A stretch of DNA of 37,512 nt, taken from a virus. The notes beneath the pieces were generated by a model. That model was not told the origin of the DNA, made no database searches, and saw only the letters and a program-made list of their open reading frames with translations. The position numbers were made by a program, and so were the translations under genes. The stretch is from the IMG/VR virus record IMGVR_UViG_3300045110_000153, positions 1 to 37,512 of that record. One strand, given 5' to 3'. Shown here piece by piece: positions 1 through 37,512 of this stretch. The number at the start of each line of letters is the position of its first letter. The first letter of the stretch is position 1.

Positions 1-124
1 TGCGGGCTGCGGCAAGGCCTTTGCACAGTTCAAGCTTGCTCTCGACCCATTCGTGATCGGATGCCGTGCCGCGTGCCAAGGCTGATCTGATGGTGGCTTC
101 TGCTTGGTCCAGAATGGTGTTCAT
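1..124 (-). CDS. partial small phage gene, cut by window edge
   Basis: An open frame starts at an ATG at 124 and runs off the left edge with no stop, giving at least 41 residues (MNTILDQAEA...). A GGAGA Shine-Dalgarno (SD) sequence lies about seven bases upstream of the ATG. The visible part is helical and charged and I do not recognise a family. It lies just downstream of a terminator that ends the ParB-like gene, so it probably has another promoter or relies on read-through. Confidence 0.55.
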   Translation of the reverse strand, partial: MNTILDQAEATIRSALARGTASDHEWVESKLELCKGLAAAR

Positions 125-134
125 GGGTTGTCTC

Positions 135-166
135 CGAAAAGAAAGGGGGCGGGTTGCCCCGCCCCC
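135..166 (-). terminator. rho-independent terminator after the ParB-like gene
   Basis: On the reverse strand a perfect 9-bp G+C stem (158-166 with 145-153, loop 154-157) is followed by TTTCTTTT. It begins eight bases beyond the end of the ParB-like gene at 174. Confidence 0.85.
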
Positions 167-173
167 TCGATTG

Positions 174-1184
174 TCAGGCCGCTTCGCTTTGCTGACCCTT
201 GGGCGGAATTTCCTCGATACGCGGAAACTCCTCGTTGTCACGCAGATGCAGACCATACTTGCCTGCGAAGTGCTTCTTGTCCGCGCTGGTCACGTAAAAA
301 CCGAACGCCTTGATCACCAGGGCGAGACGATGCGCCTTGGAAATCGCCTTGATGGCGTCGGCTTCCTTGGCGAGCCGCCGCCGCAACGCCAGCACCGGGC
401 TGTCGTCATCGAGCTTACTGACCGGACCACCAAGTTCGGAGAGGAAGCCATCGACCACGTCGGCGTCGCAGTGTTCGCTCGCCTTCCAGCCGAAGAACAC
501 CGCGACCGCCGCATTGCCGATCTCGGTGACCGCGTTGGAGTAGGTGCCCATCATCTGATGCGCGGTTTCGCGCAGCAGCGGATTGGCCTGCACGTAGGCC
601 ACGACCTCCGCGGTCATGATATCACGACTGATCGCGGGCATCCGAAAAGCCTCGATCGCGTCGTTGTCGTAGCGCCATGCCAGCTTGACCGCACCAGCAA
701 CGACACCGGAAAGACCGTTCATTCCGGAGATCATCAGTGCGTCGGCTGCGCGGCGCGGCTTGCAGTCATCGATGTAGTAGAAGGTGTCCGGTGCGGTCGG
801 CACGTCAACGATGACGTAGCTGGGGAAGCTCACCTTGCCGAAATAGGATGCCCAGCAACGGTGGGCGGCATCCTCCATGAACCCGTCGTTGTTGATCAGG
901 ACGGGCTGGCCGGTCTTGTGCCACTTACCAGCCTTCATCGCGTAATAATACTTCTTCACGGTCGCCAGCGCAGCCTTGCGGTTGTGCCGGTTGCGCTTCA
1001 GAAAATCTTCCGCGATTTCCGAATTGATGTCATGCCAGCCGTTGCGCAGTGTCAGTGGTGACAGCGGCATGTCCTTCACCTTGGTCTGGAACTCTACCAC
1101 TGCATTGTTGAATGCGGTGGTGGAGGCGGTCTCCAAATCAAGTTCGATCAGCGGCGTCCAGCCGCTCTTGGTAGCGGTAGCCAT
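174..1184 (-). CDS. ParB/Srx-like domain phage protein
   Basis: A 336-residue cytoplasmic protein. Around residues 80-112 it has the layout seen in phage ParB/sulfiredoxin-like proteins: a Tyr-rich helix, M-x-x-G-x-W, a 'g-QPV-I-x-x-DG' strand and then E-D-A-A-H-R-C, matching the family's D-G-x-H-R active-site motif with a less standard sequence. These proteins are often annotated only as hypothetical phage proteins. Roles proposed for the fold include DNA binding, nuclease or NTPase activity, and none can be assigned here. The ATG at 1184 has a good AGGAGGG ribosome site. A likely promoter (TTGACA, rc of 1274-1279; CATGTT, rc of 1251-1256) lies upstream, diverging from the YdaS/Cro-like gene. 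It is followed by a strong terminator, so it forms a single-gene unit. It may be expressed in the lysogen or from the early switch. Confidence 0.75.
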   Translation of the reverse strand: MATATKSGWTPLIELDLETASTTAFNNAVVEFQTKVKDMPLSPLTLRNGWHDINSEIAEDFLKRNRHNRKAALATVKKYYYAMKAGKWHKTGQPVLINNDGFMEDAAHRCWASYFGKVSFPSYVIVDVPTAPDTFYYIDDCKPRRAADALMISGMNGLSGVVAGAVKLAWRYDNDAIEAFRMPAISRDIMTAEVVAYVQANPLLRETAHQMMGTYSNAVTEIGNAAVAVFFGWKASEHCDADVVDGFLSELGGPVSKLDDDSPVLALRRRLAKEADAIKAISKAHRLALVIKAFGFYVTSADKKHFAGKYGLHLRDNEEFPRIEEIPPKGQQSEAA

Positions 1185-1250
1185 GTTTTAGGCCCTCCTT
1201 GGGCCAGGGTTGCGTGTCCTTGTGGCGGTTTGCCGGTGGACACGATCGGC

Positions 1251-1300
1251 AACATGAGGATGCCGCTGGCAACTGTCAAGTGACAATTGTCAGGACGGCG
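1251..1300. promoter_or_regulatory. divergent control region with palindromic operator
   Basis: The 128-bp gap between the reverse ParB-like gene and the forward YdaS/Cro-like gene contains the perfect 12-bp palindrome TGACAATTGTCA (1281-1292). Beside it is a reverse TTGACA (rc of 1274-1279) with CATGTT 17 bp downstream. CCTGAC, the rc of GTCAGG at 1289-1294, is the half-site found in other putative operators of this window. The layout suggests autoregulation by the small Cro-like protein, which is inference. Confidence 0.55.
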
Positions 1301-1312
1301 GCGGAGGCCTAT

Positions 1313-1519
1313 ATGACGGAAATGGACAAGGCACTGCTTGAGGTGATCGAGCGCGTCGGCGGTATGCGCGCGTTGGGTCGTAAGCTTGGCATCGCGCATC
1401 AGGCGATCTCGAACTGGCGCCGCGTGCCACCGATACGCGTGCTGGAAATCGAGAAGATGACCGGAATTTCCCGCTACAGACTGCGACCTGATGTGTATGG
1501 TCCCGAGCCAAGGAAGTGA
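1313..1519 (+). CDS. YdaS/Cro-like helix-turn-helix regulator
   Basis: A 68-residue protein chosen from the ATG at 1313, which has GGAGG five bases upstream; longer in-frame starts lack this. The sequence fits the YdaS/Cro family from end to end: 'VGGMRALGRKLGI-x-x-QAISNW' is the helix-turn-helix (about residues 15-36), followed by 'VPPIRVLEIEKMTGI' and the family's LRPD-x-Y near the C terminus. Such proteins bind operators in phage switch regions as Cro-type repressors. The divergent palindrome at 1281-1292 is the obvious target. The gene heads a short operon of Cys-rich proteins. Confidence 0.85.
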   Translation: MTEMDKALLEVIERVGGMRALGRKLGIAHQAISNWRRVPPIRVLEIEKMTGISRYRLRPDVYGPEPRK

Positions 1520-1528
1520 TTAAACGCC

Positions 1529-1765
1529 ATGAAATTCTGCAAGGACTGCAAATGGATCGTCTGGCCAGCGGATGACGGGTTGCCGCGGCAGTCCTGGCAG
1601 GCGGATTGCACGCATCCGACCTCGCTGCACCAGTCGCCGCCCGACGTGGTGACCGGCGAACGTGATCCACCGAAGCCGCTCAGTTGCCAGCATGCGCGCT
1701 GTGGTCTGTATGAGAACGGCTGTGGCCCATTGGGGGCCTACTGGGAGAAACTACAGGAGAACTGA
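1529..1765 (+). CDS. small Cys-rich phage protein
   Basis: A 78-residue protein beginning MKFCKDCKW and containing six cysteines in the pattern C-x2-C...C...C-x4-C...C, plus a C-terminal G-x-Y-W-E. This is a recurring type of small phage protein, probably a zinc-binding knuckle, with no known function. It lies nine bases after the Cro-like gene. An AGGAAG sequence sits upstream of the ATG with rather long spacing. Confidence 0.7.
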   Translation: MKFCKDCKWIVWPADDGLPRQSWQADCTHPTSLHQSPPDVVTGERDPPKPLSCQHARCGLYENGCGPLGAYWEKLQEN

Positions 1766-1981
1766 ATGCGCGCGATCCATGATCGAGCCGCGCTCGCGGC
1801 CTACCATCGTGCGCTGGCGCAGGCCTTCGCGGCCCGCAGATGCGCCTGTGGGGCGTCGGCGTGCATCGTCTGTGTCGGGGTGCCGCCCGCGCTGGACACC
1901 CACCATTGCCTGCCGTGCGCGCCCTGGCTGGGCGCAGGGGAGATGGCTGTGGGCGGATCGGTGGACCGTGCCGGTGCGTAA
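1766..1981 (+). CDS. small Cys-rich protein, unknown
   Basis: A 71-residue protein whose ATG immediately follows the TGA of the preceding gene, with AGGAG seven bases upstream, so translation is probably coupled. It has a CxC...C-x2-C cluster followed by D-T-H-H-C-x-x-C, suggesting a compact metal-binding fold. No family recognised. Confidence 0.6.
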   Translation: MRAIHDRAALAAYHRALAQAFAARRCACGASACIVCVGVPPALDTHHCLPCAPWLGAGEMAVGGSVDRAGA

Positions 1982-2047
1982 CAAGACCGCAACACACTGG
2001 CTGGGAGGTGGGCTGAGGACTAGGCTTCTGAGGTCCAAATACGACGA

Positions 2048-2072
2048 CGCCCCGGTCTGAGCAACCGGGGCG
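2048..2072 (+). terminator. GC-rich hairpin, possible terminator
   Basis: A perfect 9-bp stem, CGCCCCGGT (2048-2056) with ACCGGGGCG (2064-2072) and a 7-nt loop. It follows the first small forward operon. There is no clear U tract, so it could be a weak terminator or a transcript-end stabiliser. Confidence 0.5.
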
Positions 2073-2095
2073 CCTTAACCTGATCATAGCCGTCT

Positions 2096-2140
2096 CGTGC
2101 GTAGAGTCCGACAAAACCTGACGAACGGATTCTACGCACG
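2096..2140. promoter_or_regulatory. long inverted repeat upstream of the replication operon
   Basis: A 15-nt arm (2096-2110) pairs with 2126-2140 at 14 of 15 positions, the exception being a G:T wobble. The 15-nt loop contains ACAAAACCTGACGAA. Its 14-nt core CAAAACCTGACGAA recurs at 6688-6701 upstream of the helicase gene, and CCTGAC is the operator half-site seen elsewhere. It could be an operator, an RNA regulatory hairpin or an antitermination site. No other gene is visible in 1982-2271. Confidence 0.55.
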
Positions 2141-2271
2141 CGCGGCACCAAACGCAAGGGAGCGTAGAGGACAATGGTGCCTTTTTTATCGCCGTTCTCA
2201 ATCACATCCGCTGGATTGATCGATCACAACCACAGGTTACGCGCTGGAGGCGCTGACCTGGGGGACGCGTG

Positions 2272-3048
2272 ATGAGCGCGCGGCCCCTCACCGAGATCAT
2301 CGCCCAGGTTCTGGCTGAGCCAGCGCACAACAAGCGGCACCATCACCGCTTCGCGGTCAGGCTTGGCAAGGTGACCATGCCGACCAAGGGTGCCGCCGAG
2401 CGGTTGCTGCAACTGATGCTGCATACATCGGGGGCGGATTACCAGACCATCCTGCCGCCGGATTACGACGCTGTGCTGCGTGCCGCCATCGGCATGCATT
2501 ATGACGCCGAAGAGAAGCTGCAATATGGCTGTCGCGGCTTCATCGTCCAGCCCAACTGGCCTTGGAAGAAGCCCGACGACCGCGGCTTCCACATCGTCAC
2601 CGAGCGTCCGCCGCCGGAACTGATGTCGTTTGGCTATCGCAACTGCTTCCGGGGACCGGACCGCGCCCACACCGATCCATACCGTCGTCTGGCCGAAGCT
2701 GGCCGCATCGCCATCATGGCCAGCCAGAAAGCGTTCAAGGTGCAGCATCTCGTGGTCGGCATGCCGTGTCCGCGTGGCCGCGGCCTGCTGGCGCACTGCC
2801 ATGGTGTTCTCACTCTGGCGAACAGCCAGATCGACCATGTCGATCCTAAGTTCCGCGACATCGTGGCGCTGTTCGTGGCGAAGCACGGCATGCCACCGGA
2901 CGATGCCATGGTGGACCTGCCGACCCATGGTTGGGATTTCAGATATCAGGAGGATGCTGACTGCTTTGCGGTCTTTCACGACGCGGTATCGAAGGTGCGT
3001 GAACTGGTCTGCAAGGGATGCAACATGGCAGCGGAGCGCAGCGCATGA
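2272..3048 (+). CDS. DUF3223 (DCL-like) domain protein
   Basis: A 258-residue protein from ATG 2272 (a GTG sits directly before it at 2269), with GGGGGA upstream. Residues 35-160 resemble the DUF3223/DCL family: a hydrophobic 'PPDYDAVLRAAIGMHYDAEEKLQYG' stretch, then G-F-I-V, then F-x-I-V-x-E-R and 'FGYRNCF', then a helix leading to the end of the domain. The family is known from plastid rRNA-processing proteins and many phage or bacterial proteins. Its bacterial role is unsettled. The C-terminal third is not recognised. It overlaps the primase-helicase by ATGA, so it probably has a replication- or RNA-linked role. Confidence 0.6.
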   Translation: MSARPLTEIIAQVLAEPAHNKRHHHRFAVRLGKVTMPTKGAAERLLQLMLHTSGADYQTILPPDYDAVLRAAIGMHYDAEEKLQYGCRGFIVQPNWPWKKPDDRGFHIVTERPPPELMSFGYRNCFRGPDRAHTDPYRRLAEAGRIAIMASQKAFKVQHLVVGMPCPRGRGLLAHCHGVLTLANSQIDHVDPKFRDIVALFVAKHGMPPDDAMVDLPTHGWDFRYQEDADCFAVFHDAVSKVRELVCKGCNMAAERSA

Positions 3049-5729
3049 GCGAACTCCAATGCGTGGTGACATTCTTCACCGATTATGCCGCGGCCAGCAA
3101 GACCGAGATGATACTGGATCTCGATGATCTGGCGCGGCGCATCAGGACATCGAACGGGTCTGACAAGGCGAGCCTGCCATGGCTGAAGATGGCGCGATTT
3201 GGTGATATCAGGACCAAGAAAAGCAGTCTGCGGCACGACGACAACATGATCTCGATCTCGGGCATCGAGGCGGACTACGACGGCGAAACCATAGCGATGG
3301 ACGAGGCGGTGGAGCGGCTGCGCGCTGCCAAGGTTCTCTGCATCGTCTACACCTCGCCGAGCCACACCGAAGACGCCCCCAGATGGCGGGTATTGTGCCC
3401 ACTGAGCCAGGAATACACACCGGATGAGCGGGACCGGTTCCTGGCTAGGCTGAATGGTTTGTTTGGTGGGGTGTTCGCGGACGAAAGCTGGACCCGGTCA
3501 CAGTCGTATTATTACGGCTCGATCAACCACAACCCGTCGCACCGTGTGGTGGTGCTGGATGCCACGCCGATCGACCTGATCGGCATGCTCGATACGTTCG
3601 CGATCAGAAAGCCTGAGAAGGCCCACAAAGGAAATGGCGCCAATGGTGCGGGATATCATGGTCCGCCTTCGCCGCCTGAGGCGATCACCGACCGGCGCAT
3701 CAATGGGCTGATCGAATCACTGCTGAGCCATATCCGCAACGCGCCGGATGGGCAGAAGTATTTCACCCTGCGCGATATCAGCTTCACCATCGGCGGCTAC
3801 CTGCACCTGACCAACTGGAGCGTGCAGCAGGCGGTCGAGGCGTGCGTCGCGGCATTGCCAAGTGCGCAGGACTGGGAGGCGGCTCGCAAGACCGCGACCG
3901 CGGCGATCGAGGCTGGCAGGGACAAGCCGCTCGATCTGCCTGACCGGCCTGGATATGTCGCGCGGGTGCGCGAGAAGAGCAATGGCGCGCATGCGCCAGA
4001 GGTGCCGCCGGTTGGCGATCCGATACCACTGCCCCCGCCATCACAGGAGCCGGTGGAGAGCGAGGGCGATGGCAGAGACCCGCCAGACCCGCCTGGGGAT
4101 GACGGACCGGCTGGCAGACCGGTGCCACCCGAGATCCCGGTCATTCCCTGCATCGCCGGGGAAATGCCACGCATGGCACGCGCCGCCGAGCAGGCGCTGA
4201 TCTCTGCCGGGGTCGAGGTTTACCAGCGCCACAAGCTGGTGCGCCCGGTGGAGGAGGAATATCCCGCCGCGGACAACCGCATCACTCATAGCGCAGCATT
4301 GCTGGCCTATACGCCAGCGTCGCTGTTCAAGCTGTTGTCGAGCGTGGCGAAATTCCAGAAGTTCAATCGCCAACGCAGGACATGGGTCGAGTGCGATCCG
4401 CCCGACAAGCTGGTGCAGATCCTGCTGGACGGCAAAGGCGACTGGACGTTCCCGCATATCCGCGGCGTGCTGACCTGCCCGACGCTGCGGGCTGATGGCA
4501 GCGTATTGAAGGACCGCGGATACGACCCGGCGTCCCGCTACTATCTGGCGATGCCGTCCAATCTGGTGCTGCCGGATATGGTGGATGCGCCATCCCGCCA
4601 GGACGCTGAGGCCGCACTGGCCCGCCTGGGCGCCTTGCTGGTGCGGTTCCCGTTCGTGGACGAGGTGTCGCGCGCGGTGGCGTTCTGCATCCTGCTGACC
4701 CAGGTTCTGCGCTGCGCCATGCAAGTGTCGCCCATGCTGGCGGTATCGGCGACCGCGCCAAGCAGCGGCAAGAGCTTCCTCGTGGATCTGGCCAGCGCCA
4801 TCGCACTGGGCCGACCTTGCCCGGTGATCCCACCCGGCAAGAACGAGGAGGAGACCGAGAAGGGCATCCGAACCAAGCTGTTGTCAGGCACGCCCGCGTT
4901 CTCGATCGACAACATCCACCAAGGCATCAACATGCCGCTGCTGAACATGGCGACGGAGCGCACGCACATCTCGATCCGGCTGTTCTCGGTGCTGGAGGAG
5001 GTCGAGGTCGAGAACAGCGTGGTGATCTACAGCACAGGCAACAATCTGGAGATCATCGATGAACAGGGGCGCCGCACCGTCAGGTGTTGCATGGACAGCG
5101 GCGAGGAGCGGCCCGAACACCGCGTGTTCGATGTCAACCCGATCGACACCGTGATGGCGGACCGCGGTTCCTACATCGCGGACATCCTGACCATCGCGCG
5201 GGCTTACCTGGGGCACCTCGCGAGCGGCGGCGCACGACCGGACATCCCACCAATGGGCGACAGCCACAAGACGTGGTCGAGGCTGGTGCGCGAGCCGCTG
5301 GTCTGGCTGGGCCAGCAAGATCCGCTCACATCGCAGGAGATCACCCGTCAGGATGACCCGGTATCCGGCAGGCTGAGCGTGATCATCGATGCGTGGCATC
5401 TGGCGTTCGGCATGGAAGCCAAGACACTGAGCGAGGTGAGCAAATACGCCACCACGATCCCGGTGTTTCACGCCGATCGCTATGACACAGATCAGAACGA
5501 AATCAACCTCGCAGCCTACAATGCTCACAAGGAATGTCAGGAGACGTTGCTGGCCGCATTGCGCGATGGGTTCGCCGCCGGGAAGGACGGCGTCAACACC
5601 CACGCATGGGGCAACTGGATGCGCCGGTTCGCGGGCCGAGTGAGCGGCGGGCTGCGGTTTGAGCGCGTGAAGGAGGACGAGAAGACCAAGCACAAGGGAG
5701 CCTTGCAGTGGAAGCTGGTCAAGGCGTAG
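3045..5729 (+). CDS. primase-helicase (AEP-like primase plus P-loop ATPase)
   Basis: An 894-residue replication protein; the ATG at 3045 overlaps the previous TGA. The N-terminal 200 residues look like an archaeo-eukaryotic-type primase: an acidic D-Y-D at 77-79, 'TSPSHTEDAPRWRV' around 103-116, and RSQSYYYG near 151-158. A Pro-rich linker (about 320-370) leads to a C-terminal ATPase with Walker A APSSGKS (571-577) and an F-S-I-D-N Walker B-like strand (about 619-623). This layout is common in phage and plasmid replication initiators that prime and unwind DNA. A G-rich inverted repeat follows immediately and could be an origin. The primase calls rest on motif reading only. The ATPase motif is clear. 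Confidence 0.75.
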   Translation: MSELQCVVTFFTDYAAASKTEMILDLDDLARRIRTSNGSDKASLPWLKMARFGDIRTKKSSLRHDDNMISISGIEADYDGETIAMDEAVERLRAAKVLCIVYTSPSHTEDAPRWRVLCPLSQEYTPDERDRFLARLNGLFGGVFADESWTRSQSYYYGSINHNPSHRVVVLDATPIDLIGMLDTFAIRKPEKAHKGNGANGAGYHGPPSPPEAITDRRINGLIESLLSHIRNAPDGQKYFTLRDISFTIGGYLHLTNWSVQQAVEACVAALPSAQDWEAARKTATAAIEAGRDKPLDLPDRPGYVARVREKSNGAHAPEVPPVGDPIPLPPPSQEPVESEGDGRDPPDPPGDDGPAGRPVPPEIPVIPCIAGEMPRMARAAEQALISAGVEVYQRHKLVRPVEEEYPAADNRITHSAALLAYTPASLFKLLSSVAKFQKFNRQRRTWVECDPPDKLVQILLDGKGDWTFPHIRGVLTCPTLRADGSVLKDRGYDPASRYYLAMPSNLVLPDMVDAPSRQDAEAALARLGALLVRFPFVDEVSRAVAFCILLTQVLRCAMQVSPMLAVSATAPSSGKSFLVDLASAIALGRPCPVIPPGKNEEETEKGIRTKLLSGTPAFSIDNIHQGINMPLLNMATERTHISIRLFSVLEEVEVENSVVIYSTGNNLEIIDEQGRRTVRCCMDSGEERPEHRVFDVNPIDTVMADRGSYIADILTIARAYLGHLASGGARPDIPPMGDSHKTWSRLVREPLVWLGQQDPLTSQEITRQDDPVSGRLSVIIDAWHLAFGMEAKTLSEVSKYATTIPVFHADRYDTDQNEINLAAYNAHKECQETLLAALRDGFAAGKDGVNTHAWGNWMRRFAGRVSGGLRFERVKEDEKTKHKGALQWKLVKA

Positions 5730-5730
5730 T

Positions 5731-5855
5731 TGGGGACTGTGGGGAATTTGGGGACTTCGGCCATGGTATGCCGTAACTTGTTTTCTTTTCTCTATCGTAA
5801 CAAGCAAGTTTCGCGCGGCAGTTGCCAGAGTCCCCAAAAGTCCCCTAGTCCCCCC
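5731..5855. repeat. GGGGACT inverted repeat array, possible origin or regulatory structure
   Basis: Directly after the primase-helicase stop lie three G-runs (GGGGACT, GGGGA, GGGGACTT; 5732-5757). The complementary set of three C-runs (AGTCCCC, AGTCCCC, AGTCCCC; 5828-5855) lies about 70 bp away. The arms match over about 25 nt with one offset. The loop is comparatively A+T-rich and carries CGTAAC twice and inverted AACTTG/CAAGTT. Iteron-like arms, an A+T-rich centre and position after a primase suggest an origin, but a transcript structure is equally possible. Confidence 0.5.
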
Positions 5856-5891
5856 AAAGGATTGTCTCTGGCTATGGAACGGGTATAGAAA

Positions 5892-6107
5892 ATGCTGCTG
5901 ATACGTAAAAGAAATGGTAATCCGTATACGGGTGGCACGGTGCATGTGCTGGGCGAGGGGCACTCGCGGTCCGCTTGGATGGCGCTGTGCGGCTCGCACA
6001 TCCGCAGGGTGCGCGGCTACCCCTTTGAACAGGACGAGCCGCCGCACCGCACCGAGATCGGGTGCCAGAAGTGCAAGCGCCTCGTTGCTGGGCGCGACGA
6101 TGACTAA
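5892..6107 (+). CDS. small zinc-binding phage protein
   Basis: A 71-residue protein, MLLIRKRNG..., with 'WMALCG' in the middle and C-Q-K-C near the end, a pattern typical of small phage zinc-ribbon proteins of unknown role. No strong ribosome site precedes the ATG. The start is chosen because no other start codon is available. Confidence 0.6.
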   Translation: MLLIRKRNGNPYTGGTVHVLGEGHSRSAWMALCGSHIRRVRGYPFEQDEPPHRTEIGCQKCKRLVAGRDDD

Positions 6108-6312
6108 CGAGCGCGATCTAACTTTCATGCAGCGCGTCGCGCTACTCAGATCGCTACCCCATCGACCTGTTGCGAAACACCTCTGGCCAACCTGTGAATG
6201 TCACACACTATTTCTGTGGCTGGCAGGCTCAGGATGGCGGTGTTTGACCTGTGATCCGCCGCCGCGAAACATCAGCCCGATGAAGATACGTGGCATTAAG
6301 ACCGACGCCTAA
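6100..6312 (+). CDS. small Cys-containing protein, unknown
   Basis: A 70-residue protein that overlaps the preceding gene by eight bases. It carries C-E-C...C-x2-C, suggesting a zinc knuckle. It overlaps the next gene by 23 bases. No family recognised; its reality rests on tight packing and cysteine spacing. Confidence 0.45.
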   Translation: MTNERDLTFMQRVALLRSLPHRPVAKHLWPTCECHTLFLWLAGSGWRCLTCDPPPRNISPMKIRGIKTDA

Positions 6313-6505
6313 GTGTGTGATTTGTGGCTCGCCAGCACGGTTCGGCTACGGGCTGGCGCCGCGGCCCACGACCTGGGCGTGCGCGTATCATCGCGCTAAG
6401 CTGGAGGCGGAGTGGGTGCCGAACCTCTACACGCCGCTGCCGCGGCTGAAGAAGGGGCAGTCGGCGCGACGCCAGCCGCTGACCGGCCAGCGCGGTCTGC
6501 TGTAA
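6290..6505 (+). CDS. small zinc-ribbon protein, unknown
   Basis: A 71-residue frame from GTG 6290 with C-V-I-C-G near the start and C-A-Y-H further on, the C2CH layout of a small zinc finger. The tail is basic (KKGQSARR). The GTG start and overlap make the exact N terminus uncertain. It is the last gene before a 320-bp gap. Confidence 0.5.
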   Translation: MALRPTPKCVICGSPARFGYGLAPRPTTWACAYHRAKLEAEWVPNLYTPLPRLKKGQSARRQPLTGQRGLL

Positions 6506-6825
6506 ATCCCGAGGTCGGTAGAGACAAATCATGAACGCGCGCACGTGCGCGCGATGACAGCGTCTAACGTAACCAGCAACCCAGAGTTGTGCGCGTCCGC
6601 TCAAAGTGGCAGGCGCCCGTTAATCGTGTCCGCAAATAGATCTTATCGGACGTAACCTGCGGTTGTGTCGCGTTATGCCGCGTTAGGCAAAACCTGACGA
6701 ATCGTCAGGCCAAAATGACCGACAGATTGTCGGGTGAAATCGCTTTACAGTGTCACACCGTGTGTGCTATTCAGGAGCGAGCTAAGGACCGTCCCCGCAA
6801 ACCTCCCACAGAGTAGCAAACCTAA
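6506..6825. promoter_or_regulatory. 320-bp intergenic control region of the helicase operon
   Basis: No gene is seen. It holds two imperfect direct repeats sharing CGTAACC-x-GC...GTTGTG...CGCG (6565-6594 and 6649-6672). It also has an inverted GTCCG/CGGAC (6628-6651) around an A+T-rich AGATCT centre. A near-perfect operator CCTGACGAATCGTCAGG (6693-6709, 8-bp arms) is followed by a second palindrome CCGACA-GAT-TGTCGG (6719-6733). A forward promoter candidate is TTTACA (6744-6749), 18 bp, TATTCA (6768-6773). The two palindromes just before the promoter suggest repressor control of the long operon. Confidence 0.6.
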
Positions 6826-8352
6826 ATGTCCGATATCGCTTCAAACCAGCCTGCGCCGACCAGCAATTCTAGTCCATTGACCCTACGCGACTACCAGAGC
6901 GAGGGCGTCGCCAATCTGCGCGACGCCTACCGCAAGGGCGCCCGCGCGCCGCTGTTCCAATTGGCCACGGGCGGCGGCAAGACGGTGGTGTTCTCCCACA
7001 TCGTGCAATCCGCCGCGGCCAAGGGCACGCGCACCCTGGTGCTGGCGCACAGGCGCGAACTGGTGAAGCAGGCTTCGCTGAATCTCGACTGGTGCGGCGT
7101 GGCGCACGGTATCATCGCCGCCGGTCAGGACCGCGACCACGATGCCATGGTTCTGGTCGGCTCGATTCAGACCGTGGTGAGGCGCCTGGAGATGCTGCCG
7201 CAGTTCGGCCTGATCGTCGCCGACGAGGCACACCACGCGGTCAGCAAGACATGGTCCGCCTTACTGGCATCACAGCCAAACGCCCGTTTGCTGGGCGTCA
7301 CAGCCACGCCACAGCGGCTGGACGGCAAGGGGCTTGGCAGTCACTGCGGCGGGCACTTCGACGCCCTGGTGTGCGGCCCAGCGACCCAGGCGCTGGTCGA
7401 CGCTGGGCACCTCGCCCCGCTCAAAGTCTACCTTCCAGCCGCGGCGATCGACGTGCGTGGCGTGCGCAAGATCGCCGGGGACTTCGCGGAAGACGAGCTT
7501 GAGGAGCGCGCTATGGGCGTGACCGGCGACGCGGTCGCCGAGTTCCAGGCGCTGCCCGCGGGCACCACGGCGATCGTGTTCTGCGTCACCGTCAAGCACG
7601 CCCAACAGGTTGCCGCGGCGTTCGCCGATGCCGGGTTCCGCGCTGCCTGCGTGCATGGCGCGACGCCCACCGTCGAGCGTGACGCGATGATCCAGGGGCT
7701 GGGCACCGGACAGGTTCAGGTGCTGACCTCGTGCGAGGTGATCAGCGAAGGCCTGGACGTGCCGTCTGTCGGCTGCGTGATCCTGCTGCGGCCCACCCAA
7801 TCCCTGACCATGTGCTTTCAGCAGATCGGGCGCGGCATGAGGCCGAAGGCGGATGGCTCGGCGCTGGTGGTGCTGGATCACGCCCGCAACTGCCTGATGC
7901 ACGGCCTGCCGACCGAGCCGATGACGTGGACGCTGGACGGGGTCGACAAGGATCTCACCAAGACGCCACCGAAGCCGTGGGAGTGCTTCTCGTGCAAGGT
8001 GCTGAACAGCCCCGCTCGACAGGACTGCGCCGCCTGCGGTGCCCCCAAGCCGTGGCTGTGCCCCAATGGCGAGTGCCGCACGCTCAACCCCGGCGACACC
8101 GAGACGTGCGTTGCCTGTGGCACCGAGCGGCCCCGGCGGCGCATCCTCCAGGCGGACGACGGCGCGATGGCGGAATATCGGCCTGAGGCCTACGCCCACA
8201 TCGTCAGGCTGAAATATCGCCAGTTGCTGGCGCGGCCCCGCACTGAGGCGGAGCTTGCGGCCTACGCCAGGGCGCACGGCTACAAGCCTGGGTGGGTCTA
8301 CTGGCGGCTGAAGGACCAGCAGGAGCAGTTTGGCCAGGGGAGGGCGGCATGA
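6826..8352 (+). CDS. SF2 DEAH-box helicase with C-terminal zinc ribbons
   Basis: A 508-residue superfamily 2 helicase. Visible motifs: Q-like 'LRDYQ' (20-24), Walker A TGGGKT (48-53), motif II DEAH (133-136), motif III-like V-T-A-T-P, and motif VI Q-x-x-G-R-G-x-R near 333-340. The two RecA folds are followed by Cys-rich segments from about residue 387 (C-x2-C...C-x2-C, then C-x4-C...C-x2-C), which look like two zinc ribbons. The C-terminal 'YKPGWVYWRLKDQQ' is a small helical tail found in related phage helicases. ATP-driven DNA remodelling in replication or repair is the likely role. It heads the long forward operon and overlaps the next gene by ATGA. Confidence 0.9.
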   Translation: MSDIASNQPAPTSNSSPLTLRDYQSEGVANLRDAYRKGARAPLFQLATGGGKTVVFSHIVQSAAAKGTRTLVLAHRRELVKQASLNLDWCGVAHGIIAAGQDRDHDAMVLVGSIQTVVRRLEMLPQFGLIVADEAHHAVSKTWSALLASQPNARLLGVTATPQRLDGKGLGSHCGGHFDALVCGPATQALVDAGHLAPLKVYLPAAAIDVRGVRKIAGDFAEDELEERAMGVTGDAVAEFQALPAGTTAIVFCVTVKHAQQVAAAFADAGFRAACVHGATPTVERDAMIQGLGTGQVQVLTSCEVISEGLDVPSVGCVILLRPTQSLTMCFQQIGRGMRPKADGSALVVLDHARNCLMHGLPTEPMTWTLDGVDKDLTKTPPKPWECFSCKVLNSPARQDCAACGAPKPWLCPNGECRTLNPGDTETCVACGTERPRRRILQADDGAMAEYRPEAYAHIVRLKYRQLLARPRTEAELAAYARAHGYKPGWVYWRLKDQQEQFGQGRAA

Positions 8353-8609
8353 GGGTCACGAGCGAAACCAGCGACGAAGCGATCGAGGGGATTGCCGACG
8401 CGCTATGGCCGTGCATCGAAGGAGACGTGGCAGAGGCGAAGATTGCGATATCGCTCGCTGGCCGCGCCTACCGGGCATTGCTGCGCAGCGGTCAGTCTCC
8501 GGTGCAGGCGGTCAAAACACTCAGCACCATCGCGGTGTTCGTGAGTGGGGAGGAGTTTAGTCAGGTCGACGGCCCACACGTCAAACCCAAGCGCGGGTGG
8601 CGGGCATGA
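8349..8609 (+). CDS. small helical protein, unknown
   Basis: An 86-residue protein from the ATG that overlaps the helicase stop, with GGAGGG six bases upstream. Mostly helical, acidic N terminus and basic C terminus. No family recognised. Confidence 0.65.
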   Translation: MRVTSETSDEAIEGIADALWPCIEGDVAEAKIAISLAGRAYRALLRSGQSPVQAVKTLSTIAVFVSGEEFSQVDGPHVKPKRGWRA

Positions 8610-8746
8610 GCGGTGAGCCGAAGTGGGAGAGTGTCACCATCTCGCTGGAGCGCATTCGCGTTCCTGGCGGTTGGCTCTACCGCACGCCGGGAGGCACGGT
8701 CCTGTGCTTCGTCCCCGAGCCGTCAGGCTGGGGCATGGGGCGGTGA
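8606..8746 (+). CDS. 46-residue microprotein
   Basis: A 46-residue frame (MSGEPKWESV...) joined by ATGA overlap to the gene before and by GTGA overlap to the gene after. It reads as a small beta-rich protein with 'GGWLYRTPGGTVLCFVPEP'. Its boundaries fit the overlap pattern of the operon exactly, which is the main support. Confidence 0.6.
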   Translation: MSGEPKWESVTISLERIRVPGGWLYRTPGGTVLCFVPEPSGWGMGR

Positions 8747-8835
8747 CGCCCCGCGGCGTGTTCATCCTGGCGCTGATCGCGGCGTTCTTCGCCGGGTGCG
8801 CGGTGGTGACGGAGATCACGCAATGGGCGGAGTGA
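8743..8835 (+). CDS. 30-residue single-span membrane or lipoprotein-like peptide
   Basis: From GTG 8743 (GTGA overlap) a 30-residue peptide MTPRGVFILALIAAFFAGCA... It is one hydrophobic segment ending in F-A-G-C, which resembles a weak lipobox. A spanin-like or signal-like role cannot be argued from this alone. Confidence 0.45.
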   Translation: MTPRGVFILALIAAFFAGCAVVTEITQWAE

Positions 8836-9029
8836 TCAGATGGCACGACCTGACCGACACCGAGTTGCTGACCATGCTGGCCAAGCATTTCGAGTTGATC
8901 AGCCGCCTCGCCCTGGCGGATGGCCCGATCAAGTGCAACGGCGTCCGCATCCCGAAGGCCCGCGCCATCGCGCTGGAGTGCAAGATGGCGCGCGAGCGCA
9001 TCCTGGCACATCTGGCGGGGGAGACATGA
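8823..9029 (+). CDS. small helical protein, unknown
   Basis: A 68-residue protein from ATG 8823 with GGAG eight bases upstream. It overlaps the preceding peptide by 13 bases and the next gene by four. A long helix pair ('LLTMLAKHFELISRLAL', 'ARAIALECKMARERILAHL') dominates. No family recognised. Confidence 0.6.
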   Translation: MGGVIRWHDLTDTELLTMLAKHFELISRLALADGPIKCNGVRIPKARAIALECKMARERILAHLAGET

Positions 9030-9238
9030 GCGACGACGACAAGCTGCCCAAGGCTGTATGGACAGGTGTATTTACGATCTGGGGCATCGACCTGCACTGC
9101 CACGTGCTGGACGACGGCCAGCGGGTGATCGACGTGGACGATTTCCACAAGTTCATCGACGCGATGGCGGACGGCGTGCCGATGGCGGACGACCCTGACC
9201 TGATGGCGTTCCTCAAATGGCAGAAAGGCCACAACTGA
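9026..9238 (+). CDS. small acidic protein, unknown
   Basis: A 70-residue acidic protein with GGGGGAGA ahead of its ATG, overlapping the previous stop by four bases. It has a central beta hairpin ('GIDLHCHVLDDGQRVIDVDDF') and a helix rich in Asp. Unknown function. Confidence 0.65.
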   Translation: MSDDDKLPKAVWTGVFTIWGIDLHCHVLDDGQRVIDVDDFHKFIDAMADGVPMADDPDLMAFLKWQKGHN

Positions 9239-9477
9239 TGGCCCGCATGAACAAGACCGGCAAGCATATCTGCAATCCGCGCCTGCCCGAGGCGCACGCG
9301 ATCAACAACCAGCCATGGCAACCATTGCCGGGACAGGTCAAGAAGTTCTGCCCCAACTGCGAGTTCTGGTATGCCACTGCGCGGCGCGGCCAGGAGATCT
9401 GCCACGACTGCGAGGACAAGGCGCGCAAGGGCCACGTCTACGGCGCGCTGCGGCAACCGACAGGGAGGGAGCTATGA
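9238..9477 (+). CDS. zinc-ribbon phage protein
   Basis: A 79-residue protein with two clear knuckles, C-P-N-C and C-H-D-C, around a 19-residue spacer: a classic small zinc ribbon. The ATG at 9238 shares a base with the previous TGA. An in-frame ATG at 9217 is possible but would lie inside the upstream gene. Role unknown. Confidence 0.7.
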   Translation: MARMNKTGKHICNPRLPEAHAINNQPWQPLPGQVKKFCPNCEFWYATARRGQEICHDCEDKARKGHVYGALRQPTGREL

Positions 9478-9866
9478 GTAAAGACAGCGACGAGTGGACC
9501 AGGGTGCTGGCTGAGGCGCTGAACAATCCTGAGGGCCGCGAGCGAGGGACTGAGATGGCACGCATGAAGAAGAAGCAATACACGATCAGCGAGGACCAAG
9601 CGCAGTGGGAGGCCGAGCAATTCGTAAAGGAGGAGACGAGGCAATACACGATCAGCGTTCTGAGGCGCGACCCCGGGCTGGCGGGCAAGCAGATCGCTGT
9701 CAATCAGGTCGATTACAACTGGCTCAATTTCGCCTGCGGGCTGCGCATCAACTGTGCGACCGGCGAGGTGGTGATCCCAGAGGATCTGGATCTGGACGAG
9801 GCATGGCGCCAGTTCTGGGAAGGCCTCGCGCGCGTGCATCCATCCAGGCCGGTTGGCTTCGGATGA
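9474..9866 (+). CDS. phage protein, unknown
   Basis: A 130-residue protein with GGGAGG before the ATG and ATGA overlaps at both ends. It has a charged N-terminal helix with an internal duplication ('KKQYTISEDQAQWEAEQF' and 'TRQYTISVLRRD') and then a mixed alpha/beta segment. No family recognised. Confidence 0.65.
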   Translation: MSKDSDEWTRVLAEALNNPEGRERGTEMARMKKKQYTISEDQAQWEAEQFVKEETRQYTISVLRRDPGLAGKQIAVNQVDYNWLNFACGLRINCATGEVVIPEDLDLDEAWRQFWEGLARVHPSRPVGFG

Positions 9867-10228
9867 TCAACCTCTACGACCTCAACCAGTATCGCATCAC
9901 CGATCCTGACGAACTGGTGCATACCGGTGGCTGGGCCGGTGACGAGGATCACGGCAGCTTCATCATCCAAAGCCCGGTCGACGGCGCCAAGATGGTGGTG
10001 ATCGCGTCGAACGACGCGGGCTGGGACCACGTGTCGGTCTCACGCAAGGCCCGCATGCCAAACTGGATCGAGATGAGCTTCGTCCATCGTAAGTTCTTCA
10101 AGCCGGATGAGGTGTGTATACAACTGCATCTACCGGAAGATCGCCACATCAACATCCACCCCCTGGTTCTCCATATCTGGCGGTCGCATACACAGGCGTA
10201 TGAACTACCGCCAAGGATCTTCGTGTGA
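9863..10228 (+). CDS. DUF7694-like phage protein
   Basis: A 121-residue protein whose central part ('WDHVSVS', 'MPNWIEMSFVHRKFF', 'DEVCIQLHLPEDRHINIHPLVLHIW') matches my recollection of the widespread phage family DUF7694, which conserves W-x-H-V-S-V-S, P-x-W-x-E-M, Q-x-H-x-P and L-H-L-W. The function of the family is not known to me. It overlaps neighbours by four bases and one base. Confidence 0.65.
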   Translation: MINLYDLNQYRITDPDELVHTGGWAGDEDHGSFIIQSPVDGAKMVVIASNDAGWDHVSVSRKARMPNWIEMSFVHRKFFKPDEVCIQLHLPEDRHINIHPLVLHIWRSHTQAYELPPRIFV

Positions 10229-10323
10229 TGCTGATGTTCATCCCATGCCGCTTCTGCGGTCGACCGCTGGTGTGGCTGAACGCGCGCTGGCACTGCAACA
10301 CGTGCGACGGAGACCGTCCCTGA
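10228..10323 (+). CDS. 31-residue zinc-ribbon microprotein
   Basis: The frame MLMFIPCRFC... is 31 residues with C-R-F-C and C-N-T-C separated by 13 residues, a minimal zinc ribbon. Its ATG shares one base with the previous TGA, and its TGA shares one base with the next ATG, the junction style used across this operon. Confidence 0.6.
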   Translation: MLMFIPCRFCGRPLVWLNARWHCNTCDGDRP

Positions 10324-10754
10324 TGCCCGCCACGCCGCTGATCCTGGGCGCCACGCAGAAGGCCCAGCTTGGCACGCTGCGGGCGTATGCCGTGGCCAAT
10401 CCGATCGATGTGCTTGAGGTCAGGGAACAGGTGAAGACCGAAGCGGGCAAGGCGGCGCACATCAAGCGCATGATGCGGCACTTCACCGCCAAGATCCCCG
10501 CCGCGTTCATGGTGACGTTCTCGATCGAAACCGGCCATGGCTCGGGCGTCTGCCGTCATCTCAGCGTCTCGGTGCTGCGCCGGGGCCGCACGCCGACGCC
10601 AGAGGCGGTGTGGCTGTTGGCGGAACTGATGGGCTTCCAGGGCGGGCTGGAGGCCTGCGCGATCTGGGAGGAGGGCATCGGTGCCGGTGATGTCGCCATC
10701 AACGTGGTGCAGCCGGTGGCGCTCGATGTCAGCACCATGAAGGTGATGCAATGA
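10323..10754 (+). CDS. phage protein, unknown
   Basis: A 143-residue protein coupled to both neighbours (TGATG, ATGA), with GGAGA upstream of the start. It contains 'VTFSIETGHGSGVCRHLSVSV' and later G-F-Q-G-G, motifs I associate with uncharacterised phage proteins found next to DUF7694 proteins. No enzyme motif seen. Confidence 0.65.
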   Translation: MPATPLILGATQKAQLGTLRAYAVANPIDVLEVREQVKTEAGKAAHIKRMMRHFTAKIPAAFMVTFSIETGHGSGVCRHLSVSVLRRGRTPTPEAVWLLAELMGFQGGLEACAIWEEGIGAGDVAINVVQPVALDVSTMKVMQ

Positions 10755-10957
10755 ACCCGGTCGAGGTGGAAAATGCACGCGCGTATATACGCTACTTCCG
10801 CGCCCACGTGCTGCCGGGAACCGATCACGCCAAGACCAGCGATGGGCGCACCATTTGGCTGGATTGCATGAGCGATGAGGACGCGGTGTTCGTGGCGGCG
10901 GAGTTCAAACGGATGGAGGGCGAGGCGGCGAAAAGACGGCGGGTGAGGGATAGCTGA
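10751..10957 (+). CDS. small protein, unknown
   Basis: A 68-residue protein with AAGGTGA upstream and ATGA overlap. It has two helices flanking an extended 'DGRTIWLDCMSDEDAVFVA' segment and a basic C-terminal tail. No family recognised. Confidence 0.6.
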   Translation: MNPVEVENARAYIRYFRAHVLPGTDHAKTSDGRTIWLDCMSDEDAVFVAAEFKRMEGEAAKRRRVRDS

Positions 10958-10958
10958 G

Positions 10959-11372
10959 ATGTCAGGACACAAACCAACGCTGTGCATCGATTTTGACGGG
11001 TGTATACATGCGTATAGACGCGGTTGGCTGGACGGCGCGATCTACGACGATGTGGTGCCGGGGTTCTTCGAGTGGGCCGCGCTGGCCAAGGATCACTTCA
11101 AGCTGGTGATCTACAGTAGCCGGTCGAAGGAGCCGAACGCGCGTAGAGATATGGAAGCGTGGCTTCTCGTGCAGCACAGAAGATGGGTCGAGACGGAGTG
11201 GAATGGCGGCGCGGTTATTGACCCGGCCCATTTCGAGTTCGCCCATGAGAAGCCGCCCGCGTGGCTCACCATCGATGATCGGTGCATTCGCTTTGATGGT
11301 AGCTGGAACACCGGACGGCTGACGCCGGAAGCAATGTTGGCGTTCAAGCCGTGGACGCAGCGCGCCACCTGA
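10959..11372 (+). CDS. HAD-superfamily phosphatase-like protein
   Basis: A 137-residue protein with the haloacid dehalogenase layout: motif I D-F-D-G (residues 11-14) in 'CIDFDGCIHAY', motif II-like 'LVIYSSRS', and a later 'LTIDDRCIRFDG' that supplies the acidic motif. Small phage HAD proteins are often predicted 5'-nucleotidases or polynucleotide phosphatases. The exact substrate is not readable. The first Asp is the expected nucleophile. Confidence 0.8.
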   Translation: MSGHKPTLCIDFDGCIHAYRRGWLDGAIYDDVVPGFFEWAALAKDHFKLVIYSSRSKEPNARRDMEAWLLVQHRRWVETEWNGGAVIDPAHFEFAHEKPPAWLTIDDRCIRFDGSWNTGRLTPEAMLAFKPWTQRAT

Positions 11373-11941
11373 TGGCCCGCACGCGGACCCTGCCGCCGCT
11401 CGACTCGGAAGATCCGCAGCCGCGGCATGCCATGCGCGGCGACTGGGTTGACCCTGACGACACCCGTCCCAATGCGTCGAAGACGCCACGCAAGGTGCAT
11501 GGCTGGAGGACATACTGTCCATTGCGCAAGATGAGCGGCCATCCAAGTTCCGGCATGTCCATCCAGCACATCATGGCGGCGGACAAGTTCCGCGAACAGG
11601 TCGACCTCGCGATGCTGGGCTACTCCAGCGAACGACCGTTGATCTACGTGGCGCAGTTCCCGCTGCCGCGGTGGGGCATGGGACCGGCGGCGGTGGCGCA
11701 GCTTGTCGCGGTGCGTGACGTGCGGCGGGTGATGCGGCTGTTCACCACACCGCAGCTTGCCATGATCGAAATGATATTGTTGCGCAATCTGAGCGTGCGG
11801 CAATGGTGCGCGCATGGCGGGGTGCCATTGAATCAGGCGCAGGAAAAGCGGAAGCTGATGGCGATCCTCGACCGTCTGGTGGAGTATTACGACGCCGAAC
11901 TGAAAGACGAGATCATCCAGGGCAGGAGACTAGCACCATGA
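11372..11941 (+). CDS. possible HTH regulator-like phage protein (weak DUF6456 resemblance)
   Basis: A 189-residue protein starting at the ATG sharing a base with the previous TGA. The C-terminal 70 residues ('RDVRRVMRLFTTPQLAMIE...LDRLVEYYDAEL') have the helical pattern of a helix-turn-helix and weakly recall the alphaproteobacterial DUF6456 family. The position in a phage middle operon would suit a late regulator. This is a low-certainty inference. Confidence 0.5.
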   Translation: MARTRTLPPLDSEDPQPRHAMRGDWVDPDDTRPNASKTPRKVHGWRTYCPLRKMSGHPSSGMSIQHIMAADKFREQVDLAMLGYSSERPLIYVAQFPLPRWGMGPAAVAQLVAVRDVRRVMRLFTTPQLAMIEMILLRNLSVRQWCAHGGVPLNQAQEKRKLMAILDRLVEYYDAELKDEIIQGRRLAP

Positions 11942-12165
11942 GTGACGAAGCACAGATCGAGCGGCGCGACCCCGAGCAGGATTTCGGGATGAACCTCCAA
12001 ATGGCCAACGGCGTCTACGTCCAGGCAACCTATCCGGCGGGCGACGACGACCGCGACATTCGGTTCGACTGGGAGGTGATCGAGCGGGTGGCGGCGGCGC
12101 AGGGCGGCGACAATTATCTGGCGCGGTGCCTGATCCTGGCGCGCGATCGGGAGATCCCGCGATGA
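11938..12165 (+). CDS. small acidic protein, unknown
   Basis: A 75-residue protein with AGGAGA nine bases before the ATG and ATGA overlaps at both ends. It has a beta-rich middle ('NGVYVQATYPAGDDDRDIRFDWEV') and a C-terminal helix. No family recognised. Confidence 0.65.
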   Translation: MSDEAQIERRDPEQDFGMNLQMANGVYVQATYPAGDDDRDIRFDWEVIERVAAAQGGDNYLARCLILARDREIPR

Positions 12166-12404
12166 CGAACCTGAACGCTCAACCGCTGGAATACGATTGG
12201 CGGCGCACGCGGTATCTGCCAGAGCATATATACGATTGTAGCCACTGCCAGACCCCGCTTGAGACTCTTCGCGAAGGGATGATGCTGCTTCCTGGCAATT
12301 TTGCCCATCCCGGCAGGTCCGCTTTGCTGTGCCAACGCTGCACCGGGCTGTTCTGGGACGCGGAGGCACGCAACGAACGGCTGGCGCAGGAAGCGGGCTA
12401 CTGA
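12162..12404 (+). CDS. zinc-knuckle protein, unknown
   Basis: An 80-residue protein with GGGAGA before the start, overlapping the previous stop by four bases. It carries C-S-H-C and C-Q-R-C, a four-Cys zinc site, separated by a beta-rich segment. Unknown role. Confidence 0.65.
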   Translation: MTNLNAQPLEYDWRRTRYLPEHIYDCSHCQTPLETLREGMMLLPGNFAHPGRSALLCQRCTGLFWDAEARNERLAQEAGY

Positions 12405-12406
12405 TC

Positions 12407-12661
12407 ATGAAACCACCCAGACCGCCGCTGGTGCCGCTGGCCTATATTTTCACCGAACTGTGGGATGCATTCCTCGACGGCTACGCGATGGAAGGTTTCG
12501 ACATGGAACGCGTGCTGGAGATGTCAGGTCTCGCCACGTGGCGCGAGGCAAACGAGGACGACGTTAAGAATACCAAGATCGACCTTGAGGTCGGTGATCC
12601 AATTCTCTGCTTGACGGAGGAAGGAAAGAAGATCGTCATGGAGGGACGCAAGACAAAATAA
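12407..12661 (+). CDS. small protein, unknown
   Basis: An 84-residue protein starting two bases after the previous stop. Its C terminus ('VGDPILCLTEEGKKIV') resembles the wing and last helix of a winged-helix fold. The N terminus is hydrophobic but not a convincing membrane segment. Confidence 0.55.
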   Translation: MKPPRPPLVPLAYIFTELWDAFLDGYAMEGFDMERVLEMSGLATWREANEDDVKNTKIDLEVGDPILCLTEEGKKIVMEGRKTK

Positions 12662-12677
12662 CCTGGGGCGCGTCAGC

Positions 12678-13703
12678 ATGGATGACAAAGCACGCGAGAT
12701 GGATGTGGAGCGTCGGTTGCAGCGGTTCGGCCTGCACTGGCACAGCGAGGACAGGGTGGAGTTTTCCGACATCGCGCCCGATCCTAATCCGGCGCGCTGG
12801 GAAACGCGCTACGACGAGAAGCACAAGGAAGAGATCGCGATGGCGATCTGCAATGGCGGCGCGGTGCCTGCTCTGCTGCTCTACAAGCCGCCCGGTGCAA
12901 CGCGCTACCGCCCTCTGGGGGGTCGGCACCGCATGGAAGCAGCCCAAGGTCTCGGCGAGACCGGTTGGCCCGCCTACGTGATCGATGAGCCGCTCGATGA
13001 GTTCCTGCTGGAGGCGCTGCCGATCTATGACAATGTCGGTGCCAAGAAGGCCTACACCAGACAGCAACGGCTGGAGTTCGCCGCTCATCTCTACGCTTTC
13101 AAGGACCGCGACCCCACCAAGATCGCGGCAGAATTGCAACTCAAGCCGAACGAGGTCACCCAGCATATCGAATTGCTGGCGGCGATGAACCGGGCGCACG
13201 ATCTGGCCATCCCATCCGATACGTTGCAGGCGCTGGACCCGAAGATCCTGATCAGCGCCAACAAGTCACTGCCGCTCGCCCTGGTGTTCAAGGCAACCGT
13301 CGAGACGCTGGCATTTACCGAATTGCAATATACCCTGGCGAAGTCGCTGATCAACAATGCCGCCAATGCCGAGAGCGAAACCGAGGCTCTGGCGGTGCTG
13401 CGGGAGATCTACGAAAAGCACAAGGCGGAACTGGAGCGGCGCAAGAACGGCGGCAAGCGCAATGGCCAGACCCTGGCGCAGAAGATCAAGACCCCGATGG
13501 AGCGGGTCGAAAAGTTATGGCCTGGGCGTATTGAGTTGCTGGAGATCAACGCGCACAACACTGAGTTTATCAGCCAGCTTGAGCATGCCGCGCGAAAGGC
13601 TCGCGAGGTCGCAGACGAGGTGATCCAACGATGCTTGCAAGTGATCTCGATGCGGGCACAGTCGGCGGGCCTGAGTCCGCCGGGGAGTGGCGCAGTGCAT
13701 TAA
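12678..13703 (+). CDS. ParB-like DNA-binding protein
   Basis: A 341-residue protein of the ParB N-terminal fold: 'ALLLYKPPGATRYRPLGGRHRMEAA' holds the GGRHR box (about residues 80-84), related to the GERR/GxHR box of ParB. A helical region follows ('RQQRLEFAAHLYAF', 'DPTKIAAELQLKPNEVTQHIELLAAM', about 120-175) that reads as a helix-turn-helix. The C-terminal part is coiled and basic. ParB-like phage proteins can act in partition, as CTP switches or as regulators. No ParA gene is present here, so plasmid-style partition is not supported in this window. It overlaps the next gene by 73 bases. Confidence 0.8.
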   Translation: MDDKAREMDVERRLQRFGLHWHSEDRVEFSDIAPDPNPARWETRYDEKHKEEIAMAICNGGAVPALLLYKPPGATRYRPLGGRHRMEAAQGLGETGWPAYVIDEPLDEFLLEALPIYDNVGAKKAYTRQQRLEFAAHLYAFKDRDPTKIAAELQLKPNEVTQHIELLAAMNRAHDLAIPSDTLQALDPKILISANKSLPLALVFKATVETLAFTELQYTLAKSLINNAANAESETEALAVLREIYEKHKAELERRKNGGKRNGQTLAQKIKTPMERVEKLWPGRIELLEINAHNTEFISQLEHAARKAREVADEVIQRCLQVISMRAQSAGLSPPGSGAVH

Positions 13704-14311
13704 GGGCGTTCCTGACCGAACGGCTAAACTACCCGCCTGCCAGCTTCGGCGAGATTATCGATTGCTTCGCTCCCAGCGTGCCGCGTTACGAGGTGGAACG
13801 GTTCTGGCACGAACATCACCCCAACGACGATGGGGTGGTCGGGGTGAACCGCAAGATGGCGGATCTGCTGCATCATGAGCTTACCCGGTATCGTCTCATG
13901 GTCACTGCGCCAGTGGGCGCCAAGGGCAAGTCGTGGACGCGCGAGCATACCGTCCAGGGGATCGGGCAGACCTGTCCTGCCTGCCATCGGGTGTTTCTCA
14001 GTGTGCGCAGCAAGACCGAGACCTGTTCGGTGAAGTGCGGACGGCTTATGTTTGAGGCCCGCAAGCCCGCTGGCGAACCGCAGGCGGCGAAACCGCGAAG
14101 GACCACGATCATGCCAGCAGGGCGCCATCCCGAGATCACCGCGATGGAAACCATCTTTGAGACCTTGCGCCGACTGCCCAATCAGGCGGCGCGCGAGCGC
14201 GTCATGATCCATGTCACGCAATTGCTGGAAGACGTGGTGGAGGAGGCGGAGGTAGCGCCCGTGACCGGTAATGGCCGCGCCGAAGATGATTTTGTGCCAG
14301 TAGCGCACTGA
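13631..14311 (+). CDS. zinc-ribbon phage protein, unknown
   Basis: A 226-residue protein beginning inside the ParB-like gene. GAGGTGATC eight bases before the ATG supports this start despite the unusual 73-bp overlap. Around residues 116-140 it has C-x2-C...C-x3-C, a zinc ribbon. The C-terminal part has a helix ('NQAARERVMIHVTQLLEDVVEE'). Function unknown. Confidence 0.65.
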   Translation: MLASDLDAGTVGGPESAGEWRSALRAFLTERLNYPPASFGEIIDCFAPSVPRYEVERFWHEHHPNDDGVVGVNRKMADLLHHELTRYRLMVTAPVGAKGKSWTREHTVQGIGQTCPACHRVFLSVRSKTETCSVKCGRLMFEARKPAGEPQAAKPRRTTIMPAGRHPEITAMETIFETLRRLPNQAARERVMIHVTQLLEDVVEEAEVAPVTGNGRAEDDFVPVAH

Positions 14312-14530
14312 ATGTCACGCGTTCTGATGCGGGTGATGGTGGTGGAGGACAACGAGGGCACCATCACGGTGCGTCTCGGCGTCGCCGACGAGCATACCGC
14401 GCACTGTCCCAATTGCATGGCGATGTTTGCGCTGCGCCTGTCCAACGCCTTCCTGGGCGCGATCGAGGAGATGCGCCAGGACGCCAGCGAGGGCAATGCC
14501 GATGAGCAACCCGGCCACGCGCTGCACTAG
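14312..14530 (+). CDS. small Cys-containing protein, unknown
   Basis: A 72-residue protein whose ATG follows the previous TGA directly. A beta-rich N terminus, H-C-P-N-C and a helix follow. No family recognised. Confidence 0.55.
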   Translation: MSRVLMRVMVVEDNEGTITVRLGVADEHTAHCPNCMAMFALRLSNAFLGAIEEMRQDASEGNADEQPGHALH

Positions 14531-14546
14531 CGGGAGGATACAGGTG

Positions 14547-14792
14547 ATGGTGGAAGGCTTACCGGTGCATGGCTACGTCGATCAGCCGCAGTCGTCGGTC
14601 GATCTGGTGAACATTCAGAAGGTCGCGGAGGAACAGCTACTGCGCCATCTCGACGCCATGCGGGACGCGGGGCACCAGTATGACCAAAGATGGCTCGCCC
14701 TCGCCCGCACGCATTTTCAGATGGCGTATATGTTCCTCAACCGCGCGGTGTTCCAGCCGCAGCGCATCAAGCTGCCGGATGATGGCGGCTGA
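14547..14792 (+). CDS. acb2-like: Acb2/Tad1-like cyclic-oligonucleotide sponge (anti-CBASS candidate)
   Basis: An 81-residue protein with GGGAGG ahead of the ATG. The sequence has the Acb2/Tad1 hairpin layout: 'GYVDQPQSSVDLVNIQKVAEE' then 'QYDQRWLALARTHFQMAYMFLNRAVFQP'. Acb2 proteins form small oligomers that bind the cyclic nucleotide signals of CBASS (and Tad1 those of Thoeris), stopping abortive defence. In phage PaMx33 Acb2, Tyr11 and Lys26 are recalled as key ligand residues. Tyr10 and Lys25 here have the same 15-residue spacing. It is followed by a shorter paralogue and a crAss001_48-related gene, a neighbourhood often seen in phages. The family call is good; ligand choice is unknown. 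Confidence 0.8.
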   Translation: MVEGLPVHGYVDQPQSSVDLVNIQKVAEEQLLRHLDAMRDAGHQYDQRWLALARTHFQMAYMFLNRAVFQPQRIKLPDDGG

Positions 14793-14794
14793 AC

Positions 14795-14989
14795 ATGCTG
14801 AAAAAACCAGTTACCACACTGACCCGCGTCAAGCTCATGGAGCTAAAGATTACCCGCATGCTTGAGGAGATCCCGGTCGATGATCTCAGCGTCGACAACC
14901 AGCACTGGGTCGATATGGCGCGCGAGCGTTTCACGAGGGCGTTCTTCGCGCTGCACCGCGCCCTGGTCAAACCAGGGCAGACGGGGTGA
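14795..14989 (+). CDS. shortened paralogue of the Acb2-like protein
   Basis: A 64-residue protein two bases after the Acb2-like gene. Its second half ('DNQHWVDMARERFTRAFFALHRALVKPGQ') aligns with the last helix of the neighbour ('DQRWLALARTHFQMAYMFLNRAVFQPQ'). It lacks the N-terminal G-Y element thought to bind ligand. It could be a diverged sponge, a hetero-oligomer partner or a decaying duplicate. Confidence 0.6.
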   Translation: MLKKPVTTLTRVKLMELKITRMLEEIPVDDLSVDNQHWVDMARERFTRAFFALHRALVKPGQTG

Positions 14990-15183
14990 CTGAACCCTGG
15001 CAAGAGCGCGTGCTGGATGAGCGTGAGGAGCTATCGGTCAAGGTCGATCGGCTGATGGCGTTCATGCAGAGCGATGCGATTAAGTCGATACCGCGCGAGG
15101 ACGCGCTGCTGCGGATGGAGCAGAGCTACGCCATGCGGAAGTATCTAGACATTCTCAACCAGCGCATCGCACGGTTCAAATGA
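14986..15183 (+). CDS. crAss001_48-related small phage protein
   Basis: A 65-residue protein from GTG 14986 in a GTGA overlap. The pattern 'W-Q-E-R-V-x-D-E-R-E-E-L-x-x-K-x-x-x-L', then 'LLRMEQSYAMRKYLDILNQRI' fits the small helical hairpin family named after crAssphage gp48. Its function is unknown to me, but it often accompanies Acb2-type genes in phages. Confidence 0.7.
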   Translation: MTEPWQERVLDEREELSVKVDRLMAFMQSDAIKSIPREDALLRMEQSYAMRKYLDILNQRIARFK

Positions 15184-15290
15184 AACGAGCGGAACGGCGC
15201 GTCGGCTGCAACCATGGAAATTTACGCTGCCATCATCCCACGCCGCCCTCGTTCCCGCCATCGAGCGCGCGCAATTGGGCGGGTCCGTAA
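15180..15290 (+). CDS. 36-residue frame at operon end, doubtful
   Basis: An ATG overlapping the previous TGA opens a 36-residue Cys/His- and Pro-rich frame (MKRAERRVGC...). The junction style supports it, but the sequence has low information and lies next to convergent termination. Confidence 0.3.
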   Translation: MKRAERRVGCNHGNLRCHHPTPPSFPPSSARNWAGP

Positions 15291-15321
15291 GCGGCATTGA
15301 TGCATCGATCGCCGTGCCGGT

Positions 15322-15357
15322 CAAACGAAGGGCGGTCACTCCCGAAAAGGACCGCCC
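15322..15357 (-). terminator. convergent terminator hairpin
   Basis: Stem GGGCGGTC (15330-15337) with GACCGCCC (15350-15357), 12-nt loop, between the forward operon and the end of the reverse operon. Read on the reverse strand it is followed by TTCGTTT. It may serve both directions. Confidence 0.6.
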
Positions 15358-15389
15358 CCCGACCCCCGACGTTGGGCTGGAAACCGCGG

Positions 15390-15917
15390 TTACGGCGTGG
15401 GCGCGCCATCCTGGCTGAACACCAGCCCCGCGTCGAGCAGCATGCGCAACAGCGGCGTGGCATTTACCAGGGGTAGCTCGATGTCCAGCCTGATCCTGGC
15501 GATGCCGTTGGCACCGACGTTGAACGACAGCACGTCGCGCGGTGCGCCGACCTTGACCGCGTGGGCGGCATTGGGCGAGGTCAGCGGGCGCTGGATCTGT
15601 TCCATCATCTTGCCCACCGCGCCGAACGTGCCGGGGGCATGCACCGGCAGATGCTCGCCGGGGTCGCGCGGCTCGAACGTCGCCGCCGGAACCTTAAACA
15701 CCTCGCCCAGCTTGAGCCGCATGGCGGGGCCTGGGGTGCCGGTGCCCTTCAGCCAGGGGTAGATCGTGGTGCTGCCGTGCGGCAGGCCCAGCGCCTTCAC
15801 GAGGTCAGCCACGCCCCATTGGCGCGCCTCCATCTCGCGCCGCAGGAACACCACGACATGGCCGTTGCGGGCGACATCCTCAGGGGTGATCCTCGCCGCC
15901 ACCTTGGTCGCCATCAT
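15390..15917 (-). CDS. XRE-family HTH regulator, repressor candidate
   Basis: A 175-residue protein from the ATG overlapping the upstream stop (15917), with GGAG upstream. Residues about 20-75 form a helix-turn-helix ('FLRREMEARQWGVADLVKALG', then 'TTIYPWLKGTGTPGPAMRLKLGEVFKV', where P-W-L-K-G sits in the recognition region). The C-terminal half has a beta-rich segment ('DVLSFNVGANGIARIRLDIELPL') that may be an oligomerisation domain. There is no S24 peptidase Ser/Lys pair. It is last in a ten-gene reverse operon and is a candidate for the shared CTTGAC-N7-GTCAGG operators, by inference. Confidence 0.75.
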   Translation of the reverse strand: MMATKVAARITPEDVARNGHVVVFLRREMEARQWGVADLVKALGLPHGSTTIYPWLKGTGTPGPAMRLKLGEVFKVPAATFEPRDPGEHLPVHAPGTFGAVGKMMEQIQRPLTSPNAAHAVKVGAPRDVLSFNVGANGIARIRLDIELPLVNATPLLRMLLDAGLVFSQDGAPTP

Positions 15918-16105
15918 TCCTGCTCCATATCGTCGGCCATGCGCCGCAACAGCGTCGGTATGGCGGCGACGATCTCCACCGGGGCCTGCATGCTGAAGCC
16001 GCTGCCCTCGTTGCCGCCCAGCACCAGAACGATGACCGCTGCGGCCTCCGCGCCCTCGCGCACCAGTGTGGCGAGGTCGTCGTATTTGCCGGGGCCGATT
16101 GCCAT
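15914..16105 (-). CDS. small protein, unknown
   Basis: A 63-residue protein from ATG 16105, which shares a base with the upstream TGA; a GTG at 16114 is an alternative. It has one hydrophobic helix ('GAEAAAVIVLVLGGNEG') and an acidic C-terminal helix. It overlaps the regulator by four bases. Confidence 0.6.
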   Translation of the reverse strand: MAIGPGKYDDLATLVREGAEAAAVIVLVLGGNEGSGFSMQAPVEIVAAIPTLLRRMADDMEQE

Positions 16106-16512
16106 CACTCGCACCGCATGGTCGGCTCACCGCGCCATTGTGACACCGCACAGCGTCCCACAGTGCCGTCCTGGCGCTGGTAGGGGTGATACGTCGTGGT
16201 CTGCCCAGGCGCCTGTGCGCCCCACGCAGGGGCGGCGCGTGGGCTGTCCCAGGAACCCCAGGCCGGGGCGCGCCGCTGGGCGTCCTGATCCGCCCAGGTC
16301 GCCGCGTGTCCCGCGCGCGCCAGCAGGAGCAGCACCAGCAACGCCCAGATGACGATGGCGACGGCCCAGCCGCGCGTCGGGTAGATTCGGGCACGCGCCA
16401 TGATCTCGACGCGCAGCGTGGCCTGGGGGCCGATCCCCGGCAGCGGGATCTCCACCGTCTGGTCCTTCACCAGCCAGTCGTAGCTCCCCGGCGGCGGTGT
16501 CTGGTCGGTCAT
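16105..16512 (-). CDS. single-pass membrane protein, unknown
   Basis: A 135-residue protein with a cytoplasmic N-terminal beta segment and one strong membrane span ('WAVAIVIWALLVLLLLARAG', about residues 49-68). A Pro/Ala/Trp-rich tail with two cysteines follows. No family recognised; the topology might place the tail in the periplasm. Confidence 0.65.
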   Translation of the reverse strand: MTDQTPPPGSYDWLVKDQTVEIPLPGIGPQATLRVEIMARARIYPTRGWAVAIVIWALLVLLLLARAGHAATWADQDAQRRAPAWGSWDSPRAAPAWGAQAPGQTTTYHPYQRQDGTVGRCAVSQWRGEPTMRCE

Positions 16513-16679
16513 GACGCATGCTCCAGGGTGGCGGTTTTGGTTTCCAGGGCGACACGCCTGAATGCGTCGTTGATGCGAATCACCACGCGTCCATCACGAA
16601 ACACAACAACGAGTTCCGGCACGCCGTCGTCAGGTAGCAATTCAAGCAGCGGCTTTGGTAGTTGCTGTTTGCGCTTCAC
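16509..16679 (-). CDS. 56-residue basic protein, unknown
   Basis: From GTG 16679 (GTGA overlap with the upstream stop) a 56-residue frame (MKRKQQLPKPLLELLPDDG...) ends in an ATGA overlap with the membrane protein gene. Beta-rich 'PELVVVFRDGRVVIRIN' is followed by a helix. Both junctions support it. Confidence 0.6.
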   Translation of the reverse strand: MKRKQQLPKPLLELLPDDGVPELVVVFRDGRVVIRINDAFRRVALETKTATLEHAS

Positions 16680-16981
16680 GTCGCACCCTGCGCCTTCAGG
16701 TGTTTCCTGATCCGCCGCGCCACCATGACCGGCGTCACCTTCTGCCAGTTCGCCTCACTGGTATGCCAGCCATTGCCGCGCGCTGGACGCTGGAACAGAC
16801 CCAGCCAGTCGCGCTGGGTCAGATCGAACGCGTAGGGTCCGGTGTCGTGCGATTCCAGCAATTCTGCCTTCACCGCGAGACCGAGCGCGCACTGGTTGGT
16901 CAGCGCATAGTCCCATTTGAACCCTTCCGGCCATTTGGTCTCGTCACGCAGCAGATCGTGCAGTTGTTGCAGCTTGCTCAT
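16676..16981 (-). CDS. phage protein, unknown
   Basis: A 101-residue protein from ATG 16981 in an ATGA overlap. It has Trp-rich segments ('KWPEGFKWDYALTNQCALGLAV', 'RDWLGLFQRP') and a C-terminal basic helix. The 'CALG' element recalls small phage proteins of unknown role. Confidence 0.6.
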   Translation of the reverse strand: MSKLQQLHDLLRDETKWPEGFKWDYALTNQCALGLAVKAELLESHDTGPYAFDLTQRDWLGLFQRPARGNGWHTSEANWQKVTPVMVARRIRKHLKAQGAT

Positions 16982-17175
16982 GGCTTCCACCCTTCAGTCA
17001 GTTGTGGATACAAAAGTATCAACGCTCTGATCCATGCGAGAAACGACTCCATCACCTCCGGGTTCAGATAGACCCAGTGCGCTCTGTCATCGCGTTCCGC
17101 GCGCAGCTTGATGCCGTAGCCGTCGAACACGCCATACAGGCCGTCTCCGAGATACACTTTTATAGGTTCGCTCAC
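16978..17175 (-). CDS. small phage protein of a recurrent 'dGlY-x-x-FDG' type
   Basis: A 65-residue protein with 'LGDGLYGVFDGYGIKL' and 'VYLNPEVMESFLAW'. This is a pattern I associate with a common small phage family of unknown function, predicted as a beta sheet plus C-terminal helix. ATGA overlap at both ends. Confidence 0.65.
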   Translation of the reverse strand: MSEPIKVYLGDGLYGVFDGYGIKLRAERDDRAHWVYLNPEVMESFLAWIRALILLYPQLTEGWKP

Positions 17176-17459
17176 GGCTCCTCCTCCTCCTCCTCCTCAT
17201 TCATGGTCAGCACCATCTTGACGATCCCGGCCAGTGCCAGGGAGCGATGCTCGTGGTCCATGTCGCGCAGCACGTTGGCGAGGACCACGCTGAGCGCCAG
17301 GATGTTCATGCCGTTCTGCCGGTTCGCCAGCAGCGTGTTGACCTCCTGCGCCAGGGTGTTGATCGCGTCGATGCTGGGAAAACCTTCGGTGATCGTCTCG
17401 ATGAAATTATCCACCCGTTCGGTGAACGCCTCGATGTTCTTCGGGGTGGGGATGATCAT
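17172..17459 (-). CDS. small helical protein, paralogue of the gene at 17721
   Basis: A 95-residue all-helical protein ending in a run of seven glutamates encoded by a GAG repeat, which could slip. Its middle ('LAQEVNTLLANRQNGMNILALSVVLANVL') aligns with the gene at 17721-17996 ('LGSEVQKLFMNQSNAMAILTLATLLRAMM'). A local duplication is likely. Function unknown. Confidence 0.65.
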   Translation of the reverse strand: MIIPTPKNIEAFTERVDNFIETITEGFPSIDAINTLAQEVNTLLANRQNGMNILALSVVLANVLRDMDHEHRSLALAGIVKMVLTMNEEEEEEEP

Positions 17460-17731
17460 GGGCGCTCCTCCTCGTTGACCATCGCGACCCCGGCCCGCAG
17501 CAGAACGTCGAGCGGGTTGTCGATCGTCTCATCGATCTCCATCACCCGCTTGATGCTGTCGAGCGCGGGCCAGATCGCCGGGTCAGCGTCCAGATAGAGC
17601 CACCCAACCTCTACCTGAAAACTGTTCACCGGACGCCCGCCGCGCTTGTGCAAAATCCGGTCCGCGCACAACAGCGTCGCGTAGTGCCGCGCGTCGATCG
17701 AGTTCTTTACGCTGCCCGCCTCATATTCCAT
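17456..17731 (-). CDS. small protein, unknown
   Basis: A 91-residue protein lying between the two paralogues. It has 'YATLLCADRILHKRGGRPVNSFQVEVGWLYL' in the first half and an acidic helical second half. No family recognised. It overlaps its neighbours by 4 and 11 bases. Confidence 0.6.
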   Translation of the reverse strand: MEYEAGSVKNSIDARHYATLLCADRILHKRGGRPVNSFQVEVGWLYLDADPAIWPALDSIKRVMEIDETIDNPLDVLLRAGVAMVNEEERP

Positions 17732-17996
17732 CGGGTTTCTCCTCGATCGGGTTTATTAGCTTGACAAGTGCTGTCAAGACGATTGCCTTCCGCGCATCGC
17801 TCTCCACGATCCTAGACTCCATCATCATGGCGCGCAGAAGGGTGGCGAGTGTCAGTATGGCCATGGCGTTCGACTGGTTCATGAACAGCTTCTGGACCTC
17901 GCTTCCCAGCGCCAGGATATCGGCTGGCTTACATTCCTTCAGCATGGCGCTCAGGAACTGCGTCGCCGCCGCGTCGAGTTCTGCCGCTGTAATCAC
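17721..17996 (-). CDS. small helical protein, paralogue of the gene at 17172
   Basis: A 91-residue all-helical protein, related over about 60 residues to the 17172-17459 product, including the E-V-x-x-L-x-x-N-x-x-x-x-M-x-I-L core. Unknown role. Confidence 0.65.
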   Translation of the reverse strand: MITAAELDAAATQFLSAMLKECKPADILALGSEVQKLFMNQSNAMAILTLATLLRAMMMESRIVESDARKAIVLTALVKLINPIEEKPDGI

Positions 17997-18283
17997 GCCA
18001 CCACCCTCCCTTTGTCGGTGGCGATGCGCAGCCGCGACCGCGCGATCGGCGGCGCCGCCTCGTGCTTCACCAGTTCATACCAACAGTCGCGATACGCCAC
18101 CGTCATGCTTTTGAAACCCTGCCGGAACGAACTCCGGTCCTTCGCGGTCCAGCACCAGCCGCTGAGCAGGCGCAGTTCACCGGCTTCGCGGTGTTCGTTC
18201 CAGCGCACGCAGTCAGCGCGGTTGACGTAATGCACACGGGCAACGCGGGCCACGTCAGCGACGATTGAGTTGGGGAGCCACAT
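17993..18283 (-). CDS. phage protein, unknown (first gene of the reverse operon)
   Basis: A 96-residue basic protein with several Trp and Cys residues ('GWCWTAKDRSSFRQGFKSMTVAYRDCWYELV'), preceded by GGAG. It begins the ten-gene overlapping reverse operon that ends with the XRE regulator. No family recognised. Confidence 0.6.
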   Translation of the reverse strand: MWLPNSIVADVARVARVHYVNRADCVRWNEHREAGELRLLSGWCWTAKDRSSFRQGFKSMTVAYRDCWYELVKHEAAPPIARSRLRIATDKGRVVA

Positions 18284-18325
18284 GGGCTATACTCCTGCTT
18301 GGTGGTTGTTGTAGATACGGCGGAT

Positions 18326-18364
18326 CTGGTCGAGGGGCTGCATCCTACGCGATTCCTCGACCAG
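18326..18364. other. perfect 10-bp inverted repeat between two reverse genes
   Basis: CTGGTCGAGG (18326-18335) and CCTCGACCAG (18355-18364) flank a 19-nt loop. On the reverse transcript the hairpin falls between the DUF932 gene and the next gene and has no U tract. On the forward strand it is followed by TTTTCG. It may attenuate or process the reverse message. Confidence 0.5.
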
Positions 18365-18370
18365 TTTTCG

Positions 18371-19234
18371 TCAGACGCCAGCCGCCTCGACCTCAGCCCA
18401 CAGCTTGCCCTCGACCAGTTGCGCGACCTTGGTCTGCCGCTCCCAGTTGCGCGCGACGAAGTTCTCGCCGTCCTTCTCCTTGCTCGACCACGCGGTCAGC
18501 ACGTTCCACAGGCAGAACAGGTTCGGACCGCCCTGCAACGGGTCTTCGTCCCGCGCCTTGAGCCAAGCATGCACGAGGTTGTCGACCAGCGACTCGGTCG
18601 CCTTCGGCAGCGCCGAGAGCAGCTTGCGGGCCTGCTGATCGGTTACGTGGACGGCGGGCCACGTCTCCAGCCGCTTGACCGTCTCGACATGCTCCTCTGC
18701 CGCCAAGGTCAGCTTGCCGATCGCCGGTCCCAGGTCGATCTTGCCTGAGTGCTGAAAACGGAACGAGGAGTATTCCTTGCCGCTCACCGCCTGATTGGCG
18801 CACGCCCAGTTGAAAGAACCGATACGAGCCTGCAACGCAGTCGTTGCGTCGTAGGAGTTCAACAAAATCACCCGCAGCGAGGCCTCGACGCCGTTGCGTA
18901 TATACGCGGTGTGGGCGGGCAACAGCCATTGGGCAAACATCCGCGCGCCGTCGTGGCTGTAGTCGCAGCCGAAGCGGGCATCGGTGAGATCCAGCTTTGA
19001 CTTCTTCAAAGCATCCTCGATCGCGCCGACCGCCTCTTCGTTCTGCACTACGGTGTAGCTCGCGGGTGCAAGCCGGATGGTGGCGCCGGTATCGCCGCGG
19101 GTGATGTGATGCCAGCCCTCGATTTCCTGGCCGCGCTCATCAAACACTTTGAGCGCATTAGCCCCGATCGGCTGGATACTCTTGTGGTTCATCGGGCAGA
19201 AATCGTCGCCCAGTATTGCGGTGTCGAACGGCAT
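18371..19234 (-). CDS. DUF932 family phage/plasmid protein
   Basis: A 287-residue protein with the DUF932 (TIGR03299-type) pattern. An N-terminal 'ASYTVVQNEEAVGAIEDAL' is followed by 'MFAQWLLP', 'RVILLNSYDATTALQARIGSFNWACANQAV' and a helical C-terminal domain with 'LWNVLTAWSS'. The family is widespread on plasmids and phages; its biochemical function is not established. The ATG has AGAAGGA eight bases upstream. It diverges from the short gene at 19469 across a region with palindromic sites. Confidence 0.85.
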   Translation of the reverse strand: MPFDTAILGDDFCPMNHKSIQPIGANALKVFDERGQEIEGWHHITRGDTGATIRLAPASYTVVQNEEAVGAIEDALKKSKLDLTDARFGCDYSHDGARMFAQWLLPAHTAYIRNGVEASLRVILLNSYDATTALQARIGSFNWACANQAVSGKEYSSFRFQHSGKIDLGPAIGKLTLAAEEHVETVKRLETWPAVHVTDQQARKLLSALPKATESLVDNLVHAWLKARDEDPLQGGPNLFCLWNVLTAWSSKEKDGENFVARNWERQTKVAQLVEGKLWAEVEAAGV

Positions 19235-19292
19235 TGACTTGGTCCTTCTGATTGTGTGTTTCGGTGGAGCGACATATGCACACGATGTATCA

Positions 19293-19389
19293 CTGCTTGC
19301 AAGAATAAAAGTGACGGAAAACGTCAGGCCGCAGATTTTTTTCAGATGACGGCGGCTAAACTACCGGTGGTGGCGTTTGTCTGGACAAA
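19293..19389. promoter_or_regulatory. divergent control region with operator-like palindromes
   Basis: The gap 19235-19468 has no confident gene. It contains AGTGAC-N7-GTCAGG (19310-19328), the half-site and spacing used by the accessory-cassette operators. It also contains the palindrome TTTGTC-TG-GACAAA (19376-19389). A reverse TTGCAA lies nearby, but no strong -10 is evident. Confidence 0.45.
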
Positions 19390-19468
19390 GCACAAGCACC
19401 GTGCGACCAATTCCGCCATCATGGCGCGCATAGCGCCCGTGCCCTTTGGCAAGGGGGACAATTCCCAG

Positions 19469-19663
19469 ATGTCAGATGACAACCCAGTCGCTGAGCGCGA
19501 ACGCCGCGCCGCGCGCAAACGCGCCGATCGGATTGAACTGACATTGCGTCAGGTCAGGACGATCATTGCGGCATCAGGTTTACCGGAACAGCACCAGACG
19601 CTGGTGCTGGTGCTGGCGCTCAGGGAGGACAATCAGGCGTCGCGGGCGAAGCTGCGTCTTTGA
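19469..19663 (+). CDS. small charged protein, unknown
   Basis: A 64-residue protein from ATG 19469 with GGGGGA about ten bases upstream. Very charged (MSDDNPVAERERRAARKRAD...) and helical with a C-terminal 'HQTLVLVLALRE'. It is a lone forward gene in a reverse region and overlaps the convergent regulator gene by 44 bases. Moderate support. Confidence 0.45.
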   Translation: MSDDNPVAERERRAARKRADRIELTLRQVRTIIAASGLPEQHQTLVLVLALREDNQASRAKLRL

Positions 19664-20063
19664 ATCGTCCGCTCTTGTTCTGCCTTGGCGTTTCAAACTC
19701 TCCGCGGCGGAGATGCTTGCTGCGCGAGGTGAATGCCCAAGTGCCGCTCTTGGGGTCGACCAGGGCTGGGTTGTCCTTCGCCGCTTTCGCCTCCTCCCGC
19801 GCGCGTGCGCGCCGTAGGTTGAAGCGCGGGTCGAAGCGCCGCCAGTCGTTCGGTGGTTCAGGGTAGGGGTGTTGCTGGCGCAGCTTGATGCAGTCGTTCA
19901 GCCAGTCGGCGACCGCGGGCGGCACCTTCTGCTTGCCGATGCCCCAGTCGGCGGTCAGCCGGTAGGAGCATTGCAGCATGCGCGCCAGTTCGCGCTGGGT
20001 GACGCGCAGCGCCGCCAGCGCCTCATGGTAACGGACGGGTGTCATGGTCACATAGGCTGGCAT
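19620..20063 (-). CDS. XRE-like HTH protein
   Basis: A 147-residue basic protein from ATG 20063 with GGAG six to seven bases upstream. Residues about 8-50 ('YHEALAALRVTQRELARMLQCSYRLTADW', 'VPPAVADWL') form a helix-turn-helix of the XRE type used by small phage regulators. The rest is rich in Arg and Pro and probably disordered. It lies downstream of a strong terminator, so it may have its own promoter. Confidence 0.65.
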   Translation of the reverse strand: MPAYVTMTPVRYHEALAALRVTQRELARMLQCSYRLTADWGIGKQKVPPAVADWLNDCIKLRQQHPYPEPPNDWRRFDPRFNLRRARAREEAKAAKDNPALVDPKSGTWAFTSRSKHLRRGEFETPRQNKSGRFKDAASPATPDCPP

Positions 20064-20104
20064 CGGGGATCTCCGCGGATCAGTTTGGACCACGGTCTAT
20101 ACAC

Positions 20105-20131
20105 GAAAAAAGGGGGCGCCTGGGCGCCCCC
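20105..20131 (-). terminator. rho-independent terminator
   Basis: On the reverse strand a perfect 9-bp stem (20123-20131 with 20112-20120) with a 2-nt centre as drawn is followed by TTTTTT. It closes the operon that ends at 20158. Confidence 0.85.
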
Positions 20132-20157
20132 GTGGGTCTCCTCTCGTTGCTGTGGGT

Positions 20158-20481
20158 TCAGGCGTAGCCGGGACGGTCCGGTGCGACCTCGACCAGGGCG
20201 CCGTTCTCAAACCACGAACCGCCGTTGGCGTCGGACCATTGCAGGGTCCGCACCCGGTCGTCGTTCCAGGGGTCGCCGACCGCCTTGGCCTGCACCACCC
20301 GCATGCCGTCCATCCAGCCGTCCGACACCATGCGGGTGCCCAGCGGGGTCAGCTTCAGCTTGGCGAGCAGCCGCGGCAGATCAGCCAGCGCAGCCACCTT
20401 GTGCAGCACGACGTAGTCCTGCGGCATCGGCACCTCGCCCATGCGCCACAACTTCATCGCTTGTTTCAGGTTCGCATCCAT
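20158..20481 (-). CDS. phage protein, unknown
   Basis: A 107-residue protein from ATG 20481, which shares a base with the upstream TGA. An N-terminal helix ('NLKQAMKLWRMGEVPMPQDY') is followed by 'LPRLLAKLKLTPLGTRMVSDG', resembling a small winged-helix fold, and a beta-rich C terminus. No family recognised. Confidence 0.65.
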   Translation of the reverse strand: MDANLKQAMKLWRMGEVPMPQDYVVLHKVAALADLPRLLAKLKLTPLGTRMVSDGWMDGMRVVQAKAVGDPWNDDRVRTLQWSDANGGSWFENGALVEVAPDRPGYA

Positions 20482-20723
20482 CACGCGTCCTCCTCCTCGC
20501 CCGCCGCCAGGGCGAGCATCTCGGCGGAGATCGCCTCCGCCAGCATCGAATGGTGCTTCGCCTTCAGCGCGAAACCGGCCTCCGCCCACAGCCTTGCGGC
20601 CAGATGGTGGTCGGTCGCCGCGACCAGCAGACGCGGCGGCGCATCGACATAGGCCAAGCTCGCCGCGGTCGACGCCGCCAGTGCGAGGTTGACCATGTCG
20701 ACGGCGCTCAGATGCAGGCTCAT
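20481..20723 (-). CDS. small Ala-rich helical protein, unknown
   Basis: An 80-residue protein from ATG 20723 with GAAGGA upstream. Its promoter element ends about 27 bases upstream of the ATG. Ala/Leu-rich helices with His pairs ('ATDHHLAARLW', 'AKHHSMLAEAI') and an acidic end. Unknown role. Confidence 0.65.
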   Translation of the reverse strand: MSLHLSAVDMVNLALAASTAASLAYVDAPPRLLVAATDHHLAARLWAEAGFALKAKHHSMLAEAISAEMLALAAGEEEDA

Positions 20724-20746
20724 GTCAGGTTCCTTCTCGTTACAGA

Positions 20747-20785
20747 CAACAGATAATGTGCCTGACACACAATGTCAAGATCTTT
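20747..20785 (-). promoter_or_regulatory. cassette promoter-operator 1
   Basis: Reverse TTGACA (rc of 20773-20778), 17-bp spacer containing GTCAGG, then TATCTG (rc of 20750-20755). The palindrome CTTGAC-N7-GTCAGG overlaps the -35. It drives the genes at 20723 and 20481. Confidence 0.75.
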
Positions 20786-20796
20786 TCTTGGTGAAC

Positions 20797-21119
20797 GCGG
20801 CCAGCCTTACCCGCTTGACCTTTGCGCCGGGATAAGGTTTGCCCATCCGACCCCGCATGAGTTGATCTGGGGACGTGGTCGGTAGGGAGGCTGGCCATGT
20901 GGCCGTGTGCGTTCGTCACGTCTGAAAGGAATCCCGGCTACCCCTAGCTCGTCTGATAGGCGCGGCCAGCCTTAACTCGATTTTCCTTGCCCGCCGGGGC
21001 GGGTATTACCCTTTTGTCGGCGCCACGCATGAGCGATCCCAGGGGGACGCGAGCCGACAGGGAGGCTGGCCATGTCGCCGTGTGCGCCCGTCACGTGAGA
21101 GTATCCCCGGCGCCCCCTA
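20797..21119. repeat. two tandem copies of a structured 150-158 nt element, ncRNA candidate
   Basis: Copy 1 spans 20797-20946 and copy 2 spans 20962-21119. Both begin GCGGCCAGCCTTA and share GCATGAG-x2-GATC, GGGGACG, GGGAGGCTGGCCATGT and GCCGTGTGCG-x2-CGTCACGT. In each copy GGCCAGCCT pairs with AGGCTGGCC about 80-90 nt away. Inside it, CCGACC pairs with GGTCGG in copy 1 while TGTCGGC pairs with GCCGACA in copy 2. The sequence differs while pairing is kept, which points to a conserved structure. No start codon or coding pattern is evident, and no family is recognised. It follows the last gene of the 23285-21125 reverse operon and precedes cassette promoter 1. Confidence 0.65.
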
Positions 21120-21124
21120 TGCGG

Positions 21125-21475
21125 TCAGGATACCGCTGTCCTCACCATACGGTAACCCGCCTCGTGTGCCGCCCTGGCGAACTTGACCGCGCACTGCGTG
21201 GTGCAGAACGCGCCGCCGTATTTCAGCCAGTAGGTCTCGCCGTCCCACTCGGCGAAATGCGCCACAGTGCTATCCACCTTGTAGGCGACCGAGATCACTC
21301 GCTGATTGGTGTAGGCGCGGCATTGCTCGATCGAGCGCAGCGGCGTCGCCGGGTAGATGTAGCGATACCATCGACCGTCTTTCTGCCGGTCGTCCCCAGA
21401 CTTGCGTATATACACCGTGGTGGTCATCTTCGGCGCCGGTTTGTCGCAGTAGGCGCAGCGTGGCCGCTCAGTCAT
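21125..21475 (-). CDS. small zinc-binding phage protein
   Basis: A 116-residue protein from ATG 21475 in an ATGA overlap. It opens with 'C-A-Y-C' after RPR and has C-x3-C near residue 97, forming a probable zinc ribbon around a beta-rich middle. Unknown function. Last gene of its operon. Confidence 0.65.
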   Translation of the reverse strand: MTERPRCAYCDKPAPKMTTTVYIRKSGDDRQKDGRWYRYIYPATPLRSIEQCRAYTNQRVISVAYKVDSTVAHFAEWDGETYWLKYGGAFCTTQCAVKFARAAHEAGYRMVRTAVS

Positions 21476-21663
21476 CCTTGGGTCTCCACAGGCGCGACGA
21501 ACCGCTCGGCCAGTGCATACCACCGCTTCTCCTCCGCTTTGCTGACGCAGCTAAACGAGAAGTATCGGTTGTCGTGGTAGCTTTGCAGCATACGCAGCGC
21601 GGTCAGCGCCACACTGTGGCGCCGGTTGGTCTCCGCGATCATGCGGGCCGCGATGTCGGTCAT
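21472..21663 (-). CDS. small protein, unknown
   Basis: A 63-residue helical protein (MTDIAARMIAE...) with ATGA overlaps at both ends. No family recognised. Confidence 0.6.
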   Translation of the reverse strand: MTDIAARMIAETNRRHSVALTALRMLQSYHDNRYFSFSCVSKAEEKRWYALAERFVAPVETQG

Positions 21664-21887
21664 TGTTCAACCTCCCGCTCAGGCGTGGTCAGCCGCAGCG
21701 CCTCACCGGATACCGCCTCTTGCTCAGCGACGCTCGGGACGCCGACCAGACGGCAGTAGCCCAGCCCCATGGCGAAGCCCGCGAAGAACGACACGCCGCT
21801 CTGACGCGCCGCGCCGGGGTTGTTGTCCACCAGACGCTGCCGCGCGAGGCGCGCGAATTGCAGGGCGGGCGGAGTGCGTTTGGTCAT
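21660..21887 (-). CDS. small protein, unknown
   Basis: A 75-residue protein with a basic N-terminal helix and a moderately hydrophobic 'GVSFFAGFAMGLGYCRLVGV' stretch that could associate with a membrane. ATGA overlaps with both neighbours and AGAGGA upstream. Confidence 0.6.
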   Translation of the reverse strand: MTKRTPPALQFARLARQRLVDNNPGAARQSGVSFFAGFAMGLGYCRLVGVPSVAEQEAVSGEALRLTTPEREVEQ

Positions 21888-22048
21888 GATCGGGTTCCTC
21901 TTTCAGGTTTGCGCACCAGCTTCAGGGGATCGGGGCGTGGCGTGCCGGTGCAGTATCGAATGTGCGCCGCGCGCCCCAGAGCGTTCTTGGTGATCATGTC
22001 GCGACAGTAGGGACAGGGCTTGCGCCCGAACCGGATCTTGCGCGCCAT
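21884..22048 (-). CDS. 54-residue zinc-finger microprotein
   Basis: Frame MARKIRFGRK... carries C-P-Y-C and a later H-x3-C, a C2HC zinc finger. Its ATG shares one base with the upstream TGA and its stop overlaps the next ATG. The basic character would suit nucleic-acid binding. Confidence 0.6.
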   Translation of the reverse strand: MARKIRFGRKPCPYCRDMITKNALGRAAHIRYCTGTPRPDPLKLVRKPERGTRS

Positions 22049-22215
22049 CACGTCGCCGCTTGAAGGTAAGCAAGCGCCGTCTGCGCAGCCAACTCGGCTG
22101 CTTCGCGCTTGACGTAGAACGGCACCGCGTCCAGGGCGTCGACATAGTCCAGTGCCGCCTCAAAACGCTCGGCGATCTCTTTCGCGACCTTCTTGGTGCG
22201 AAGCTTGCGATTCAC
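22048..22215 (-). CDS. 55-residue helical protein
   Basis: From GTG 22215 with a strong AAGGAGG upstream, a 55-residue protein MNRKLRTKKVAKE... composed of two helices and ending in a TGATG junction with the next gene. The ribosome site decides the GTG start. Unknown role. Confidence 0.6.
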   Translation of the reverse strand: MNRKLRTKKVAKEIAERFEAALDYVDALDAVPFYVKREAAELAAQTALAYLQAAT

Positions 22216-22216
22216 G

Positions 22217-22381
22217 TCACTTCCTCCTTACGGTCAGGTATTCACGGTCGGCCCAATCGGTGATGACCTTTGCTTCGTGGTCATACTCGTCCTGGGTCAT
22301 ACGGCCTGCCATCAGGCCGCGATCGAGGCGGTTGAAATCCGCCTCCACCGCCCGCTCGATCTGTTCTTCCGTCATCAGCAC
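22217..22381 (-). CDS. 54-residue acidic protein
   Basis: From GTG 22381, with GGAGG seven bases upstream; an ATG at 22375 is too far from it. Helical, with 'GRMTQDEYDHEAKVITDWADREYL', which recalls short SHOCT-like C-terminal helices. Unknown role. Confidence 0.55.
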   Translation of the reverse strand: MLMTEEQIERAVEADFNRLDRGLMAGRMTQDEYDHEAKVITDWADREYLTVRRK

Positions 22382-22383
22382 GC

Positions 22384-22617
22384 TTATCCCTCCATTGCCT
22401 CGTCCAGCGACTGGACTGCCTCTTCCAGGCTCGATATCGCCTGCTCCAGGGCCTGGATGGCGCTCTCCATCGCTTGGCCCTTGTCGCCCTGCTGGAACGA
22501 TTCCGGCAGGTTGTCGTAGGCCTCCTGCTCGGCGTCGCGCAGGTCTTCGGCGACGGATTGCGCGCTGCCGATCGTCTCTTGCAGCTTGCCGATTTCCTTG
22601 CGTCTCTCAGCGTTCAT
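22384..22617 (-). CDS. coiled-coil small protein
   Basis: A 77-residue acidic protein from ATG 22617 with AGGAG eight bases upstream. The C-terminal half shows a heptad-like pattern ('IQALEQAISSLEEAVQSLDEAM'), so it should form a coiled coil. Unknown function. Confidence 0.65.
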   Translation of the reverse strand: MNAERRKEIGKLQETIGSAQSVAEDLRDAEQEAYDNLPESFQQGDKGQAMESAIQALEQAISSLEEAVQSLDEAMEG

Positions 22618-22664
22618 GGTAGATACTCCTGTATATACGTGGTTGAAGGGTAGGCGGGGGAGGG

Positions 22665-23285
22665 TTACTCCCCCCAGGCGAGGCCGAACTTGGCCGCACA
22701 GATCGGGCCGTAGCCCGCCGTCTTTGACCGGGGATCGGTCAGGGTGATGCCGCAGAAGCAGCAGGAATGGGTCGCCTCGCCGTAGGCCTTGGCGACCGTC
22801 AGGGGGTCGGCGGCGAACCGGGTCAGCAATGCGGTGACCGATGCCGTGGTCGTCGCGTCGACCCGGCTGGATGGCTCCCAGGCGCCCGTGACGGGGTTCA
22901 CCCGGCCATACCAGACGGCAACCCCGAACGGCCTGCCATCGGTCACGCTGACCGTGCCCGGTTGGGCGGCGGCGGGACCGGCCAGCTTCAGCACGACGGG
23001 ACTGCCGTCGTCCATCTGAAGCTCGACCTTCGGAAGCCGCTTGGACTTGGCGGCGGCGGTCGCGAACATCGCGGACACCGCGCTGAAATCCAGCTTGGTG
23101 GGCTTGGGCGCCGCAGCCTTTTCGGCCAGCTTGCGCACCCACTTCCACTGCTCCTGGCTCAACGGCACAGCGTCAGTGTAGGGGCTGGTCGCCTGCGCCA
23201 GCAGGGACTTGGCAAAGTTCGCGTCCCGCTCGCTCAGGGCGGGCAGTGCCGCTGCCAGGGCGTCGAGGGCGTCGCGGTAGGTCAT
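22665..23285 (-). CDS. DUF6011-type zinc-binding protein
   Basis: A 206-residue protein from ATG 23285; a TTG further upstream is less likely. The C terminus has C-x2-C-x-x-x-L-T-D-P, then G-Y-G-P-x-C, the pattern of DUF6011, a small zinc-binding domain often at the end of phage or actinobacterial proteins. A central beta-rich part ('VELQMDDGSPVVLKL', 'PFGVAVWYGRVN') may bind nucleic acid. First gene of a reverse operon driven by cassette promoter 2. Confidence 0.7.
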   Translation of the reverse strand: MTYRDALDALAAALPALSERDANFAKSLLAQATSPYTDAVPLSQEQWKWVRKLAEKAAAPKPTKLDFSAVSAMFATAAAKSKRLPKVELQMDDGSPVVLKLAGPAAAQPGTVSVTDGRPFGVAVWYGRVNPVTGAWEPSSRVDATTTASVTALLTRFAADPLTVAKAYGEATHSCCFCGITLTDPRSKTAGYGPICAAKFGLAWGE

Positions 23286-23312
23286 CTCGGGGTGGTTCCT
23301 TCTTGTTGACAA

Positions 23313-23353
23313 CCCCTAAATAATCAGCCTGACGCGGGATGTCAAGATCTTTT
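23313..23353 (-). promoter_or_regulatory. cassette promoter-operator 2
   Basis: Reverse TTGACA (rc of 23340-23345), 17-bp spacer with GTCAGG, TATTTA (rc of 23317-23322). Palindrome CTTGAC-N7-GTCAGG. It drives the eight-gene reverse operon from 23285 and lies just upstream of the forward TerS gene. Confidence 0.75.
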
Positions 23354-23367
23354 TTTCGGGTGATCCG

Positions 23368-23844
23368 ATGGAAATTGCAGAGGGTCCGGCGCCGCTGGTT
23401 CCCGTCCCCGGCGTGGACGTGAGGCGGGCAAAATTCGAGCCGACGTTCCGCCAGCGCGAACTGGTCGCCATGATGGTGGCGAACCATGTGCCGCAGGGGC
23501 TGATCGCGATGTCGCTCGACATCAGTGTAGGCACGTTTACGAAACATTTCGCCCGCGAGATCAAGCACGGCAAGGCGCACATGGTCGCGCGCGTCGGCGT
23601 GACCGTGTTGCGGAAGGCACTGAAGGGCAACATGAACGCGGCGAGGTTCTGGCTGATGACGCATGGCGGGCCGGAATGGCGGATCGCCAGCAAGGATGCC
23701 GCCGCGGAGGCCGCGGCGTTCGCCACCTCCGCCGATGGCGCCAGCGAGCGCAAGGTGAAATTCTACATCCCCGAAAATGGCCGCGACAAACCCGAGGCGC
23801 CTGAGCCGCCGACGATCGAGGGTGATCTGGATACCGGCACGTGA
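23368..23844 (+). CDS. terS: terminase small subunit-like protein
   Basis: A 158-residue protein directly upstream of TerL, overlapping it by GTGA. Residues about 25-65 ('FRQRELVAMMVANHVPQGLIAMSLDISVGTFTKHFAREI') form a helix-turn-helix typical of small terminase subunits, which bind the packaging site. A helical oligomerisation region and a charged, Pro-rich tail follow. The call rests on the HTH and position. Confidence 0.75.
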   Translation: MEIAEGPAPLVPVPGVDVRRAKFEPTFRQRELVAMMVANHVPQGLIAMSLDISVGTFTKHFAREIKHGKAHMVARVGVTVLRKALKGNMNAARFWLMTHGGPEWRIASKDAAAEAAAFATSADGASERKVKFYIPENGRDKPEAPEPPTIEGDLDTGT

Positions 23845-25271
23845 GCGCAGCCCTGGACGACGACGACCTCGACATCCGCCCGCAGCAAGGGCCGCAGGAA
23901 GCGTTCCTGACTGCCACCGCCGACGTGGTGATCTACGGCGGTGCCGCAGGTTCAGGTAAAAGTTTCGCTTTGTTATTGGAAGCGATGCGCTACCCCTCCG
24001 ACGTGCCGGGGTTCGATGCGGTGGTGTTTCGACGCTCGACCGTCGACCTCCGCCGTCCCGGCGGGCTGTGGTCGGAATCGATGAAGCTGTATCCGCTCGC
24101 CGACGCTATTCCGATATCGCACCGGTTTGAATGGGTGTGGCCGGGTCGCGGTATGGTCAAGATGGCTCATCTCGAGCACGAAACGACTGTGCTGGACTGG
24201 CACGGTGCCCAGGTGCCGTTCATCGGGTTCGATGAACTGACGACATTCACGAGCTACCAATTTTGGTATCTCTTTAGCCGCAACCGCTCCAAGACAGGTA
24301 TACGCCCGTATATACGAGCAACCTGTAACGCTGACGCATCGTCATGGGTCGCCAAGCTGATCGAGTGGTGGATCAGTCCCGATACCGGCTATCCGATACC
24401 GGAACGAAGTGGTGTCGTGCGATACTTTGTGCGCGGCGCCGCCGACGAGATCCTATGGTTCGACAGCAAGCGCGCGGCGATGAACACGACCGGGCAGGCT
24501 GAGAACACCATTAAATCCCTTACGTTCATCTCGGCGAAGCTGGCCGACAACCCGGCGCTGACGCGGTCCGATCCAAACTATGTCGGCAACCTGATGATGC
24601 TGCCAGCGGTCGAGCGCGAGCGGCTGCTCAACGGCAACTGGAAAATCGTTCCGTCTGCGGGTCTGTATTTCAACCGCTCGTGGTGTCAGGTGGTCGACAT
24701 CATGCCAGCCTGCACTAAGACGGTGCGTGGCTGGGATCTTGCGGCATCGGAACAAGAGGACTACAGCGACCCCGACTGGACCACGTGCGTCAAGATCGGC
24801 GTGATGCATGACGGGCGCTGGATCATCCTGCACGCTGACGCATTTAGAGGCACGCCAGCCGAGGTCGAACGACGCATCCTGAACTACGCGACCTCCGATG
24901 GTTACGAATGCAACGTCGACCTGCCACAAGATCCAGGGCAGGCTGGCAAGGCCCAGGTCGCGTCGCTGGTGCGGTTGCTGGCTGGTTACACGGCTCTGAG
25001 TTCACCTGAATCAGGCGACAAGATCACCAGATTTGGCCCGTTCAGCGCCCAGGCCGAAGTCGGCAACATCATGGTGCTGCGCGGTCGCTGGAACGAACGC
25101 TGGTTCACCGAACTGGAAAACTTTCCGCTCGGCGCGCACGACGATGATGCGGACGCGACCTCTCGAGCGTTCAATGCTATAGCGCAACAGCCGCCGATGC
25201 GGATCGATCCCGACGAGCTACGCAGGCTGGGCATCCACATGCCGCCGGATCTGCCGTTCCAGTTGCACTGA
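23841..25271 (+). CDS. terL: terminase large subunit (TerL)
   Basis: A 476-residue DNA-packaging motor. The N-terminal ATPase has Walker A GAAGSGKS (34-41) and Walker B ending D-E (about 131-132) followed by a T-T coupling motif. The C-terminal RNase H-like nuclease has a first Asp at about 299 (R-G-W-D-L), a middle acidic site near 'DLPQDPGQAGK' (about 357) and a final acidic cluster 'HDDDAD' (about 433-438). Full length for the family. GTG start in a GTGA overlap with TerS. Confidence 0.95.
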   Translation: MSAALDDDDLDIRPQQGPQEAFLTATADVVIYGGAAGSGKSFALLLEAMRYPSDVPGFDAVVFRRSTVDLRRPGGLWSESMKLYPLADAIPISHRFEWVWPGRGMVKMAHLEHETTVLDWHGAQVPFIGFDELTTFTSYQFWYLFSRNRSKTGIRPYIRATCNADASSWVAKLIEWWISPDTGYPIPERSGVVRYFVRGAADEILWFDSKRAAMNTTGQAENTIKSLTFISAKLADNPALTRSDPNYVGNLMMLPAVERERLLNGNWKIVPSAGLYFNRSWCQVVDIMPACTKTVRGWDLAASEQEDYSDPDWTTCVKIGVMHDGRWIILHADAFRGTPAEVERRILNYATSDGYECNVDLPQDPGQAGKAQVASLVRLLAGYTALSSPESGDKITRFGPFSAQAEVGNIMVLRGRWNERWFTELENFPLGAHDDDADATSRAFNAIAQQPPMRIDPDELRRLGIHMPPDLPFQLH

Positions 25272-25282
25272 GGAGGGTTGCT

Positions 25283-28200
25283 ATGTCGATGCTGACCATC
25301 CTCAGCGGGTTGTTCGCTGGCCTGCTGGCGCGCGACAGTGCGTCCTCTCCACCGACCCCGCCACCGGCTCCACCGGCTCAGCCGCAGTTCGATGCCAGGG
25401 CGCTGTATGAGGCGCTGATCGGCATGAACGGCGGGGAGCCGACAGACTCCACACCGTTTAAGCTCTACACCACGCGTCCGCTGACCGGGGCGGATGCAGC
25501 GCGCCTGCTGGAACCCGCCAAGCCGCCGCCGGGAGTGGTCCCCGAAGGATTCGCGCTCGATGCCATCAACAACCCGATGGATCTGTGGGGCGCCTCAGGC
25601 ACCATCACAGAGGGCATGTTCTGGCTCGGCTTCCCCTACCTCGCCGAACTGGCGCAGCGCACCGAGTATCGCCGCATCAGCGAGACCATCGCGAAAGACA
25701 TGACGCGCAGATGGTTTCGTTTGCAAGCAACTGGCGAGGACGACAAGACCGACAAGATCAAGGCACTTGAGGAACTGATGAAGTTCCACAAGCTGCAAGA
25801 GAAGTTCACCCTGCTGGCGTTGCTCGATGGATTTTTCGGTCGCGGGCATCTCTACATCGATACTGGGCAGACCGATGATACCCAGCTACTCAAGCTGCCG
25901 CTGCCGATCGATCCGCGCACCATCCGCAAGGGGAGCCTGAAGGGCATCCGCGTGATCGAGCCGATGTGGGCGTATCCACATATGTATAACGCCAACGATC
26001 CGTTGCGGGAGAATTTCTATCTGCCGCAATCGTGGTGGGTGATGGGCAAGGAGATCCATCGCACCAGATTGCTGCCGTTCATCGGGCGCGAGATGCCGGA
26101 TATGCTGAAGCCCGCGTATAGCTTCGCTGGGCTGTCGCTGTCACAGATGGCAAAGCCTTACGTGGACAACTGGCTGCGCACGCGGCAATCTGTTTCGGAC
26201 CTCATTCATAGTTTCAGCACGCCCGTGATGATGACCAACATGGGGTCGGTGCTGAACGCTGGCGCGAGTGCGCAACTGAAAATGCGCGCCGCGCTGTTTA
26301 ACTATCTGCGCGACAACAACAACCTTATGGTGCTGGACAAGACGACGGAGGATTTCAAGAATGTCTCGGCACCGCTCGGCGCACTGGACCATTTGCAAGC
26401 GCAATCTCAGGAACACATGGCGTCAGCCGTGGGTATTCCTTTGGTGGTTCTGCTGGGCATCAGCCCGTCTGGGCTGAACGCCACATCCGAAGGCGAGCTA
26501 CAGGTCTGGGCACAGTTCATTCACGCAGCGCAAGGATCGTTTTTCGACGCGCATCTGACAACGATCCTCAACGTGATGCAGCTACACCTGTTCGGCGAGA
26601 TCGATCCTTCGATCACGCACGCCTGGGAGCCGCTGCGCGAGCTATCGGAGGAGGAGGAGAAGACCGCCGAGAAGACCCAGGCGGACATCGACGCCGTCTA
26701 TGTCAATGCCGGTGTTCTCAGTCCCGACGAGATCCGCCAGCGGCTATCCGGCGAGGCGGACAGCCCATACCAGGGTCTGGACCTCGACACCCCGGCGCCG
26801 CCTCCGCCGCAGCAGGAACAAGACCCGATGGGCGGTGGCGGTGGCGCGCCCGACCCGCTCGGTGGCGGGGCTGGGGGCGGTGCTGGAGGCCCCGGCGGTC
26901 CCCCAGGTGCGGGTGGCGCGGCACCGCACGGCATGGGCACCAGCGCCCCGGCTGGCGGCAGTGCCGGGGCGGTTTCGAGCGGTCCCGGCAAGGTCGGCTC
27001 AGCCGGTGGATCGGCGGCAGCGCCGAACCCCAACAAGGGCAGCAAGGACGAGGAGGCGGTGCCGGAACTGGACGAAACCGGCATGCCGGTGGAGAAGAAC
27101 CGCGGCCACACCCGCATCGCCACGCAAGACCCCGATGCCGAGATTCACGTTCACCTGGGCCAGAACGACCGCGCGCACGTCAAACTCGGCGCCGACAGCG
27201 TCGGCGTGGTGATGGGGATGGACGCGCTCGACGCCTACAACCCGAACGAACCCCGCGGCCAGCCGCAGAACGCTGGCCAGTGGACGGCGGGCGGCGGTGG
27301 CGGCAGCTACGTGCAGGCTGGCGAGGCGGGCGAGGCGGGTGGCCGCAAGGCGGGCCGCAGCACGATCCACTTCCACGCCGATCCTGGCCAGAAGCTCGGC
27401 CAGCAGAGCAGCGGCGAAGGCATCGGCATGAAGTCGCTGGCAGGACGCGCGCTGCACAGCTTCGGCAAGGAAGATTACGAGATCCTGCACAAGTTCACCG
27501 ACAGCCCGCCCGAACAGCGCCAGAACATCGCGACGCGCAGCGTGCAGTTCGCCAAGGCGCTGCCGCGGATGGTGCTGAATGCTGGCATCGAAGAGAAGAA
27601 CAACGTCGTTCATACCGCGGGTGCGCTGCGCTCGATGCTGACCGGCAAGGGGCCAAGCCCTGAGCAGTGGCGCGGCCTGCGCAACATTGGCCTGACCGCG
27701 CTGATGGTCGGCGTGCCGATGTTGCTGGGCGATCCGCTCAGCGCCGCAGAGGCGGTGCATCATGCCGGTGGCGAATTGATGAACCACGTGCTGATCGAGC
27801 ATGCCGCCAAGATGGCGATCGGCGTCGGCCTGACCACGGCGGCACTGCGGCGCCGCAAGAAGACCGCGGCAGCGCCAGCGCATGACGCCGACCCCGCAGC
27901 GGGCGCCGGTCCGTCGCCCGACGACATCGCCATGGTGCAGAAGTTCCTGATGCAACTATCCAAGTCTGTCATGACGATGGATGGACCGACCGCGCAGCAG
28001 ATGCTGGAGCAGGACGAGGGCGCGCAAGATGAGTTCGATGCGCTGGACGCGTTCGACCCCAACGAGCAGCGCGACGCCAGTGGTCGGTGGGGATCGGGCG
28101 GCGGGCACATCCAGTATAATCTGCCGCCCGCACCGGGGACTGCGGACATCCCTGAGGGGCATATCCGCCTGTATCACCAGACCGACGAGAAGAACCTGGG

Positions 28201-29455
28201 TGCGATCAAGCACCAGGGGATTCAGATGTCCAAGGCCATGGGGACCGAGGGACCGAAGGGCATCTACGCCGATCCCAAGGGCTTCTACGGCGCACCGGCA
28301 ACCACGCCAACGGTCGAATTTCACGTTCCGAAGGCGCAATATGATGGACCGTTCGTCAGGGCGCAGTCGGTCGATCCGGCGCAGATCCTCGCCGTGCATC
28401 ATCCATGGCACGCCATCGCGCGCAGCCTGGAGGGCAACCAGGGCGCCATCCAGGCGATCCTGTCGGGCAAGCGCGACCGGCTGATCAACGATCCGACCTA
28501 TGGTAAGGCGATCCGCTACATCAAGCACAAGTTCGGCGGTCAGGCGTCCGACGAGTGGAACGAGAGCGATCACCCGCGCGGCCAGCCCGGTAATGCGGGG
28601 CAGTTCGGCCCCGGCGGGGGTGGCGGTTCTGCCAGGAAGGCAGAGGGCATCGCCAGCCGCGCCAAGGGCGAAGCGACCGAAACACGCAGCGGTGGATCGT
28701 CGGCAGCGCGCCGTCAGCAACGCTATGCCAAGGCGCGGAACGAGATCGACAATCTGTTATATCAACCGATCGACCTGAGTGACTTGAGCACTGCCAGACA
28801 GAACCCCTTGATTGCACCCGGCAGGCGTTTGGAGGAGTTTAACAAGATCGCGGACATCACCGCGAAGGCGTTTGATTTTTCCCGGTATCGCGGGTCAATC
28901 TCGTTCAGTGACGAGAAGAAAACTTTCGCGCTGAACGGCAAGGAATACGAATATGCCGGTGCTGCCTACATCACCGGACAGCGCAAGGGTGATATCGTGA
29001 TCTATACCAACGCGACCACGCTTGGCGGCGCCGCTAAGGTCATGGCGCATGAGATCGGACACGAGCAGACGCAGTATGTGCTTGACGTTTTGCAGGATGA
29101 GAAAGAGCAGATCTACCAACTGGAAAAGACCGAAGGCATCAACGCCGTTCGCAATGCCATGGACATGCTGCGACCGGAATATCGTGAAAAGTTCCCGCTG
29201 TATGATCGTATCAACCATGTGTTCGACACCCGGTTGCTGTCGGAAGAGGACGGCATCACAGACTACTCGCGCGAATGGTGGCAGGCGTTCAAGGATGGCA
29301 AGTGCGACGCCATGACCGCGATGCACGAAACCCTGGCTGAGATGTCGATGCTGGAATACGAAGGCAGCTTGTCGCGCCTGCTGTGGTATAAAGAGTCGAA
29401 AGCGTATCGACCGCTTTACGAGGCGGTGCGCGATTACGCCAAGCAAACCACATGA
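25283..29455 (+). CDS. DUF1073-type portal fused to ART-like and HExxH metallopeptidase-like modules
   Basis: A 1390-residue protein, preceded by GGAGGG. Residues 1 to about 505 are a portal of the DUF1073 type ('LGISPSGLNATSEGE' near 390-405 is diagnostic). A Gly/Pro/Ala-rich linker spans about 510-600. Three copies of a short motif (PNExR...W/F + Gly run) start at residues 650, 922 and 1090. After the first comes a helical region (690-860) with hydrophobic helices. After the second comes an ADP-ribosyltransferase-like domain (957-1085, 'IRLYHQT', 'KGIYAD'). After the third comes a zinc-peptidase-like domain with H-E-I-G-H at 1256-1260 and H-E-T-L-A-E near 1348-1353 as a possible third-ligand segment. 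Portals are usually 450-550 residues, so the C-terminal 880 residues are extra cargo. Processing or partial read-out cannot be judged from sequence. Confidence 0.85.
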   Translation: MSMLTILSGLFAGLLARDSASSPPTPPPAPPAQPQFDARALYEALIGMNGGEPTDSTPFKLYTTRPLTGADAARLLEPAKPPPGVVPEGFALDAINNPMDLWGASGTITEGMFWLGFPYLAELAQRTEYRRISETIAKDMTRRWFRLQATGEDDKTDKIKALEELMKFHKLQEKFTLLALLDGFFGRGHLYIDTGQTDDTQLLKLPLPIDPRTIRKGSLKGIRVIEPMWAYPHMYNANDPLRENFYLPQSWWVMGKEIHRTRLLPFIGREMPDMLKPAYSFAGLSLSQMAKPYVDNWLRTRQSVSDLIHSFSTPVMMTNMGSVLNAGASAQLKMRAALFNYLRDNNNLMVLDKTTEDFKNVSAPLGALDHLQAQSQEHMASAVGIPLVVLLGISPSGLNATSEGELQVWAQFIHAAQGSFFDAHLTTILNVMQLHLFGEIDPSITHAWEPLRELSEEEEKTAEKTQADIDAVYVNAGVLSPDEIRQRLSGEADSPYQGLDLDTPAPPPPQQEQDPMGGGGGAPDPLGGGAGGGAGGPGGPPGAGGAAPHGMGTSAPAGGSAGAVSSGPGKVGSAGGSAAAPNPNKGSKDEEAVPELDETGMPVEKNRGHTRIATQDPDAEIHVHLGQNDRAHVKLGADSVGVVMGMDALDAYNPNEPRGQPQNAGQWTAGGGGGSYVQAGEAGEAGGRKAGRSTIHFHADPGQKLGQQSSGEGIGMKSLAGRALHSFGKEDYEILHKFTDSPPEQRQNIATRSVQFAKALPRMVLNAGIEEKNNVVHTAGALRSMLTGKGPSPEQWRGLRNIGLTALMVGVPMLLGDPLSAAEAVHHAGGELMNHVLIEHAAKMAIGVGLTTAALRRRKKTAAAPAHDADPAAGAGPSPDDIAMVQKFLMQLSKSVMTMDGPTAQQMLEQDEGAQDEFDALDAFDPNEQRDASGRWGSGGGHIQYNLPPAPGTADIPEGHIRLYHQTDEKNLGAIKHQGIQMSKAMGTEGPKGIYADPKGFYGAPATTPTVEFHVPKAQYDGPFVRAQSVDPAQILAVHHPWHAIARSLEGNQGAIQAILSGKRDRLINDPTYGKAIRYIKHKFGGQASDEWNESDHPRGQPGNAGQFGPGGGGGSARKAEGIASRAKGEATETRSGGSSAARRQQRYAKARNEIDNLLYQPIDLSDLSTARQNPLIAPGRRLEEFNKIADITAKAFDFSRYRGSISFSDEKKTFALNGKEYEYAGAAYITGQRKGDIVIYTNATTLGGAAKVMAHEIGHEQTQYVLDVLQDEKEQIYQLEKTEGINAVRNAMDMLRPEYREKFPLYDRINHVFDTRLLSEEDGITDYSREWWQAFKDGKCDAMTAMHETLAEMSMLEYEGSLSRLLWYKESKAYRPLYEAVRDYAKQTT

Positions 29456-31350
29456 TCGAGCGGCATACGATCGAAGGACGGCGCGCAGTGGTGCAATATC
29501 TCACTGCGAATCTGGAACCGGCTGACGAGGCTGATGCCGAGTTGGTGCATGTGCTGTTCGATGATGGTGAATCGATCTGGTTGAACGGATTGAACGGAGA
29601 GGGCGCGCCTGCGGAGGATGCCGATCCCGACTGGCACGAGGAGGATCACCCACGCGGCCAGCCCGACAACGCAGGACAGTTCGGCCCCGGCGGCGGCGGT
29701 GCCAAGGCTGCGAAGGCAGCGCCGAAGGCGAAGGCGGCGAAGTCAGTAAAGTCCACACCGGTCCCACCGTCTCCACCAGCTTCAGGGTCGTCCCTGGCGG
29801 TTCCCGCGGAGGTGCAGAAGCCGCGGTCGAAGGAGGAGCCGCACGGGGTATCGACGCGCATCCCGTCAGAGCCGCAGCAGAAGAAGACCGGCATCAACGC
29901 GCACGAGACCGCGCAACATCTGGTCGACTACGCCGCGGTGCAGAACCCGGACGGATCGGTGGTCGCGTGGCTGAAGAAGGCGACCGATCTACTGGTCGGG
30001 CGCACTCCGTATACCGGCGCCACCGAACCCTATGTCGGCATGCGGCCTGGGCCAGAAGATGAGTCGCCACACGCGGCTGCGGAACGGTTCATCAATTACG
30101 CCAAAAGCAACATCCTGGCGATCTATCATGCGGTGCCTGAGGAGTGGCGCCAGCGCGCATCCCGCTGGTATGACGGCGCAAACACGATGACCGATGAATG
30201 GTCGAAGACCTACGGCTACTCGCACCAGCAGATGGCGGGCGTGGTGGCATCGCAGTCGCCGAAAAAGGATTGGTTCCAGAACGTCGAGATCGGCAAGCGC
30301 ATCATCGAATACAACAAGAACAAGCGGCATCTGACGTTCAACCAGCCAGCCGCCGATCGGCTGACCGTGTTCATCCAGACCAAGAAGGAAGCCGAAGCCA
30401 AGACGCGCGAGCGCGACCTCAAGAAGGGCAAGACGCCGGTCGCCGAAGCGGATCTCGACTCCACGCTGTTTCAGCATATGCAGGACAAGTTCCACAAACC
30501 GGATGGCTCGTGGATGAAGCTGGGCGAGTTGGAAGACCCGGTCGAGCGCGCGGCGTGGATCAGCATGTATGATCTGGCCAACGGCGAATCGCGCTACAAG
30601 GAACTGACGCCTGACGGCGACTATGGTGATTACGTTAAGCGAAAGGATCAGGAGGCGGTCCCGGCGCGCGAGGCGCGCGGTGCGATCGGCGGGCTGAAGG
30701 CGGTCAGGGCGACCAAGGGCAAGCCGTTCGTTGCTGGCGAGCCGACCGTGCTGGTATGGCAGACGACAGAAAACATCGCCAAGGCGTTGCGGATACTGGA
30801 CGACGGGTCCGACAAGAGCATCAGCGAGAACCTGGGCGACGCGCACAAGGTGCGCAATTTCTACATGAACATCATGTATCCGAACTCGACCGGCGGGCAC
30901 ATCACCGCGGACACGCATGCCATCGCCGGGGCGTTCCTGCGACCGCTGGGGCAGAACGACCTTGAGGTGATGGTTGGCCTGGGCAACGCCAGTCCCAGCA
31001 ACAACACGCATGGCCTGGGCGGCACCTACCCGCTGATCGCCGAAGCCTATCGCCGCGCCGCCAAGGAAGTGGATCTGTTGCCGCGCCAGATGCAGAGCAT
31101 CACGTGGGAAGGCATTCGCGGGATCTTCTCGCCGGAACAGAAGCGCGACGACAAGCTGCGCACTGCGGTCGACGCGGTCTGGCGCAAATACATGAACGGC
31201 ACCAGCGCGACGCCGGAAGCAGAGGCGAAGGCGCTGGCGGATGCCCAGGCGGAGATCCTCAAGCTGGGCGCGCCAGGGGGTGTGCCGCGCACGCCTGGGT
31301 GGGTCTCGATCAAGGATCGTTCGGCTGGGAGTCCTGCTTCAGCGGAGTGA
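29452..31350 (+). CDS. polyvalent-type protein with DUF7178-like domain
   Basis: A 632-residue protein in an ATGA overlap with the portal fusion. A short N-terminal domain (1-55) is followed by the linker H-P-R-G-Q-P-x-N-A-G-Q-F and a glycine run (61-83), then a Lys/Ala/Pro-rich tether. The main domain (about 150-560) has 'YGYSHQQMAGVVASQSPKKDW-x-x-N' (about 255-280), 'HKVRNFYMNI' (about 465), 'ITADTHAI' (about 484-491) and 'QSITWEGIRG' (about 550). This order fits my recollection of the phage family DUF7178. It also recalls the layout of helix-hairpin-helix DNA glycosylases, an inference only. It could be a nucleic-acid enzyme ejected with the genome. Confidence 0.65.
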   Translation: MIERHTIEGRRAVVQYLTANLEPADEADAELVHVLFDDGESIWLNGLNGEGAPAEDADPDWHEEDHPRGQPDNAGQFGPGGGGAKAAKAAPKAKAAKSVKSTPVPPSPPASGSSLAVPAEVQKPRSKEEPHGVSTRIPSEPQQKKTGINAHETAQHLVDYAAVQNPDGSVVAWLKKATDLLVGRTPYTGATEPYVGMRPGPEDESPHAAAERFINYAKSNILAIYHAVPEEWRQRASRWYDGANTMTDEWSKTYGYSHQQMAGVVASQSPKKDWFQNVEIGKRIIEYNKNKRHLTFNQPAADRLTVFIQTKKEAEAKTRERDLKKGKTPVAEADLDSTLFQHMQDKFHKPDGSWMKLGELEDPVERAAWISMYDLANGESRYKELTPDGDYGDYVKRKDQEAVPAREARGAIGGLKAVRATKGKPFVAGEPTVLVWQTTENIAKALRILDDGSDKSISENLGDAHKVRNFYMNIMYPNSTGGHITADTHAIAGAFLRPLGQNDLEVMVGLGNASPSNNTHGLGGTYPLIAEAYRRAAKEVDLLPRQMQSITWEGIRGIFSPEQKRDDKLRTAVDAVWRKYMNGTSATPEAEAKALADAQAEILKLGAPGGVPRTPGWVSIKDRSAGSPASAE

Positions 31351-31419
31351 TTGGCCCCTCCACGGTGTCTCCCTAACGGCGGTCCGTCGCCGACCCCTCC
31401 GAGGTCCGGTGCTGTTTTT

Positions 31420-31479
31420 GCTGGAGCCATCCAGCTTCATCATCAGGGCGCAACCCTGACTAGCCGGTGGCGAACCGGC
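31420..31479. other. three consecutive hairpins between convergent genes
   Basis: GCTGGA-N4-TCCAGC (31420-31435), TCAGGG-N5-CCCTGA (31443-31459) and GCCGGT-N5-ACCGGC (31463-31479) separate the forward gene ending at 31350 from the reverse gene ending at 31488. They have no clear U tracts. Together they may end both transcripts. Confidence 0.5.
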
Positions 31480-31487
31480 GCGTCCAC

Positions 31488-31712
31488 TTACTCCTCTTCG
31501 GCCCGATCGGCACGCTCCGCGGCCAGGGCATCGTAGTCCTGCAACGGAGGCGGCAGGCCCGCCTCGTCCTCCTCGTTCCAGTCGTAGTCCTCCAGCCCCA
31601 TGGTGGCGATGGCAATGAAGGCCTTCCGCGTCAGCGGCAGACCCTCCTTGTGCAGCCAGTTCAGGGTCGGACTGATGGCGAAATAGGGTTCCAGTTCCTC
31701 GATCGTGGCCAT
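31488..31712 (-). CDS. small acidic phage protein
   Basis: A 74-residue protein with GGAGG before ATG 31712. Its sequence ('LEPYFAISPTLNWLHKEGLPLTRKAFIAIATMG') is helical and its end is rich in Glu. Unknown role. Confidence 0.7.
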   Translation of the reverse strand: MATIEELEPYFAISPTLNWLHKEGLPLTRKAFIAIATMGLEDYDWNEEDEAGLPPPLQDYDALAAERADRAEEE

Positions 31713-31735
31713 GGCACACCTCCAGGCGCAGACTA

Positions 31736-31969
31736 TCAGTCTTCGCGCCAGTCGAAATAGACTCGCGGCTGATGGGTGAACTCCATCTGGCCACGCTTGC
31801 CATCCGCCTTGCGGCGGAGCAGCACGAACGGTGCCAGGAAGCCCAGCACCTCGTAATCTCGCCGCAGGGTTTCGGTGTCGATGTGCTTACCCTTCCAGCG
31901 TTGCAGATCCCGCGCCGGGGCGTCGGTCTCGATCATCATGCGGCGCACCGCTTCGGTGGGGTCTTTCAT
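31736..31969 (-). CDS. small conserved-looking phage protein
   Basis: A 77-residue protein from ATG 31969 (ATGA overlap). The end ('DYEVLGFLAPFVLLRRKADGKRGQMEFTHQPRVYFDW') is a pattern I associate with a common small phage protein of unknown function. Confidence 0.7.
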   Translation of the reverse strand: MKDPTEAVRRMMIETDAPARDLQRWKGKHIDTETLRRDYEVLGFLAPFVLLRRKADGKRGQMEFTHQPRVYFDWRED

Positions 31970-32166
31970 GCGGTCTGCACCTCGATCTGCTCGACCCGCA
32001 CCCAGCGGGATTCCTGCGGGTGACCAACCGGGTGAACGAACAGGCACTTGTTGCCGTTCACTGTTCGCGGCCACGACAGATCCTTGTTGATCTGCCAGTC
32101 AGTGCCGAAGCGAGCCAGCGCCGATCGCTGGGTGTTGGTTCTGGGGGTCCAGAATACGCGGGTCAT
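31966..32166 (-). CDS. small basic protein, unknown
   Basis: A 66-residue protein from ATG 32166 with AGGAG seven bases upstream. Trp- and Arg-rich beta pattern ('SWPRTVNGNKCLFVHPVGH', 'RWVRVEQIEV'). First gene of the cassette behind promoter 3. Confidence 0.65.
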   Translation of the reverse strand: MTRVFWTPRTNTQRSALARFGTDWQINKDLSWPRTVNGNKCLFVHPVGHPQESRWVRVEQIEVQTA

Positions 32167-32278
32167 CGGATACTCCTTTGAGGGACTGGCCTCCCACTTA
32201 GACTGCATTCCGTTTGGCGAAAGCCACCCGTATCCATCATGGCTACTACGGGTCGAAGGTGGTGCCATCGGCCAGATC

Positions 32279-32318
32279 TTTGCTATAACCAGCCTGACGT
32301 AAGATGTCAAGAGGATTT
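32279..32318 (-). promoter_or_regulatory. cassette promoter-operator 3
   Basis: Reverse TTGACA (rc of 32305-32310), 17-bp spacer with GTCAGG, TATAGC (rc of 32282-32287). On the forward strand AGAGGA in the same element is the ribosome site of the gene at 32323. Confidence 0.75.
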
Positions 32319-32322
32319 CCCC

Positions 32323-33204
32323 ATGGCAGAACTGTATGGCGTGCGCCACGGTCGCGACATCCTGTTCCGCCCGCAACGCTACGCGATGGACGCCTACGAT
32401 CCCAACGAGAAGCGAGACGAAGGCGGGAAGTGGACTAAGGGCGGCGGCGGAGGGGGCGCCAAGCCTGCCGGGGGCGAGGGCCGCAGTGGTAGTGAGGCCC
32501 CCAAGGCCGCGGCGTCCAGCACCCCTTCCAGCGCCGCCAGTGGCAAGCCTGGGGTGGTCGCGCACGGTCCTAAGGCCGCAACGGAATGGCGCGACAAGGT
32601 CACGGCGGAAGCCAACTGCTGCAAGACGGTCGATGACCTCGTGGCATCATCGGAGATGAACCAGAAGGCTCTCGCGGAGGTCGCCGAACAGGTCGCCAAG
32701 GAGATCGGTGTCGTATTCAAGAATCCCGGTCCCAAGAAGCGCGATCGTCTGGAAAAGAAGCTGGCGAAGCCGGGGCGCACGCCAGCCAAGATCACTGACG
32801 CGGCGCGCGGCGGTTTCGATGTCACCAAGCCGGGTCAGGCCGATACCATCGCCGCGGCGTTCGCCAAGAAGTTCCAGATCGCCGACGAGGGGTGGGCGGT
32901 CACCAATGTCGGATACCTCGACCGCAAGCTGATGGTGCGGTTCCCGAACGGCCAGATGGGCGAGGTCCAGATGTGGCCACCCGACATGCTCGACGCCAAG
33001 GAATTGAAGGGCGGGCACAAGCACTATGAAGCGTGGCAGGCGCTGCCAGCGGAAGACCATGTCGGGCAGGCGCGCGAGATGGCCGCGATGCGGGCGCTCT
33101 ATCAGCCTGTGCTGGACCGCCTGTCGCCGGAATGGAATGCCATACTGGGCAGGTCGGGTAGCCCGCCGAACGCCTCAGAGAAGCCCTCCGCGGTCAATAT
33201 GTGA
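32323..33204 (+). CDS. RelA/SpoT-like nucleotidyltransferase-domain protein, payload candidate
   Basis: A 293-residue protein from ATG 32323 with AGAGGA eight bases upstream. The N terminus carries the P-N-E-K-R...W linker and a six-glycine run (23-45), then a disordered Ala/Pro stretch. Residues 90-260 resemble a RelA/SpoT synthetase fold: K-x-x-D-A-A-R near 156-162, 'GYLDRKLMVRFPNGQMGEVQMW' with E214-V-Q216, and G-H-K-H-Y-E at 231-236. RelA/SpoT-fold enzymes transfer pyrophosphate to nucleotides or to tRNA (toxSAS). It could be a virion-delivered effector. Active residues need structural comparison. The 3' end overlaps a reverse gene by 103 bases. Confidence 0.65.
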   Translation: MAELYGVRHGRDILFRPQRYAMDAYDPNEKRDEGGKWTKGGGGGGAKPAGGEGRSGSEAPKAAASSTPSSAASGKPGVVAHGPKAATEWRDKVTAEANCCKTVDDLVASSEMNQKALAEVAEQVAKEIGVVFKNPGPKKRDRLEKKLAKPGRTPAKITDAARGGFDVTKPGQADTIAAAFAKKFQIADEGWAVTNVGYLDRKLMVRFPNGQMGEVQMWPPDMLDAKELKGGHKHYEAWQALPAEDHVGQAREMAAMRALYQPVLDRLSPEWNAILGRSGSPPNASEKPSAVNM

Positions 33205-33338
33205 CCATGGACGTTGATCTCGGCGGCGTTGACCATGTGCCACTTGTCCTCGACATAGGTCCACGCCTCGCCGTCGTTGAAACGGTAAGGCGCGCCATCG
33301 AGGATGCCATACAAGGGGGTGGTGGGATTGGTGGGCAT
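33102..33338 (-). CDS. small phage protein, antisense to the end of the RelA/SpoT-like gene
   Basis: A 78-residue protein with a very strong GGAGGTGA before ATG 33338. 'LYGILDGAPYRFNDGEAWTYVEDKW' reads as a small beta sheet. Its last 103 bases overlap the forward RelA/SpoT-like gene in antisense. The SD lies in an inverted repeat (33344-33360). Confidence 0.65.
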   Translation of the reverse strand: MPTNPTTPLYGILDGAPYRFNDGEAWTYVEDKWHMVNAAEINVHGHILTAEGFSEAFGGLPDLPSMAFHSGDRRSSTG

Positions 33339-33343
33339 GGTGT

Positions 33344-33360
33344 CACCTCCTTTCGAGGTG
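33344..33360 (-). promoter_or_regulatory. hairpin covering the ribosome site of the 33338 gene
   Basis: CACCTC and GAGGTG around a 5-nt loop include the SD of the gene starting at 33338, so folding could limit its translation. Confidence 0.45.
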
Positions 33361-33367
33361 ACGAAGA

Positions 33368-33559
33368 TTACTCCGTCTGTATGAACTCGACCATCGCCTT
33401 GCCGACCTCTTGGTCGGTGGCGCCGCTGTCCAGCATCCGCCGCGCCATCGCGTAGAGCTTGGGGATGCGCAGGATGCTGATCGGCATGTTCCGGCAGTGC
33501 TGGTAGAAGATCGATTCCACCAGCTTGTCCTGAAGCTTGGCCATCCGCTTGGTCTTCAC
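33368..33559 (-). CDS. small helical protein, unknown
   Basis: A 63-residue protein. GTG 33559 is chosen because GGAGG lies eight bases upstream; ATG 33544 has none. Helical 'DKLVESIFYQHCRNMPISIL' and 'YAMARRMLDSGATDQEVGKAMVEFI'. Unknown role. Confidence 0.6.
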   Translation of the reverse strand: MKTKRMAKLQDKLVESIFYQHCRNMPISILRIPKLYAMARRMLDSGATDQEVGKAMVEFIQTE

Positions 33560-33560
33560 G

Positions 33561-33746
33561 TCACTTGCCTCCGTTCTTCCACGCGCCAACGGCATTGCCG
33601 TTGCTGTCGTAGAGCGCGCCACTGGTAGCGTTGTCCTCACAGATATCGCTGGCCAGATCGAACAAGATCCGCGCGACCTCCTCCAGCGTCTCGCCATCGG
33701 CGAACGCCGCGTTGCTGGTGTCGATCGTCAGGGTGAACTTAGCCAT
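33561..33746 (-). CDS. small phage protein, unknown
   Basis: A 61-residue protein with GAGGAG eight bases before the ATG. Begins with a beta strand ('KFTLTIDTSNAAF'), then a helix ('LEEVARILFDLASDI') and 'LYDSNGNAVGAW', a compact alpha/beta fold seen in many small phage proteins. Confidence 0.7.
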   Translation of the reverse strand: MAKFTLTIDTSNAAFADGETLEEVARILFDLASDICEDNATSGALYDSNGNAVGAWKNGGK

Positions 33747-33758
33747 GGTGATTACTCC

Positions 33759-33983
33759 TCAATAGGTGTCAGGGTCGGCGGCGGGGCAGTCCCAGCCGAA
33801 CATCGATCCGGCGGTCATCGCCTCGACCTGGGCGGCGGTGACGCCGCCGCGGGCGTTGAAGCCGTCAACGTCAAGGTTGTTGTTGACGGGGAAGTAGCCC
33901 TTGACGCCACGCTTGATCAGGATGGGCTTGCCGTCGCTGGGATTGCGGGCAGCGCACATCTCGGGCAGCTTTTCGAGGGTCAT
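33759..33983 (-). CDS. small phage protein, unknown
   Basis: A 74-residue protein with AAGGAG before ATG 33983. Contains 'KPILIKRGVKGYFPV' and a helix 'TAAQVEAMTAGSMFGWDCPA'. First gene of the cassette behind promoter 4. Confidence 0.65.
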   Translation of the reverse strand: MTLEKLPEMCAARNPSDGKPILIKRGVKGYFPVNNNLDVDGFNARGGVTAAQVEAMTAGSMFGWDCPAADPDTY

Positions 33984-34006
33984 GATTTTTACTCCTTGGT
34001 TGCAGA

Positions 34007-34046
34007 GATAACATAATCAGCCTGACGTAAGATGTCAAGAGGATTA
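34007..34046 (-). promoter_or_regulatory. cassette promoter-operator 4
   Basis: Reverse TTGACA (rc of 34033-34038), 17-bp spacer with GTCAGG, TATGTT (rc of 34010-34015). The stop of the upstream cassette (34044-34046) lies at its edge. Confidence 0.8.
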
Positions 34047-34367
34047 TCTCAGGTAGGCCATGCCGTAGGGGCCGCAGCCGCCCAGCGGGTCGGCGTTGAA
34101 GATGCTGCCGCGCTTGTGCTTGGCGGGCTTCTTCCAGCCATCCGCCTTCAGCAGGTCGCCCGTAGCCAGATCCACAAACCCGTAGGCCTGCCCGTTGCCC
34201 CAGGTGATGTAGACGATGCGGGCATACTTCTGACCGACCTGTAGCTCGATCTCAGGCGCGGCGCCGACGTTCTTTGCCAGCGCGTGATGCTCGGCCAGCA
34301 TGGCCTGCAACGCGGCGCGGAACGCCTCCAGCGCCTCAGGGGTGACGGTCGTCGTGGTCGTCGTCAT
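34044..34367 (-). CDS. common small phage protein ('YFVD-x-x-TGD' type)
   Basis: A 107-residue protein from ATG 34367, eight bases from GAGGA (ATG 34373 is too close). 'KYARIVYITWGNGQAYGFVDLATGDLLKADGW' followed by 'PAKHKRGSIF' matches a recurrent phage family of unknown function. The start overlaps the 39-residue membrane peptide gene. Confidence 0.7.
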   Translation of the reverse strand: MTTTTTTVTPEALEAFRAALQAMLAEHHALAKNVGAAPEIELQVGQKYARIVYITWGNGQAYGFVDLATGDLLKADGWKKPAKHKRGSIFNADPLGGCGPYGMAYLR

Positions 34368-34455
34368 TGTCATTGTCCTCAAAAAAGGTTCCAAGCAGCC
34401 AGAGGGCACCGCCGACGATGCAAAGCACCAAACCGGCAGTGCCGATCCAACTCAT
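34336..34455 (-). CDS. 39-residue single-span membrane microprotein
   Basis: An ATGA overlap with the upstream gene opens a 39-residue frame with one clear membrane span ('AGLVLCIVGGALWLLGTFF') and a very acidic Asp/Asn/His tail. It overlaps the next gene by 32 bases. Confidence 0.55.
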   Translation of the reverse strand: MSWIGTAGLVLCIVGGALWLLGTFFEDNDNDDDHDDRHP

Positions 34456-34709
34456 GATGTCAGGGCGTCCATGCCCGCCTGGGTGATCGCGATCACTGCG
34501 TCCCTGGTGCCCATGTCCTGCACCCAGACGAAGCCCTTCTGCACCAGCGACGACACCGCGCCGCTGAAAGTCGCCTTCTTGGGGAAGGGGTTGGCGGACC
34601 ACGTCCACACCGGACGGTCGATGGCGTTCTCGCCCGTGTCGCCGTCCATGTAGTCGCTGTCGAGAATGCCTTGCAGGGCTTGGCGCTCGATCGGGGTCAA
34701 TTTCGTCAT
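34452..34709 (-). CDS. winged-helix-like small protein
   Basis: An 85-residue protein from ATG 34709 with GGAGA eight bases upstream. 'FSGAVSSLVQKGFVWVQDMGTRDAVIAITQAGMDAL' has the helix-wing-helix pattern of a winged-helix fold. DNA binding is possible but untested. First gene behind promoter 5. Confidence 0.65.
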   Translation of the reverse strand: MTKLTPIERQALQGILDSDYMDGDTGENAIDRPVWTWSANPFPKKATFSGAVSSLVQKGFVWVQDMGTRDAVIAITQAGMDALTS

Positions 34710-34731
34710 GTGGGTTTCTCCGTTGTCTTCA

Positions 34732-34771
34732 GAAGAGATAATCATCCTGACGTAAGATGTCAAGAGGATTA
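34732..34771 (-). promoter_or_regulatory. cassette promoter-operator 5
   Basis: Reverse TTGACA (rc of 34758-34763), 17-bp spacer with GTCAGG, TATCTC (rc of 34735-34740). The stop of the upstream cassette (34769-34771) abuts it. Confidence 0.75.
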
Positions 34772-34948
34772 TTCTGGATTATTTGGCGCCACCCGGCTGG
34801 TCGGAATGTTGAACGTGCGGCAATGCGCCTCAAACGCGACGGCGTCGCTCTCGTGGGCAAACGGCATGTCGCGCCATGTGCCGTCGTCGTCCTGCGACCA
34901 GACCCAGATATGCTTGTCGGCCCAGGCGCGGGTTGCCTCGTCGGTCAT
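34769..34948 (-). CDS. 59-residue acidic protein, unknown
   Basis: From ATG 34948 in an ATGA overlap. 'HIWVWSQDDDGTWRDMPFAHESDAVAFEAHCRTFNIP' suggests a beta strand pair and a helix. Ends at the edge of promoter 5. Confidence 0.6.
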   Translation of the reverse strand: MTDEATRAWADKHIWVWSQDDDGTWRDMPFAHESDAVAFEAHCRTFNIPTSRVAPNNPE

Positions 34949-35439
34949 GTCTTCTCTCCCAGTAAATCCGCCAGTGCGGGGTTCAGCTTGAGCAGGAACT
35001 CGATCCGCAGACCGCGCCAACCGTCGAACGCGCTGGCGCTCTTGCCGCGCCTGACCAGATCGTTGTAGGTCGCGATCGGGATCGGCACGCCGACATAGGT
35101 GCAATCCTCTGGGGTCTCCCAGGTCGGATCGACCACGCGCCCCTTGCTGTCGATCGTCCAGGCGTGGTGCATGGGCAGGCTGATGTCGGGACGCAGTGCG
35201 TAGCCTTCGACATAGGTCAGCTTGCCCCGGGCGCGCCGCGCCAGCTTGGCGGCGTTGGCGAAGCACATTTTCGGCCAGCCGCGCTTGTAGCGGTAAGGCA
35301 ACGGTTGCGCGATGCAGTCGACGCCAGCGTGCAGCACGGTCTCCAGCATCAGGCGCGGGCCGGGGTGGCCCAGCCGCGCCCAGTTGTCGGACTCGGCACG
35401 CAGGTCAGCGCGCAGGTCTTTGGGGGTCATCAGGGTCAT
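34945..35439 (-). CDS. phage protein of the 'EGYA-HAW' type
   Basis: A 164-residue protein. 'KMCFANAAKLA', 'YVEGYAL', 'PMHHAWTIDSKGRVVDPTWE' and 'YVGVPI' form a conserved set I know from uncharacterised phage proteins. The Cys/His/Asp order (C-F...H-A-W...D-P-T-W) resembles a papain-like or transglutaminase-like triad, so a peptidase or amidase is conceivable. That is inference. Confidence 0.7.
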   Translation of the reverse strand: MTLMTPKDLRADLRAESDNWARLGHPGPRLMLETVLHAGVDCIAQPLPYRYKRGWPKMCFANAAKLARRARGKLTYVEGYALRPDISLPMHHAWTIDSKGRVVDPTWETPEDCTYVGVPIPIATYNDLVRRGKSASAFDGWRGLRIEFLLKLNPALADLLGEKT

Positions 35440-35654
35440 CCCAGGTAGAGGGTGGTGCCCTCGACGGTCGCGAATGCGTCCATCTCGTGCTGCTCGGGGG
35501 TGTCGTTGCGGCCATAGCCGCTGACCAGCGCGCGGGCGTCAGCCTTGCTGACCCGCACCCACCGCTCCGAACAGCCAAACCGCACCTGGGCGAGAACGTC
35601 CTTCGCGGCGGTGACGGCGGCACGGAACTCGGCGACTGTGGTGATGTCGGTCAT
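35436..35654 (-). CDS. small phage protein, unknown
   Basis: A 72-residue protein with AAGGAG before ATG 35654. 'GCSERWVRVSKADARALVSGYG' and an acidic helical end. First gene behind promoter 6. Confidence 0.65.
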   Translation of the reverse strand: MTDITTVAEFRAAVTAAKDVLAQVRFGCSERWVRVSKADARALVSGYGRNDTPEQHEMDAFATVEGTTLYLG

Positions 35655-35674
35655 CTGAATCTCCTTCTTCCGAA

Positions 35675-35714
35675 GGAGAGATAATCATCCTGACCTAAGA
35701 TGTCAAGAGGATTT
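35675..35714 (-). promoter_or_regulatory. cassette promoter-operator 6
   Basis: Reverse TTGACA (rc of 35701-35706), 17-bp spacer with GTCAGG, TATCTC (rc of 35678-35683). The stop codon of the next cassette (35703-35705) lies inside the -35. Confidence 0.75.
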
Positions 35715-36224
35715 TATCGGCGGACGACCGCGGCGCGCCAGTTCCGGCTGCGGGCGAGTGTCGTCCTCAAACCGCCAGCCAAGGGCACGACGGGTTGCCC
35801 GCTCCCAGGCCGACTGACGGGTGATGCCGTGGGCCTGTGCTGCGGCAGCGATCGAGGGGTAGCGGTCGCGTGGGGTCACCACAGCCCTGACACGCTGGTT
35901 CTCTGTGGCCTCACTCGGGCGCGGGCGTTTGCGCACCTTCCAGGGGGTGCCGCCCAACGTCTCGGCATGGAACGCCAGGGTGCTGGTCGCCCATTTGCTG
36001 GACACGCGAAACCACTGACCGCGCCTGTGCTTGCCCCGCAGCGCACGGCGCAGGCTGTCCAACAGCAGCATGCGGGTCGGCGGTGCCAAGACCCAGCCTG
36101 CCTCCAGATCGATCTGGTGCGGGCTTGCGGCCTGCATCTCGGCGATCTCCGCGGCGGGGTCTTCGGCCATGCCGAAATAGGCGTGGCCACCCGAAGTGGC
36201 CACGTAATTGATGAGGTCTGGCAT
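35703..36224 (-). CDS. NUMOD/HTH-like DNA-binding protein
   Basis: A 173-residue basic protein. The second half has 'VVTPRDRYPSIAAAAQAHGITRQSAWERATRRALGWRF', the repeat type found in NUMOD modules of homing endonucleases and phage regulators. No nuclease motif is seen. The ATG lies about where transcription from promoter 7 should begin and lacks an SD, so the mRNA may be leaderless. Confidence 0.65.
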   Translation of the reverse strand: MPDLINYVATSGGHAYFGMAEDPAAEIAEMQAASPHQIDLEAGWVLAPPTRMLLLDSLRRALRGKHRRGQWFRVSSKWATSTLAFHAETLGGTPWKVRKRPRPSEATENQRVRAVVTPRDRYPSIAAAAQAHGITRQSAWERATRRALGWRFEDDTRPQPELARRGRPPIKSS

Positions 36225-36226
36225 GG

Positions 36227-36262
36227 TGCTAAGGTAGTCGCCTGACCTAAAATGTCAAGCTA
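36227..36262 (-). promoter_or_regulatory. cassette promoter-operator 7 (diverged)
   Basis: Reverse TTGACA (rc of 36253-36258), GTCAGG in the spacer, and a poor -10 (ACCTTA at 17 bp or TACCTT at 16 bp). Palindrome and N7 spacing are kept. The start codon is 6 bp further on. Confidence 0.65.
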
Positions 36263-36388
36263 TTTGCGGGACGCCAGCCACGCCTGGGCGGCGGCTTTGG
36301 TGGGGAACGACCCCGAAAGCGGGGCGTGGTGCGGGCCGCGGACGACATACCACGCGCCCAGCAGTTTGTTGTAAACGATCTTGACCAT
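36260..36388 (-). CDS. 42-residue basic protein
   Basis: From ATG 36388, sharing a base with the upstream TGA. MVKIVYNKLL... has an alternating aromatic/basic strand pattern and a helix ('TKAAAQAWLASRK'), like small SPOR- or phage-type folds. Unknown role. Confidence 0.55.
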   Translation of the reverse strand: MVKIVYNKLLGAWYVVRGPHHAPLSGSFPTKAAAQAWLASRK

Positions 36389-36624
36389 CAGAAAGGCATC
36401 TCCTCTTCGTAGTAGGTGCTGTCGGGCTGGTCCCGCAACAGCCACCGGGCTGTAACGGGGGCGTAGACCAGAGCCTCGTTAAACCGGGCGTCGAGTTCGG
36501 CATTGGCCTCCTCTGCGGCCCAGTAGGCGTCTTCGGCGGCAACCTGGGCGGGGGTGTCGGCCCCGTAGTATTCACAGGCTTCTGTGAAGCTGTGGAACTG
36601 ATTGCCGTTTGCGTCCTGATACAT
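36388..36624 (-). CDS. acidic small protein, unknown
   Basis: A 78-residue acidic helical protein with GGAG nine bases before ATG 36624. 'FTEACEYYGADTPAQVAAEDAYWAAEEANAELDARF' dominates. Unknown role. Confidence 0.65.
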   Translation of the reverse strand: MYQDANGNQFHSFTEACEYYGADTPAQVAAEDAYWAAEEANAELDARFNEALVYAPVTARWLLRDQPDSTYYEEEMPF

Positions 36625-36646
36625 AGGGTTACTCCGGTAAAGGGGG

Positions 36647-36736
36647 TTACGCTCTCAGTGCGGCTGTCCGTCGCGCCTCAAGGTGGAACTGGAGAAAGAC
36701 CCCAGCCAAACCCAACACAACGGCCAGAACGAACAT
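36647..36736 (-). CDS. 29-residue single-span membrane microprotein
   Basis: ATG 36736 follows a strong GAGGAG and is the first start codon downstream of promoter 8. The product, MFVLAVVLGLAGVF..., is one hydrophobic span with a basic C-terminal tail. Position right behind a promoter with a good ribosome site is the main support. Confidence 0.55.
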   Translation of the reverse strand: MFVLAVVLGLAGVFLQFHLEARRTAALRA

Positions 36737-36763
36737 CTCACGCACTCCTCTTCTGCCTACAGA

Positions 36764-36803
36764 CAGGATATAATCATCCTGACCTAAGATGTCAAGAGGA
36801 TTA
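36764..36803 (-). promoter_or_regulatory. cassette promoter-operator 8
   Basis: Reverse TTGACA (rc of 36790-36795), 17-bp spacer with GTCAGG, TATATC (rc of 36767-36772). On the forward strand AGAGGA in the element serves as ribosome site for the MuF gene at 36808. Confidence 0.8.
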
Positions 36804-36807
36804 TTCG

Positions 36808-37512
36808 ATGGCGCAACCGCCGAAGCCCAAGGTGCTGCCGCCGCTGCACCCCAACGCCGGAATCGCCGCGGTCTACCGATCGAAGCTGCAACGCGCGATC
36901 GACCGCATGAACAACTCGCTGGACTACTGGCTGCGCCGCCGATGGGAGGAAGATCCCGCCGATGCGTGGCGGGTGATCCGCACCATGCGGGAACTAGGGC
37001 GTCGCTGGCAGTCGCATTTTGACGAGATCGCGCCCGACGTGGCTGGCCAGTGGGGCGCCCGATCGGTGGCCCACTCCACCAACCGGATGGAGCAGTTGCT
37101 GGACGAGGCGGGCTGGACGGTCCGCTTCAAGGTCTCGCCCCAGGTGCAGGGGGTGATGCGCAGCGCCGTGGTGGAAAACGTCGGCCTGATCAAGAGCATC
37201 GCCGCGGAACACCTCCAGCGGGTCGAGGGCGTGGTGATGCGCGGCGTCCAAAAGGGCAACGACCTGCACCAGATGACGCGCGAGCTACACGACCAGTTCG
37301 ACGTGCCGATCAAACGCGCCAAGCTGATCGCCAAGGACCAGACCTTCAAGCTGAACAGCGTGATCACCAAGACGCGGCAGTCCCAGGCCGGGGTCAAGCG
37401 TGCCGTGTGGATGCATTCCAACGTGCGGACCCCAGGTCATTTCCGACCAGAGCATTTGTCCTTCAGCGACGGTCGGCACACGCCAGGGGCCAAGGGGCCG
37501 ATCTACGTGGTG
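36808..37512 (+). CDS. MuF-like head morphogenesis protein, partial
   Basis: At least 235 residues, open at the right edge. 'LHPNAGIAAVYRSKLQRAIDRM' is the usual opening of SPP1 gp7/Mu gpF-type minor head proteins. Residues 120-210 have the conserved helices with 'RAKLIAKDQTFKLNSVITKTRQSQAGVKRAVW', then H-S-N-V-R-x-x-x-H...H-L. These proteins sit inside the prohead and can be ejected with DNA. In many phages the C terminus carries a toxin domain, which would lie beyond the window. AGAGGA supports the ATG at 36808. Confidence 0.85.
   Translation, partial: MAQPPKPKVLPPLHPNAGIAAVYRSKLQRAIDRMNNSLDYWLRRRWEEDPADAWRVIRTMRELGRRWQSHFDEIAPDVAGQWGARSVAHSTNRMEQLLDEAGWTVRFKVSPQVQGVMRSAVVENVGLIKSIAAEHLQRVEGVVMRGVQKGNDLHQMTRELHDQFDVPIKRAKLIAKDQTFKLNSVITKTRQSQAGVKRAVWMHSNVRTPGHFRPEHLSFSDGRHTPGAKGPIYVV

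Follow-up and report, generated by a model that had tools for sequence, protein, structure and literature searches.

Why does an environmental phage carry, in the gap between two genes, a closely spaced pair of sequences that can each fold on themselves, and do these act as DNA or as RNA? The window, by which we mean the whole stretch of DNA analysed, is a 37,512-bp IMG/VR virus record whose large terminase has its closest isolated-phage matches in the Rhizobium phages RHph_N28_2 and RHph_TM3_3_3 (56% identity), and the site lies between the minus-strand genes at 21125-21523 (phrog_10186) and 20481-20768. An earlier note on this DNA had described two tandem, non-coding elements sharing an outer stem, with an inner stem that differs in sequence yet stays paired. 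Both copies are indeed present and non-coding, with a 38-nt block 92% identical between them (20884-20921 versus 21059-21096); the 9-bp stem GGCCAGCCT/AGGCTGGCC occurs in both, and the inner stem is paired in each (CCGACC/GGTCGG versus TGTCGGC/GCCGACA). Other parts of the description had to be amended. The tandem arrangement stands, but the site extends over approximately 20790-21120 rather than 20797-21119 with a spacing of about 12 nt rather than 15 bp, copy 2 having been described without its 5' pseudoknot strand. Likewise the stems are real, but two pseudoknots (the second of them probable) were overlooked; the stem taken to be outermost is our P2, with a further helix, P1, outside it across a conserved one-sided bulge of 12 nt; and the strand that was read is the complement of the RNA, the asymmetry of wobble pairs given below placing function on the minus strand.

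Homologues in three groups of uncultured phages

A copy taken by itself does not fold with unusual energy (z from 0.09 to -1.17), and the two copies alone therefore proved little, so that the evidence for the fold is covariation over 16 homologues rather than stability. An exact pattern built on both copies had as its sole match a 99%-identical strain (L002). Related phage contigs were collected by means of the window's proteins, and a relaxed search among them yielded three diverged elements, each matched by a five-sequence covariance model at E < 1e-25, a match by construction given that these are training sequences. The conserved core GACGNNCGCRCAYRGCNACATGG (window minus strand), scanned over viral contigs, gave many more carriers, and two relaxed patterns gave further ones. 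The covariance-model search that the earlier note had proposed, together with these patterns, has in this way recovered further homologues with compensatory stems. After removal of duplicates there are 16 distinct RNAs on about 25 contigs, generally of about 155 nt and at most about 188 nt. Each contig has a single copy, the window's phage and its strain being the exceptions.

All carriers are uncultured environmental phages, few in number, and they fall into three groups. Group A comprises the window, G017, G032 and G063, and G040 also has proteins in common with the window; group B, AT-rich and lytic, comprises G044-G047, G051, G062 and G067, where the terminase, if present, is approximately 46-55% identical to that of the window; and group C (G042 and G043) has almost no proteins in common with A or B. 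One contig, G004, is without a region corresponding to the RNA site.

Outside these carriers the searches were negative. The core pattern had only nine matches among 84,980 bacterial and archaeal genomes (L105-L113), all coincidental and in coding sequence, and a BLAST search with the element returned nothing real from isolated phages or plasmids. Covariance-model searches found nothing in five related isolated phages searched whole, nor in about 1,180 proteobacterial genomes, the latter being weak evidence, since only a small number of candidates was examined in each genome and a positive control was lacking. Two further matches were dismissed as chance, namely a pattern match (L004) in coding DNA that reads as methyltransferase-like, and a 19-bit match (L177, in G027) in coding sequence. 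Rfam 15 at gathering thresholds gave no match for the window and six homologue loci, and at E up to 10 only unrelated sub-threshold matches; ARAGORN found no tRNA or tmRNA genes in the window. A description of the RNA was likewise not found in the open-licence literature, subscription journals being outside the scope of that search. The suggestion of an undescribed phage RNA is thus borne out by homologues with compensatory stems and the lack of an Rfam match, and the family is new in the sense that it has no Rfam relative and no description in the open-licence literature. What is new is the family itself, together with a fold that has two pseudoknots (one of them probable) and a placement resembling that of a gene, orphan structured phage RNAs as such being already known.

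A three-way junction with one supported and one probable pseudoknot

Read in the minus-strand sense, the predicted RNA begins with PK2a, followed after 2 nt by PK1a and a linker ending in RUGAC, then P1a, the 12-nt bulge RCAYRGCNACAU and P2a; after P2a come CCC, the P3 arm (with PK2b), GGG, NAA, D, PK1b, D', P2b and P1b. All coordinates in this paragraph are on the minus strand. Copy 2, upstream on the RNA strand, runs from PK2a to P1b over 20958-21118 (match to covariance model R2 at 20955-21120, 111.9 bits). Its PK2 5' strand AGGGG (21114-21118) pairs with CCCCT (21041-21045), the probable second pseudoknot, and its PK1 5' strand CGCCGGGG (21105-21112) with CCCCGGCG (20992-20999). The P1 5' strand GGGCGC (21084-21089) pairs with GCGCCT (20958-20963), and the P2 5' strand GGCCAGCCU (21063-21071) with AGGCUGGCC (20964-20972); between them lies the bulge ACACGGCGACAU (21072-21083), a near-invariant block of the alignment. 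Arm P3 (21015-21059), closed by UGUCGGC (21053-21059) and GCCGACA (21015-21021), contains PK2b, and hairpin D was not found in this copy. Copy 1, downstream on the RNA strand, occupies 20793-20945 (match to R2 at 20790-20948, 123.1 bits). Here AGGGG (20941-20945) makes four of five pairs with CCCCA inside 20868-20874, the PK1 5' strand GCCGGGAU (20931-20938) pairs with AUCCCGGC (20826-20833), GAACGC of P1 (20909-20914) with GCGUUC (20793-20798), and the same P2 strands, GGCCAGCCU and AGGCUGGCC, lie at 20888-20896 and 20799-20807. Its P3 arm (20847-20882) is closed by CCGACC (20877-20882) and GGUCGG (20847-20852), and hairpin D (ACCU/GGGU, 20809-20838), whose loop contains PK1b, is the weakest helix in the window copies.

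In the model-fitted alignment of 16 sequences, which leans towards the structure, 93.5% of cells are paired against 73.9% in shuffles, 21 of the 28 nested pairs have changed on both sides, and the covariation score is 0.615 against 0.225; cells with both-sided changes number 94 against 28.4 in shuffles, a value that none of 500 shuffles attained. An unfitted MAFFT alignment of the same 16 sequences gave 88.2% of cells paired versus 73.2% when shuffled and a covariation score of 0.501 versus 0.219; again none of 500 shuffles reached any measure, and shifting the partner by a single column brought pairing down to 46-50%. Helix by helix in the fitted alignment, P1, P2 and the CCC/GGG helix are 100% paired, and both-sided changes occur at three of six pairs in P1, seven of nine in P2, all six in P3 and three of four in D. 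PK1 was left outside the covariance model, and in a permutation test of each strand with its own partner its helix scores sum to 295, compared with a permuted mean of 219 and maximum of 267 (exceeded in none of 20,000 permutations). With the link fixed at 2 nt and registers chosen by hand, all 15 homologues make six of six PK1 pairs (90 of 90 cells), and each column shows from 2 to 6 kinds of pair.

That this is a conserved structured RNA is near certain. Covariation shows that P1 and P2 make up a basal stem interrupted by the conserved 12-nt bulge, that P3 and D form the arms of a three-way junction, and that PK1 is a pairing of the 5' strand with the loop of D. For PK2, in which the 5'-most GGGG would pair inside P3, co-changes were seen to GAGG/CCUC in L008, L092 and L118 and to UGGG/CCCA in L096. 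Because an unanchored test was not significant (p = 0.51), we grade PK2 as only probable; if real, one strand would tie both arms. A resemblance of GACGGGCG to the complement of the 16S rRNA decoding region was set aside as chance, as this segment varies with P1 pairing (GACGGACG, GACGAACG, GACGGGUG).

The transcribed strand and the gene setting

Pairing in P1 and P2 distinguishes the two DNA strands. On the minus strand these helices contain 278 Watson-Crick cells, 10 G·U and no A·C, and on the plus strand those ten wobble pairs become A·C mismatches; with shared ancestry counted, they represent about six or seven independent changes, all in the same direction. Genes on either side of the RNA in the window, in L020 and in L065 are also on its strand. 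Judged from these patterns, the RNA is transcribed from the window's minus strand. A plus-strand reading was rejected on account of the same asymmetry, and the plus-strand ATG and Shine-Dalgarno sequence after P2 are broken in L008.

In all 14 settings the end of a same-strand open reading frame falls near the start of PK2a, from 16 nt before it to 12 nt after it; in the window this frame is phrog_10186 (21125-21523), whose stop codon lies 7 nt before PK2a of copy 2. Downstream, a ribosome-binding site and start codon follow P1b by 17-28 nt in L065, L092/L098, L095, L096, L100, L114, L118 and L150. In L008, on the other hand, a convergent gene ends 3 nt past the RNA and there is no same-sense gene downstream, and in the window the next gene is served by a separate σ70-like promoter, TTGACA-17-TATCTG with a dyad (20748-20778, minus strand), directly 3' of copy 1. 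The RNA closes a transcription unit in the window and L008, and probably also in L099. No intrinsic terminator was found after P1b, where the sequences are GCGUUCACCAAGAAAAGAUC and GCGCCCACCCUACGC and there is no U tract, and the space ahead of the RNA could scarcely accommodate a promoter; from this layout we infer that the RNA must be made within an mRNA.

Among the phages of the window's group (L008, L020, L065 and the window) the genes next to the RNA are unrelated, as they are from one group to another and in the third group. Most members of the AT-rich group, where the RNA sits in the replication module, keep both neighbours (a Pam3_Gp34-like protein, PF23977, and a 168-aa protein). The RNA is therefore independent of particular neighbours outside group B, and its persistence there while the neighbours differ argues against a role tied to any one of them. 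Its position relative to terminase also varies: in the window the RNA lies upstream of the small-subunit gene (by about 2.2 kb), in L008 downstream of the large-subunit gene (by about 5 kb).

Proposed role and alternative explanations

Our preferred reading, to which we assign a probability of roughly 45%, is that of a non-coding RNA contained in polycistronic phage messages, left over or excised as these are processed, and acting in trans. The RNA would be transcribed within a polycistronic mRNA of tailed phages, its compact knotted fold would survive the cutting and decay of the surrounding message, and the stable RNA so released could act in trans; one possibility is that its conserved unpaired segments (RUGAC, RCAYGGCGACAU and GGGCAAA) bind a protein of the host or of the phage. 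Flaviviral exonuclease-resistant RNAs are likewise built on a three-way junction tied by pseudoknots. That likeness makes nuclease resistance plausible here, although in the present RNA the 5' strand pairs with loops of both arms and there is no sequence or Rfam similarity. To our knowledge few phage RNAs are this complex, and the function of most is not known. GOLLD and ROOL are highly structured non-coding RNAs, largely of phage or mobile-element origin, whose function is open. They have been described as orphan phage-borne structured RNAs (PMC12286853), and the present family resembles them in being a highly structured non-coding RNA of phage, but they are several hundred nucleotides long with other folds, and the new RNA has no Rfam similarity. 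It is tempting to go further and propose a new class of knotted RNAs excised from operon transcripts and acting in trans on the host, perhaps on a defence protein, RNA polymerase or the ribosome, and retained by three otherwise distinct phage groups as the neighbouring genes change, though we regard this extension as rather less likely than not.

Several observations speak against a trans role. Since a stop codon always lies just upstream, the RNA might instead work in cis, in translation or mRNA decay; the AT-rich group keeps its neighbours in most members; and the carriers are few and uncultured, and the negative genome searches are weak. The main rival is a cis-acting intercistronic element, in which the fold behind the stop codon would block 3'-to-5' exonucleases or mark a cleavage site and so stabilise or separate the mRNA of the upstream cistron. 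It is the main rival because the 5' pseudoknot strand always adjoins a stop codon (within about 16 nt in 14 of 14 settings), and the ending of transcription units by the RNA in the window, L008 and probably L099 also suits it. Simple hairpins would do for such a task, however, whereas this RNA keeps conserved unpaired segments and a pseudoknotted core; the upstream genes vary; and phage genes are all so tightly packed that abutment alone is weak evidence. We consider this explanation unlikely, albeit deserving of serious attention. A cis regulator of transcription or translation of downstream genes, be it a put-like processive antiterminator, a riboswitch or a ribosome-coupled switch, appears improbable. 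The genes with their own ribosome-binding site some 17-28 nt downstream in the settings named above would fit it, and a ribosome halted at the upstream stop codon would presumably unpair the 5' pseudoknot strands, but L008 offers no same-sense gene to regulate, the window has its own promoter directly after the RNA, and no constant class of downstream gene is seen, these being unrelated between groups. The HK022 put RNA, also an RNA structure in phage transcripts without a protein-coding role, is about 70 nt long with two stem-loops close to early promoters (PMC9378689), unlike the roughly 155-nt pseudoknotted three-way junction found here behind stop codons.

We also think it quite improbable that the RNA is a ribozyme whose self-cleavage would cut the polycistronic message. 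The strand order A B C C' A' B' (here PK1 - P1/P2 - P3 - PK1' - P2'/P1'), the nested pseudoknot topology, the conserved core nucleotides and the location between phage genes all recall HDV-like ribozymes, of which theta ribozymes occur in phages and which require a catalytic cytosine as the first nucleotide of the J4/2 junction (PMC10879173). In the present RNA, by contrast, no such cytosine is conserved at the A'/B' junction (GGUAAGG, GUUAAGG, ACUAAGG, GGCAAGG, GUAAG), P3 is a long arm without a P1.1-type loop, the A' strand lies inside the extra hairpin D, the 12-nt bulge is conserved, and no Rfam ribozyme matched even at E up to 10. The earlier proposal of a DNA partition or packaging site, to which an origin with a folding single strand may be added, draws on the tandem pair in the window's accessory region. 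It is left without support by the wobble pairs that occur on one strand only (10 G·U against no A·C in P1 and P2), the covariation of the PK1 pseudoknot, the single copy per contig elsewhere and the inconstant distance to terminase, and we hold it to be very remote. Equally remote is a small protein or leader peptide within the element (RUG ACG GRC GCR CAY GGC GAC AUG...), since, for all that the start-like A/GTG is invariant and a frame MTGAHGDM... is present in many copies, this frame has 12 codons in L096 and L114 and about 60 in L095/L065, the Shine-Dalgarno sequence is not consistent, and the variable codons track P1/P2 pairing rather than synonymy.

The element is a free-standing unit among mostly unrelated genes in three phage groups, including pairs almost without shared proteins. 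As a compact 155-nt RNA with defined strand, boundaries and pseudoknots it makes function directly testable, and the covariance model can be used to look for cultured hosts.

Other features of the carrier genomes

A promoter unit, TTGACATcttaNGTCAGGNTGATTATNTC, is repeated on the window's minus strand at 36795, 36258, 35706, 34763, 34038, 32310, 23345 and 20778, with a weaker instance at 17777. These units contain a TGAC-N7-GTCA dyad inside the -35/-10 region, which is probably the operator of a phage repressor overlapping at least eight promoters. Several group A phages have, near the RNA, a gene for a DUF932/phrog_1221 protein (PF06067; 18371-19234 on the minus strand of the window, 61-98% identity in related contigs). 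In group B, a phrog_4828 protein with a dinucleotide-binding-like N-terminus (GAGQAGLLAA) is encoded just downstream of the RNA (L193 5370-7051 and homologues), next to a gene assigned by eye as thymidylate synthase ThyX-like. Finally, very long open reading frames lie behind terminase (window 25283-29455 and 29452-31350; L008 11085-16466), and these resemble fused or repeated portal, head-morphogenesis and other domains, with HPRGQPxNAGQFGPGGGG linker repeats and variable C-terminal domains.
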